The notes below the pieces were generated by a model. It searched no databases, was not told the origin of the DNA, and was given only the letters and a program-made list of their open reading frames with translations. This document shows positions 1-64,000 of a DNA stretch of 64,000 nucleotides, one piece after another; the first letter of the stretch is position 1; every line of letters begins with the position of its first letter. The translations under genes were made by a program, and so were the position numbers. Source of the DNA: Branchiostoma floridae (taxonomy: Eukaryota; Chordata; Leptocardii; Amphioxiformes; Branchiostomatidae); the NCBI RefSeq assembly GCF_000003815.2, contig NC_049985.1:11399699-11463698 (forward strand), in the 5' to 3' direction.

Positions 1-1706
1 TCCCTTCATCAGGGAGACGTGCAAAGAGAAAATCATCGTCGTCAAGCGTTAGTAACGACAAACGGTCGCCGAAGCAGCCGCAAATGGGAGTGGGGATGGT
101 CAGGAGGGACTCTGCCAAGAAGGAAACCAAAAAAGTGGCCTTGAAAAGCAAAAATTCTTTGGACGATGATGTCTTTAAAGTGAAAGACGTCATAATCACC
201 GAGAAGTCACACGACAAAACACAAGCAAAAGTAGAAGTAGAAGAAGACAGTGGCAAAGCGACAAAATACGACAAAAGTACTAAACCTGCTACAAGTGGTA
301 AGAGCAAGACTGGTGACGACGTGAAGCGAGGAGAACACAACGTCGTCAAAACAGCAGGGGCTGGCGAACCGGTCCGAACAGGGGCCATAAGGAACGGCAA
401 AACAGAAGAAAAGACTGAAAATAAAGATGTTGACTGGGAAGAACATGACGACGAACGAATGGGACCGGAAACTCTTCAGAGGAAACTAAGCATAGCCAAA
501 CGAATCAGGATTCATAATGGCTTCATCAAACAACAGCATCCAGGCTCCGAGGAAAAGGAGCCTTCTCAAGTTCAAAACGTCAAAAGGGAAGACAACCACG
601 CAGTAAAAAATGCCGACAAAGAAGAAAACCACGCAGTAAAAAATGTCAAAAAGGAGGAAAACCACGCCGTACAAAATCTCAAAAAGAAAGAACCCCCCTC
701 AGTAAAAAATGTCAAAAAAGACGAAAACCACGCCGTACAAAATGTCAACGCTGAAGAAAATCATCAAGCTGATAATAAGCGCCACTCTTCTGCGTCCGTG
801 GCAAGCTCGGGCTCCGGTGAAGAGGGTTCTAAAGACGGTATGGTGAGGAAGATACTGGGCGGTTACCAAGAATCCGGAACGCTTGGCGGCAGGGGCTCAG
901 GGTTCGGTAAGTTCGTGGATCCCGGGGGTGTGGCCGTGTCAGACAAGGAGCTGTACGTCGCAGACTACGGGAAGGATCAAATCCTGGTGTTCGATCTGCA
1001 AGGAAACTACCAGCGGTGCTTCAGGACGACTCTGCCTGGATCCGACTGCAACGTCATGAAGCCACACGACGTTGCACTTGACCGTGATGGCCACCTGTGG
1101 GTATCCGGGCACGAGGAGGACGACATCGCCGTGCAGTATTCCGTGGACGGGAACTTCCGACACAAGATTCGCCTGCCTCATGCCACCATTGCGCGTGGCA
1201 TTGCGGTGAACATGGACAAGAACTACGTCCTGGTGACCGAGACTAACGGCACGAGCGGGGTTGTGCGGGTGCTGCGGTCTGACGGCTCACTCTTGCGGAC
1301 TGTAGGAGGACAGCAGGACATGAAAGTTCCGCGGTACCTGGCTGTGGACAGAGATGGGAACATCCTTGTCTCCGACAGCGCAGCTCGCGGCATCTTTGCG
1401 TACGACGAGGACGGAAACTTCAGGTTCAAGTTTGGCGGGGATGGTAGCGGGGAAGGGCAGCTTAGGGGACATCGTGGGATAGCTACGGACAACTCTGGCA
1501 ATATCATCGTGGCAGACTGCGAGAACCATCGCGTGGAGAAGTTCAACTGTGACGGACAGTTCGCCGGTCACCTCGCCACGGGTGTCCAGGAGCCCTGGGC
1601 AGTGGCCGTGGGACCGGCCGGACATATCGTACTGACGGACAGGCATTCTCACACTGTCACCATCGCACAAGCCGCCGTCAGAGGGCGAAAGGAGAGCTAT
1701 ATCTAA
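1..1706 (+). CDS. NHL-repeat protein, 3' part (TRIM/NHL-like C-terminus), partial at window edge
   Basis: The frame is open from the first bases of the window to a TAA at 1704-1706. The first in-frame ATG is at 84, but upstream codons stay open (Ser/Lys-rich), so this is probably the last exon of a longer gene. Residues about 1-250 (from that ATG) are Lys/Glu/Asn-rich, low-complexity and probably disordered. From about residue 255 to the end are NHL-type beta-propeller blades, with recurrent patterns such as FVDPGGVAVS, LYVADYGKDQILVFD, KVPRYLAVDRDGNILVSD and GIATDNSGNIIVADCENHRVEKF. NHL propellers usually bind RNA or protein and often follow RING, B-box and coiled-coil regions in TRIM proteins; any such domains would lie upstream of the window and are not seen. 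The call of NHL protein is firm; the TRIM relationship is inference. A 33-bp tandem repeat lies inside the linker. Confidence 0.85.
   Translation, partial: PSSGRRAKRKSSSSSVSNDKRSPKQPQMGVGMVRRDSAKKETKKVALKSKNSLDDDVFKVKDVIITEKSHDKTQAKVEVEEDSGKATKYDKSTKPATSGKSKTGDDVKRGEHNVVKTAGAGEPVRTGAIRNGKTEEKTENKDVDWEEHDDERMGPETLQRKLSIAKRIRIHNGFIKQQHPGSEEKEPSQVQNVKREDNHAVKNADKEENHAVKNVKKEENHAVQNLKKKEPPSVKNVKKDENHAVQNVNAEENHQADNKRHSSASVASSGSGEEGSKDGMVRKILGGYQESGTLGGRGSGFGKFVDPGGVAVSDKELYVADYGKDQILVFDLQGNYQRCFRTTLPGSDCNVMKPHDVALDRDGHLWVSGHEEDDIAVQYSVDGNFRHKIRLPHATIARGIAVNMDKNYVLVTETNGTSGVVRVLRSDGSLLRTVGGQQDMKVPRYLAVDRDGNILVSDSAARGIFAYDEDGNFRFKFGGDGSGEGQLRGHRGIATDNSGNIIVADCENHRVEKFNCDGQFAGHLATGVQEPWAVAVGPAGHIVLTDRHSHTVTIAQAAVRGRKESYI
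567..764 (+). repeat. 33-bp coding minisatellite (6 copies) in the NHL protein linker
   Basis: Six consecutive 33-bp units encode 11-residue variants such as AVKNVKKEENH, AVQNLKKKEPP and SVKNVKKDENH. All units keep the frame. The substitutions look like a decaying but in-frame expansion of a charged linker before the propeller. Confidence 0.85.
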
Positions 1707-1929
1707 TGGATTGTTAAACCAAGGTTACATAGAACCCTATATATAACCTCATTGGTTAAACTGAATGAAATATAATAGAAGTATTTCTCATTTGTAGACT
1801 TTCCGTCTTTGTGGTCACATAAATATTGCATACTATTTTGTAAATTAAAAAAAAGAGATTAGTAACCTGTTGCATGGTGTTTCCATTTTTATAGTAGCAT
1901 TTTTACCTGGCATGCAACATGCATGGGAA

Positions 1930-1935
1930 AATAAA
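1930..1935 (+). promoter_or_regulatory. Putative polyadenylation signal of the NHL gene
   Basis: An AATAAA hexamer lies 224 bases after the stop codon of the NHL protein, a normal distance for a 3' UTR. No other evidence for the cleavage site was sought. Confidence 0.5.
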
Positions 1936-3902
1936 TTAGGCAAAACGTAAAAGCTCAAGACGAAGTGCTATATTCTCTCGCACAGAAATAGTGATAGCAC
2001 AATGTTAAATCAATATGCAATGTCCCGAAACTATTGTACATGTACTATTCAAATCTTTATATACATGACACAAAATGTATCTGATTAGTTAAGTAAGAAA
2101 AGCATAGCGACCACAAGATGTACAAACTGCTTGTCTAATCAAACATCACAGCTTCACTGGTGTATTTCTAGTTGAACATGGGACTGCAAGGGTTATGAAA
2201 ACACTACTACAATTTGGATACATTTGTACAAATACTGCAGTATCTGCACACTATGCAATAATCAAGGATTTTCAATATGTTGGCACTCGGTGCAAGAGTT
2301 TTTCTGGGGTTTGGAAGAAACCTGTGATAAATATTGTTAAGTGTTGCCATTGAAAGATAGGAGGGACATTGTATCTACCACAGAACTCAAAATGCATGAC
2401 TGATGACAAAGGATATGTACCCTAGGGGAATATGTCTGTGAGCTTGTATTATAAGTCCAGACAGTGATACCACTGGTACATCGCTGTTTAGGCACTTCCA
2501 AACTGGGGCCCGGCTAGGCTGTTTGTGGAAAAGTATGTATAGGTAAAAATATACACAAAGAATGCCCACGACTATTCTCTTTACGTCTTGTGTACGTCTT
2601 TGCGTCTTTTATATCATATTTTTTGTTCCCAAAAGCTACCTGGTTGGGCCTGGTTTGGAAATGTGAGGAAGGCCTTACCAGGGTTATGGCCAAGACACAT
2701 ATACATGTATATGTACAACGGATAATCGTACACTTCTGGTAATTGCACCTAATCCCCAAATCCCGTGGTGGTGCGGTCCAGTTTAATAACATTGCTTTGT
2801 TGCACCATTCGGACAACTGCGCGAAACGCACTGGCAAATGGGGTGTCCAATAAGCGGCTTCTACTGTAAATGTGCTGAGGGATCCCGGTATAAAAGAAGA
2901 GACACTGGATGACGTATAACTGTCATCATAGTAGTGATACATCTATGGAACTTAAATATACAGTCTGGCAACTCATTCTGTTTGTGTAAATCTTTATCTG
3001 TTCTTTTTCATCCACTCAAAACAGTCGCATTAGCCAAAGTTCACTTTAAATAAGTGATAATACTAATACACATTAGAGCACAAAAGACTGATACTTAATA
3101 GAGGGGCTAAGTAGTACTATACTGCGTTTCAGTATCCTTCTATAAGGTGCTATAGACACAATAGTAGTACATGTATTTACTGTAGTAAAACAAAATTCAT
3201 ATAGGCTGTATTTAACCTCCTTGATTTAACCTTTACCCAGCTGAAGTAGCCTTTTGGCACCAAAAGTGTCCTGGTTACAGGGTCAGGCAGCAGGGGAAGC
3301 TTAACTGTGTCATGATGTTCATGTCTTTTGAACCCAAGACTTGAGTATAGAATTATCTAATTAATTCATATAACAACTGAGATGCTTAGGCACCTCCGTC
3401 CTTCCCAATGCTAATAATTCATCTGTAGCAACTCAAAGATTTCACGTGACATACTGTCAGGATACCTCATGATACCAAACATATATTGAAAAGAAAAGCT
3501 TCAACATTATGCAGTATAGATCATTAAGCATAGTGTACCTCCCAAGGAGACAACTATTCAGTTGTACTGAGTACTTGTATCAGAAAATTTGGTCTTTACA
3601 CACAAAGTCACAAAGACAAGTACTCATAGGCTTTCCATCGTCACATACATTTTTGCAAATAGGCACAAAATTATATAACATTTACAGAGTATACACTGAG
3701 CAAAATGCAGCTGGCATTTTTTTTAACATTGTTGCTAGTGTTCTTTCAGTATGCTTCCACGTACATTGGTGTAGATAGTATGCAAGCGTACATTTCTGCA
3801 AGGTACAATGTTCAGTTCAAGGTATATCGTTCAGTTCAGCGCACAGGTATGCCTTCCATTGACATTTTCAATGAAACTATTTCCTGTTGTTTTTGGTTCC
3901 TT
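1936..3902. other. Non-coding spacer between converging NHL gene and ABCE1
   Basis: A/T-rich sequence with no ORF resembling a protein. It should hold the 3' UTR of ABCE1 (minus strand) near its right end. The only structure I recognise is the inverted-repeat element at 2496-2660. Confidence 0.6.
2496..2660. mobile_element. Short inverted-repeat element, TTCCAAAC-ended family, copy 1
   Basis: The left end TTCCAAACTGGGGCCCGG and the right end GGGCCTGGTTTGGAA form imperfect terminal inverted repeats about 165 bp apart. The interior (TTTATATCAT followed by a T-run, then AAAGCTACC) matches the element at 44559-44733. I could not find a convincing target-site duplication, so the transposon class is open. 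Confidence 0.6.
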
Positions 3903-10818
<6,916 letters not shown>

Positions 10819-11439
10819 TTACAGGTGTAATTAGCATCCTATGTTCACATACCTTTACCAACAATGATTGGTTTCCATTGACTACTAATATGCAAGGTAT
10901 GCCTTGATTTGCATAACTTATGTTTAATGATGTTCACTTCTCTCTCCTTATAGATTTTCAATTTCACTTCATAAACAAACATATCGTATCATACAAGTAT
11001 ACGGGATTACATTTGTAAATGTGAAATAAACTTACAGTTGTACGCGAATAGTATGCATGATTATGATTAAAAATGATTTTCCATATGGACCAAAAATTTG
11101 CAGTAAATCTTAACTAACGTGGCAGGTGTCATATCACCAACTACATTTATATTTGTTCCAAACGAGCTACATTTCAGTATAAGAAAAATAAAATTTCTAC
11201 GTAAAGCGCCAATTCCTTCGTATCGTCAAATTTGGGTTGCATATAATTTTGTGATCGTAACTTCTGTTTTTCATCGCCCCCCTCCCCATTTTCCCGGGAA
11301 ACGTGGCGGCGAATCACAGGTAAAATACGACGTACCAGTCCCTTTCGAATCATTTCTCTTTGTGTAATTTTCTTGACAAATGACTCTGTCAGTGTTCATG
11401 ATTAGTAAATAGGCACGGTTTGGGCAAAAACTGAAGAAA

Positions 11440-11520
11440 TTCACCTTTTTTACTGCTCTCAGCTCCAGTGACACAACGTGCGGCGAAATGGCGGCAGCGG
11501 CACTTATGCGCAGCTCTACT
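11440..11520 (-). promoter_or_regulatory. Candidate ABCE1 core promoter / 5' UTR exon
   Basis: On the minus strand there is a GCCGCCATTT motif (YY1-like, typical of housekeeping start sites) followed by a purine-rich stretch ending AAAAAAG/GTGAAT, a possible donor. The ABCE1 start-codon exon begins at 10799 after an acceptor (TTTCTATCAG), so a non-coding first exon must lie upstream, and this is the best candidate. GCGCAG motifs flank it at 11508-11525. This is inference from motifs only. Confidence 0.4.
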
Positions 11521-13015
11521 GCGCAGGAATTTCACAACGCCAGGCAATCAGTTTTTGGCAACGCCTCATGGAAGATGAATGGCGACCCTCGTCACGCAAA
11601 ATCTGTCACGCCACCGAATAGATATCTGATATCTGCTTGGCCCTTTCATGGTTGATATAAAAATCTCCTTGATCTGATGGTCGCTGAGGTGCAATCCCTT
11701 TCAGTACAACTGCCCAACTTCATCTTGTCCAATAAGGCTAAAGTGGTCTGCCAAAGTTTGTTTTTTTTCCATGAGACCAAGCCATGCAACAGATCTTGTA
11801 AATAAATGAACGTGGGGAATGGCAGCTAGCTATCTAAGTGCAATGTAACGTTGCATTTACAATAATAGTTTACCAAAGTGTTTTGAATAGGGTGAAGTAA
11901 CAGAATTTTGCCAAAGTAATTTTTATGATCTTTTATTTGCTTTTCCAAGGAGCTTTTATCCTTGGCTTTTCATACTGCATCACAGGGAAAACAAAAATAT
12001 CCTTATCGACGAAATTAACGTTGACCTTACATTAAAAATCAAGGAAACTAAAAAAAAGGGAAAGGTATGATAATAGTGATGTTAACGGGAGGGGGCCATA
12101 CTTAGACAGGGGTCCAAAGTCCGACATGGTTTTTAAAATTGCTATAACTTTATTATGCTTGACAGCATGTACACGACAAAAACAAATATTGATGGCCCTA
12201 GTCTTCCTTTAGTAAAATACTGATGCATAGAGTGTACCGAACATGATACATCAAGCAGCTAGCAATTGAAGATATTTTTATGATAATGACGCTGTTCGCA
12301 TAGGTTGACGAGAGAACGTATCGAGACCGTGGCCTTCATATCTGTTGAATTATTCAGTCTAAGATGTGAGATATGACAGATTGCCACCGCCTGTAGAAAG
12401 GTTGTTTATTAAACTTGCCAAGAAACAAACCTGTGTCTTGTCTGAGTCTTTGAACTTGGTTAATTGAGGCTACAATGTCACGCTACTTGTGTACACACCA
12501 CCGCTCCTCCGCCATCTTGAGAATCACGTGTTCGAAGTCATGTGATCATCGAACGCAACCCAACACTACCAGCACTACCAGCACCACACCGCCTGAGATT
12601 GCAGTTTAGCGCTCTTCCGCATGAAGTCGCGGTAGGTATATACAACTCTGACGTTTCAGCGTATGTAAGTTATACTTTGATAGCAAAGGATGCGATTGTA
12701 GTATGAGAATATCCAAATAGAAGTTAGGTATGAATGTGTGTACCTTCGAATGCTTAAATTGAATTCGAACACGGCAAGGTTAAAGCAAACAAACGCTTAT
12801 ATCCGCCCATATTTGGATAAATATAAGTAGTGTTGATGACATATCGTGATTTTTCGTCGTGCTGAACATATGATATGAAACTCCCATACATACAAACAAA
12901 CAAACAAACAAAGAAACGAAACTTTTTTTCTTCAATGTTTGATGATGGGTGTGGAAGGGGGGATCTAAATTACTGCTGTCGTTCATAGTCGATATCGATT
13001 CAATCTCTTTATTAG

Positions 13016-15344
13016 ATGGCATCTGGGGCCAAAAGGAAACGCCAACAGTACCATCAGGCTGACATGGAGGCTGCTCTGGAGGCAGCAAACAATGGCGCCT
13101 CTGTCTACAGCCTGGCCAAAAAGTTTGGAATTCCGCGAACAACCCTGATTGGTCGCATAAAAGGTCACCATGGAGAGGTGCAAGGAAGACCGTCAGTCTT
13201 GACACCCGAGGACGAGGAGGCCCTTGTCGGCTACGCCAAGTACATGTCCGACAGGGGCTTCCCTCTCACCGTAAGGGTCACAAAGGCCCTTGCGCAACAA
13301 ATTGAGATTAAAAGAGCTAAGGGCCGCGGAGAGTCACCGAGGTTTAAGGAGGCTGGGCCGGGCAAGAAGTGGTGGCGAGGCTTCAAGCGTCGCCATCCCG
13401 ACATCAGCCTCCGGTCCCCTGACCAGCTAGACAAGGAGAGAGCACTCATGGCCACCCCAGGAGTGATCTTCGAATATTTCTTGATGCTTGAAGACAAACT
13501 AACAGAGGCGAATGCCAAAAACAAAAACCCACATGTAATCTATAACGCTGACGAAACAGGCGTGGATCTTTCCGCGAAAATATCTAAGGTTATAGTAACC
13601 CGCGGAGAGAAGAAGTCTCCTTCACGGAGAGTTGGAAGCCGTGACCATGTGTCGGCACTGGTGTGTGTGTCAGCGGCAGGGCAGACGGTGCCACCAATGA
13701 TAGTCTTTAGCAAAGGCTTTCCGGGAGGCGCCTACACAGAGGGTGGACCCGCAAATGCCATCTATGGGTTCTCCGATTCGGGTTTTATCGACGAGTTTCT
13801 CTTCGAAAGGTGGTTTACGAAAGTATTCCTATCTCACTGCCACAAAGAGCGCCCAATTGTTTTGATCGTTGACCAGCATTATTCTCACTTCACACTTAAA
13901 GTCCTAGAAGCCGCCGTTGCCAACAACGTGGTCATCCTCGGTCTCCCACCACACTGTACACACTTTCTACAGCCCCTGGATGTCGGCATCTTCGCACCGC
14001 TCAAGTCGAAGTGGGCCCTCACCCTAGAAGTAATGCAGGCTGCGAACCCGCATTTTCAGGTCACAAAACGCAATTTTGCGAAGATATTCAATACTGTATA
14101 CGACCATACAGTCACTCCATCATTGATAAAATCGTCTTTCCAAAAGAGTGGCATATTCCCACTGAATGAAGACGCAATTGACGACCGTTGGGTTAAGATG
14201 TCGGCGATCCCTGGAGAGAAGTTTTCTTCTGCCACTCCTCCACCACATCCCTCGACTTCTGCCTCTGCCACTCCTCCATCACAGCCGTCGACTTCTGCCT
14301 CTGCCACTCCTCCACCACAGCCGTCGACTTCTACCTCTGTCACTCCTCCACCACAGCCGTCGACTTCTGCCTCTGCCACTCCTCCACCACATCCCTCGAC
14401 TTCTGCCTCTGCCACTCCTCCACCACAGCCGTCGACTTCTACCTCTGTCACTCCTCCACCACATCCGTCGACTTCTGCCTCTGTCACTCCTCCACCACAG
14501 CCGTCGACTTCTACCTCTGTCANNNNNNNNNNNNNNNNNNNNNNNNNNNNNNNNNNNNNNNNNNNNNNNNNNNNNNNNNNNNNNNNNNNNNNNNNNNNNN
14601 NNNNNNNNNNNNNNNNNNNNNNNNNNNNNNNNNNNNNNNNNNNNNNNNNNNNNNNNNNNNNNNNNNNNNNNNNNNNNNNNNNNNNNNNNNNNNNNNNNNN
14701 NNNNNNACGGGAAGGGTTCTGACTCATGACGAAATGATAATCTGAGATCAGACAAAAGGAAACAGAGAAGAAAGAAAAAGAGGAACGCAAAGAGAAACGA
14801 AAGACTGAGCTCAACAAAAAGCGAGAAGAGAAAAAACAGAAAGAGTTAGAAAAAACGCGAAAGAAGGAAGAGAGACAAGCTGAAGCTAAAAGGAAACTGG
14901 AAGAGAAGGAAGCCAGAAAGAGAAAGAGAGAAGAGGGCAAGCTACAGGCACAAAAGAAGAAGAGGCGGGAGAATGGAGAGGAGAAGGAGAATCAACGGCA
15001 GCCTGTCGATGATCCTGGCTCATCCAGTAAAACAGTGGTAGGTAAACGGACTAATGCCGCATTTAGCATTTAAGCACATGTTATGGTTTGAATGAATACC
15101 GTTTGCACTCAAAACAGATATGAAACATAAAATCACGGTTATCTAGTCGACTCAATTACATATAATTTCAATATAATGTTTGATTTTGTTGTATTCTACA
15201 ACTATTCAAATAAACTCAATGACGCTTACATTTTGCTGTTGTTTACAGACACAGTCCAGACAGCGGAAGCCTCCGACATGGCTGTCACTATACTATGAAA
15301 CAGGCGATGACGATGTGGAAGTCCAGGAAGATCTCGAGAGCTAG
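13016..15344 (+). CDS. Tigger/pogo-family DDE transposase with Psq-type HTH, interrupted by an assembly gap
   Basis: The ATG at 13016 directly follows an acceptor-like TCTCTTTATTAG, so a non-coding first exon is likely (donor candidate near 12631). Residues about 10-55 form a Psq/pipsqueak-like helix-turn-helix (VYSLAKKFGIPRTTL). The DDE core shows YNADETG (D179), VDQHYSH (D286) and LQPLDVGIFAPLK (D322), a D-35-D spacing typical of pogo/Tigger, so catalysis may be intact. Then come at least eight 12-residue Pro/Ser/Thr repeats running into the N gap (14523-14706). After the gap, a Lys/Glu-rich coiled-coil-like tail is open from about 14741 to 15037 (donor GTAGGT). It joins an exon at 15249-15344 ending DLES and TAG. 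The join across the gap is unknown because the tail frame has a TAA just upstream, implying an intron or mis-sized gap. Confidence 0.85.
14228..14522 (+). repeat. 36-bp coding minisatellite in the transposase, truncated by gap
   Basis: About 8.2 units of a 36-bp repeat encode SATPPPHPSTSA-like dodecapeptides. Variation is limited to a few codons (H/Q, A/T, A/V). The array runs straight into the N block, so its true copy number is unknown. Confidence 0.92.
14523..14706. other. Assembly gap (184 N)
   Basis: Run of N inside the transposase minisatellite; probably an unresolved repeat expansion. No reading frame across it can be trusted. Confidence 0.95.
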
Positions 15345-16311
15345 GCACAGTTTAGAGCCTATTCGAAGTCACCGAGATTGATGATATTTGAAATAACTTT
15401 TTGGAGAACTTGAAAATTTGAAAGAACTATTTTGAGGAAAAGAATATTTCAGTCACGAGAGTTCTAAATTGTTCAAACAATATTGGATGGAAAAGTACTG
15501 GTAAAATTATCTCTTTATTTAGAACAATTTTCAAACATCTATGTGGGTTTTTTTCCTTGTTGGAAAATGCGTCATTTTCCCCTCCATAACAACTTTTATT
15601 GACCCTTAAACCAAGCTTCTAAGCTGGGTCATTTGTTTGGGTCTTGTATCTTTAGATTAGTTACTTATCAAGGTTCACAGTTAGATTGTTACAAAGATTT
15701 CCAAAAGACGACATGAGATTCAATTCAATATTACTCATCCTCTTGATGTGCCGTTGTTTTCGTTGTTTGGCAACTGGTTGAAAGGCTTACCTTTTAAGGA
15801 CTTAAAATGTTCCTCGCTAAAATTATTCATCAGAACTTAAGATATTCTCGTTGATATTCCTATAATAGGAAGAAGATTGACCACGTACGGGAATCAACAC
15901 AATAGGTACCTACTGGCTACAAATATACCCGATATCATTGTTACTAGTATTATCATTATATAAACCTATAGACGCCGGGAAGGTGTTCATCTTCGTGCAT
16001 CACTTTCCTTCATGCAAATAAATGCATTTACCAACTGTAAATAGAAACAACGTGTTGTCACTGTTTTTATTATTCGCTACTTCAAATGACACGAAAACCA
16101 GTTACTGAGTAATTTGGCAACGTCGCCATGATGGGCAGCTCCTCAGTATTAACGCCAATTACAGGCACTACAGTGTGACGTGGAAATCATTGAATGTGTT
16201 CACTCGCTGATTATAGAATATCTATTTATATAGAATATCTGACAACAAATAAGAAATCGATACTGTATGAACGTCCGGACGTCGAAACTTTCAGGGTGTT
16301 CGATGAAATAA

Positions 16312-16406
16312 TAACCTGATTTAATCGCGATTCTTAGGCCCTTCCTACATTGCCGCGGGGAGGAACCTACACGCTCCGGATAGCGGAGTTTGCGTTACAC
16401 AGACTA
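16312..16406. mobile_element. Mutator-like MITE (TAGCCTG family), 95 bp, nested in the Tigger element
   Basis: The ends are TAACCTGATT and CACAGACTA. A perfect 9-bp direct repeat ATGAAATAA flanks it (16303-16311 and 16407-16415). The right third matches the copies at 22308-22381 and 39234-39323. Confidence 0.85.
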
Positions 16407-17766
16407 ATGAAATAAATGTCGTCAAAATTACGTAAGTTGATGCTTTGTGCAAAACAATTTTTGTGTATGAAATCTAATCGCTTGCAGTGTGCGACAAAAT
16501 TCCCAGGGGGCTCTTCAAGTGACCCTTTGACCTGCAAATATCACTTACATCCTTTCCGTGTTGGGCCTGGCGCTTCAGCAGTTGGTCGTGAATTTCCGGA
16601 TGATAAATTGCATTGTTACAGATCCACTAAAAGGCTATGCTCTGAGAGATATAAAGCATATGCGATTAATGTTCAAGTAGAACCACAGAACGGGTTTCGC
16701 TCGAGCAATCTCCCCTGGGCCGGGATCACGTGGATCGTGTTTACGTGCAGACAAAATGGCGTGAGGACCGGCCGGCGGTGTCGACGGTGAAATCTAGTTG
16801 CGTTAACACCTTGATGTAAGTCTGTGCTGGCTGACAGTGAACATTTACGGAGCCGTATACGTAGTTCTGTTGATAGAAATCATGGACAAGTATTAAATAG
16901 CTGTTTGATACCTGGCCATAATGTTCTGGAAGAAATGTGTTTGAAATCCCCTTGTTTTATTTCATCTCTCCGCATTGGAGCAAGTCGTGCAATGTAAGAA
17001 AAAGTACATGTTTGCGACAGACAAACAGTATTGTGAACTTTTAGTCTAATTTTTTAGTACATGAAATAACTTCTTATACCCCGAAAAGGCTTAAAGGTTA
17101 TTATGTCGAACTTTGGACCCCCTTTTTGTGCTGGAACGTTCCACTAGAATGTAAGTCAAATACGTACGGTACGTTAAGTGCGCTCCCAAACCGCAGCGCG
17201 GATCGTTATCATTAAATGAAACCTGTATCCATGTAGCTTTAATCACGGTTATACGACTACCAATCGATTAAAATTTAGTTCTGATGGGTAGCGGGTCAGA
17301 TGTACAATAAAAAATGCATGTACACAACACGTAGAACACATGTCGAAGTATGGCCCCCTCCCGTTACAGTTCTTGGTGGATGTCAAGTGTATTTTTTAAT
17401 CTAAACATGGCCAAAAAGAAATCAACAAAATGGTTTTAGAAGTAGAAATGAAAAGGAAGGAGAAAAGAAAAGAAAAACAAAACGTGGGGGTAACGTTAGG
17501 TGCCCATGGCATTATAAGTTACCTCCATGCCAAATTACAGGTCATCTACCCCATGCCAGGAACAGCCGAGATGAATCCATTTGAAGATTTCGTAGGAGAA
17601 GAAAACAAATGTTTCAATACACATTTGTAGTATGGAGTGAAATGCATGTACAAACACATTATATTTCCATTCCATACGTCTGTGGCCTGTAGTGCAGAAT
17701 AAAGGGCGTTAACTGTTACATTATACTTACATATATCTGCTTGAAGTTTACCAGAGCACCCCACAA

Positions 17767-17850
17767 AGACCGAGAGCTCGCGAGACGAGACTTTCCCGCG
17801 AGACTTGGAAGGCGGCCATTTTAAAGGTGGGAGGGCGGCTGTTCAGGTAT
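17767..17850 (+). promoter_or_regulatory. Candidate ANAPC10 core promoter
   Basis: A CpG-rich patch with CTCGCGAGAC (matching the TCTCGCGAGA promoter palindrome) and a second CGCGAGAC, followed by GGCGGCCATTTT (YY1-like). It lies about 350 bases upstream of the ANAPC10 ATG. This arrangement is common at TATA-less housekeeping starts. Motif evidence only. Confidence 0.5.
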
Positions 17851-18171
17851 TTTCTACACTTGATAAATTTCTGTCCTCGCGTATTTTTGTTCTTTCCTCG
17901 TAAATTACGAATGTTTGAGGTGCTATTGTGTAATTAGTTTGAATCGCTAGCATTGTTTATTAGCCATCACTTTTTAACGCGCGTCCGATACCAACCAAAG
18001 TACAGCAAACATTTTCCAGTCTGTCGCGCAAAAATTATTATGCTCAAAACTGCTTGTAAAATCAACCCAGTATTGCCTTGTAATCCTCAGCATGATGTAG
18101 AAATGTTTCTTTTCCATATGCAGCCTCCACTACACACGTAAGCATAGACCCAGAAAGCCTTAAAAACAGCC

Positions 18172-19899
18172 ATGGCGACGAAGACAGATACTTCACAAGA
18201 CCCGACCAAACTGGAAAGGATGGGCAAGGTTGGTCAAAAATTATGTAACATATTTGTTTACTACATCCAATTTAAGCTGAATCAAGAAAGCAACAGCTGA
18301 GGTATATGGTCCTCTTGCATTGGTATCTGAATCGATATGTATTATGTTGAGACTCATGCTTTTTTTGTCTGATTTCTCTACCCAGACAACAAATGTTTTT
18401 TATTATTTTCTTTAATGAGTGTACAGCAATACTTTTGTAACAACTATCTTGGCGCACCAGTGCACACATAGTCAAAGTAGATGCACAGCTGGAATTTTTG
18501 GTCCACAGAAGTGCATATGCTCCCAATATTTAGAGCCCATTGGTCTATAGATTATAATAAATTTTATTCAAATGTTCTCTATATTTTAGGTCAGAGAAAT
18601 AGGGGACCTAGCGGTGTGGTCAGTGTCATCCTGTAAGCCAGGTTTTGGAGTTGACCAGTTGAGGGATGGATCACTGGACACATATTGGCAATCAGATGGT
18701 CCACAGCCACACCTGGTCAACATTCAGTTCAGGAAGAAAACTGCTGTGAAGAGTCTATGTAAGTACATACAGACCTGAAGGCACATTGTGTACGTAGGGG
18801 CTCAAGATGGTTATGGTTGTAGCTTGTTTACTTAAAATCATGAAATTCCCTGACAGGCTTCAAAAATGTGCCCTTGGGAAAGGCACTTGAAGCATATTTT
18901 TTCACTCTTATTCAGGTATAAATGAGTAACTATAGCTTTAGTTTGGGACGCCCTCTTGGATGGGATGTTAAGTTGGAGGTCTGTGTTTTAGGAGAGCCAA
19001 ACCTCACGCACATTTAAGATCCATTAAGAAAATAGTAGATCATCTTATTCATGGTTTTAGATTTGTAGTCTTCAAAGGATGTAATCTTTAAAATTTCCAA
19101 TCCTTGCAAGTTGCTGTGAACTTGGTAGGAATACACGTTGTTGTGTTTGTTTGTGACAGGCCTGTATGCAGATTACAAGTCTGACGAGAGTTACACGCCC
19201 AACAGAATCTCCATCCGCACAGGCACACATTTCCACGACCTGCAGGAGGTGGAGCAGGTAGAGCTCAGTGAACCCACCGGCTGGGTCATCATCCCTATAC
19301 AGGTAATGGTACGGTCCATGTAGAGACTGTGTGGCATTGATCTGGGCAGTGGGAATCTGAGACCAAAGGGGTGTGAATTGAGTGACTTCTGTATTGCGCA
19401 TGTCATTACCTGGATGTCTGATGCAAATCAGGGCATAAAGGGACATTTTAGGATGATGATGATGACATCCTCCCATGTTAAACCTCTGTTTTAAGAACCC
19501 TATGCTCTTGTTGTAAGGGTAGGGTCTCACCCTGGTATCAGAAAAGATTAGCTGCATTTATGCATTAGCCGATAGATGAGTTTTATATCTACTCTGTATC
19601 TAAATCTTGTCAGATCCTTACTTCCTCGCTCATGACCCCACTGAAAAGCTACCTGCAGGCCGATTTAAGCATTTCATGACGAAACAAAGGTTCAAACAAA
19701 CTTTACCTTTTTACAGGACAAGAGCCTGCAGCCTCAGAGGACATTTATGATCCAGATTGCTGTTCTCTCCAACCATCAGAATGGACGAGACACCCACATG
19801 CGGCAGATCAAGATCCACGCACCAGTAGAAGATGGACCCATGTCCAAATTCCCAAAATTCAGTTCTCTTGATTGTAAAATGCACAGCTGTATAAGATAG
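18172..19899 (+). CDS. ANAPC10: Anaphase-promoting complex subunit 10 (APC10/Doc1)
   Basis: Four exons, 18172-18228, 18590-18758, 19160-19302 and 19717-19899, give 183 aa plus TAG with consistent phases; human ANAPC10 is 185 aa. After a short variable N-terminus, the DOC/APC10 jelly-roll domain is unmistakable: [54 protein letters not shown] and [20 protein letters not shown]. The last two residues are Ile-Arg, the IR tail that docks on the TPR subunit CDC27/APC3. The protein is the processivity and degron co-receptor subunit of the APC/C ubiquitin ligase in the nucleus and cytoplasm. The first donor (GTTGGT) is weak. The ATG at 18172 has a good context (ACAGCCATGG). It is transcribed divergently from ABCE1. 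Confidence 0.97.
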
Positions 19900-20273
19900 C
19901 AGTTCAATAGCATACTATGGTTATCACTTAGACTTTGCAGTGTTCCCAATTACATGTAATACATGTAGGATTACCCAAGCAGAAATTAACTTTTTCTATT
20001 AATAGTGTATGCATAATCATGTACTTTGTGCGCCATAGGATATAGTACGTAATAAACAATCTGGAAGAAGTTTATATATATGTACAGGAAAGAAAATATC
20101 AAGACACTTGGCTAGATTATACCATAATCATCGTCATATCCAGTAATGAACTTTACGGTAAATACCATATCAGCATGTGTTGTTGTTTTCTACAATAATG
20201 CTGTCTTTGTGCTGTCTGTCTACTGTGCAAATCTTTGGAGGGGCATGTTTTAGTTGTCAACTTGTTTATACAA

Positions 20274-20279
20274 AATAAA
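20274..20279 (+). promoter_or_regulatory. Putative ANAPC10 polyadenylation signal
   Basis: An AATAAA hexamer 375 bases after the ANAPC10 stop codon, followed by a GT-rich stretch. Confidence 0.5.
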
Positions 20280-20604
20280 GTGGGAGTATCAAGAGTTTTC
20301 CCTTTTTAATACATTGTCTTGAGACACTTAAACATGAAGACAGAAACCTTCAATCTCAACGTAGAAACTTATATCAGAAAAAAATGACACCTTTGTAATT
20401 AATCCATACTGGCTCAGGTTTTTGCAATAAGTGTGTATTTTTGATTAAGAGTAAAATGTACAGCCTGACATAGGATGTTGATTGTAGGGAAACACATATG
20501 AGCAACTGACCAGTCAGCAGCTTACTTGATATTGTTACAAATTTGTAAACTACACAATAAAAAAAATGGTAATAGTATTCTGAAGCAAGAGCTAAATCAG
20601 TTGC

Positions 20605-20815
20605 AAAGATGTACATTAGTAGGTAGTGTTCAGCTTGCATTCGGAAAGTCAGGAGTTCAAACAAAGACTTGCTACATATGGCTTTCTCTGGTAGTACTCG
20701 GCACTCATGAGAAAGAGAATAGTCTCAAGCCTCCTACTGTAGTTGCCTGTGTGGCTATAGAAATTGGCACTGCCCCATTACACCAAGAGGTGTGGATTTC
20801 AACTACAGTTTAAAT
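20605..20815 (+). mobile_element. SINE-like repeat, second copy
   Basis: It has a tRNA-like head with AGTCAGGAGTTCAAAC as a plausible B box. The body (AAGCCTCCTACTGTAGTTGC, then ATAGAAATTGGCACTGCC) is shared with 5425-5690. Ends are approximate. Confidence 0.55.
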
Positions 20816-21157
20816 AAATGTATATAGATGTATCCTCAATGAAGGTAGCAAGCATCAAACCCAAAGTAAGTGTTTGGGGTATGTCTGTTTCTTTGACTGA
20901 TCATAAGTGCTTGCTATCAATTACTCTGGACCTAAAAGAAGTCCATTCACAACAGTGAAAAACTTTGAGACAACAGTTTAATGATTATACATAACATCAA
21001 GTCGGTCTTCTTTTGATTGCCTTCAATGTAATAAATAATGTTGCTGTTAATACAAGCTACATGTATATACATGTACAACTACAACTTTCAGGCAACTAAA
21101 CAAGGAGTTTAATGTATTTACAGTTCACATGTCTGAATGCAAATGTTTGAGTAACAT

Positions 21158-21257
21158 NNNNNNNNNNNNNNNNNNNNNNNNNNNNNNNNNNNNNNNNNNN
21201 NNNNNNNNNNNNNNNNNNNNNNNNNNNNNNNNNNNNNNNNNNNNNNNNNNNNNNNNN
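21158..21257. other. Assembly gap (100 N)
   Basis: Run of exactly 100 N, a standard unknown-length placeholder, between ANAPC10 and the next gene. Confidence 0.95.
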
Positions 21258-21383
21258 CATACACTATAGCACCACTAGAATGCCATACAACAGAACTTGT
21301 CTAATGTTACTGTTACAGGTTTTTTTCAGGACACTACACATCACAGTGCTACTGGCTACTGTGCATGTAAAAATCTACATGAT

Positions 21384-23746
21384 CTATGAGGTAACACTGC
21401 CCCTGCGACTGCTGGTAGACTTCTGTTTCATGGCCTCCTGCAGCTTGTTCCTGTGACAGGCGGGGCACAGGGCGTGGTCCATCAGGTGGATGATGTTGGG
21501 GTGGACGGGACACTCCATCTGTCAGTTAGGGGGGAAGGAGGAGGCAATAAATTATCCATTGAAAAAAAGTTACAGAAAGTGAATTAAAACATTTCCTGCT
21601 ATACACCTGTCACTTTTACCAACCTATGAATATGCCCCTTACATCTAATCCTTCAAATCACCCTGGTAAATCTAAAAATTCCCCTTTAATATAGGATGGA
21701 ACAAGCCACAATCCATGTGTAGCACCTAAACCAACATACTATTATTTACTAGGAAACTTGCACTCATGGTCGTGCGTAAACTGTTTCTGTAACTTGTAAG
21801 TCCATATGCTTACTACAGTGCAGAGACAACAATGACAGGTAAATAGTTAGCCTGACTGAGTACCATCCTCCATTGTGACCACTGGCTCATTTGCTTGCTC
21901 TGTAGTTAGCAAGCGAAAGGACTGAGCTAGTGGTCACTACAGACGATGGTACTCAGGCTAGTAAACAATGGCAGCATGGAAAAACTTTTTCCAAACCATG
22001 GGACAACAATGAATAAGACAGTTTCAAGGTTCCATACCTGTTGTGCACGACCCTCAAACAGTTTGCCACACATCTTACACAGGACTGTAGTAGGCTCACG
22101 GTTGCAGATGCAGAACTTGGCAGGGTAAGTGATGAGGTACCCTCTCACCTGGGTGGGCTAACAGAAAACAAAAGGTGTTTTTGTTACCTGTTGAGCCATT
22201 CAGTGACTGCCTTAAACTTGAATACTAACCCCCTGCCTGCCTTTGTTTAACCAGTGCCAAAGATATGGAAGTACTTTTTTTAGCTAGCAGCGCCATCCAT
22301 GGTTAGCTAGTCTGTGTAACACAAACTCCGCTGTCCGGCGGATGTTTGGCGGGCTGCTATAAGCGAGATTTAATCAGGCTAATGGTTAGCAAGCGAAAAG
22401 TATTGAGCAAGCGGTCACTACGCAGAATGGTACCCAGGCTACTTTTTTTGTACAACAATGACATCCAAGTACTAGTAGTAGAACATAACATAATAGTCAC
22501 TAATAGTACTAGTATACACAATGTAAATCTAGCAACTGGATAGAATCCCAAACATTCCAGGTAGCACATTTCCTTAGTGACTGGAATTCTCATAAGTAGA
22601 TCTGAATGACTAATGAAAGATAGCTGATGAAATCTGAACCCATATCCTTGGTTGCACTTACTATTACATAAATTTTGGTCTCTGTGTGTTTTCACTATAA
22701 ATATAGTTTCTGAGGAAAACCATCAAACAGTCGAAAACTTTATGCACAACCTTTATGTGTCAGATTCTCCAAACAAAAGTTTTGGCTCCGTACTACAAAC
22801 AAATTTGTGGGCAAGGGGTTGAAGTCTCTGAGTTTGTTTACACCTTTTACAGGGATAATATGAAGCTTGTCTTTGTTGACATCACTTTGTTTTTATCTAT
22901 TTAGAAATTAGATATTTCTTTTTTCTTTCTCTTTCAAGTATACACACAGTGCATACCTCTGTCTTACTTCCTTCGATTTTTTTTCTCCAAAATTTTAGCC
23001 TTCTTCTTTCATACTGCCAAGCCTCTAATTCCAGGGATTAACTTTGGTGTGGTATTGCAATAAAGTTATCAATTACTCTGCGGTAACGTCTTTGGTTTTT
23101 CTAGGACCTTGCCTTTGTTATGCTCACTTTTGACTGATTGAGTTGGACAATCTTCTTTTGTTTTTCTATATGAATAATTCACAGACAGATTATACTCAAC
23201 AACAACAACAACACACTGAAGTTCAAGACTGAAAACCATGTCAACTTTTTCACACACAAAATCACTTTCCCTAAAGATAGTTACAAACCATTTATACAAA
23301 GTAAAACTTACAAAATGTACACATAGAATTTTCTTTGGTGTTTTTAGGATACCAGCCGTTTGTAATTAGCCCCAGTCTGGAGTTTTTCACACGTCCCCCG
23401 TCCAGATCACGCCGTGGCTGATCAAAATGATACGGCACGAAAAGTCACGCACAAGACCCTGACTTTTGCTGCACCGAGGACACAAGAGCGTTTACATACC
23501 AAACATTCCATCACAATTCGTGTACAAAATGTACTTCGTGTAAAAAATTCGCGACATACCACACTTCTGATAAATTCTGATCACAATCTCATAAACATGT
23601 GTGAAACTTCGCGCCACGCCACGCCACGCCAAACGAATCCTGGATCCGCGATTTCTCCAACTTCTTTCCCGCAAAAAAACACAAATTGTTACCTGTCCAG
23701 CTCCTGCACCGGCTCTAGCTTGTCCTGTTCCCGACGACACGTCCAT
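21384..23746 (-). CDS. Small Cys-rich, probably zinc-binding protein (102 aa), unrecognised
   Basis: Three exons, 23746-23693, 22157-22038 and 21518-21384, all join in phase 0 with good GT/AG borders, giving 102 aa and a TAG. The N-terminus is a Gly/Ala-rich linker. The middle exon has CICNREPTTVLCKMCG, and the last exon has MECPVHPN, HLMDHALCPACHRNK and a Ser/Arg tail. The CxC, CxxC, CPxH and CxxC pairs with intervening His suggest two zinc sites. I recognise no named family, so no function is claimed. It converges on ANAPC10 and diverges from the gene at 24813. The clean phase-0 structure and compositional coherence make it a real gene; the start could extend if an upstream exon exists. Confidence 0.75.
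21848..21960. mobile_element. Mutator-like MITE (TAGCCTG family), 113 bp foldback
   Basis: It begins TAGCCTGACTGAGTACCAT and ends ATGGTACTCAGGCTA, and the arms are near-complementary for about 40 bases. The flanks GTAAATAGT and GTAAACAAT agree at 7 of 9 positions, consistent with an old 9-bp target duplication. It lies in an intron of the Cys-rich gene. Confidence 0.75.
22308..22381. mobile_element. Mutator-like MITE (TAGCCTG family), 74 bp, perfect 9-bp duplication
   Basis: It starts TAGTCTGTG and ends CAGGCTA, with the direct repeat ATGGTTAGC at 22299-22307 and 22382-22390. The interior is the reverse complement of the copy at 39234-39323. Sequence to its right (22391-22441, ending CAGGCTA) matches the right half of 21848-21960, so it appears nested in a second relative. 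Confidence 0.87.
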
Positions 23747-24220
23747 AATGGTTCTCTATAAAGGCGGGAAATGGCGTAAGAAACGGCAAACTCCGAATGG
23801 TAACAGTTGTGACGAGTTGCTCCGCCTACTCCAACTTTCCACAAACAATTCGACCGGATATCAAACTACGTCATTTCCGATTGATGAGGCACCAAAAGCC
23901 TATCGGGAATTCACACCGCAAACATATTTCGACCAATTTGATTGAACTTTTCATCAATCTATGACATGCCTAAGAAACATTTTTAATATCAAAATAATTT
24001 GTGGGATACAATTATATAAAGTTCCGCATTTGAACGAATGCATTCGAACAACAGAATGATAGTAAGTTGTGATGCGCTCTTGAACTGAAAAAAAGGCGGG
24101 AAGGCTGTCACCAGAGGAATCGCACGTTGACGTCACGTGTAGGGCAGGTATGTATGTATCAGGCATCCGATGGTTGTCTACAATGTAGTCCAGTTATACG
24201 TTTCCATCAATATTTCGTCA

Positions 24221-24289
24221 AGGTTTTGGTAAGTTAAGTTTTCTGTTAGGCAACCAGTGACTAACAGAAAACTTTGCTTACCAAAACCT
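24221..24289. repeat. 69-bp near-perfect hairpin
   Basis: Two 29-base arms (AGGTTTTGGTAAG... and its complement) match at 27 positions around an 11-base loop. It lies in the divergent promoter space between the Cys-rich gene and the gene at 24813. Its origin (tiny MITE remnant or structured RNA) is undetermined. Confidence 0.8.
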
Positions 24290-24812
24290 GAGTGACAGTC
24301 AGTGAGAACAATGAGCTTTTATCCTTGGTGAGAACTGCGAAAATTGGTCACGTTACAGGTAACGTAACTTTAAACCCATTCATGACGCATATTGAGATGG
24401 CCTCACAGTCGTCACAGACACCATGCCGGGTTGGTTGAACCCTGAAGACTATCGGTTTGCACGTTGCTGTGGCAAATTCTGATTTACCTACCAACTTCAG
24501 TTGAACTTCCAAGTTAACAATTCAACATGGCGGATAATACTTGCGTCATAGTCACGCGCGTGAAAACACCGCGTGTAAAGTTTTCGCACTAGCACCAGTT
24601 GTACATCGCAGCATCCATAGTCCCATGGGCCAAAGGCTCGGTTTCACTGAGAGCCACAAGTTGGGCAAGTTCTTCATAAGTGTTCCAGAACGCACATAAC
24701 ACGTGATCGACACTGTAACGTTTACGTTCTAAGCGACAGGGAACTATTCTGTTTTGAGCGAAACAGACTCTACTTGCTTGGTGACAGCGCGACCATCAAC
24801 ACTGGGTCAAAG

Positions 24813-25880
24813 ATGGACATCACGAGTTTGATCTGCGTCTCTCTCTACGTTGTCATGGTTGCCGCTGCAGGATCCGCCCAGTTCCCGTATGCAGAACCTT
24901 CAGTGGCCGCTGTGTGGGGCTTGACGGTCGTCATGGTGGCGTCCAGCGTTGTCCTCATAACGGTACCTGTAGTCCGTTATTTCAAACGTGCGCAAAGGGA
25001 ACTAGAGGCTAAACTCATGGTCCAGCTGAAGGAAACTAGTAAGAGCGTACGCGCGGGAAGAAAGGATAGGAGAAGATACAAACGTCTCCAAAAGGAGATG
25101 GAAAATCTGGAGGAGATGAGACAAAAGGTGGAAGAGGAAATGACAAGAGTAGAAGCGGAACAAAAGAAGATACCACAATCCTATGCCGAGAGAGAAATAG
25201 CATTGAAGCAATGGATGGAAGAAGAGTTGAAACATTCGGTGTCTGTTGCGGTGACAAAAGCTCTTCGGGAAGAACATCTGGACATTGAAAAGCGGATACA
25301 AAACAGCATAAACGACATGTATTTGAAACGAAAGGAAGAAGTTCGAGAAGGAAGCCTGAACAAGATAGACTGTCAGAAGACCGAACTTCAAAAGATGTCG
25401 GAGCAATTTTCAAACCTCAAATCACACGTCGAAACATTGTGTGAGATTTTTGGCCATTACAACATGTTGGTGAGACAGACGATACGGAAAATGTGCGGGT
25501 ACAACCGCCAGGTGCGTTCTCTGAAGGACAACCTCCGCCAGAGTATTCATTTTCAGACAATTAGTGGAGATGGTAGTTTCTTGTTCAACGGCACGCGTCG
25601 TCGCCATATACACGAGAGATGGTTAATCGAGGAAGCAGTGGGGACCCCTAGCGGCGAACGAGTGCAACAGAAGGAGAGAGACGCCCTAACCCAGGTTAGG
25701 GAAATGATCACAAGCATGAAGAAACGCAATTCTGATGTCAGAAAAATGGTTGTTAATCTACGAGAAGAACGGGAACACCTGAGCAAGATCAGAATTGTAG
25801 CTCAAAACTCATTGGCTTGCACTAACAACACTGGGAAAGAGCAGCAGGACCAAACGTCAGAACTGCCAATGATTTTTTAA
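24813..25880 (+). CDS. Single-exon membrane-anchored coiled-coil protein (355 aa), unrecognised
   Basis: The first ATG of the open frame is at 24813 (context TCAAAGATGG); an upstream TTG extension is not a credible eukaryotic start. The protein has a hydrophobic N-terminus (MDITSLICVSLYVVMVAAAG, possible signal peptide), then a second hydrophobic span (AAVWGLTVVMVASSVVLITV) followed by basic residues. It thus looks like a single-pass or hairpin membrane protein with a cytoplasmic rest. About residues 60-210 and 285-335 are Lys/Glu/Arg-rich with heptad-like spacing (coiled coil). There are no introns. It ends MIF and TAA, with an ATTAAA at 25903. I recognise no family, and function is unknown. 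Length and composition support a real gene, perhaps lineage-restricted or retroposed. Confidence 0.75.
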   Translation: MDITSLICVSLYVVMVAAAGSAQFPYAEPSVAAVWGLTVVMVASSVVLITVPVVRYFKRAQRELEAKLMVQLKETSKSVRAGRKDRRRYKRLQKEMENLEEMRQKVEEEMTRVEAEQKKIPQSYAEREIALKQWMEEELKHSVSVAVTKALREEHLDIEKRIQNSINDMYLKRKEEVREGSLNKIDCQKTELQKMSEQFSNLKSHVETLCEIFGHYNMLVRQTIRKMCGYNRQVRSLKDNLRQSIHFQTISGDGSFLFNGTRRRHIHERWLIEEAVGTPSGERVQQKERDALTQVREMITSMKKRNSDVRKMVVNLREEREHLSKIRIVAQNSLACTNNTGKEQQDQTSELPMIF

Positions 25881-25908
25881 AATTTTCATGCCATCAAAAA
25901 GCATTAAA

Positions 25909-27305
25909 ATTCAGCTGCGCCGTGCACTCAACAACAGAAGCTGCATTTGTAATCTTTTCAAAAATGTTACGCCTGGTACGATGGTTTCAACTTTCCTGCT
26001 GCCATGACTTACTTTTATGTTTGCAACCCCAAGCACATCGAAATTCACTATAAAAGTGATGATTTTTTCCTTGCATTCCATCGTCTTTGTTTCCCGCTGT
26101 TCAACAATGGTAATAGAATATCTCTTCAGCAAACCTGTTTATGATAGGCGAGCTTTGAAATTATTTGTTAAGTATTTGTTAACTCGAATTCCATGATCGA
26201 CCCCAGACATTTGCCAAATAGATTCCAAATCAAGATTCCAACAGATGATTTAATTGTATTTGTCGTACGTTTTACATCGGGTTGAGAATCTGGAAAGGGG
26301 GGGCATCCATTTCACATGGGGTTAAAGATTCTTGGAAGAAATCCTATGGTTGGACAACAATCATTTCATATGTAGTTAGACTCCAAGAGCTAGAGGGGGG
26401 GGGGGGGCACATGAAGTTGATGGTACAGGGAGGTAAGGCCTGGTTGAGCGAGGGTGTGAGAAGAGTTAACCAAGCCATTTTGTTTTAATTCTACTGTAAA
26501 ACAAACACGTGCACTACACAATCATCCGATTTCAGCATATTTGTTTAATAGCAAAATAGAGAAATGCAAAGTGTACAATATATAAACCGCATAATAAATG
26601 AATTCGAAGATACTCTAGAATAAAAAAAATGAACTTAACATCTAACCCATTTAGGTTAACAATTACCCTCACTCTAGGACATAGTGGATAAAAAAAAGCT
26701 AAAATCAGTAAATATTGACATTGTCAGTACATAGTATAGAGGTAGCGTGGAACCTTTATACTTAAAGAATCATAGATTTATTTCAGTCTAAGGCTAAGGG
26801 TAAGGCCTTTGAGCTGATTATTAGTGTCCGTCAAAAATGTTGCATAAGTGTGTTTGGTGGGGTTAGTCTGTTAGTGTGTATGTCTGTATGTGTCTGTCTT
26901 GTGTTAGTGTCAGCGCCAGCCTTAGCCTCAGTTACTAGGGACATTTCCAAACAACTGATTTAAAGGGCTACAACCTCTACATAATAAACGGACAATGTTG
27001 ACATTTACTGTAGACTACTTTTCTGCGACAATAAAAAAGTGAAACGCACGAAAAAACAATTCAGCGTCAGCCACCCCTGTACTGGAATGGCATCAAACAA
27101 ATACACTAAAACAGAGGCTGCTAACAAAAGGCGTCTAAACAACACTACATTTCCAAGCCTCTTAACAAAAATAGACGAGATCTTCACTCAGAAATATGGG
27201 AAAACTATACCTAACACCTAACGTGAGTTAGCTTAACTATATGAACATGTATCTAACATCGTGATATACCTGATACCTGTAAAATTTTACACTTTGCATT
27301 CTGTT
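25909..27305. other. Non-coding stretch with dispersed repeat
   Basis: It contains a poly-G tract (26395-26408) and the 139-base dispersed repeat at 26021-26159. I see no convincing gene. Confidence 0.5.
26021..26159. repeat. About 138-bp dispersed direct repeat, copy 1
   Basis: It runs from TTGCAACCCCAAGCAC to AGGCGAGCTTTGAA and matches 33898-34035 in the same orientation with scattered changes. Flanks differ. It may mark the outer borders of the rearranged 26-34 kb block. Confidence 0.8.
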
Positions 27306-27714
27306 TGTATTGATTCGGTTTCTGTGACTGCGTAGATTACCTAGACGTCTAGCATTTCCAAAGGACTAAAATACTAATATAAAAAAAAGGTTTTTGAACC
27401 ACCTGCCTTCCTTTCTGGCCTGTGCCGTTCTCTTGGTTCGGGACCCAAGAAAACAACACGAGGCAGATTATGTTATGGTCTAGGTCCCCGACAACCACTG
27501 ACCATGACATAAAACAGAAATGACAACAGATGGTGAACCAGGGAAAACCCTGTTTATAAAGAACATAATTAACAGTAACTGACCGAATACAATATTTACC
27601 GGCCATTGACACAGTCACAGAAACCAAACCAGCCACACACCAAGCTTGTACACCACAGAAACGGGCTTTAGCCCTAAGGGCAAAAGGAGCCTCCATTTAC
27701 AAAATGTCCTAATG
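27306..27714 (-). CDS. Duplicated short ORF family, copy 1 (115-aa frame 27696-27349), uncertain
   Basis: A 409-base segment duplicated at 30003-30402. On the minus strand it opens with MEAPFALRAKARFCGV, has a hydrophobic stretch (WCVAGLVSVTVSMAG), then GFPWFTICCHFCFMSWSVVV and a polar tail. A possible short intron lies between the two hydrophobic halves (GTAAAT at the end of the first, AAACAG before the second), so the true frame of the second half is uncertain. The family is not recognised. Conservation between copies proves duplication, not coding. Confidence 0.35.
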
Positions 27715-27739
27715 CCCTACTGGCTACATCACTCAGAAC

Positions 27740-27905
27740 TCAGGTCGCACACACGAGCACCCATCTTTCTGGACGCCACCGTGGAGATGGCGTCGGACAA
27801 TCTCTCACCAGGATAAGTCCCACCATCAACATTGCAGCTGCAGTTGATCAGGAATTCATGACATCAATGCGGTCCTGGAAGCAGCTGAGAGATGTCTCCT
27901 CCCCA
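27740..27905 (-). pseudogene. Decayed copy of the exon at 30848-31024
   Basis: It retains CAACTGCAGCTGCAATGTT, GGTGGGACTTATCCTGG and GCCATCTCCACGG words of the intact exon, but has an early in-frame stop and lost segments. It lies upstream of copy 1 of the short ORF, exactly as the intact exon lies upstream of copy 2. Confidence 0.6.
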
Positions 27906-28524
27906 ACTTATGTGACTGCAAGAAAGTGAATTACAATCAATTATGACGAGCTCGACTTCCATCGTTTTGCTACTAGCTCTATAATCAAAATATTTTTGAA
28001 AAGGCCCAAGGAAGCCTTATGTCCTGCAATGAGTAGAAATGGTGACAAAATATGCAAAGGAAGCTAATAGACTACTGTAATGTCTGTAGCGCTAAAGTGT
28101 AACGCGAAATGGTCAAATTATTGCTTACTGGTCTTAACCAGGTAAAAGTTGGTAGAAACGGTTAAACAACAGTGACAGTGGTCTGATTTTGTTTTAAACG
28201 TAGGCAGGGTTAGGCTGGAAGAGTTGTAGAGGATGCACTCACCTATCAACAATCTGGTCTGCTTCCTCCCTCCAGTACAGGTGCAGAAGCAGGGCTGGGC
28301 CGGAACGTATGCACACATCATCTGACTCATAGCTAAACTGTTCAACCAGTCCAAATTATGAAAAGAAAAAGAAAACTCTATTAAGCACTGTTCACCTGAA
28401 CATTGTTCATCAACCATTGAAACAGAGCTTACAGTCACCAAGTTACAAGGACATCAGTCATTTAACAAAGATTGCTATGCTACAACAGCATTCAGACAAT
28501 ATTGCACAACACAAACAACTTATT

Positions 28525-28580
28525 ATATGGGAAAGACTGTCCACCTCCTTGGTGATGCACTTGGTGTTGTCACGAAGCAA
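28525..28580 (-). pseudogene. Histone H4-like fragment (LRDN..ITK segment)
   Basis: The minus strand reads CTTCGTGACAACACCAAGTG then CATCACCAAG, matching the H4 LRDNIQGITK region at the DNA level before degenerating. It is only a fragment. Confidence 0.55.
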
Positions 28581-28909
28581 GATATTTTCTTGTCAGTGAC
28601 GCAAGTGATGCATCATTTGTCTCAACACCGCTCAATGCCTGTCCAATGGCAAACGGGAAGGCGGTGTATAATTAGGGCATCTCGAATGCTAATTCAATTG
28701 CTACTACATCAGTCTATAGAGACTGCCTAAACAATATACAACGAAACTAATATGGCAGATAGTAGAAGCCGACATTTTGATTTCACGCAGCAAATGTCTG
28801 GTTTGCAGAGCTGATTTACATACGTACAGTCCAGTTATGGAATGTCATCTCAAGATGCTTCTGAAATCCAGCTACGAGGGGAGACACTAACACGCCTTCC
28901 GCCAGGACC

Positions 28910-28968
28910 ACCGTCTCCCCGGATGTTGTGAAGCGCCTTCGGTCACGGTACCGGTAACGTCCAGACAT
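28910..28968 (-). pseudogene. Histone H4-like 5' fragment with internal deletion
   Basis: The minus-strand ATGTCTGGACGT encodes MSGR as in H4, then jumps to CGCTTCACAACATCCGG, resembling the LRDNI region. It is preceded by ACTGATATCACAG, an acceptor-like motif shared with the copy at 33242. Confidence 0.55.
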
Positions 28969-29070
28969 TGCTGTGATATCAGTAGAAGAAAGAGACATAC
29001 ATCAGCCGCTCGCTACGTGAATGTAACTGTAACAAACACAAAAGGTTCAACGCCTGCCAAATGGAAAGTA

Positions 29071-29127
29071 GGAATTGTAGACACAATACAGCAAAGTAGG
29101 AATTGTAGACACAATACAGCACAATAC
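29071..29127. repeat. 28-bp unit in two tandem copies
   Basis: AGTAGGAATTGTAGACACAA followed by TACAGC(A) occurs twice head to tail, just downstream (minus sense) of an H4-like fragment. Confidence 0.85.
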
Positions 29128-29262
29128 CTTGTCTATGTCGGGAAAGACCGTCATGCCCTGGCTTGGTGATGCACCGGATGTTGTCACGAAGCACTTGCAG
29201 TAACGGTGACACTTCGAAACCTCCATTCCTCTAGTGCCTTTCCTCGCTTACCAAGCCCAGAC
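29128..29262 (-). pseudogene. Histone H4-like fragment, best preserved
   Basis: On the minus strand, LQVLRDNIRCITKP aligns with the H4 segment KVLRDNIQGITKP. Upstream GTCTGGGCTTGGTAAG resembles the H4 GLGKG region, and GGTCTTTCCCGACA resembles RRLARR. The frame is disrupted between these blocks. It ends at a donor-like CAAG/GTATTG also seen at 29567. Confidence 0.7.
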
Positions 29263-29566
29263 ACTTCTAGCTAATCTGATTAACAGATATATGCATAAGC
29301 TACCATACCACCGCTGCCACAAACACAAAAGGCTCAGAACAAGTACCTAGAAACAAGACAACCCAAATACTACTATATGTACTACTAGTATACAGCTGAT
29401 ATGCAGATTATCCACCTGACAAACACCCCAGGTACATAAACTGAAATTTAAAATGTAAACTTTAAATAGTGTGCCAACACAAATGGAATGAACGAGTTAT
29501 TCATTGAAAAAGATTGTTGTCCTATAGTTTAAAAAATGTGTGCTTTCACACAATACAGTACGATAC

Positions 29567-29652
29567 CTTGTCATAGAAGACTGCGAAGCCCGTTCGCTCA
29601 CATTCGGCACCTTCCTTCGCCAGTCCTCGCCTCCTTTTCCGCGTCCAGACAT
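29567..29652 (-). pseudogene. Histone H4-like 5' fragment (MSGRGKGG)
   Basis: The minus-strand ATG begins MSGRGKGG, identical to the start of H4 (also of H2A), then diverges after an apparent deletion and reaches a donor-like CAAG/GTATCG. Confidence 0.6.
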
Positions 29653-30002
29653 TTCTTCTTACGGTGCGATGATCCTCGGGAGAAAAGACGAGACAAAAAT
29701 TAAACCTTAACTCAGACTATACCTAACACTATACCTAAAAGAAAGCTCAGCTACGTGTATTGGCATGGCAGGAAGTTCACTTGTTTTGTCATTATAATTT
29801 CGGTTCTAGCTTTAACATAGAAATAGCGAGAGGAATCATTATCTCTTGTTTGGTGGCAGGGCGTTGGGTGTGCTTTGATGAAATCCTAAGTAATGCTGCT
29901 TTTGGCATAATGCTGCCTTTGTTTTGCTTGAATTTTCGAGAGCAATGGCTACTTCTGCACTCATTGCTTCAGTCTGCTTCTGTGATATACAAGCCCAGTG
30001 TA

Positions 30003-30402
30003 TAGCTGATTCAGTTTCTGTGACTATGTCGACGCCGAAGTTTTTTTTCTCTAAACGACTAAACTAGTAATATTAAATAGGTTCTTCAGCCACCTGTCCT
30101 CCTTTCTGGCCTGTGACGTTCTCTTGGTTCGGGACCCAAGACAACAACACGAGGCAGATTATGTAATGGTCTAGGTCCCCGACAACCACTGACCATGACA
30201 TAAAACAGAAATGACAACAGATGGTGAACCAGGGAAAACCCTGTTTTGTAAAGAACAGAATTTGAAATAATTGACAGAATACCATCCCGGCGATCGACAC
30301 AATCACAGAAACCAAACCAGCCACACACCAGGCCTGTACACCCCAGAAACGGACTGAAGCCCTGAATGCAAAAGGAGCCTCCATTTACAAAATGTCCTAA
30401 TG
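30003..30402 (-). CDS. Duplicated short ORF family, copy 2 (103-aa frame 30384-30073), uncertain
   Basis: Paralogue of 27306-27714, about 95% identical over the second half by eye. It opens MEAPFAFRASVRFWGVQAWC and continues as one uninterrupted 103-aa frame with two hydrophobic segments. The GT donor possible in copy 1 is GG here, so if the family was spliced this copy cannot splice at that site. The family is not recognised. Confidence 0.35.
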
Positions 30403-30582
30403 TAAACCCCTCCCGACAACATCGCTCGGAATGTCAACAGAACACACTCAAGCACCTTACCTACAACCAAGAGTTCAGTTAACGAAACATCACAACTGAT
30501 TTACTTCCTATCATGCCGACAAAAATTTAGTCTCAGCCCATCTCTGCGATATGTTTACACCGTATAAGAGACACATAAGTAC

Positions 30583-30666
30583 TTAACTTAGTTTCAGGTC
30601 CCTTGGCAGGGCGTAAACTGGAGCACCGATCTTTCTGGACGTCACCTTGATGGCACCAATAAGGTC
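30583..30666 (-). CDS. Internally deleted copy of the 30848-31024 exon
   Basis: It starts after an acceptor (TTGCTTCCAG) with DLIGAIK and ends LPRDLKLS and TAA. Compared with 30848-31024 it lacks 93 bases, exactly 31 codons, and stays in frame. It could be an alternative last exon or a fossil. Confidence 0.35.
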   Translation of the reverse strand, partial: DLIGAIKVTSRKIGAPVYALPRDLKLS

Positions 30667-30847
30667 CTGGAAGCAACAAAGCGAAATTTCAATTAGTTAA
30701 AGACGGGCTTCTTGCTTTGTTGTAGTTTATAAGGCACAAAAGGCCAAACAAATTATTTCCTTCTTATCATGCCGACGAGAAGTTAGTCCCAGACCATCGA
30801 TCTCTGCGAGATGTTTCCGTTTTACACCCCATAAGACACACTGGAAC

Positions 30848-31024
30848 TTATCTTAGTTTCAGGTACCCTGGCAGGGCACACACACAAGCAAGGATCTTTC
30901 TGTACGTCACCGTACAGCTAGCCGTGGAGATGGCCCCGGACAATCTCTCACCACTGTCCAGGATAAGTCCCACCAGGAACATTGCAGCTGCAGTTGATCC
31001 GGACTTGATGGCATCAATAAGATC
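30848..31024 (-). CDS. Probable terminal exon of an unrecognised minus-strand gene (58 codons)
   Basis: It follows an acceptor (TTGCTTACAG) and reads DLIDAIKSGSTAAAMFLVGL ... LPGYLKLR, then TAA. The segment ERLSGAIS...VTYRKI loosely resembles the H4 stretch KRISGLIY...VTY..HAKRK, so it may be H4-derived, in keeping with neighbouring H4 fragments. The 5' exons are not resolved; a CCAAT-rich promoter-like region begins about 350 bases upstream. Related copies lie at 30583-30666, 27740-27905 and, on the other strand, 33597-33690. Confidence 0.4.
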   Translation of the reverse strand, partial: DLIDAIKSGSTAAAMFLVGLILDSGERLSGAISTASCTVTYRKILACVCALPGYLKLR

Positions 31025-31359
31025 CTGTAAGCAAGAAAGTGAAATAACAATTAGTTCAAGACAGACTAACGTCAAGAAATGATTAAGGCAACAGATAAGG
31101 CACAGGTATGCCTTGAATGTAAGTGCAGCTTGGTCTGCGTTTTTTGTATCATCCGACGGTCACAAAAGAATTCAACGTTTACGTATACGCTATCGATTTT
31201 TGAAATAACATTGGACTGATAATAAGTTATACAAAACGTATAAACACACATAAAACGCTCTGTGAAGAACGACCAAACTAACCTGTTATCTAAGGTAGGA
31301 CGCTGAAAGGACAAAGGGCCGTCACCGCGCGGCCGTAATGTTGTACTGTACTGGTAAAC

Positions 31360-31560
31360 TGCGAGGTATTTAAGCCCGCCAACCCAGACACTTGGCAGAC
31401 ATATGGCGCGACAGTCTAAAAATACCCCATCGTGTCATTGGTCAAAAGAATGCACGTCTTCGATTGGTTATCTGAAATAATGAAATTAATTACAGCACAT
31501 AACAAGGACCAATGATGCTTCAGGGATGACTGACTGCTTGGCCAATCAAAGACCAGTAAT
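31360..31560. promoter_or_regulatory. CCAAT-rich, divergent promoter-like region
   Basis: Four CCAAT pentamers occur within about 115 bases: two in minus orientation (ATTGG at about 31436 and 31457) and two in plus orientation (CCAAT at about 31510 and 31542). CTTAAATA on the minus strand at about 31368 could serve as a TATA box. H4-like remnants lie on the plus side. The layout recalls divergent histone promoters; function is inferred. Confidence 0.45.
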
Positions 31561-31694
31561 TATTTTCACCTGTGTTAGACACACCTTTGTTCGTCTCCCC
31601 CAGACCATTTTCATTCGATTCTTTTACCACGTGAGACCGTAACGTTACCCGCTTCTTCTCACGGACTCGCACCGTAACCAGAAATATCTACACA

Positions 31695-31850
31695 CGGCAA
31701 GGGCTGCCGAAGGGAGATGCCAACCGTTACCGCTTCGCGACAACAGCCCGGGATCCGGAGATGTCAAGAAATATCCTGGGTAATCTACAAGACGACCCAC
31801 GGCGTTTTATACCGGAATGAAACCGCACGCCGAAATATCTCCAATCGGTC
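31695..31850 (+). pseudogene. Histone H4 pseudogene A
   Basis: Plus-strand DNA follows H4 from the GLGKGGAKRH region to the middle of the protein, with an internal deletion. EISWVIYKTTHGVL aligns with H4 RISGLIYEETRGVL. Substitutions at core positions and loss of the start show it is not a working histone. Confidence 0.7.
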
Positions 31851-31860
31851 GGTAAAGATG

Positions 31861-32015
31861 GCAAGGGCTGAGGAAGGGAGTCACAAAGACTCACTGTAAC
31901 GCGGGTGCTTCACGACACGTACGCGTTCCGGGAGACGTCGGGAGAATCTCCGGGTTCATCTTTGAGGAGCTCGATATCCGCGGTGTTCAAAACAGCAGAC
32001 GTACGGCATGGTCTT
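31861..32015 (+). pseudogene. Histone H4 pseudogene B, tandem to A
   Basis: It starts with the same AAGGGCTG-AGGAAGGGAG block as copy A. Further on, GRISGFIFEELDIRGV aligns with H4 KRISGLIYEETRGV, with a small insertion. The frame is broken upstream of this. Confidence 0.68.
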
Positions 32016-32876
32016 CCCCAGACATTTGACAAGGTATGGAAGCCGTACATGCGTTGGTAGCATTATGAAGAAGATCTGTCATTGTCAACATAACCCAGAT
32101 TTTTATTTACATGTCTTTGTAGAAACATACCAACACAGAGGAATTCATTAAGTATGGACTTGAACAATGCTTAGTTGAAAAAGTCGTTTTCTTTTACTTT
32201 ACTTGTCTCTGAGCTTTTTTCAGTTGTAAAATTTCGTTATTTTTTCAACAATATATTTTGTGTCAATTTGACGTAGATGCATTAGGTGCTAAATGCTGGG
32301 CGTCTGGAGTTCGTAAGACGCTAGAGGAATGTGCACGTGGTTTTGGCTATGTTTGGCATTCACCCATGTCATTTGTTTTAAATCCCTCTCAGATTATTCC
32401 ATCCATTCACCAACGTCTCAAAGACATGTACTTCCAATCTTTCACAACAGAAATGCGTAATAACAACAAATTACGCACATATAGACTACTCAAAACGTCT
32501 TACCACGAGGAGAAATATCTTAGTATCCCAAACACTCGACATAGAACAGCCATCACAAAACTCCGTGTTAGTTCACACAAACTGCATGTTAAAAAAGGTA
32601 GACATAATTGCATTCCTCTCCAGCAAAGAATTTGTCAATATTGTAACTTGAACAAGATAGAAGACGAGTGTCATTTTATTGTTGACACTATACAACGATG
32701 AGCGAAATATCTTCTTCAAATGTGTACAGGATAAGTTCCCATGCTTTATGCATTTAAATAGTACTGAAAAGTTTACATTTCTATTGCAATTAGACAAACC
32801 ATGTATTCTAAACTCCACCTGCAACTACATTTACAACTGTATTAAGAAGCGAGAAGAAGTTGAACCTGTACATACC

Positions 32877-32903
32877 AGTAGTAGTAGTAGTAGTAGTACT
32901 AGT
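32877..32903. repeat. AGT trinucleotide microsatellite
   Basis: About eight AGT units inside the LINE remnant, encoding a Ser run in its shifted frame. Confidence 0.85.
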
Positions 32904-33028
32904 ATACTTCAGACTTTGTAGTTCCAGTCATGTATTACAGTTTACACAGATTGTACTTAGGAGATGTACCCTATTCACCTTGACCTGTACTTAGCTTGTT
33001 AGAAAGCAAAAACGTACAATAAAGGTCT

Positions 33029-33053
33029 TCATTCATTCATTCATTCATTCATT
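33029..33053. repeat. ATTC tetranucleotide tail
   Basis: Six ATTC units directly after an AATAAAG, forming the 3' terminus of the LINE remnant. Confidence 0.85.
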
Positions 33054-33241
33054 AAATGATTTGTTTGTGGAGTATTGTCCTAGTCTGTATAGGCTGATGA
33101 GCTAGCACTAGTAGCAGAGGCAAAGGCCCAGTTCTAATTGGGCCACATTCGCCAATTGGACAGTCGTTGAGGCTTTCGCGTTTGTTACCGCGGCGGTGAA
33201 GCACCTAATACATGTCTCTTTATTTTACTGATATCACAGAA

Positions 33242-33345
33242 ATGTCCGGACGTACTAAGGGAGGAGCTGGGTAAGGAAGGTGTCAGGCGCCACCGTCACT
33301 GAAGATGCTTCGCGACATCAGTGCAGCACCAAGACACGGAGGCGT
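33242..33345 (+). pseudogene. Histone H4 pseudogene C
   Basis: The plus-strand ATG encodes MSGR(T)KGG. An in-frame TAA falls where H4 has LGKGG, then GCGCCACCGTCACTGAAGAT and CTTCGCGACATCAGTGCAGC track the AKRHRKVLRDNIQG region. It is preceded by ACTGATATCACAG, as is the minus-strand copy at 28968. Confidence 0.68.
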
Positions 33346-33596
33346 CAAACCCTACACGTACGGTGTTCTTCTGACTTCAACGTAAAGTGGTTTTGTGGCC
33401 CCCATACAGACCCTTATTGCATTATTCCATTAACTTCTGTATGCCTGCTGTTTCTATATATATTGCTACATTCATTTCCACTCCTGGCGAAACATAAGGC
33501 GTCCTTTCAAATAAACGTTGTTTTGATTACAAAAACGATCGATGATAGTCTGTCTCGTCCTCATTGATTGTTGATTTCACTTTTTTGCAGGTCGAA

Positions 33597-33690
33597 GAAG
33601 CGGAGAAGACGACGTCTCTCAACATCTTCCAGGATCAACTACAGCTGAAATGTCCATGGTGGGACTGATCCCGATGAGAGGTCGTCTAAT
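33597..33690 (+). pseudogene. Inverted relic of the 30848-31024 exon
   Basis: GGATCAACTACAGCTGAAAT and TGGTGGGACTGATCC match the minus-strand exon closely. It lies 3' of H4 pseudogene C in the same relative order as on the minus strand. Confidence 0.5.
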
Positions 33691-33897
33691 ACCAAGTACA
33701 TCGTGCCTGTATGCCGATACCGCAGAAACAGACTGTGTGTAGACGTAGCCACTGCTCTCAGAATGTCCTAACCCCTACCAGCAACATTACTCGTGGTGTC
33801 ATCAGAACGTTCTCAACACCTTGCCGCCCATCAAGAGATCATGATTCTCCCCGCTGATAATGCTTCAGGTAGTCAGAGGAAAAAGTACATTTCTAGG

Positions 33898-34035
33898 TTG
33901 CTACCCCAAGCACTTCACTATAAAGAATTAAAAGTGTTGATTTTTCCTTGCATTCCGTCGTCTTTGTTTTCCGCTGTTCAACAAAGGTAAATGATATCTC
34001 TTCAGCAAATCTTTTTATGATAGGCGAGCTTTGAA
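33898..34035. repeat. About 138-bp dispersed direct repeat, copy 2
   Basis: Match of 26021-26159 in the same orientation, ending AGGCGAGCTTTGAA. Confidence 0.8.
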
Positions 34036-34185
34036 TGAAAGTCTTCAGACATCCGAGTATTGCACACAAACATTTAATAAGACGAGATAATCCTTTGTCG
34101 TAACACCAAACAAGTATTGTCATGCAAATATGTTTTCCGGAATATTCTTCGGATCCTTTAAAATAAGAGATCTGGGCGTCAACAC

Positions 34186-34707
34186 ATGTTAACAAACATT
34201 ATATCGTCTTCCATAGACCTATATGTGGTATGCACTGTCGATGGAAAAAAATCAGCACAAGATAATATAATAGAAATCTCATTGCAATTTTTAGAAGCAT
34301 TACATTTGGCAAATGCATTTGTATATATAATGCCCACTGGCACAATACAGAAAGACCACCGCAAACGCTTATATGTACTAGTAACGCAGCTACAAGCGCT
34401 TTTAGATGATAAATCTCTGATTCAGAGAAAGTTTCAGCAAACTAGAACAAGCAGTACAGTACAATTGCAATGTCGTTGTTGGTCAATTTTGGATCATGAA
34501 GGATCTTGGTCGTTTCCTACGTTTGTTTTAACGAATCCGCCGATCGAAGTAAATTTTCAACCAACAGATAACAAGGGTAACAAATTTAGCATTTGGAGAT
34601 TATCCGTATCTAGCAAAAATAGTCTAGAAAAAATACATTTTTTTCTATACGAAACTAGACTGCAGTTTGTATATGTATTGCAAACCACAGTATTCGATTT
34701 GCACTGA
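34186..34707 (+). CDS. Hypothetical 173-aa ORF
   Basis: An uninterrupted ATG-to-TGA frame of 522 bases in A/T-rich DNA, unusually long for chance here. The protein is mixed in composition, with stretches such as ISLQFLEALHLANAFVYIMP and NPPIEVNFQPTDNKGNKFSI. No signal peptide, domain or family is recognised, and no splice structure is evident. It could be an intronless or retroposed gene, an exon of a larger gene, or coincidence. Confidence 0.35.
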   Translation: MLTNIISSSIDLYVVCTVDGKKSAQDNIIEISLQFLEALHLANAFVYIMPTGTIQKDHRKRLYVLVTQLQALLDDKSLIQRKFQQTRTSSTVQLQCRCWSILDHEGSWSFPTFVLTNPPIEVNFQPTDNKGNKFSIWRLSVSSKNSLEKIHFFLYETRLQFVYVLQTTVFDLH

Positions 34708-34820
34708 CCCCTAGACCTGGTAGGATTGAAATGTACCAGTAGCAATTCTTGTTTTTATAGAACTTTGTAGACATCTCTAACTATTGCACACCAGTAACAC
34801 ATGTCATCAGCAGGTGTTGG

Positions 34821-37800
34821 CTACTCCGTACAGCTGCCTCGTCTGTTGTCATACTTATTCCTCTCGTGTACCCACCCTAACTTCATGATATCAATGTCCA
34901 ACTCTGCGTCTTTTTCAAACTCGTAGTCCAGTCCGGGTAGCGTGAGAGACCGTGATTTTGTCTCCTTGGTTGGGAACCAGTGGTGTTGTTTGACGGGGGT
35001 GCTAGGTCTCTTGTCGCGCGGGACAAACATGTTCTTACTCCGCCCAACCTTCGCCGCCTCCTGCGCCCTCAGAGTGTAGTAGTCCACCATTTCCGCGTCG
35101 TCGCGATCCTCGGTGAACGGTGTGACGGTCTTCACGAAATTCTGCACCCTGATGGGGAAATTAGCGCTCTCAGCGATCTTTAAATGAAGTGCAAGCAGAG
35201 AGGGTCTGCTCTCCTGTTCTGGAGTGAGCATGGTCAAGATGCTCTGCTTCTGCTTACGTGGTTGCTCAGTATGTGTAACCCTACCAGTACTAGCTCTCCT
35301 CTCTTTGAGTCGAGCACTGCTTGGTTCTTTTTCAGCCTCACCAGTGTTATTCTCAATCCTGACAGTTTCTAGTATGCTTCCGTCGAAATCTTCGTGTAGT
35401 TCGCCATCTTTTTCTTCAGAGCTCTCACTGCGATGACGACGTTTTTTCTGTGACGCTTTCTTGGTTTCGGCATCTCCTTTTAAGGTCGCATCAGATGCAA
35501 CGCTAGAGGCGTAATCTAAGGACGTCTTCGGGCGCGGCGGCCGGCTAGCGTCGGCGTTCTCCGTCGACATTGACGACGTCCTCGAACGCAGCTCGAACGA
35601 CGTTGCCGGGCGAATTCTCGTCTGCCGCGCCAAGTTTTCGTTGACGTCCTCGACGCTAAGCCTTCGACTTCGTCCCAACGCTGGAGGGGGAGTCGGCTGC
35701 GTTCTCATGTTGGGAACCGACATCCGTCCATGGCTGACTTTCACTGGAAGATCGGGAGATGGCGCTTCGGCGAAGGAAAGACGCGGGGCCGACTTAGAGC
35801 GCATCTTTGGCGGGGCGCTGTTGATTCTACGACTTGTGACCTGAAGTTTGAAAAGAAAAACAAGATTCTTTTAGTTTTACTGATGTTTCAAATGCCGCAT
35901 TACCGACCAAAGTTGAAAACAAGCAAACAACACAGTAACATCTGTTTACACTCCACCTGTAACAGGCTGTATTGTTTATTCCTTTACACTGTTAGTTAGC
36001 TGACAAACCTAACCAGCAAATTAGTTTAGCTAAATATAGGCGCTTTGGGTTAACAGATAGATCCATTAGGAGTGACATGACAGTTCTATTGAAGTCTGAA
36101 GGCCAAAACAGGTTTCAGAACAAAGTCTTCCCCTAAAAGTAGGACAACCAACTTAGACTATGACTTCAGAAATTACGAAAAGTATTCAATGATAGATATA
36201 CACATACGCGTTATTCATATAGAAAGTGCTACATATACAGTCGTCTTTCTATTTAAATGTTTTGCCTATCCATAGTTACATAAATTCTAAGACACGGATA
36301 ATAAAAGCTTCGAAATAAAAACATGTATTGGCCAATATTTTCCTTCAAAACGTTGTCACAACAACCTAGCCTGGGTGCCAGCCTTTTACGTACGAGTGCT
36401 GAGCTGAAAAGCCTTGCGTCCAGACTCCAGGCTACCAAAAACCCGTTCTATTTCTGTCCCTCCGTAGCAGTTGCTCCGTCAACAATTACTTAGATTTGGA
36501 AGAAACCAGTCAAATACGTTAACTCCTCAGCAACGGTAAGATCCCGGATCAGAAGCGTCTTATCTGCTAAGAAGTAACCCTCACAATGGCTATCATTATG
36601 GCCCAATGGCCCGTGCAGTCCCCAACCTACCCACGACAACTTTCGCGTGTTTTGACTCCGATTATTACAAGTGGGCACAATTAACAACGGATTATAGGAT
36701 TTAGCGGACAGATTCCTCGCTAATTGGTTTCTTGAAACCTTTCTTCGGCTCTTTTCTGACTAGCGAAGCGCGCTCTACTAGCTGTCTGAAACGAAGACTA
36801 TGTACAAGCAGATTGCAAAGATTTTCGATTGTACTTGAGACGGAGGGGCCTGAAAATGACAGGTTCGCTGGAAAGTATTTTTAACACTAAGTGGTCTTGG
36901 CACATACGAAAACGTACCAAAAGGTATTTTGGATGTTCCAACTTAAAATTTGGACCTGCTTCGACAGTATCTGAAAAAGAAAGTCATTTGCGGAAGGTGG
37001 AGGAAAAGGTCATACCAGAAATGTCAGCTGTTATTCCCAAAATTGGGGACAGACGTCGACTTTTGCGGTGGTTTAATGTTAGCGGTTTTCGTTGTGGCCG
37101 CTTCACCGCGAACTCAAAATCACTGCGAACATTTTTCCATGGCACTAAGAGACTACAGTGCATGGTGCTACCGCCAACTTAAAACCATCGCGAAAATTCC
37201 CCTTTCCCGCTACCGCGAAATTAAATCCCCGCGAACTTCAATGCATTTACAGTGCTCAAACGGCACTAGCAATAGGACTGAGTGAGTGAACTTCAAACTC
37301 AGTGTACACAATTAGCACGACTTATGCGTCACCCTACCTATTGACCGTGAGAACAGGTAGTAGGAAGCCTTGCTTTACCACTCCACTCGAACTATTCTAA
37401 GCCAAACAGCAAATACAGGTCACTACATGTGCTACTTTTGGGAAGGCTCCAACAATGGTCAGGAAGTCGCCCCTCCTTTCCTAAAGGACGAGCCATCGGT
37501 GTGGTTTTAATTGGGTGTATTTTTGGCGAAAAGCCGCCATTTGAAGTGAGCACCGTGAAGAGTTGGAAGGTTTGCTCAAACATCGAGACGGTTACGGTTT
37601 GTTGGAGGGAACAAGGCGCCGTGTCAACTAGAGCTCTGGCGTTGTTGTCTACCCTAGGTATCTCACCGACCTTTTAAGACACATAGAAAAGGGGGAGGGA
37701 CAGAGAACAAATTTGTCTTTTAGACTATCTTTAATTCCATTTTTTCAAGACTGTAGAAGATGCATACCTCGATCGTATGCAAACAACAGGAAATAAATTT

Positions 37801-40719
37801 TGTCCGGAAGCTAATACTTTAGAGCATTTGCAAAATGTGAAATCAGAAATACGACTGATTATTCTGGCCCGGTGAACCATTGATTTTTGTCGTCTGAAAC
37901 AGCTTAAACTTCAGCTAGGATGTTTTACTCTCATTTCTAAGTATATGGTAATCACCACTCAAATTCACATTGAAAGAGCATGACTAGAAAAGGTATACTA
38001 GCCGTTTGCAGTAAATCATTACGTATTCAGATACCTGGGGGACCACAGCTTCCCCCTACGATTGTTCGTAACGACCTGTGTGTCCGATATTACAATTTGT
38101 CGTCAGGTCCTCCAGAGGCCTTCCGAGTTACTAATGCACCAGGAGTGGTGCTCGAGACATGACCCTTGCCCGACATTCTGTGTTGTTTGAGCATGTGGAA
38201 AAATACGACACCTACTCGGTAAGGCAAACACACTTTCCCACTAGGACCTGTGTCACTATTTATAACACAGTGTGTGTGTAGGACAGCGTCGGTCCTGAAC
38301 TCAAGAGTTTTGTGCGAGAAGTACTAGTAATGTAAGGATTGTTTTGACTAAGATGTCTCGGAGATGGAAACGTCTTCCATACGAAGATAATATGGACAGT
38401 TATCTTATTTTATAATGACAATCCTCAGGGATTTCAAGTTTCGCTGGATTTCGCCGCATTTCCGTTTATTTTTTACTTTTTATAGATAACATCCCCATAA
38501 ACGCTCGAATTCAATGATTATTAGTACAGTTCTTTGTGCGTTTGTTTGTAATCAAGTATGTACTTTTGTAATGGCTATTTTCCGAGCTGTCATATATGGA
38601 TAAATATATCAACATTTGATTTTCATTTTTCATATTTTCATATTTTCATTACTTATTATTTCAATTCTTTATGCGTTTGTTTGGGTGATCAAGTATATAC
38701 TTTTGTAATTCATATTTTCCGAGCTGTCATATAACGTTATGGACGAAGAACAGTTGATTTTCATTTTCGTCCCTCAACACATAAGTTCATATAACGTCAA
38801 AAGATATGTCATTCTTCTGTTATCCTGTCTTGTTGATTGACATTACGCACAACGTAGGACGTAAATCAAGGCGTTTCCAATGGACTACATGTCTCTAATA
38901 TTTAACAGAAAGTACAATAAGAGGTTAATGACCTTTTGCAGCATGTCGTCCTCCTCGGTAAGAGTGGTGTTGAACTGGTACCCCGACTTGGCCCGGAGTC
39001 TCTTCTCGGTCTCCTTGTCACCCTTCAGTCGGGCGTACTGCAGCTCGGACCGCTTCAGACGGATCCGGAACCTGTTCAGAACCACTCTCTGTTCCGCCGT
39101 TATACGTGTCACCACCTGGAATTAAAGAAAATATCCCAATATAATGTTACAAAATAAAGAAAAAAATCTTTCACTAGCTGCTAAAGTTTGTGTTTGAAAT
39201 CGTGCGACAAGAAATCTTACGACGAAGACGACCTAGCCTGATTCAATATTGCTTATAGCAGCCCGCCCAACATCCGCCGGCCAGTTACAGCCATGGACAG
39301 CAGAGTTTGTGTCACACAGACTAAACACAACCGTGTCACAAGTTGTCCCATTTCTCGTACAGATCGTCGTAAGATTTTGACGCTGTAGAATTTTATTGCA
39401 GGAGGCCCGCGCGGTGACAGAACCAACCGCCTACAGGAATGTAAGATTGTATTTTTCTTGACAAGATAGATGAATGTTGTACGACACATCTGCGACAACC
39501 CCATGAATTCTCTCAGTTTGTGATCGTAAGACGTTTGCGACCGGGCTCTAAAAAGAGCACGACTTCACACGGGCTCTTATATTCAAGTTTGTAAGAATTC
39601 CGTATTTCCATTTTGTTTTGGTCGAGGTAAAGATTGTGGCCGAAATATTCATCAAGTCGAAAGGCTGTACTGTAAAAGTAAAAAAAAAAGTAAAAAAAAA
39701 GCTTCTTCCCTAGCCCTGTAAACTTTACCTAGACCACAGAACGCCATATGCGCAACTCATTCTTGTGACCGCTCAATCAACAATCACATATTTTGTCCTT
39801 TTTGAATTTCAAAAATTTGCACGAGCACGTTAATCATTTTCTCCTTTATTCACCCATACATTTTTCACACAGGAAGAGGCAAACACTGTACCCCAGATAA
39901 AAGTCCAGCTGACCGAACCAAACACTGTAATCTGACGTGATCAGTGATAACACGCATACCGCGGTGGTCAACAGTAGTTAATTACTAGACAACTGTCGGG
40001 TATCTCACAGGGTCCACATTACAGCGGTGCAGCACCGTTACCGGTAGTCACTAGTGTGTCCAACAACATCGTAGAGATTGATCTGTACAATCATATTTGC
40101 TAATTAATTAGCGAGGACGTAAAATTGCATTTGTTTTCCGTATCGTTCGTGGGTCACTTTGAACTATAGTATCTCTAGCGATGTAAGATATGTGGAAGAG
40201 ACATTGTGCTATGGGCATAACATGTCGCGACATTGACATTGAGGGAGTGGTTCTTAAACTAGTCTTATCATGAATGTTAAGCATAGACTTTAAAATCAGT
40301 CATGCCTCTAGTTGGTTTGAACCCCATGCTGGCTCTTTAGGGTGAATGGCTGACTACATCGGTATTTTTTTCAGTACGTAGTGAAGTATATATTCAAAGT
40401 TCTATGTAAGAAGCGTTAAAATGATAGTCTTGTTGGGAGGTTTCAAAACTCATGTTATTCAGACTCAGATAATTGCTTTTAAATACACTGTTTAGTAAAC
40501 GAGACTTTCACATAACACTGCGCAGGTTTTAGACGTTAACGTTGCCTAATATCACAGTCACACACAGTACACACAACACATTGTACAACTTCTCACCTGT
40601 TTCTCCATTTTGTTGAGCATTGCCAGCCGTCGGTCCAACAACATGTCCTCGGATTTGTTAGCGGAGTACACCGCCGGGGACCGCTCGCTGATGTCTCCCT
40701 TCTTCTTATCGTCTCCCAT
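34821..40719 (-). CDS. Unrecognised basic, Ser/Lys-rich protein (441 aa, 3 exons)
   Basis: Exons 40719-40597, 39115-38933 and 35840-34821 join in phase 0 throughout, giving 441 aa and TAG. Exon 1 (MGDDKKKGDISERSPAVYSA) and exon 2 (ITAEQRVVLNRFRIRLKRSE) are charged and helix-prone, probably coiled coil. Exon 3 is long, Ser/Arg/Lys-rich and mostly disordered (RSKSAPRLSFAEAP), with a more ordered C-terminus (MVDYYTLRAQEAAKVGRSKN and LDIDIMKLGWVHERNKYDNR). No family is recognised. A TTG-initiated extension of exon 1 is not credible; the ATG is at 40719. The donor of exon 2 (GTCATT) is weak. Intron 1 hosts the MITE at 39234. Intron 2 hosts the MITE at 36367, a TTCGCGG-rich repeat and a 133-bp tandem duplication. 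Confidence 0.75.
36367..36434. mobile_element. Mutator-like MITE (TAGCCTG family), 68 bp
   Basis: The ends are TAGCCTGG and CCAGGCTA. The 9-base flanks ACAACAACC and CCAAAAACC agree at 7 positions. It is the shortest family member here. Confidence 0.7.
37060..37255. repeat. TTCGCGG-rich repeat, probable MITE fragment
   Basis: Repeated phased words (ACCGCGAACT, ACTGCGAAC, ATCGCGAAAA, ACCGCGAAAT, CCGCGAACTTC) about every 20-40 bases, ending at CATTTACAGT. Such periodic CGCGAA motifs are a hallmark of some short transposons, but no boundary duplication was found. Confidence 0.45.
38519..38768. repeat. 133-bp tandem duplication
   Basis: TTCTTTGTGCGTTTGTTTG ... TTTTCCGAGCTGTCATATA recurs as TTCTTTATGCGTTTGTTTG ... 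TTTTCCGAGCTGTCATATA one unit later, followed both times by TTGATTTTCATTTT. Confidence 0.85.
39234..39323. mobile_element. Mutator-like MITE (TAGCCTG family), 90 bp
   Basis: The ends are TAGCCTGATT and CACAGACTA. It is an inverted relative of 22308-22381. The flanks AAGACGACC and AACACAACC match at 7 of 9 bases. Confidence 0.75.
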
Positions 40720-43351
40720 ATTGTCTGCTACACACGATATTCTCAATACGTGCAGTTTTTAGGCGTTAAAATGTCTTGATCATCCAGAGAATATACCTGT
40801 TGCAATATGTGTTTGTCTGATACTGCATCTTAATAGCCAGGACAGCTTGCCACACAGTTACTTCCTTGTGTTGAGGTTCCACTTCAGGTTTGACAGAGTT
40901 ATTACTGTAGCGTACAGTACCCTCTGGTGTCGTCATGAGCGATGGAAATATTTCCACAATGTCTAAGTGAAGTCGTGTTGAGAATTAACCACCTGGCTTT
41001 TTCCACCGGCCGGTCCCCCACTTTGGTCTTTTGAAAAATGCCAGACATCAAAGGCAGTTGAGTAAATTGCACAGAGTCAGGTTTGAATATATGATCAACT
41101 CACCCTGGTAACGTACATGCCACGTTTTAGTGTTGGTGACAGTTGGCCAACGGTGTCCAGACACGATGTAGTTCAAGACCAACTCTGCTATGGTCGCTAT
41201 AAAGGCTTGTACGCCATGATACGATTTTAGTCAAGAGGCATTCCTCATGGCTTCCCTCACCTCTGTATCCGTCCCTGTACGTTCAGTGCCTTGTGTAGTG
41301 TAGCCCACACCACCACAGTGTCGTCAGGAGCTTTGTTAGGCCGGCTCCATGCAGGTGTTTGCCTGTATTTGTCGTCACGTCACATTGCGACCAATGAGAG
41401 CACGGCCGCTGGACAAATTCTCAAACAACTGGGGAAAAGTTGTGGCGGGGATGGTCTCAAGACATCAGGTGGATTTCCGGACAAAGTCTTTAACACTGAC
41501 GCCACGTCACAGCTTTTCACAGCAGTGCAAATACAAAAATGAATACTATTTCTCTGGGACCTTGGTAGAAAAACGAAAAATCAGTTTTATGAAACAACAA
41601 GATCCACCACAGGTCGACAGAGGTGCTTGCTTCAAAGTGATTTTGGAAAGGACAGAAACAGATGTTTTTTGGGTCACACAGTAGGACGAATCATTTATAC
41701 CTAATACCTTCTTTTCACCGTAACGTACTGCCCTTTTTCCAGATGACAACACCACCGGATTGGCTGATAACTGTACTTAACGTTACCACGCAGCCTGTGT
41801 GGTAGAGAACACACATGTAACAATTGCACCAGTCTAACTGGTTATACAGCTGTTTCTGAACAACCTTTACAGAAAAGCGTCCTCCTGTACTGTTTTCAGC
41901 AACAAAATCATCAGCATTTCAAGACAATTAGGTGTAACTACGTCAGACATAAGCCCCAAATGCTTAGTTTTTGTTGTCGTAGTTTTTTTCTTAATTGTAA
42001 TTCTCATCTTTGCTAATACAGTGTGATTTAGACAAAGTGCCTTTTTAATCACCGCCTAATACGGAAGAGCAAATTGGCTAACGAAAGAGACGCATGTATT
42101 CAGCTCTAGTGCACTTTGTAATAAGGTGTGAGACAACACAAGGCAAATATCTAGCGAGTCTACCCGCCCCGGGGCCAGTCAGCACGGGTCAACAGTTCTG
42201 TTATTTAACGGAGAGCCTTTTCGTTTTCTAAATACCGCGTCGGCATCACCGAAAAGCCACAGGTCGATTTACCTTACCGTCATAATAACGTCATACAGCG
42301 TGCAGTGTCGGCGAACCTTAACGTGTACAGGTGCACCTAAAATAATAAACTATCACCCGGGTGTATTGTCATTACAAACATTCCTTGAGAATAATTAGAA
42401 GCGTAAATAACTCCTTTATTTTTGCAATACTTGTTGGTGACACCTTTACTTGTTTTCAAAACATTCTAGAGGTTTAGTTTGGATATGACACCTAACTTTT
42501 GAGACGGTGTCGCTAAGACTGCTCTACCGCGAACCTATTTACCAAGCCAACAGGTGAAACGCAAATATCCAGTCTGAGTCGCCCCGCGTGTTTGAACAAG
42601 ACCACAGTGTTCCCGCCTGTATCCCTGAGAGGAAGGAATTCCTTTTCTCCTCCCCGCTTTTGTGAGGAAAGAGAGCATGGCGAGCCTTCAACACCAGGAG
42701 ACGCAACCCTCATTTCTTAGTCATTCATAATTCGTGACTTTTGTCGTGTGTGTGGAGTTGAACGATGTTTGGGTAGTGTCACCAAGGCTGCGGGATCGGA
42801 GGTCGGACTTTGCGCCATGGCGGGCATGGGAGCGTGCGTGTGGATACAGGGCGGAAACACTCACGGGCAGATTAAGTCACCAACACGGACACAGATTTCT
42901 TACTTACGAGTAAACAAGGAAAAACACGAACATTTAAGTGCATTCGTGCACCGTGCCTGGTCATGGTACAGTCTCTACACGCAGATAACCCTGCAGTAGG
43001 TCATAAATAAAAAAGTAAATGTAGCTTTTTAACGTCAAGAAGACCTCTCTATGAAAAGAGCTCGAGGTGCCGTCTTGATACACGTCTGTTTCCCTCTTCT
43101 TATTCTGACAACCTGACATCGTTATATAGTAGCCAAACGTACCCAAATCCCCATGCTCTCATTTAAAAAGTCAAGAAGGTTGACAAGAACATTGTGACGG
43201 AAGTGTATGCTCAAACATTTTTTTCATACACAGGCCATTTATGTTAACTACCCTTTAATTGTTTCTCTAAACATATACATATCAATGCCCTCTTCACATT
43301 CAGATAATACGAATCTATAGAATGACATTGTAATAATATTGCATGATAGCC
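40720..43351. other. Non-coding spacer, nothing recognised
   Basis: About 2.6 kb between the 441-aa gene and the sialidase. Short frames exist but none shows domain-like composition or plausible splice structure. It presumably contains the 5' UTR and promoter of the 441-aa gene. Confidence 0.5.
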
Positions 43352-46300
43352 TCACGATCCTTCCCAAGTAGATATTTCCAGTTTAGTAACAGCGATTTCA
43401 TCATATGGATTTGTAGTGCCTCTTTCATACATGATGTAGAGGTGACTTGTATCTTGAGGAGGCATCATGAGTGTGGAGTACCCTGCCGACTCTCCCCAGA
43501 TCTGTTTCTGGGAGCTCCACGTCTTCCCGTCGTCGTGACTCCATCTGATGTGTAAGTTCTGACCTGAAAGTAAAATTTGAGAACCAACGTCAAGACATTA
43601 GATTGCTATAGCCTTTGTTTTAACAAAAATGCTTTTAGAACATGAGTTTGAGGATCTCACTCCTTTATGAAACATGTGGCATGTGGAATATACATAACTG
43701 CGAAAACATACAGATAAAAAACATGCTAGATATCATGTTAACTTGTCGTTCCCTTGTTCAGTTATCCCCCTTAGAAAATTTTGACAAAAACGCCCCTGCA
43801 GTTCCAGAGCAACATTCTAGGGGGCGCAAACATACACCATGTACACACATGCACGCACGTCACAGGCTATCTGCCGCCAAAAAATCAAAACCATAGCACA
43901 TCTAGGTTAAAAAGGTACAGAAAAACGGAATTTCTGCCGTAGTACCAAGGTCACATGTCCTTTGTCTTCCTAACCACTACCCACATACCAAATATCATCG
44001 TAATCCATCCAGAGGTTCACAAGTTATGTTGACTACAAAAATGCGGAAACACAAACAAACACACAGACAGACCCCAAACAATATCTCAATTCTTCATGAA
44101 GATAATTTTCGGAACATAGCGGTACCCACGTTTATAGTCATGTTTCGGACCGGAGTAGAACATGGTACCACCGTGGTACCACAGCCCCGACGCGATCCTC
44201 GGTTCTACGAGCGCTCCGTCCAAGTACGTGTGGTTTCGTGGCAGCGTTTCTCCCCCATCAAAGCTCCGCATGACGATCTTACAGTGTCGTTTTTTGTAAA
44301 CCTTTTCATTCCGGGCGACTACGTATATGGACCCATCAGGTAACTCCACTGGCTACAAAGAATAGGGAAAAAGGACATGAAAGCAAAAATGGTGGTGCTC
44401 TTGAAATAGCGATTCTGATTCGTAAGGGCATACTTTGTGGATTCACCTATTGTTGTAATATTTTTGTCTTCGGTAATAATACTTTTTCTATTTTTCGTTT
44501 CCTCAAACAGCCCGGCCGGGCCCCGGTTTGGAAATACGGCGTTAGGTTTAGGTCCAATTTCCAAACCGGGGCCCGGTCGGGATGTTTGCGGAAACGAAAA
44601 ATAAAACTGTGTATCAAGGAATATACACAAGTTATGCCAATGACTATTTCTTCACGTTCTGCATATTTCGTTGCCTTTTATATCATTTTTTTTTCGTTTC
44701 CGAAAGCTACCCGGCCGGAGCCCGGATTGGGAATTAGAGACCTAAGCCTAAGCCTTACCTGGCATTCGTCGGGGTCGAAGTCTCCTGCTGTGCCGTTAGT
44801 GAAGGGCACACTCGGCACGACGGCCCCGTGTCTCCACGTCACACCGTGGTCATCACTCAGCAGCAGCACCAGGCCTTTACCATGGTGGAACCCGTGTCCG
44901 CACACAACCAGCCGGCCCTTGGCTGGGTCATGCTTTTTCTGAAAGAAGCGAACATTATCAGGGACATTAAGTTAAGGACTTTTCTCATATGAATTTTTAA
45001 GAACAAACAGGTGTTGGTTATTCAACAGCTACAACAGATAATCTCCTAACTATACATCATCATCATCATCGCGGGCTGTTCGCCCGGACCAAGTCCACCC
45101 TCTCCTTCCAGACCTTCCTAACTATACAGATAGTAATAATATAACACTTTAGAAGTCACGACAGAACGTTTGAAAATACGTAGTCATATATGATCATATA
45201 TCGGTCCTGCAAACTTCATACTGTGAATATACGAACCATATATAAGCACAGTACCACAACGGACCTTAATTGAAAATCATTTTAATCTTTCAGTATAAAC
45301 GATAGAAACTGGAGCCTATTTCTACCTCATGAATAGGTTCCATGTAAAAGTTTTATCCGTCAGTCTTGTGAAAGCGCTACCCATTTTCCCTACTAAACGT
45401 CTAATAAGCTTTTTACTGTAGCAATCACACACATAGACCAGTAATTGCGCCAAAAAAGCAGTTACTCAAGCCGACAAGTAACTGGATATGATTTTGGAAA
45501 CGGTCAGACGTTTCAGATGGCATCCACTATATTTCCTTAGTGACACTTTTGTCTAACCTTCATCGACAGACCAGTAATTACTTACCTGTATACCATACCC
45601 TGGGCCCGGGTATGCGGCATAATCTTCCCCCACCATGTCAGTGATGTTTCTCGGCCTGCCCCACGTGATTCCGTCGTCTGTACTGTTCATCAGCATCATT
45701 GATATCAGCGGACAGAACTCACAATACGCGTACATCAGGAAGATGGTCGCAGTGGTGTCGTCCACGAAAACAGTTCCAATGTAGGAGCTGATCGTGGAAC
45801 TGTCATCCATAAGCCGCTGTGGGGGCGACCACGTTTCACCTGTGAACGAAATAGAATGGTAGAAAACAATCAAGCAAAGGTTGTTGTAGCCTATATCGTC
45901 ACCCGTCCCGGTTGAGACCTGAGAGACGGTTAGTGTGCTCTGATGTAGATGGCGGGGGACGATATCAACTCTTCCAACAACCTTTGACCCATTACTGACG
46001 TCACATGCGCATATCTTCTCATGTCCAGGGCAATTGGGTCAGATAGTTGACGACGACTGAGCGATTCAGACGTAAATTCTGGTATGATTTTTCCGTTTGG
46101 AGAACATAATGTAATTTATCAACTAAAATGAACTTCCATACTAAACAGACTGCTTGTGTTACATGTACCTCCATCTGTCGATCTTCTCACGGCAAAGATT
46201 TTTGAATGTATGTCTCCTTCCGACTTCCTCCTCCCTTCTACTACAGCTACCAGGTTTCCTCCAGGAGTGTACGTAAGAACAGGTATCCGGTAGATGAGGA

Positions 46301-48913
46301 TGTCTCCCTTCCTCGGGCTGGTGAACAGTACCACGTCATGTACCACGTTTAGAGAGACGCCGATTTGTGGTCTCGGCTGTCCATCGTCTGTAATCTACAG
46401 ACAGAAATATGAAACCACATTCCCTTACTCGCGTTAGAAAAGTTTGACTGACTTTCAACTGTAATGCCCCTGTCACACAGTAAACAGTCGAACCGCAGAG
46501 CTCTATGCGCATCCGTTCTGCGCAGCCTTCTCTGGACAGGTCATAAGCCAGAACGCAGTTTGTCCTGGTTTGACCCCGCTGCATGCGTATAAACAACTGC
46601 CTGTTGTGCAACAAAAAGACCTCAGACCTACATAATGTTTATACTTTTTCATATCTACAGGATTTGCCCAGCACAGCCATGTGGATATTTATTGCATTGC
46701 AAAAGTTCAGCCAACGTTGTGGCCCCCGAAACAAAGCAATTTTCGGTCTGTGTATTTGTGATTATCTTTTCTCCAGTTGGCCGGGACACAATCAGTTTTG
46801 TCCACAGTCGGACAGTCCAGTTCCTCACCTTTACATTGATACCAAACTTGAAGGGTAGATTTTAGGAGAAACGGTTTTGCCCCCAAAAAAACTACAGCCA
46901 TGTCAAATTGCCCGGCGTCTTTTTTCGAATGAGAAACCGCACACACTGATCTTTCACTATGCTTTACAAACCTCAGCAATGATGTTTTGACATCATTACG
47001 CTTGCACATGAATCCTACTTATTCTGGCTTCTGGATAATGTTAGTTTTATTTTGGTGGGCTTCCCGAAATCTATTTGCGACGGCAAGACTTGAGCCGTTA
47101 GTTATATCAACTTTTCCAAATGCTGGTTGAACTTGCAACATTAGGCCTGCCCCCCGCGGCACGAACATGGAACGTACCGGCTGGGTTCCACCGTTCGAAC
47201 CCAGGTTCGGACCAGGAGTTCGAAACAGATTGACTAAAAATATGATGAATTTTAAAAATACTTACTTTGTACTAAAACTCTGTGTCTATTTGTGTTTGAT
47301 TATCATCATGCCACTTATTATACTGCATGTGACAGCCGCACCCATTCAGATTCTTGTACCAAGAAATGGGGTCTGTGACACAATGCGAAATGTACAAAAA
47401 TTGGGTCCGTCCGCAGGGTAGTGTGCTTGGGTAGCTACAACCAGACTGAAACTTCACCACTGTGATTTGCGCATGTTCGCAGTTAATTTGGGGGCAAAAC
47501 CGTTTCTCCTAAAATCTACCCTTCAAGTTTGGTATCAATGTAAAGGTGAGGAGCTGGACTGTCCGACTGTGGACAAACCTGATTGTGCCCCGGCCAACTG
47601 GAGAAAAGATAATCACAAATACACAGACCGAAAATTGCTTTTTTTCGAGGGGCCACAACGTTGGCTGATCTTTTGCAATGCAATAAATATCCACATGGCT
47701 GTGCTGGGCAAATCCTGTAGATACGAAAAAGTATAGACGTTATGTATATCTAAGGTGTCTTTGTTGCAAAATAAGCTGTAGTTTACACCCATGCAGCGGG
47801 GTCAGTCAGTGACCCGGCGTAAGCCGTATTTCAGAGAATAACGCGTTCTAGGGTGACCTGCGGTTCGACTGTAAAGGCTTCGTCGTATCAAGTTGTTGAT
47901 CGTCCGAGCGTCGAGCGTATTTTTTCACCTGAAAGGAAAGCCTATCGCATTAAACAGGGCTAAAATCACGCGGTGATTGAAAGAATACCGGGCATTTCAA
48001 AGTCGAAAATGTCATTTAGAGCGCACAGACCTGACGGCCGATCGTTTTTTCCCCCTGTGACAGGGGTTTTAACGGTCTTTTACTAGACAGTATACTTAAT
48101 AAAATGATCGATAACCCTCCCTATTTATGCTATTGAGCACATATTGGTGCATGTGTGCACATGTGTAGTTATGCCAATAAAGACGTCAACACACTTGAAT
48201 CAAAAAGGAATATATATATACAACCATCCACTTGCTTAAAAGAGAGAGTACATGTAACCTTGCTTACCTGTAAATGATGGGAATAATCTTGTATCGAAGA
48301 GCCCTCAGCTACCTGGACGGCAGTGTTGATATTCTACATTAGAGAAGTCAGTTGGTTATAACTGTTAACGTTTACCATTTACTAGGAAATTGCTTTATCG
48401 GAATTCTGCAACTCGGCGGTACTGAAGCGCCGACTAGTAACCAATAACGGTACTGCAGCATTGGAACTGAACACCGGCAATATGTTGGCGACCGGAAGGT
48501 TACAGAATCAAAGGAAGGTAGTGCTCGTCGATGCGGACGAATGTAAAATATGTTTCGCTATCGCAAATCATCAGTCTATTGCTGCTAATTATATACCAGA
48601 TATTATTTTAGTTATGTGGGTATATATGGCAAGTTCCCATCGAATTTAGATAACGTTAACTAGCAGGCTCGCCAGCCACGATATGTAGCAATGATAGGTA
48701 ACGTTAACGTTACCAAGAATCAAAGCTGTCAACTACATTTACATTAATGTAAATCTTTTTATAGATCTACTGCGAGCTTTACGTTACCATTTGATAGTTA
48801 TAGAAGGTGTTGTTCACAATCCACCGTGCCAGGACGACTACGATGAAAAGTGAAGCGAGAAGTAGCAGCCTCAACCTCATTGACATGGGTCGTATTTTGC
48901 TGTGGGTAGCCAT
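43352..48913 (-). CDS. Membrane-anchored exo-alpha-sialidase (neuraminidase), 428 aa
   Basis: Seven exons, 48913-48788, 48333-48268, 46394-46169, 45839-45586, 44938-44759, 44352-44130 and 43563-43352, are in consistent phases and end in TGA. Residues about 13-31 form a Leu/Val-rich signal anchor after a basic start, so it is probably a type II membrane or secretory-pathway protein. The six-bladed sialidase fold is shown by the YRIP motif (R100), EGRRKSEGD (candidate acid/base D125), GPGYGIQ, ECQ (E282), VVAR (R298), R359 (codon split by the last intron) and SAGYS (Y387). These line up with the Arg triad, Glu and Tyr of animal NEU-type enzymes. Asp boxes are STDGGETW, STDDGITW, SDDHGVTW, SFDGGETL (weak) and SHDDGKTW. 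It removes terminal sialic acids from glycoconjugates. The specific paralogue (NEU1-4 or another class) is not assignable by eye. A foldback element occupies its second intron. Confidence 0.93.
44492..44543. mobile_element. End fragment of the TTCCAAAC-ended element
   Basis: The right end only (TTTCCTCAAACAGCCCGG, then GGCCCCGGTTTGGAA), 15 bases from the full copy at 44559. Confidence 0.55.
44559..44733. mobile_element. Short inverted-repeat element, TTCCAAAC-ended family, copy 2
   Basis: It begins TTCCAAACCGGGGCCCGG and ends GGAGCCCGGATTGGGAA. The interior shares TTTATATCAT plus a T-run and AAAGCTACC with 2496-2660. It sits in a sialidase intron, 26 bases downstream of the exon ending at 44759. 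Confidence 0.65.
46467..48066. mobile_element. 1.6-kb foldback (long inverted repeat) element in the sialidase intron
   Basis: The ends are CCCCTGTCACA (46467) and its complement TGTGACAGGGG (48066). Arms of about 430 bases are inverted copies; for example ATCTACAGGATTTGCCCAGC at about 46656 and its complement near 47720, and GGTTTTGCCCCCAAA at about 46871 and its complement near 47495. About 570 bases separate the arms. No transposase ORF is present. TAA occurs just outside or at both ends (46462-46464 and 48070-48072), but the exact target duplication is unclear. Confidence 0.82.
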
Positions 48914-50453
48914 GGGAGGTCATCTGAAGATCACGGGCACATCTTGAGGTACCTGAATAAATGAAATATTAGAATTCTTATAACGTATTTAACGTTATAT
49001 CTTTGCCTCACGAGATGTCAGTGGCGCATAAAGTTAGAAATATCTGCGATACATACTGACGTTGCATGTCCTAAAATCAGTAAGCCAGTATATGATTATA
49101 AATTTCCACAATTCCAGTCCGAGGTCAATATGTTATAACGTTACAAATCATGTGACTCTATTTTGTATGCATGTCAGTTAAGGCTGTACAAAAACATTCA
49201 GCTCGTTAAAAGCGAGAGTGTTCTGATAGAATGTCAGAATAGATGTATAGTATGGTAGCTATGGACTTCATTTTGACATCAAGTTGATTGTTTTTGGTAT
49301 GCACATCGATACGTGACGCTCCCGTTAGACGACAGACCGTTGCCATTGCCAGACGACTATCTGTTACAGAGTCATAAATCCCATTTAACTGTATCAACTT
49401 GCCTTACCTTCATCAGCGTTGATATATGCCGTTATAACACAGGTGACATGGCTGTTCCGGGTTGCAGCCAGGCTGGTGAAAATGGCGCGCACTTTGAACT
49501 CTGAACCTTCACCCAATGTCACGTTCGAGGTTTGATGTCNNNNNNNNNNNNNNNNNNNNNNNNNNNNNNNNNNNNNNNNNNNNNNNNNNNNNNNNNNNNN
49601 NNNNNNNNNNNNNNNNNNNNNNNNNNNNNNNNNNNNNNNGAAGGCCAAAGGGGGGTCCCCCCCCCCCGGCGTGCCCCCCCCCCCCCCCCCAAAAAAAATA
49701 GGGTGAATGTTTAAATTGTTGTAACCCCCCACCAACGTAAGGTCATGTCATCCTAAGTACACAAGAGAAATCAAAACTTTCAGGTACAATGGGACACGTA
49801 TAAGTAAATGAAGTGAATAATTAAGCTTCATGATTATTTTACTTAACGTTGAACTATGTGGATCACTACGGTGAACTAAAATAGCTCCGGAAATAGGCAT
49901 GCAGACCCTCAGGCACGAAAAGAACTTAAAAGACTGAAGAGACCAAGCAGTGTATTAAAATAGCAGATTTACTTTTAAAACAGTTAGCTGTGGACATATT
50001 TACAGTAGTGTTGGACGATACCTTTTATTCATAAGATCATTCAAGTTCAAGTTTGTTTAATCATGCATAGCAGTCCTAATGTCATTCATGAATTTCTAGA
50101 CATGTCGTTTGAAAAATATATTTCTCCTGTGAATTTCCTTGTTAAAGAACTTTACATGCTTTATAATAGACCTCCATGGCAACATGAGGAGAAGGACGGT
50201 CGTAAATATGGCTCGAGCTCTTGATTCTACGTATTGAAACATGCAATTTACACTAAACGCATGTACATGTTCTGGTACTTTCATACTGTAGAACAATTCT
50301 TCTAGCTTTGAATGCTTGATGAACAGAATTTGCGAATGAAATTTGCTGCAGCTTTAGAAAGTCCGGGTATACTTTAAACTTTTTTTTCGTCCGTGGTGAT
50401 TACATGTATTTGATTGCATGCATTTGGACGGAACCAATGTCTGTTTGTCAACA
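48914..50453. other. Non-coding spacer containing an assembly gap
   Basis: Sialidase promoter side and 3' flank of the 549-aa gene. Nothing coding is recognised; 49540-49639 is N. Confidence 0.5.
49540..49690. other. Assembly gap (100 N) with homopolymer edge
   Basis: 49540-49639 is N. The right edge is a run of G, two long C runs and an A run, typical of low-quality sequence at a contig end or of an unclonable homopolymer. Confidence 0.85.
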
Positions 50454-53400
50454 TCATAGTACTGCGTCTTTTGCATTTGCAGCCCAGCTCGTCAGCCGAG
50501 GCCCCTTCCTCTGCCAGTCCTGCAGCTCGGACGGACGGTGGTAGATACGGACGTACCTGTAAGATCGAAACATATTGGTAAAAACTTTATTCATTTGACG
50601 GCTGTGTTTCACATCATCTCCAACTTTGTTTAGCTTTCAGTGTCCACCACGGTATTTTATTCTAAACTGAGATCTTGTGAGTCTATATTTTATAAGCTCA
50701 TGTACCTCATTATAGTTGTACATCCAACTTCATATCGTCGTAATCAAGCAAAATCATCATTCGTAAAAAAAAAGGTCGATCGCAAAAGCCAAGCCGAACA
50801 CAATAGAGATAACTGAAATTTACCAATGACTCGCTATGTTGCGTTCTACATACTTGAGTAGAGAGCAGCTAGAAAGAACACATCTTTACCTGCAGTGTGA
50901 GCGTATTTTCTCCATCTCGTTCATCTGTGCCGTTAGTGTATCTCTCGGGGTGGGCGCTAGGAGGCGCTTGGACTGACGCATGAGCAGACCTCCACTGTCG
51001 TCATCCTGCCTCTCCACAACGATCACAGGCTGCTGATTGGCTGGTAGGGACAATGACGTCAGAATATAAATAAGTTTAAAAGTGTATACAGAAACTGTAC
51101 ATTTTACATCTTATGCACTGTGTGGTCATTAGAGCATTTAGTATAACACGCAGAATCATTGCGTTGGAAATTGTATAACTATCGGTTCTGTTGAATTCGA
51201 ACTGAGCTAGGGCCATTGCTTTCTGTTATTATGCATTAGTTCATAAAAGGAAACTTTTGGCAATGAACAACAACAATACATGCATACCTTCATCGTCCAT
51301 TTTCTTAAGAAAACAGCTGACTTTTTCCCTTTGCTGTTGCTCCTTTCTCCGGACGTCTTCTAGTAACTTTTGTCTTGTCAGTCTTTCTCTTCTCTGTGGA
51401 ACCTTAAAGTAGTCATAGATATCTACTTTTGTAGAAATGTGTTTCTGCTCCGGCGTGAAGTCCCCGTTTGCTTCCTTTTTGTACACGGTAACCTCGTAGT
51501 TGTCTGGGAGTTTCTTCTTCTTCTTCCGCCAAAGACTCCCCGTAGAAGAGCTCCCACATACAGACCCTTGTGGGACAGACAAATGTTTCGCTCCCGTTGA
51601 ATTTTTCCTGCTCTGCTTTCCTTTGTCTTTGTCCTTCTTTTTCTTGGACTCCTTTTGAAGGTCTTTCGTGTTTTCAACCGAACTTGAGGTAAGATTCTCG
51701 TTATTGTTGTCATTTTTGTCGTCCAATCGCGACTTGGGATCATTTGTCGCTGTGACAACGTCAATCACGTCATCTGAGGGAATTCTGGGTAACGTATTTT
51801 CTTGCTGATCTGTCGTTTGTGGTCTACCGTCGACAGTCGTTCTTTCACTGACACTCGACTCATCGTCGTCAGACAGTTTGGAGTTTAATGACATATTTTC
51901 GTCTTGCGATCTGTCACCCAAAGGCGGTAAAGTCTTTTTGGAAGTTCTTCCTTTCTTATTTCTATTCCCTTTCTTCTTCTTGCTATTTGTTCCTTCCTTG
52001 TCTTGTCTGTTCGCTTTTGAATCGTTTTCCTTTAAGACATCTTCTCCGTTTGAAGGTTGGATATCATAAGTCTTCTGCAGAGAAGACAATAACGACGCCG
52101 TCTCTTCTTGTATGGAAGACTTTCTCCTCCCTGGGTGGAAGGAATCCGGAACATCGAGGAAAGGGCTGCCGGGCGAGCGCTCCGGATTTTCCGGATTGTG
52201 GCTCGTCCCCATAAAGTCGTGTCCAATGTGACCTTCCACGACAAGGGCGGCTGGTTGTGCTCTCCCATCGTTGTTGTGAGATGGTTGTGCTTCTGTCTTC
52301 TTTGTGAGGTCCAGGACATCACTATTAGCTGCAAATAGAGATGTTTACAGATGTTATTTAATGATTATGATAACGAACAGGAGAGAAGGAATAGTGGGGC
52401 GGGCTACTCTCCAAGCAGAGGTTGATGGTTAAAAATCTATAGCTGACGACATATTATCATTATGTATTTCCATATGCTATATGCTCAACTCATATATCCG
52501 CCTACGTAGGCCAATATACTTTATTCCGAATGCGAGACCACATCACCCATACATGACTGTGTTGTTATCGATATCAATAGTATTTTGTTGTTATGTGTGT
52601 AGCCCATCCTCCTACGCAGGGACATCCAATAGCCAAACTGCCTGTCTGGCTGTTGGATGTCCCTGCGTAGGAGGATGGTGTAGCCTCGCAGCTCCATTGT
52701 CTATATAGCTAGTAGTTGTTATTGGTTGCCATTGTACCTTATGCGATTGTTACCTTTGCCAGAATGGCTAAGGTTATGTTTTCGGTTTGGTGGTGTGGTT
52801 CTCCCCGTTTGTGAGCAGCATAACTCGAGAGGACTTCGATGGATGCAGCTGATATTTGGTGGGTGGGTAGGGGTGTGGAAGACGAAGGTCGAGTTCGATA
52901 ATGGGCCTCCTAGCGGCTTGCTAAGGTACTGCAGCAGGACCTGTATGCTTGATATCTCGCGTTCCGGACATGCTGCGGTCGTGATTTTTGAGCGTTAGGG
53001 AGCCCTTAAAGCAGGGAGTGATTGCTGCGAGTTTGGGCCCCCTAGTGGCTTTCATGGAAGTGCAGGCGCCGGTTTAATTGCAAACTTTTGTCTGCGGACA
53101 GCATAACTCGAGAAGACTTTGACGGATGCAGCTGGTATTTGGTGGGTGGGTAGGGGTCTGGGAAACGAAGGGGGAGTTCGATAATGGGCCCCCTAGCGGC
53201 TTCCCTTGGTACTGCAGTGCAACTTCCGGGTGTGTTTTTCCATCTTCTGAACATGGTATGGCCACGAGTTTTGGGTGTTAGATAGCTGTTGTGCTCAGGA
53301 GTTAGTGACATAAGTTTGGGCCCCCTAGCGGCTAGTGTAGGGATAGCAGGGGCATTCTTGTCGAAAACCTCTGAAGCAGTACAACCCCACTCCACCTTAG

Positions 53401-56400
53401 CAGCTGTCAGCACAGTTGAGGGGTTCCTGGTCCATGAATTGGACTGGCCTATGATCAGTCAGTACTGTGAGCAACCTGATATTTCAGAGGTGGAAAGGTC
53501 AGACCTTGCAAATGTGTTAGTTGACCCTTAGGCCATATGATCAACTTGGCAAGCCAAAATGATGGGCTTATGTACATAACAACGGTCTTAGTCTGTATTC
53601 TTCTCCTTCCTTTGAGTTTGAGAGGTAGGTACACTGACATCTCTCTTTTCACTACATGGTCTCAATTTGAGCTGTCCTTGCAGTAGTCTTTTNNNNNNNN
53701 NNNNNNNNNNNNNNNNNNNNNNNNNNNNNNNNNNNNNNNNNNNNNNNNNNNNNNNNNNNNNNNNNNNNNNNNNNNNNNNNNNNNNNNNNNNNCATTTTCA
53801 GTCTCAAAGCCTTCATGCATTCAAGTCTGTCTCCAAAGAGTCAGAACTTTGAAGCTTGAACTATGTAGAGCATGTATCTTACCTTTTATATCATATGGTT
53901 GTGAGATTTGGGGCAGAGCTAATTCAGAAGACAATTGCCCAGCAGAAATTACACGGAGGTGATTTTGTGGAAAATCTTTTGGGTGTACATAGAGATACAA
54001 GGAACATGAGGTAGTAGAGCAGAGCTTGGGACATTGTTCCCAATTGACTTACATATATTTAATGTACAGTCAAGTTGTGGCTACGCTTCAAACATTCGGA
54101 CTTTTCAACACATCCCCTATTGTGAGTAGGCGTGTTATCACTCTGTCATCAAATTGAATATGAACTGATGAACAGCTGTAAGGAATTCAGGTTACAAGGC
54201 GTAAGGGAAATTTGAAACGATATCGGTTACTTTTTTCTATGGATGTCTGAATTCACAGTTAGACAATAAGTACATAATGTACATTGTTAAAAATGTGGTT
54301 GAAAGATATATATATCCAGATATGTTTTCATTGACTGTCTACAAAAAAGTAAAGAAGGGATTCTCCAGGGAATATTATATAAAATTTTCTAGATAAATAT
54401 GTGGTAGAGTCCATTCCAAGACACCATGAGGGTTTTTAGGCGATATTTATAATTAGTCTAAATCATTTTGAATAAAAGAATATCTGAGCCACAATAATTA
54501 AATTATTTTCAAAAAATTGACTAAGAAAATACTCATCTATTTGAATTTCTTTGAATATTTTAGAAACATTTTGAAAGTAACTGTACAAAAATATCTTTAT
54601 TTAGAATAATTGTGAAACCTCTCTGTGATTATTTCACATTTACAAATATTTACAAAAAATGGTAAACCTGGCCCAAATGGTAGAATTAGTTTATTGCCCC
54701 CATAAAAGTAAGCCCCTATTGTTGCATCTGTATATTTTTAGACTTCACTGCTGGGCACTGGTGGATCCTTTGTGGTGGGCCATTGTTGCATGGCACCCAA
54801 CCATACTTTGCAAGGATGTGTGAATTGCTATCTTCCCAGCCCACCGAACCATTTACAAAAAATGGTAGAAAATGGTAGAAAATGGTAGAATGCTGTTATC
54901 ATTATTTAGAAACCATTAGAAGTATCCAATTTCACACCATGAATATTTCCAAAGTTTTACAGGACCAGGGAAATATTTATAAAGTTGAAACAGTGTTAAG
55001 AATATTTCTGAAGTATCAAATGTCCTAGACATATAATTACAAAACTTTAAAATCAATTCTAAACAATGGCAACAAACATCCGCATGGTGTCTTGGAATGG
55101 ACTCTATGGTGGGCTTTGTGCAAACTTAGAAGTAGTGCCTACCCCCTTGCAATTGTGACAGGGTGGTGGAAATGGTACTTGTTTCTCGATGTTTTAAGCT
55201 TGAGGGTGACTTCTGAACAGTTTCATACAACTAAAATGCACATTTGTGGAGTTATGGTTTTGGAGCTGAGGGGTTGCCGCACAAACCTGGACAATAGACT
55301 AAAACCACTGCGACAATTTTACCTTTGCCAGAATGGTAAGGTTAGGTTTTGGATGTGTTTGTGTGTCTGTTTGTGTGTTAACAGCATAACTCGAGAAGCC
55401 TGGGATGGATCCTGATGATATTTGGTAGGTGGGTAGGGATCGGGAAACGAAGGTCAAGTTTGATAATGGACCCCCTAGCGGCTTGCTAAGGTACAGTTAG
55501 ACAATAAGTACATAATGTACATTGTTAAAAATGTGGTTGAAAGATATATATATCCAGATATGTTTTCATTGACTGTCTACAAAAAAGTAAAGAAGGGATT
55601 CTCCAGGGAATATTATATAAAATTTTCTAGATAAATATGTGGTATGGTGGGCTTTGTGCAAACTTAGAAGTAGTGCCTACCCCCTTGCAATTGTGACAGG
55701 GTGGTGGAAATGGTACTTGTTTCTCGATGCTTTAAGCTTGAGGGTGACTTCTGAACAGTTTCATACAACTAAAATGCACATTTGTGGAGTTATGGTTTTG
55801 GAGCTGAGGGGTTGCGTAGCGTAAGTGAAGACCTAAATAATGAGATACCAATTATGCAAATCAACAGCTAATTTGCCTAATCAATTAGGAAAAGTACAAA
55901 AACCCACTGCATTTCATTATAGTACTTTCATCAAAGTTGTCACATATGTAACTGAGAAAGAGGGAAGAGAGTAAGGGGTGTATTTTATTTAAGACTGAAA
56001 GAGAATAAGTCGAGAATGGATCAAAGGATCATCATGATTTTTGGTATGCTGATAGCTTAAGTAATGCTTGATACAATTTGATATCGATTAATGGTACCTT
56101 GGGATCTAATTTGCATAATCAATGTTGAAATTTTATAAACCAACTCCAAGCATATAATTATAAAGAAAATGAAATGAGTAACGCATTTGTCTACAGACAT
56201 CATTCTACATAACAAACCTTGTTATTTGGCAAAGGTATGTTTGAGCAATAAAGTTCATTATGTTTACCTGCAGATTCCGAGATCGGAGGAAGCTCCTTGG
56301 CCAGCTGGCGGGCTCGCTCCTGCCGCCGCCGCTCCCGCTCCACTTCCAGCTTCTTCCGCTTGGTGGCTGTCTTCATGAGGGAAACGTACAGGGGGCGCTG

Positions 56401-57060
56401 GTCTCGGTTCATCTGTACCATGGCGTTGTTGTGCTGGCGGTACCACGTATCCAGCTGTGGCAAGGGAACGTGCAAACATTGGTGTACAATATTGCATTTC
56501 AAAGAGCCCAATTATTTGTGCAGAAGTAATATTTAGTGTAGTGCATTCTTGATAGAATTGAACAATGGCGTTTTGGGGAGAACCTCTTTGAACTGACGTA
56601 AAATAATCGCAATTTATGATTAGTTACATCACTGGGACATTTTTAAAGTAATAGAGGTTTTGAAGGAAATGCAAGTTACACAAAACTGTAGCCTGACTAA
56701 AATCGTGCTCCTAGTGGCCGACCTTACAGTTGCCACCTTCTAGACTGTGTAAACATAGCAGGCTACACAAAACTGATACATCGGAAAAAGGTATTTTACA
56801 TTTGACATTCTTACAATTCAAACAAATACAAACAGAAACAACTATCTATTTACGACAACCTAAGACAGAGTAGATCCAAGTGATGTCCTCACCTTTTTGC
56901 CGAGGTTCCTTTTCTCGGAGATGATGTTACTGAAGAGTGATTGTGACTGCGCCCCCGTGCGGGCGACCCGTGCCGAGTCCTGCCCGACAGCGGTCAGCAT
57001 GCTCTCGCTGCCCAGGAAGTTCTCCCGCAGGATCTCAAACGTGCTTTTATTCGCATGCAT
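50454..57060 (-). CDS. Unrecognised Lys/Glu-rich protein (549 aa, 5 exons)
   Basis: Exons 57060-56893, 56454-56268, 52328-51288, 51040-50890 and 50556-50454 have GT/AG borders and matching phases (0, 1, 1, 2), totalling 1650 nt with a TGA stop. An in-frame TAG 18-16 bases upstream supports the ATG at 57060. Exons 1-2 look ordered and helical (NKSTFEILRENFLGSESMLT, DTWYRQHNNAMVQMNRDQRP), ending in a strongly charged coiled-coil-like KRKKLEVERERRRQERARQL. Exon 3 is long, polar and largely disordered with Lys runs, then a more regular YEVTVYKKEANGDFTPEQKH and IYDYFKVPQRRERLTRQKL. The C-terminus is RIYHRPSELQDWQRKGP. No family is recognised; an architectural or cytoskeletal role is only a guess. 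The 3.9-kb intron 2 is packed with repeats and a gap. Confidence 0.78.
52605..52677. mobile_element. 73-bp hairpin mini-transposon with 8-bp target duplication
   Basis: The arms CATCCTCCTACGCAGGGACA... and their complement pair almost perfectly over about 31 bases around a short loop. GTGTAGCC is repeated directly outside both ends (52597-52604 and 52678-52685). An 8-bp duplication is typical of hAT elements. Confidence 0.82.
52743..53330. repeat. About 283-bp tandem repeat, two units
   Basis: CATAACTCGAGA...GGTGGGTGGGTAGGGG...GATAATGGGCC.CCTAGCGG occurs at about 52818-52920 and about 53101-53200. GGGCCCCCTAG-GGCT follows each unit (53035, 53317). The region begins TACCTTTGCCAGAATGG, which recurs at 55318. 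Confidence 0.8.
53693..53792. other. Assembly gap (100 N)
   Basis: Exactly 100 N inside the second intron of the 549-aa gene. Confidence 0.95.
54255..55277. repeat. Segment duplicated at 55493-55815, copy with insertion
   Basis: After removing the 698-bp element plus one TA, this copy is exactly 323 bases, the same length as 55493-55815, and nearly identical by eye. Confidence 0.92.
54407..55104. mobile_element. 698-bp TA-flanked DNA transposon (non-autonomous, mariner-like)
   Basis: It starts GAGTCCATTCCAAGACACC and ends with the reverse complement; the inverted repeat runs 22 bases perfectly. TA lies at both borders (54405-54406 and 55105-55106). The duplicated locus at 55643-55644 has a single TA and no insert. 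The interior is A/T-rich with no ORF of note. Class inferred from the TA duplication. Confidence 0.93.
55317..55492. repeat. Further copy of the 52.7-53.3 kb repeat
   Basis: It has TACCTTTGCCAGAATGG, CATAACTCGAGAAG, GGTAGGTGGGTAGGGA and GACCCCCTAGCGGCTTGC in the same order and spacing as the units at 52743-53330. Confidence 0.8.
55493..55815. repeat. 323-bp duplicated segment, empty-site copy
   Basis: It contains the two halves found at 54255-54406 and 55105-55277 directly joined at GTGGTATGGTGGG. Confidence 0.92.
56689..56765. mobile_element. Mutator-like MITE (TAGCCTG family), 77 bp, perfect 10-bp duplication
   Basis: The ends are TAGCCTG and CAGGCTA. The direct repeat CACAAAACTG flanks it (56679-56688 and 56766-56775). 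It lies in intron 1 of the 549-aa gene. Confidence 0.87.
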
Positions 57061-60000
57061 GTTTTCTTCCTTCTTCTAGCATCTTTGCTGACGAGAAGTC
57101 CTTGCGTTAAAGTTTTCCTTCCGAACGTCTTGAACTAGGCACTACATTTGGATTGTTGAGCTGTAACACCAAGAGTCCAGCAAATTCACGCTTCAGAGCT
57201 GTATCTCACTGTAACATAAAAGTCGTACGTTAGCCATAGCAGCGATTGTAACTTTTATATGTATGTGCAATAAACAAAGTAAAGGCAAATGGACACTTAA
57301 GAACACTAGCTATAGAATGAATGATACAGAGGGCATTCTCTTTTCCAGCTGTTTGATTAATACAACGAGCCATATTTGCGGAGATGAGAGAAGATACGAC
57401 CGGATACCAAGCTGAAATACACCTGCCATGACGAAACCTTGCTTACTGTCTGTTTTCAAGCGTCGGAAAGCGCATGATTCGTCTCGACAACTACTGTAAA
57501 AACACTTACCCCATAGGCACCTTTATTATACATGTACGAGTCAATGTATGGGTCATTACGGGGTAATTTGTATCGTCTAATTGTAGACTGATGAGACAAT
57601 CCTCCTTTGTCCTTCCCTTGTTAATTTATGGGTTTTGCGTCAACATGTACTGATCAACAGGAAGTCCTTTGTTCGACCTCCAAGGTCTGAACTTAAGGGT
57701 CTGAACCTTTCTTGGTTCACCTTAATGATGCCGATGGCACACGTAAAGGGTTCAATAGAGGTTAAAGACGGTAGAAAAAAAATCTTCAATGAACGGCGTT
57801 GCAAATCGACAACCTGGTTAAGCTTCTTAAATTGATACAAATTATGCAAAAGCCTAACAGTATCTGTTGTCTAAGATTGGGGCATTTATTCAGTACTACG
57901 TACTATTCTACTCTTCAATTAGCCATGCTTTCCATGCACAGTACAAATTAAAATGCACAAAGACACATCAAAATATGAGTACTAGTAGTTAATCCAGCGT
58001 TAAAATCCTGAACAAATATAGCAGCATCGAAAATCGCACGATCAAGTCGTTGTCGTCTCAGGGTGAAAACAACAGATTGCCCTTTTCTTGAACTCAATGA
58101 GGGGACAAAACACACACAAAAGACACTTATCAAGCAAAATATCAGGTACAAACTTCCTTCTCAAAATGCGTTACCACAACAACTCACCAAAACATGACTT
58201 CAGTCCGACTGATCAGTTCAACTGACTACGAGAAGAAGCTGGGGCGATGCGTACATTTTTCCAGAGAGAAACAGCAAGTCTCTGAGTTGGACATGGCGGC
58301 GTGGTGTGTCCATGGGGAATAATCCACCTGTAGGAATGCCTGAACTACACTAACGCCTGGCCACAGGGTGTGGGCGGGTGAATGGGCGAGGGGATCAGCA
58401 GAAAGACTCAATTACCCGATCACAAAGCAGTCTAACGAGTTCAGAGTAGGATTTAAGACCTTCAAATCCCTTAATCGCTTGCGGAGACCTTGTTGGCAAA
58501 ATAACATAAGCGCCTTTTCAGTACGTGAATGAGTTGTGTGGCTCACGAGAAAACGTAGGAATGAGGTTAAGACGATTTCATTTTGTCAGAAAGGGGGGTT
58601 GTCCCAGGTCTTCCTTCGTAATTTTCTAAAAACCTAACCCTCCCCAATATAAAGTAGAACAGTCATGTAAATTCGAAACCCTTACGATTGTTGTCCCTGT
58701 TGTTGTGTAAAAACTATGATTCCAACAACATCTTTTAAGAGTATTGGTATCATTACGAAGAAGGCCTTCTTTTCTTTCTAACTCTATACAGGATGATACA
58801 TTAACACTTACCGTCATCTTACTCATGAATTCGAACAGAACCTTCCAAACGTTTTCAGCAATCTAGCTCAAAAGAGACGCTACGATTATGGCTACTTCTG
58901 AAACGCACTACTCATGATTAGAACATGGCCACTACCCATCAGCCAATCAGAGCCCTTCAATTACTGTGTTTATATCTCCATAGTGCAGAAAAGTATGGTA
59001 CTATAAAAAATGTGTGGTACTATAAACTCATTAGCATGAAATAGAACCACACATTTTTCATAGTACCATATTGTAGCACCACTGCTTCGCCTTGTGCGCG
59101 GAGCGACCCTATTTGCCCATTGTTTCATGTTCTAACTATATTCAAACCATCAAACGGAATGCCTTCAGTGTTGGGATACTAAGAAATGGCCTCCTATTGT
59201 TTAGAAAAGGTATGAATAGGGATATCTTACGTGCAACAACTCATGTAACATTACGACAGAAAGCAAGCGAGAGGAAAAAACACCGTCTTGTCATAATAAA
59301 TTCTAATTTCCGGTCTTTTCGTTGCCTTTAAAGTTGTTAACGACTTTTTGGTATGGCTTGGAATTATGCGGTACATTTCTGTGACGTCCGTACGCGACGT
59401 TTGACGTAAATCGTCTACATTCTGTAACAGTTCCCATTTTCTGCCCCGTGTATGCTGATTCTTACATCTTAATAAGACATCTTTGAAGACCTATTTTACT
59501 TCAAGCGAAGTCCAGAATGCTTACGGAATCGATCAGCTAGACACTAGTACAGCTTGCGCTAGGAGGAACTAACGAGGAAAACACCTCTACTAGATGCACA
59601 CACGTACCTTTTTAAAACCATCAAATCGCTGTCTTCAGCAGTGACAAAAATTCCGATAACGCCGTATATGGCGATTTTTTCTTTCATCAGAAGTAAGATT
59701 GAATACGTACGTGCTCTAGCATCGCCTGGCCTAAGTGACATCGCATGCATGTACATGAGCTCAGGTGATCAAAGTACGTTGTCCTCACAGTCAATGACTC
59801 TACACATTTCTAATCACGCCTCTTGCGAAGATCAAACTACACCTCGCGGCACTCCGACCGCCTGTACACACAAACTACGGTCACTCGTGCTCCTGTGATG
59901 GGCACAGGGGCTATAATTAGGTACATACCACAGGATTTATTTACTTGTTTTACTTTTACGTGCCATAGGACACAGTTTCGCAGAAGTTGTGCAACATAAC

Positions 60001-60739
60001 TGTGTCATTTGGTTGGACGCACCTGTTTTTAAACAATAGTGTCACACAATTTGGACGAAGTTACGTGACCCGACTGTGAGTAACATGTCCATTGACACGG
60101 TTGGTTTGATATTTTTGTAAGATTTAAGATCATTTAACGTGTAAACAAGACAAACTTGACAAACAGGAAGATTTTAATGCAAGTCACGTCCAACAAACAT
60201 AAATTACCTAACTACTACCTGTAAATGGCAACTGCTTGTCGGTTACGCTTCGTAAACCTTGTATAATGGACGACCTCTCATATGAACCCTAAATCTGAAC
60301 CTAGATTTGAAAAAAGGCACAATTTGCAAAAGATACAGCTTTGTTATTGGTAATCGAATGACAGAAGATACCTTTGTCATATCAGAAAGATATAACAGAT
60401 TTCGTCTTAAACATAATTCACCACATGGAGTAAACCAGCATACACATTAAGCATTATTTGCAAGCTACTTTTTGTCTTTTTCTTTCTTTAATTCATTCAT
60501 TCATTCAGTCATTCTTTCTTTCTGTCTGTCTTTCTTCTCTAATTGCATTCTCTAGCATTTATCAATTATAACACAGGAAATGAAGTCACAAGCACGTGCA
60601 CAATGTCACCGATGATTATGCATTCCGATGCTCACGCCGGTGTCGCTATTTGTTCGCCAGTCCCACACGGTCCCGCGTTGGTCTCCCATCAAGATTAATG
60701 ACTACACACGGCCACCTGGCGACTGATCTGACTTCTCCG
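57061..60739. other. Non-coding stretch
   Basis: It contains the promoter side of the 549-aa gene, the hairpin at 58994-59070 and an ATTC/TTTC-rich microsatellite at about 60488-60535. No gene is recognised. Confidence 0.5.
58994..59070. repeat. 77-bp near-perfect hairpin
   Basis: TATGGTACTATAAAAAATGT... pairs with ...ACATTTTTCATAGTACCATA over 25 bases with one mismatch and a 27-base loop. Probable miniature transposon; no clear target duplication. Confidence 0.8.
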
Positions 60740-62070
60740 TGAACTTTGTACAAACGATAAGAAATGCCACACGTTTGAGGCGTTGAACGAGAAGTGTGAT
60801 AACTCTGACCCAGCCTGTTCAGACATGTAAACATTTGTTTGGGATTCAAACACTTGGCGGTGGTCATATGAGTTCGTACAACGTCGGACAACGTACGAGT
60901 AATACGTTCTTAGCTGGCTTCTCAGAAAACTTTGTACAAACGATAAGAGATGTCACATGCATTGAACGCGATGTGTAATAAGTCAGACCCAGCATGTTCA
61001 AACATGTAAACATTTGTTTGGGATTTAGCACACTTGGTGGTGGTCATAAGAGTTCGTACTGTGACAAGTACGGGTGATACTTTCTTAAAATAGCGATACT
61101 TTCTTAAAATAGCGATAGCGGTACATGTCTCTCAAGCATTCACCAGGGGTATCAAAATGTCACTCACAGCAGAAGGATGTAGGGTAGAGGTCTTTGTCCA
61201 AACTTGGCCTTGGTGATAAGTAAAACGTCAATAATGCTGTGTATCTAAAGATCCTGTCAAACCTTGATAGCCGACTACGACCTTCTCCAGACCATGGTTG
61301 CGAGTTAGTCGCGAGCAAGCTCTGATTGGTAGTTGGTCTTTGATAGTCGTCTGCACACCAGATTGTGAATTTTGACAAATCAAATACAGAAAACTCAAAT
61401 TCTTCTTGCGATCAGAACTTTGTTCAAACAAGAGATGTGAGACATTGAACGAGAACGTAATAACTCTGACCCAGCCTGTTCAAACGTGTAAACATTTGTT
61501 TGGGATTTAACACACTTGGTGGTGGTCATATGAGTTCGTACTGTTACAAGTAAGAGTAATACATTCTTAGCTGGCTTCTCAGAAAACTTTGTGCAAACGA
61601 TAAGAGATGTCACATGCATTGAACGAGATGTGTAATAACTCTGACCCACCCTGTACAAACATGTAAACATTTGTTTGGGATTTAACACACTTGGCGGTGG
61701 TCATATGAGTTCGTACTGTGACAGGTACGGGTAATACTTTCCTAAAATAGCGATACGTTTGTACATGTCTCTCAAGAATCCACCAGGGCTATTAAAAATG
61801 TCACTCACAACAGAAGGATGTAGGGTAGAGGTCTTTGCCCGAACCTGGCCTTTGTGATAAGTAAAATGTCAATAGTGCTGTGTATCTTAAGATTCTTTCA
61901 CACATAGTTGCGACTACGACCTTCTCCAGACCATGGTTGTGAGTCGTGGGCAAGGTAGTCCATCGGCTCTGATTGGTAGTTGGTCTTTGAAAGTCGTCTG
62001 CACCACAGACAGATCGTGAATTTTTTAAAACCAAACACAGAAAACTCAGATTCTTCTTGCGATCAGAGGA
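60740..62070. repeat. Complex direct-repeat array
   Basis: A unit of about 150 bases (AAACTTTGTACAAACGATAA ... AACATTTGTTTGGGATT ... CATATGAGTTCGTACTG) occurs at about 60742-60905, 60928-61078, 61420-61560 and 61587-61740. Two of these are followed by a second module of about 350 bases (61080-61425 and 61741-62070; ATCACTCACA-like start, AGAAGGATGTAGGGTAGAGG, CCTTCTCCAGACCATGGTTG). Higher-order period about 660 bases. Confidence 0.85.
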
Positions 62071-64000
62071 GCGAATGGGACAATAGGATGGATTCAGACA
62101 ATTGGGACTTCATTGACTGTTGAATGTAAAGGAAAATGTGTGAATGTAGGTTAACCATTGTTCGAACGGTTTTAAGGGCAGAGAATACTAGATGTTTCCA
62201 CAAATGTCCATTGACAACGAGACTACTGGGAGTAAACCCACAAAAACAACTTTTCTCTTAAGGGTTTCAAATGATCATTTTTTTCTAACTTTTGCAACTA
62301 ATGGTCCTAATGGACCTACCACTTTACTACACTGACCTAAAGGCCATGATCATAATATCCCTAACAGTTTTCACTAGGGCCACAGTATTATCTAATTTTG
62401 GACCCTCAAATCCGGCTTGCTCATTATACCTTTTCTCATATCCCTGCCAATGAATTTTTAATCAGACCATCATATCATCACGATAAGACGCCCGTCTTCA
62501 TTAAAATTGGAATTGTTGCTGCACTATACAGTCTATAGCGGCACAAAAGACAAATATATAACGTTACTGAGACGTCATGTCTTACGTATGACTAGTAATT
62601 CTTCTTTGGGTGCGACAAATGAAAACTGTAAACCTAGATATTATGGACTGATATTGTACTAGAATATTCGATAAGGGTTTGCAAATAGAACTGCAAGCTT
62701 ATGACACGTTAACGTTTGAAGACTGTCGAACGTAGCATTTATCAGGTCAGTTATAATAGGTTGATAAATTTGCGCGTGTACACGGAATAGATAAATCATA
62801 AATAGCGAGACATCGCTAGTTCATATTATTACCAAATTGTTTATCAAATTGTCTTAAATTGTTTTAAAAGGACAAGTTCAGTGCAACACCGTGCGGCTGC
62901 CTATAGACAACATATTTAATCGGGGTCTAGAAACAGTTTAAACTGAGTGGATAAAAATCTGACAAGATTTCTTGTCTTCGCTTCGACAACCATGTTTCCA
63001 TCCAACTACATGCCTGTAACAGACGATTGCTATGATTGCCAGACAAATGTTTATTTCATCATTTTGCTTGCTAAGATAACCTTATCATGACAAGTGTTTA
63101 TCAAGACTCCCGGGAGTTTATACGGACCGTTGGGACAAAATACCTTCACAAGCCGGACATTCTTGTTCAAATCAAGCTAAATTAAGGTTACCAGGACCGA
63201 ACATAATTCGCCATACCCGCCAGCCAATCAAACGTACCGTTACCGAACTGCGACGTAACCAAGACCGTAACGGGCAGCTATTACAACAAGGTGGCGATAT
63301 AAACGTTTCACCTGACGGTGTGCGTGGTGTTTGCTTCTAACGTGTTGGACAAGATCAATCCATATCACTGAACAGGCATATCTCCAACAGAACACATCAA
63401 CCGTTGGAAGAAGTCTTATAAAGGTATACTAGTAGCAGAAAAGGAATCTAACTCACTTGTGTTCCTGTGTCAGAGAAGAGAACCGTCTGCTGCTGTTAGT
63501 TTCCACGTGTATCCAGGCAACACAGCTGGGCTGGGACTGGGCAGCGCGGATTTTCTGCCGTATATGCCTCACGTACTTTTCCAGGGGGGTCACATGTGAG
63601 AACAGAGTTTACAGGAGTTACGGCATACTTCTGTCTCGTTGTATCACAGATTTGTGGTATGAAGCGAACGTCATACTGTTCTTGTCTTAGATGAAGATTT
63701 CACTGAAGACGTGGCGAAGCTGAAGAAATGTCCAAAGACGGTATACATATACAGGCAAAAGTGGTCCCCCCGGCTGAATGTGACGTTAGTATCCCAACCC
63801 GACCGCATCGGTTCGCGACATGTTTAGAGCTGCTAAACAAATATGCTGTCCATTACCAGTGTAAATACACTCCGCGGCCTATAGCACCGAGTCAACAGTG
63901 TATGAATGCCTGTTTGGACGGCTTATTTTGACTCACTTGTTATGCAGACAATGACGAATTAAGTAGTCAATCGGCATTAAGAAGAAAAGACGGGACAAAC
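62071..64000. other. Non-coding or unresolved end of window
   Basis: No recognisable gene. The frame at 63728-63931 (67 codons, MSKDGIHIQAKVVPPAECDV...) has an ATG and balanced composition with several Cys, but no family or splice evidence. It may be part of a gene extending right. Confidence 0.4.

What the first reader, a model, noticed from the sequence alone, without database searches (positions are those of the whole stretch)
54255..55815. Transposon insertion with its empty site preserved in a neighbouring duplicate
A 323-bp segment is present twice. One copy carries a 698-bp element with 22-bp perfect inverted ends and TA on both sides; the other has a single TA at the same point. The arithmetic is exact: 1023 minus 700 equals 323. 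This gives a natural before/after pair and dates the insertion after the duplication, or the duplication from an uninserted allele.
Basis: seen in the sequence. Interest (0 to 1): 0.8.

Follow-up and report, generated by a model that had tools for sequence, protein, structure and literature searches.

The report
Transposon nested inside a rolling-circle repeat
A short cut-and-paste transposon sits inside one copy of a larger, very common mobile repeat in what looks like a lancelet genome, and the "empty site" next to it is a displaced piece of that same repeat, so the find is real but mostly ordinary.

Summary
E is a young, high-copy MITE-like family: 40 near full-length scored matches including this one, 97-100% identical; 922 matches to its end against 0 for the reversed control; TA on both sides in 8 of 8 fetched copies.

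The "duplicate" needs rereading. The 323 bp is internal to a dispersed 2.7-kb repeat (X) with Helentron/HINE-like ends; 29 other fetched loci hold it without E (they were found with an E-free query). The second copy is no plain local duplication: it stands where X normally has a different 320-bp stretch, replacing it with 321 bp, and each of its junctions occurs once in the genome. So E entered an existing X copy, but its order relative to the second piece is not established. Whether the swap is real or an assembly error cannot be decided here.

Verdict: nested transposition, new members of known kinds. E's autonomous partner was not found. The odd remainder is the nearly length-preserving swap.

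The parts
52751..56240 (+). X: copy of a dispersed 2.7-kb non-autonomous Helentron/HINE-like element; last 17 bp of the family's 3' end (with the hairpin) missing here
   Evidence: Blocks of 97.9-99.4% identity to the 17-copy consensus; ends compared
53693..53792 (.). 100-N gap inside X; the consensus has 6 bp between the blocks on either side, so nothing is known to be missing, but something could be hidden
54255..54406 (+). A, left part (X consensus 1401-1552), ends in the target TA (54405-54406)
54407..55104 (+). E: 698-bp TA-duplicating MITE-like transposon
54407..54428 (+). left 22-bp inverted end of E
55083..55104 (-). right 22-bp inverted end of E
55105..55277 (+). A, right part, begins with the second TA
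55278..55492 (+). B: next stretch of X in normal order; holds an internal relative of X's own 5' end
55493..55815 (+). A': second, E-free copy of the 323 bp (X consensus 1401-1723), standing where X1942-2261 belongs; 321 bp of it replace 320 bp
   Evidence: (junctions seen once each)
55816..56240 (+). D: X resumes (consensus 2262-2686)

Best explanation
A 698-bp non-autonomous cut-and-paste transposon (MITE-like, TA target duplication, most probably moved by a Tc1/mariner-type transposase made elsewhere) inserted at a TA inside one copy of a 2.7-kb non-autonomous element that looks like a Helentron/HINE, a rolling-circle type. Shown: the insertion, its ends, the TA duplication, the E-free site in 29 other loci, and that both elements are dispersed families. 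Inferred: the transposase type, rolling-circle movement of X, and the species (Branchiostoma floridae). The neighbouring empty 323 bp is a displaced piece of the same repeat standing in place of a different 320-bp piece; how it got there (assembly error or a real template-switch patch) is open.
For: Exact empty-site alignment with one TA. TA on both sides in 8 of 8 fetched E copies, 1-7 substitutions from their majority sequence. 40 near full-length scored matches; 922 end matches, control 0. The 323 bp lies inside X in 29 other loci. X: T before the left end in 21 of 21 loci where that end could be placed, T after the right end in 20 of 20 with both ends found, 11-bp inverted repeat at and near the ends and a 3' hairpin, features listed for Helentrons/HINEs in PMC4067079 (passages).
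Against: No transposase carrying E's ends was found, so Tc1/mariner rests on the TA duplication alone. X's inverted repeat is 11 bp and 19 bp from the 3' end, against 12-15 bp and 38-60 bp in the mite families of PMC4067079, and no Rep/helicase partner was sought. The 29 loci were fetched with an E-free query, so copies of X carrying E would have ranked low.
Confidence: 0.87

Rival explanations
1. One reading: a local 323-bp duplication, one copy of which later received the transposon (or which was made from an uninserted allele), so that the pair dates the insertion.
For: The two copies lie close together, differ by one base and share the subfamily variants T66 and C170.
Against: The 323 bp is in at least 40 genomic places; 7 of 27 other loci carry both variants and three of them are identical to A'; A' replaces another 320 bp of X instead of being added.
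Confidence: 0.2
2. The swap of 320 bp for 321 bp is an assembly error inside a near-identical high-copy repeat; the true locus is X with E and the normal segment.
For: Both junctions occur once in the genome; an N gap lies in the same X copy; the likely assembly is Sanger shotgun by ARACHNE with haplotypes merged (PMC7269912 passages); total length is almost unchanged.
Against: Neither junction is explained by long shared sequence (2 bases at the left, none at the right), which an overlap-based error would normally need; none of 29 other loci shows a like swap.
Confidence: 0.5
3. E was once in both copies, or in all X, and left A' by clean excision.
For: A' has one intact TA.
Against: 29 of 29 other fetched loci are E-free with an intact site (query bias noted), so E-free is most simply the older state; Tc1/mariner excision usually leaves a footprint (recalled).
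Confidence: 0.03

Closest known systems
MITEs of the Tc1/mariner type
   Same: TA duplicated, perfect terminal inverted repeats, no coding frame (longest stop-free stretch 64 codons), hundreds of young copies
   Different: 698 bp is long for a MITE (recalled); transposase not identified; whether the family has a published name was not settled (the one text search for 19 bases of its end found 0 papers; Repbase is not held)
Helentrons / HINEs (DINE-1-like), PMC4067079
   Same: inverted repeats at and near the ends, short 3' hairpin, T-T target, non-coding, tandem/composite structure
   Different: 11-bp inverted repeat 19 bp from the 3' end (12-15 bp and 38-60 bp in the mite families); 3' end CTAG; no Rep/helicase partner sought
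ISL2EU (PHIS superfamily), PMC4482050
   Same: 2-bp target duplication
   Different: ISL2EU duplicates AT in A|AT|T (passages); E duplicates TA

Membership tests
Tc1/mariner-type MITE (E) | TA target duplication | tested here: met
   Window against E-free copy; TA on both sides in 8 of 8 fetched copies
Tc1/mariner-type MITE (E) | terminal inverted repeats, no coding capacity, many similar copies of fixed length | tested here: met
   22-bp perfect ends; longest stop-free stretch 64 codons and 27 of 31 end pairs 686-708 bp apart among the first 100 listed sites; 40 matches
Tc1/mariner-type MITE (E) | autonomous partner with a Tc1/mariner/pogo transposase sharing the ends | tested here: inconclusive
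   10 of 10 DDE_3 loci lack E-like ends at up to 6 mismatches. 57 DDE_1 matches listed but not cut out; the 6 on the part of C1-C3 that the end list covers lie 109 kb or more from a listed end. Transposase_1 and DDE_Tnp_4 not searched
ISL2EU | AT target duplication | tested here: not met
   E duplicates TA; ISL2EU definition
Helentron/HINE (X) | insertion at TT without target duplication | tested here: met
   T on the left 21 of 21, T on the right 20 of 20, TT in 18 of 20. Whether a T belongs to the element is ambiguous; no empty target of X was looked for
Helentron/HINE (X) | inverted repeats at and near the ends and a 3' palindrome | tested here: met
   11-bp TACCTTTGCCA at the 5' end and inverted 19 bp from the 3' end; hairpin GTTC-GTG-GAAC 5 bp from the 3' end. 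Met in kind; values lie outside the mite ranges quoted
Helentron/HINE (X) | autonomous partner with Rep/helicase | not tested
   No search made

The most novel reading that the evidence does not exclude
The swap is real: a 320-bp stretch of a mobile element was replaced in register, with a length change of 1 bp, by a non-homologous stretch from 538-539 bp upstream in the same kind of element. One way would be a single-strand gap of fixed size filled from the wrong part of the element or a sister copy and then ligated flush: a length-preserving, non-homologous patch.
Probability: 0.12. Interest if true: 0.5.

Novelty: new member of a known kind. Interest (0 to 1): 0.22.

Why it matters
It gives defined ends and an E-free site for a young, abundant TA-transposon family, and defined ends for a young Helentron-like family, in what appears to be amphioxus. 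It also shows that high-copy repeats supply such before/after pairs freely: 3 of 29 other X loci carry other insertions with inverted ends of their own. And it warns that a neighbouring "duplicate" can be a displaced or misassembled piece of a dispersed repeat, so it should not date an insertion without a genome-wide check.

Tried and rejected
Local duplication as the only source of the pair: not needed once the 323 bp proved to be in at least 40 genomic places and inside a larger repeat.

An X subfamily with this order of segments: not seen; each junction occurs once in this assembly at up to 2 mismatches.

Autonomous partner of E: the one long end-to-end pair among the first 100 of 922 sites (1924 bp, L046) is E with a reverse-transcriptase-bearing insertion inside (the RT reading is mine, not searched). 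Ends followed by another interior gave one site each: L050 looks like a diverged relative of E, L049 has a single end; I recognised no transposase frame in either, by eye. DDE_3 loci lack E's ends. DDE_1 loci could not be cut out. The pogo-like frame in the window (13016-14722) has no E-like ends, since the 22-mer occurs only in E, and no strong inverted ends were seen around it.

A second haplotype of the locus: 56244-56900 has one full-length match, the window itself; the others are short stretches of a repeat inside it (40 of 358 candidates scored).

Viral contigs with the 22-mer: 0. Paper searches: searches gave listings; searches gave 0 papers. PMC7269912, PMC4067079 and PMC4482050 were seen as passages only; the other papers as listings only.

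Folding E as one strand gave z = -4.77 on 20 shuffles, which the inverted ends would explain; not used further.

Full report
Observation. Segment 55493-55815 (323 bp) equals 54255-55277 (1023 bp) once 700 bp are taken out, with one difference (T/C at offset 237), and the cut falls at a TA present on both sides of the insert and once in the other copy. The insert E, 54407-55104, is 698 bp, with 22-bp perfect inverted ends found nowhere else in the window at up to 3 mismatches.

E is a family. In the window's own genome (513,431,437 bases, 431 contigs) 40 near full-length matches were scored, the window's own included, at 97-100% identity, out of 1250 candidates of the first look. The 22-mer has 922 matches at up to one mismatch and the reversed control none. 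Of the first 100 listed places, 62 form 31 inward-facing pairs, 27 of them 686-708 bp apart. All 8 copies fetched are flanked by TA on both sides and differ from their majority sequence by 1-7 substitutions. The longest stop-free stretch in E is 64 codons. This is the anatomy of a young MITE with a TA duplication. Tc1/mariner is the usual source of TA duplications (recalled); ISL2EU does not fit because it duplicates AT (PMC4482050 passages). I did not find the transposase; not all transposase families were searched.

The 323 bp is not a private duplicate. A search with it scored 40 places of 121 candidates; four are identical over the whole length, the window's A' among them. In the 29 other loci fetched it lies inside a larger repeat X, with GAATTC to the left and CGCAC to the right or close variants of these. 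The first copy in the window has both of these neighbours; the second has neither. X spans 52751-56240 in the window.

What X is. Both ends were located in 20 of the 29 loci; 17 (three dropped for length) give a 2702-bp consensus, from which they differ by 0.26-1.48%. The left end TACCTTTGCCA is preceded by T in 21 of 21 loci where that end could be placed (8 of 29 could not). The right end CTCTAG is followed by T in 20 of 20, and by TT in 18. The first 11 bases recur inverted 19 bp before the 3' end, and a hairpin GTTC-GTG-GAAC lies 5 bp before it. PMC4067079 (passages) gives subterminal inverted repeats, a 3' palindrome and TT insertion for Helentrons and HINEs; its mite families have 12-15 bp repeats 38-60 bp from the 3' end, so X agrees in kind and not in measure. 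Positions 1766-1949 resemble 1-187 (83%), which suggests a composite of two such elements with captured DNA between; that is inference. X has only short frames; one looks to me like the end of a non-LTR reverse transcriptase (not searched). The window copy lacks the last 17 bp of X, hairpin included.

The swap. The window copy reads X1-942, N gap, X949-1552, E, X1551-1941, X1401-1723, X2262-2686. So A' is a stretch from 538-539 bp upstream standing where X1942-2261 belongs. The normal stretch measures 320 bp in 19 of the 21 loci where the pattern could measure it (others 319 and 329); the replacement is 321 bp. The left junction shares two bases (AC), the right none. Each junction occurs once in the genome at up to two mismatches. 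None of the 29 other loci shows such a swap. Nine have other breaks: L021, L025, L026, L027, L029, L031, L032, L034, L035. Three of these are insertions with inverted ends: L026 (ends ACGAGGGG.., at a TA), L032 (8-bp duplication) and L029.

Consequence for dating. Both window copies have variants T66 and C170, carried together by 7 of 27 other loci of that length. T237 is in the E-bearing copy and in 4 of 27 others, none of which has T66. The loci were picked by likeness to A', so these shares are biased. The data fit copying from this X before E landed, copying from another E-free X, or a misplacement in assembly.

Assembly. The long contigs met among C1-C19 are 17-35 Mb and PMC7269912 describes a B. 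floridae assembly with 19 chromosomal scaffolds from Sanger reads, ARACHNE, merged haplotypes and Chicago/Hi-C (passages). I infer that species; no call names it. In such an assembly a near-identical repeat with an N gap inside is a natural place for error. The near-perfect conservation of length is odd under either view and is left open. The right flank of X has no second full copy in this genome.

Verdict.

Noticed in passing
window 13016-14722: Open frame of 568 codons with pogo-type transposase domains (DDE_1, HTH_psq, Tc5 HTH); it runs over a 36-bp tandem repeat (14228-14519) and an N gap (14523-14706). No E-like ends near it.
   Followed up: partly
window 3-1706: Frame with NHL repeats that also carries a 33-bp-period repeat at 574-760.
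   Followed up: no
window 55493-55815: A 320-bp stretch of X replaced by 321 bp from 538-539 bp upstream, register kept to 1 bp, junctions unique in the genome. Real or assembly error unknown.
   Followed up: partly
L026 (insertion at X consensus 942): 579-bp insertion with mariner-like ends (ACGAGGGG..TTCAATAAGT; name recalled) at a TA, at the same place where the window's X copy has its N gap, so the gap might hide something.
   Followed up: partly
L032 and L029: Other insertions in X copies: 433 bp with an 8-bp duplication and TAGGGCTGGGTA ends (hAT-like by duplication length, recalled), and 960 bp with CTGGGTTTACGG-like ends.
   Followed up: partly
L031: The 3' end of one X lies directly before the 5' end of another, head to tail, as expected of rolling-circle elements or of insertion next to an X.
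   Followed up: no
L046: An E copy split by a roughly 1.2-kb insertion with a long reverse-transcriptase-like frame.
   Followed up: no
X consensus 1-187 and 1766-1949; 1979-2162 and 2225-2412: X repeats its own 5' end inside itself (83%) and has another internal repeat (84%), a sign of composite origin.
   Followed up: no
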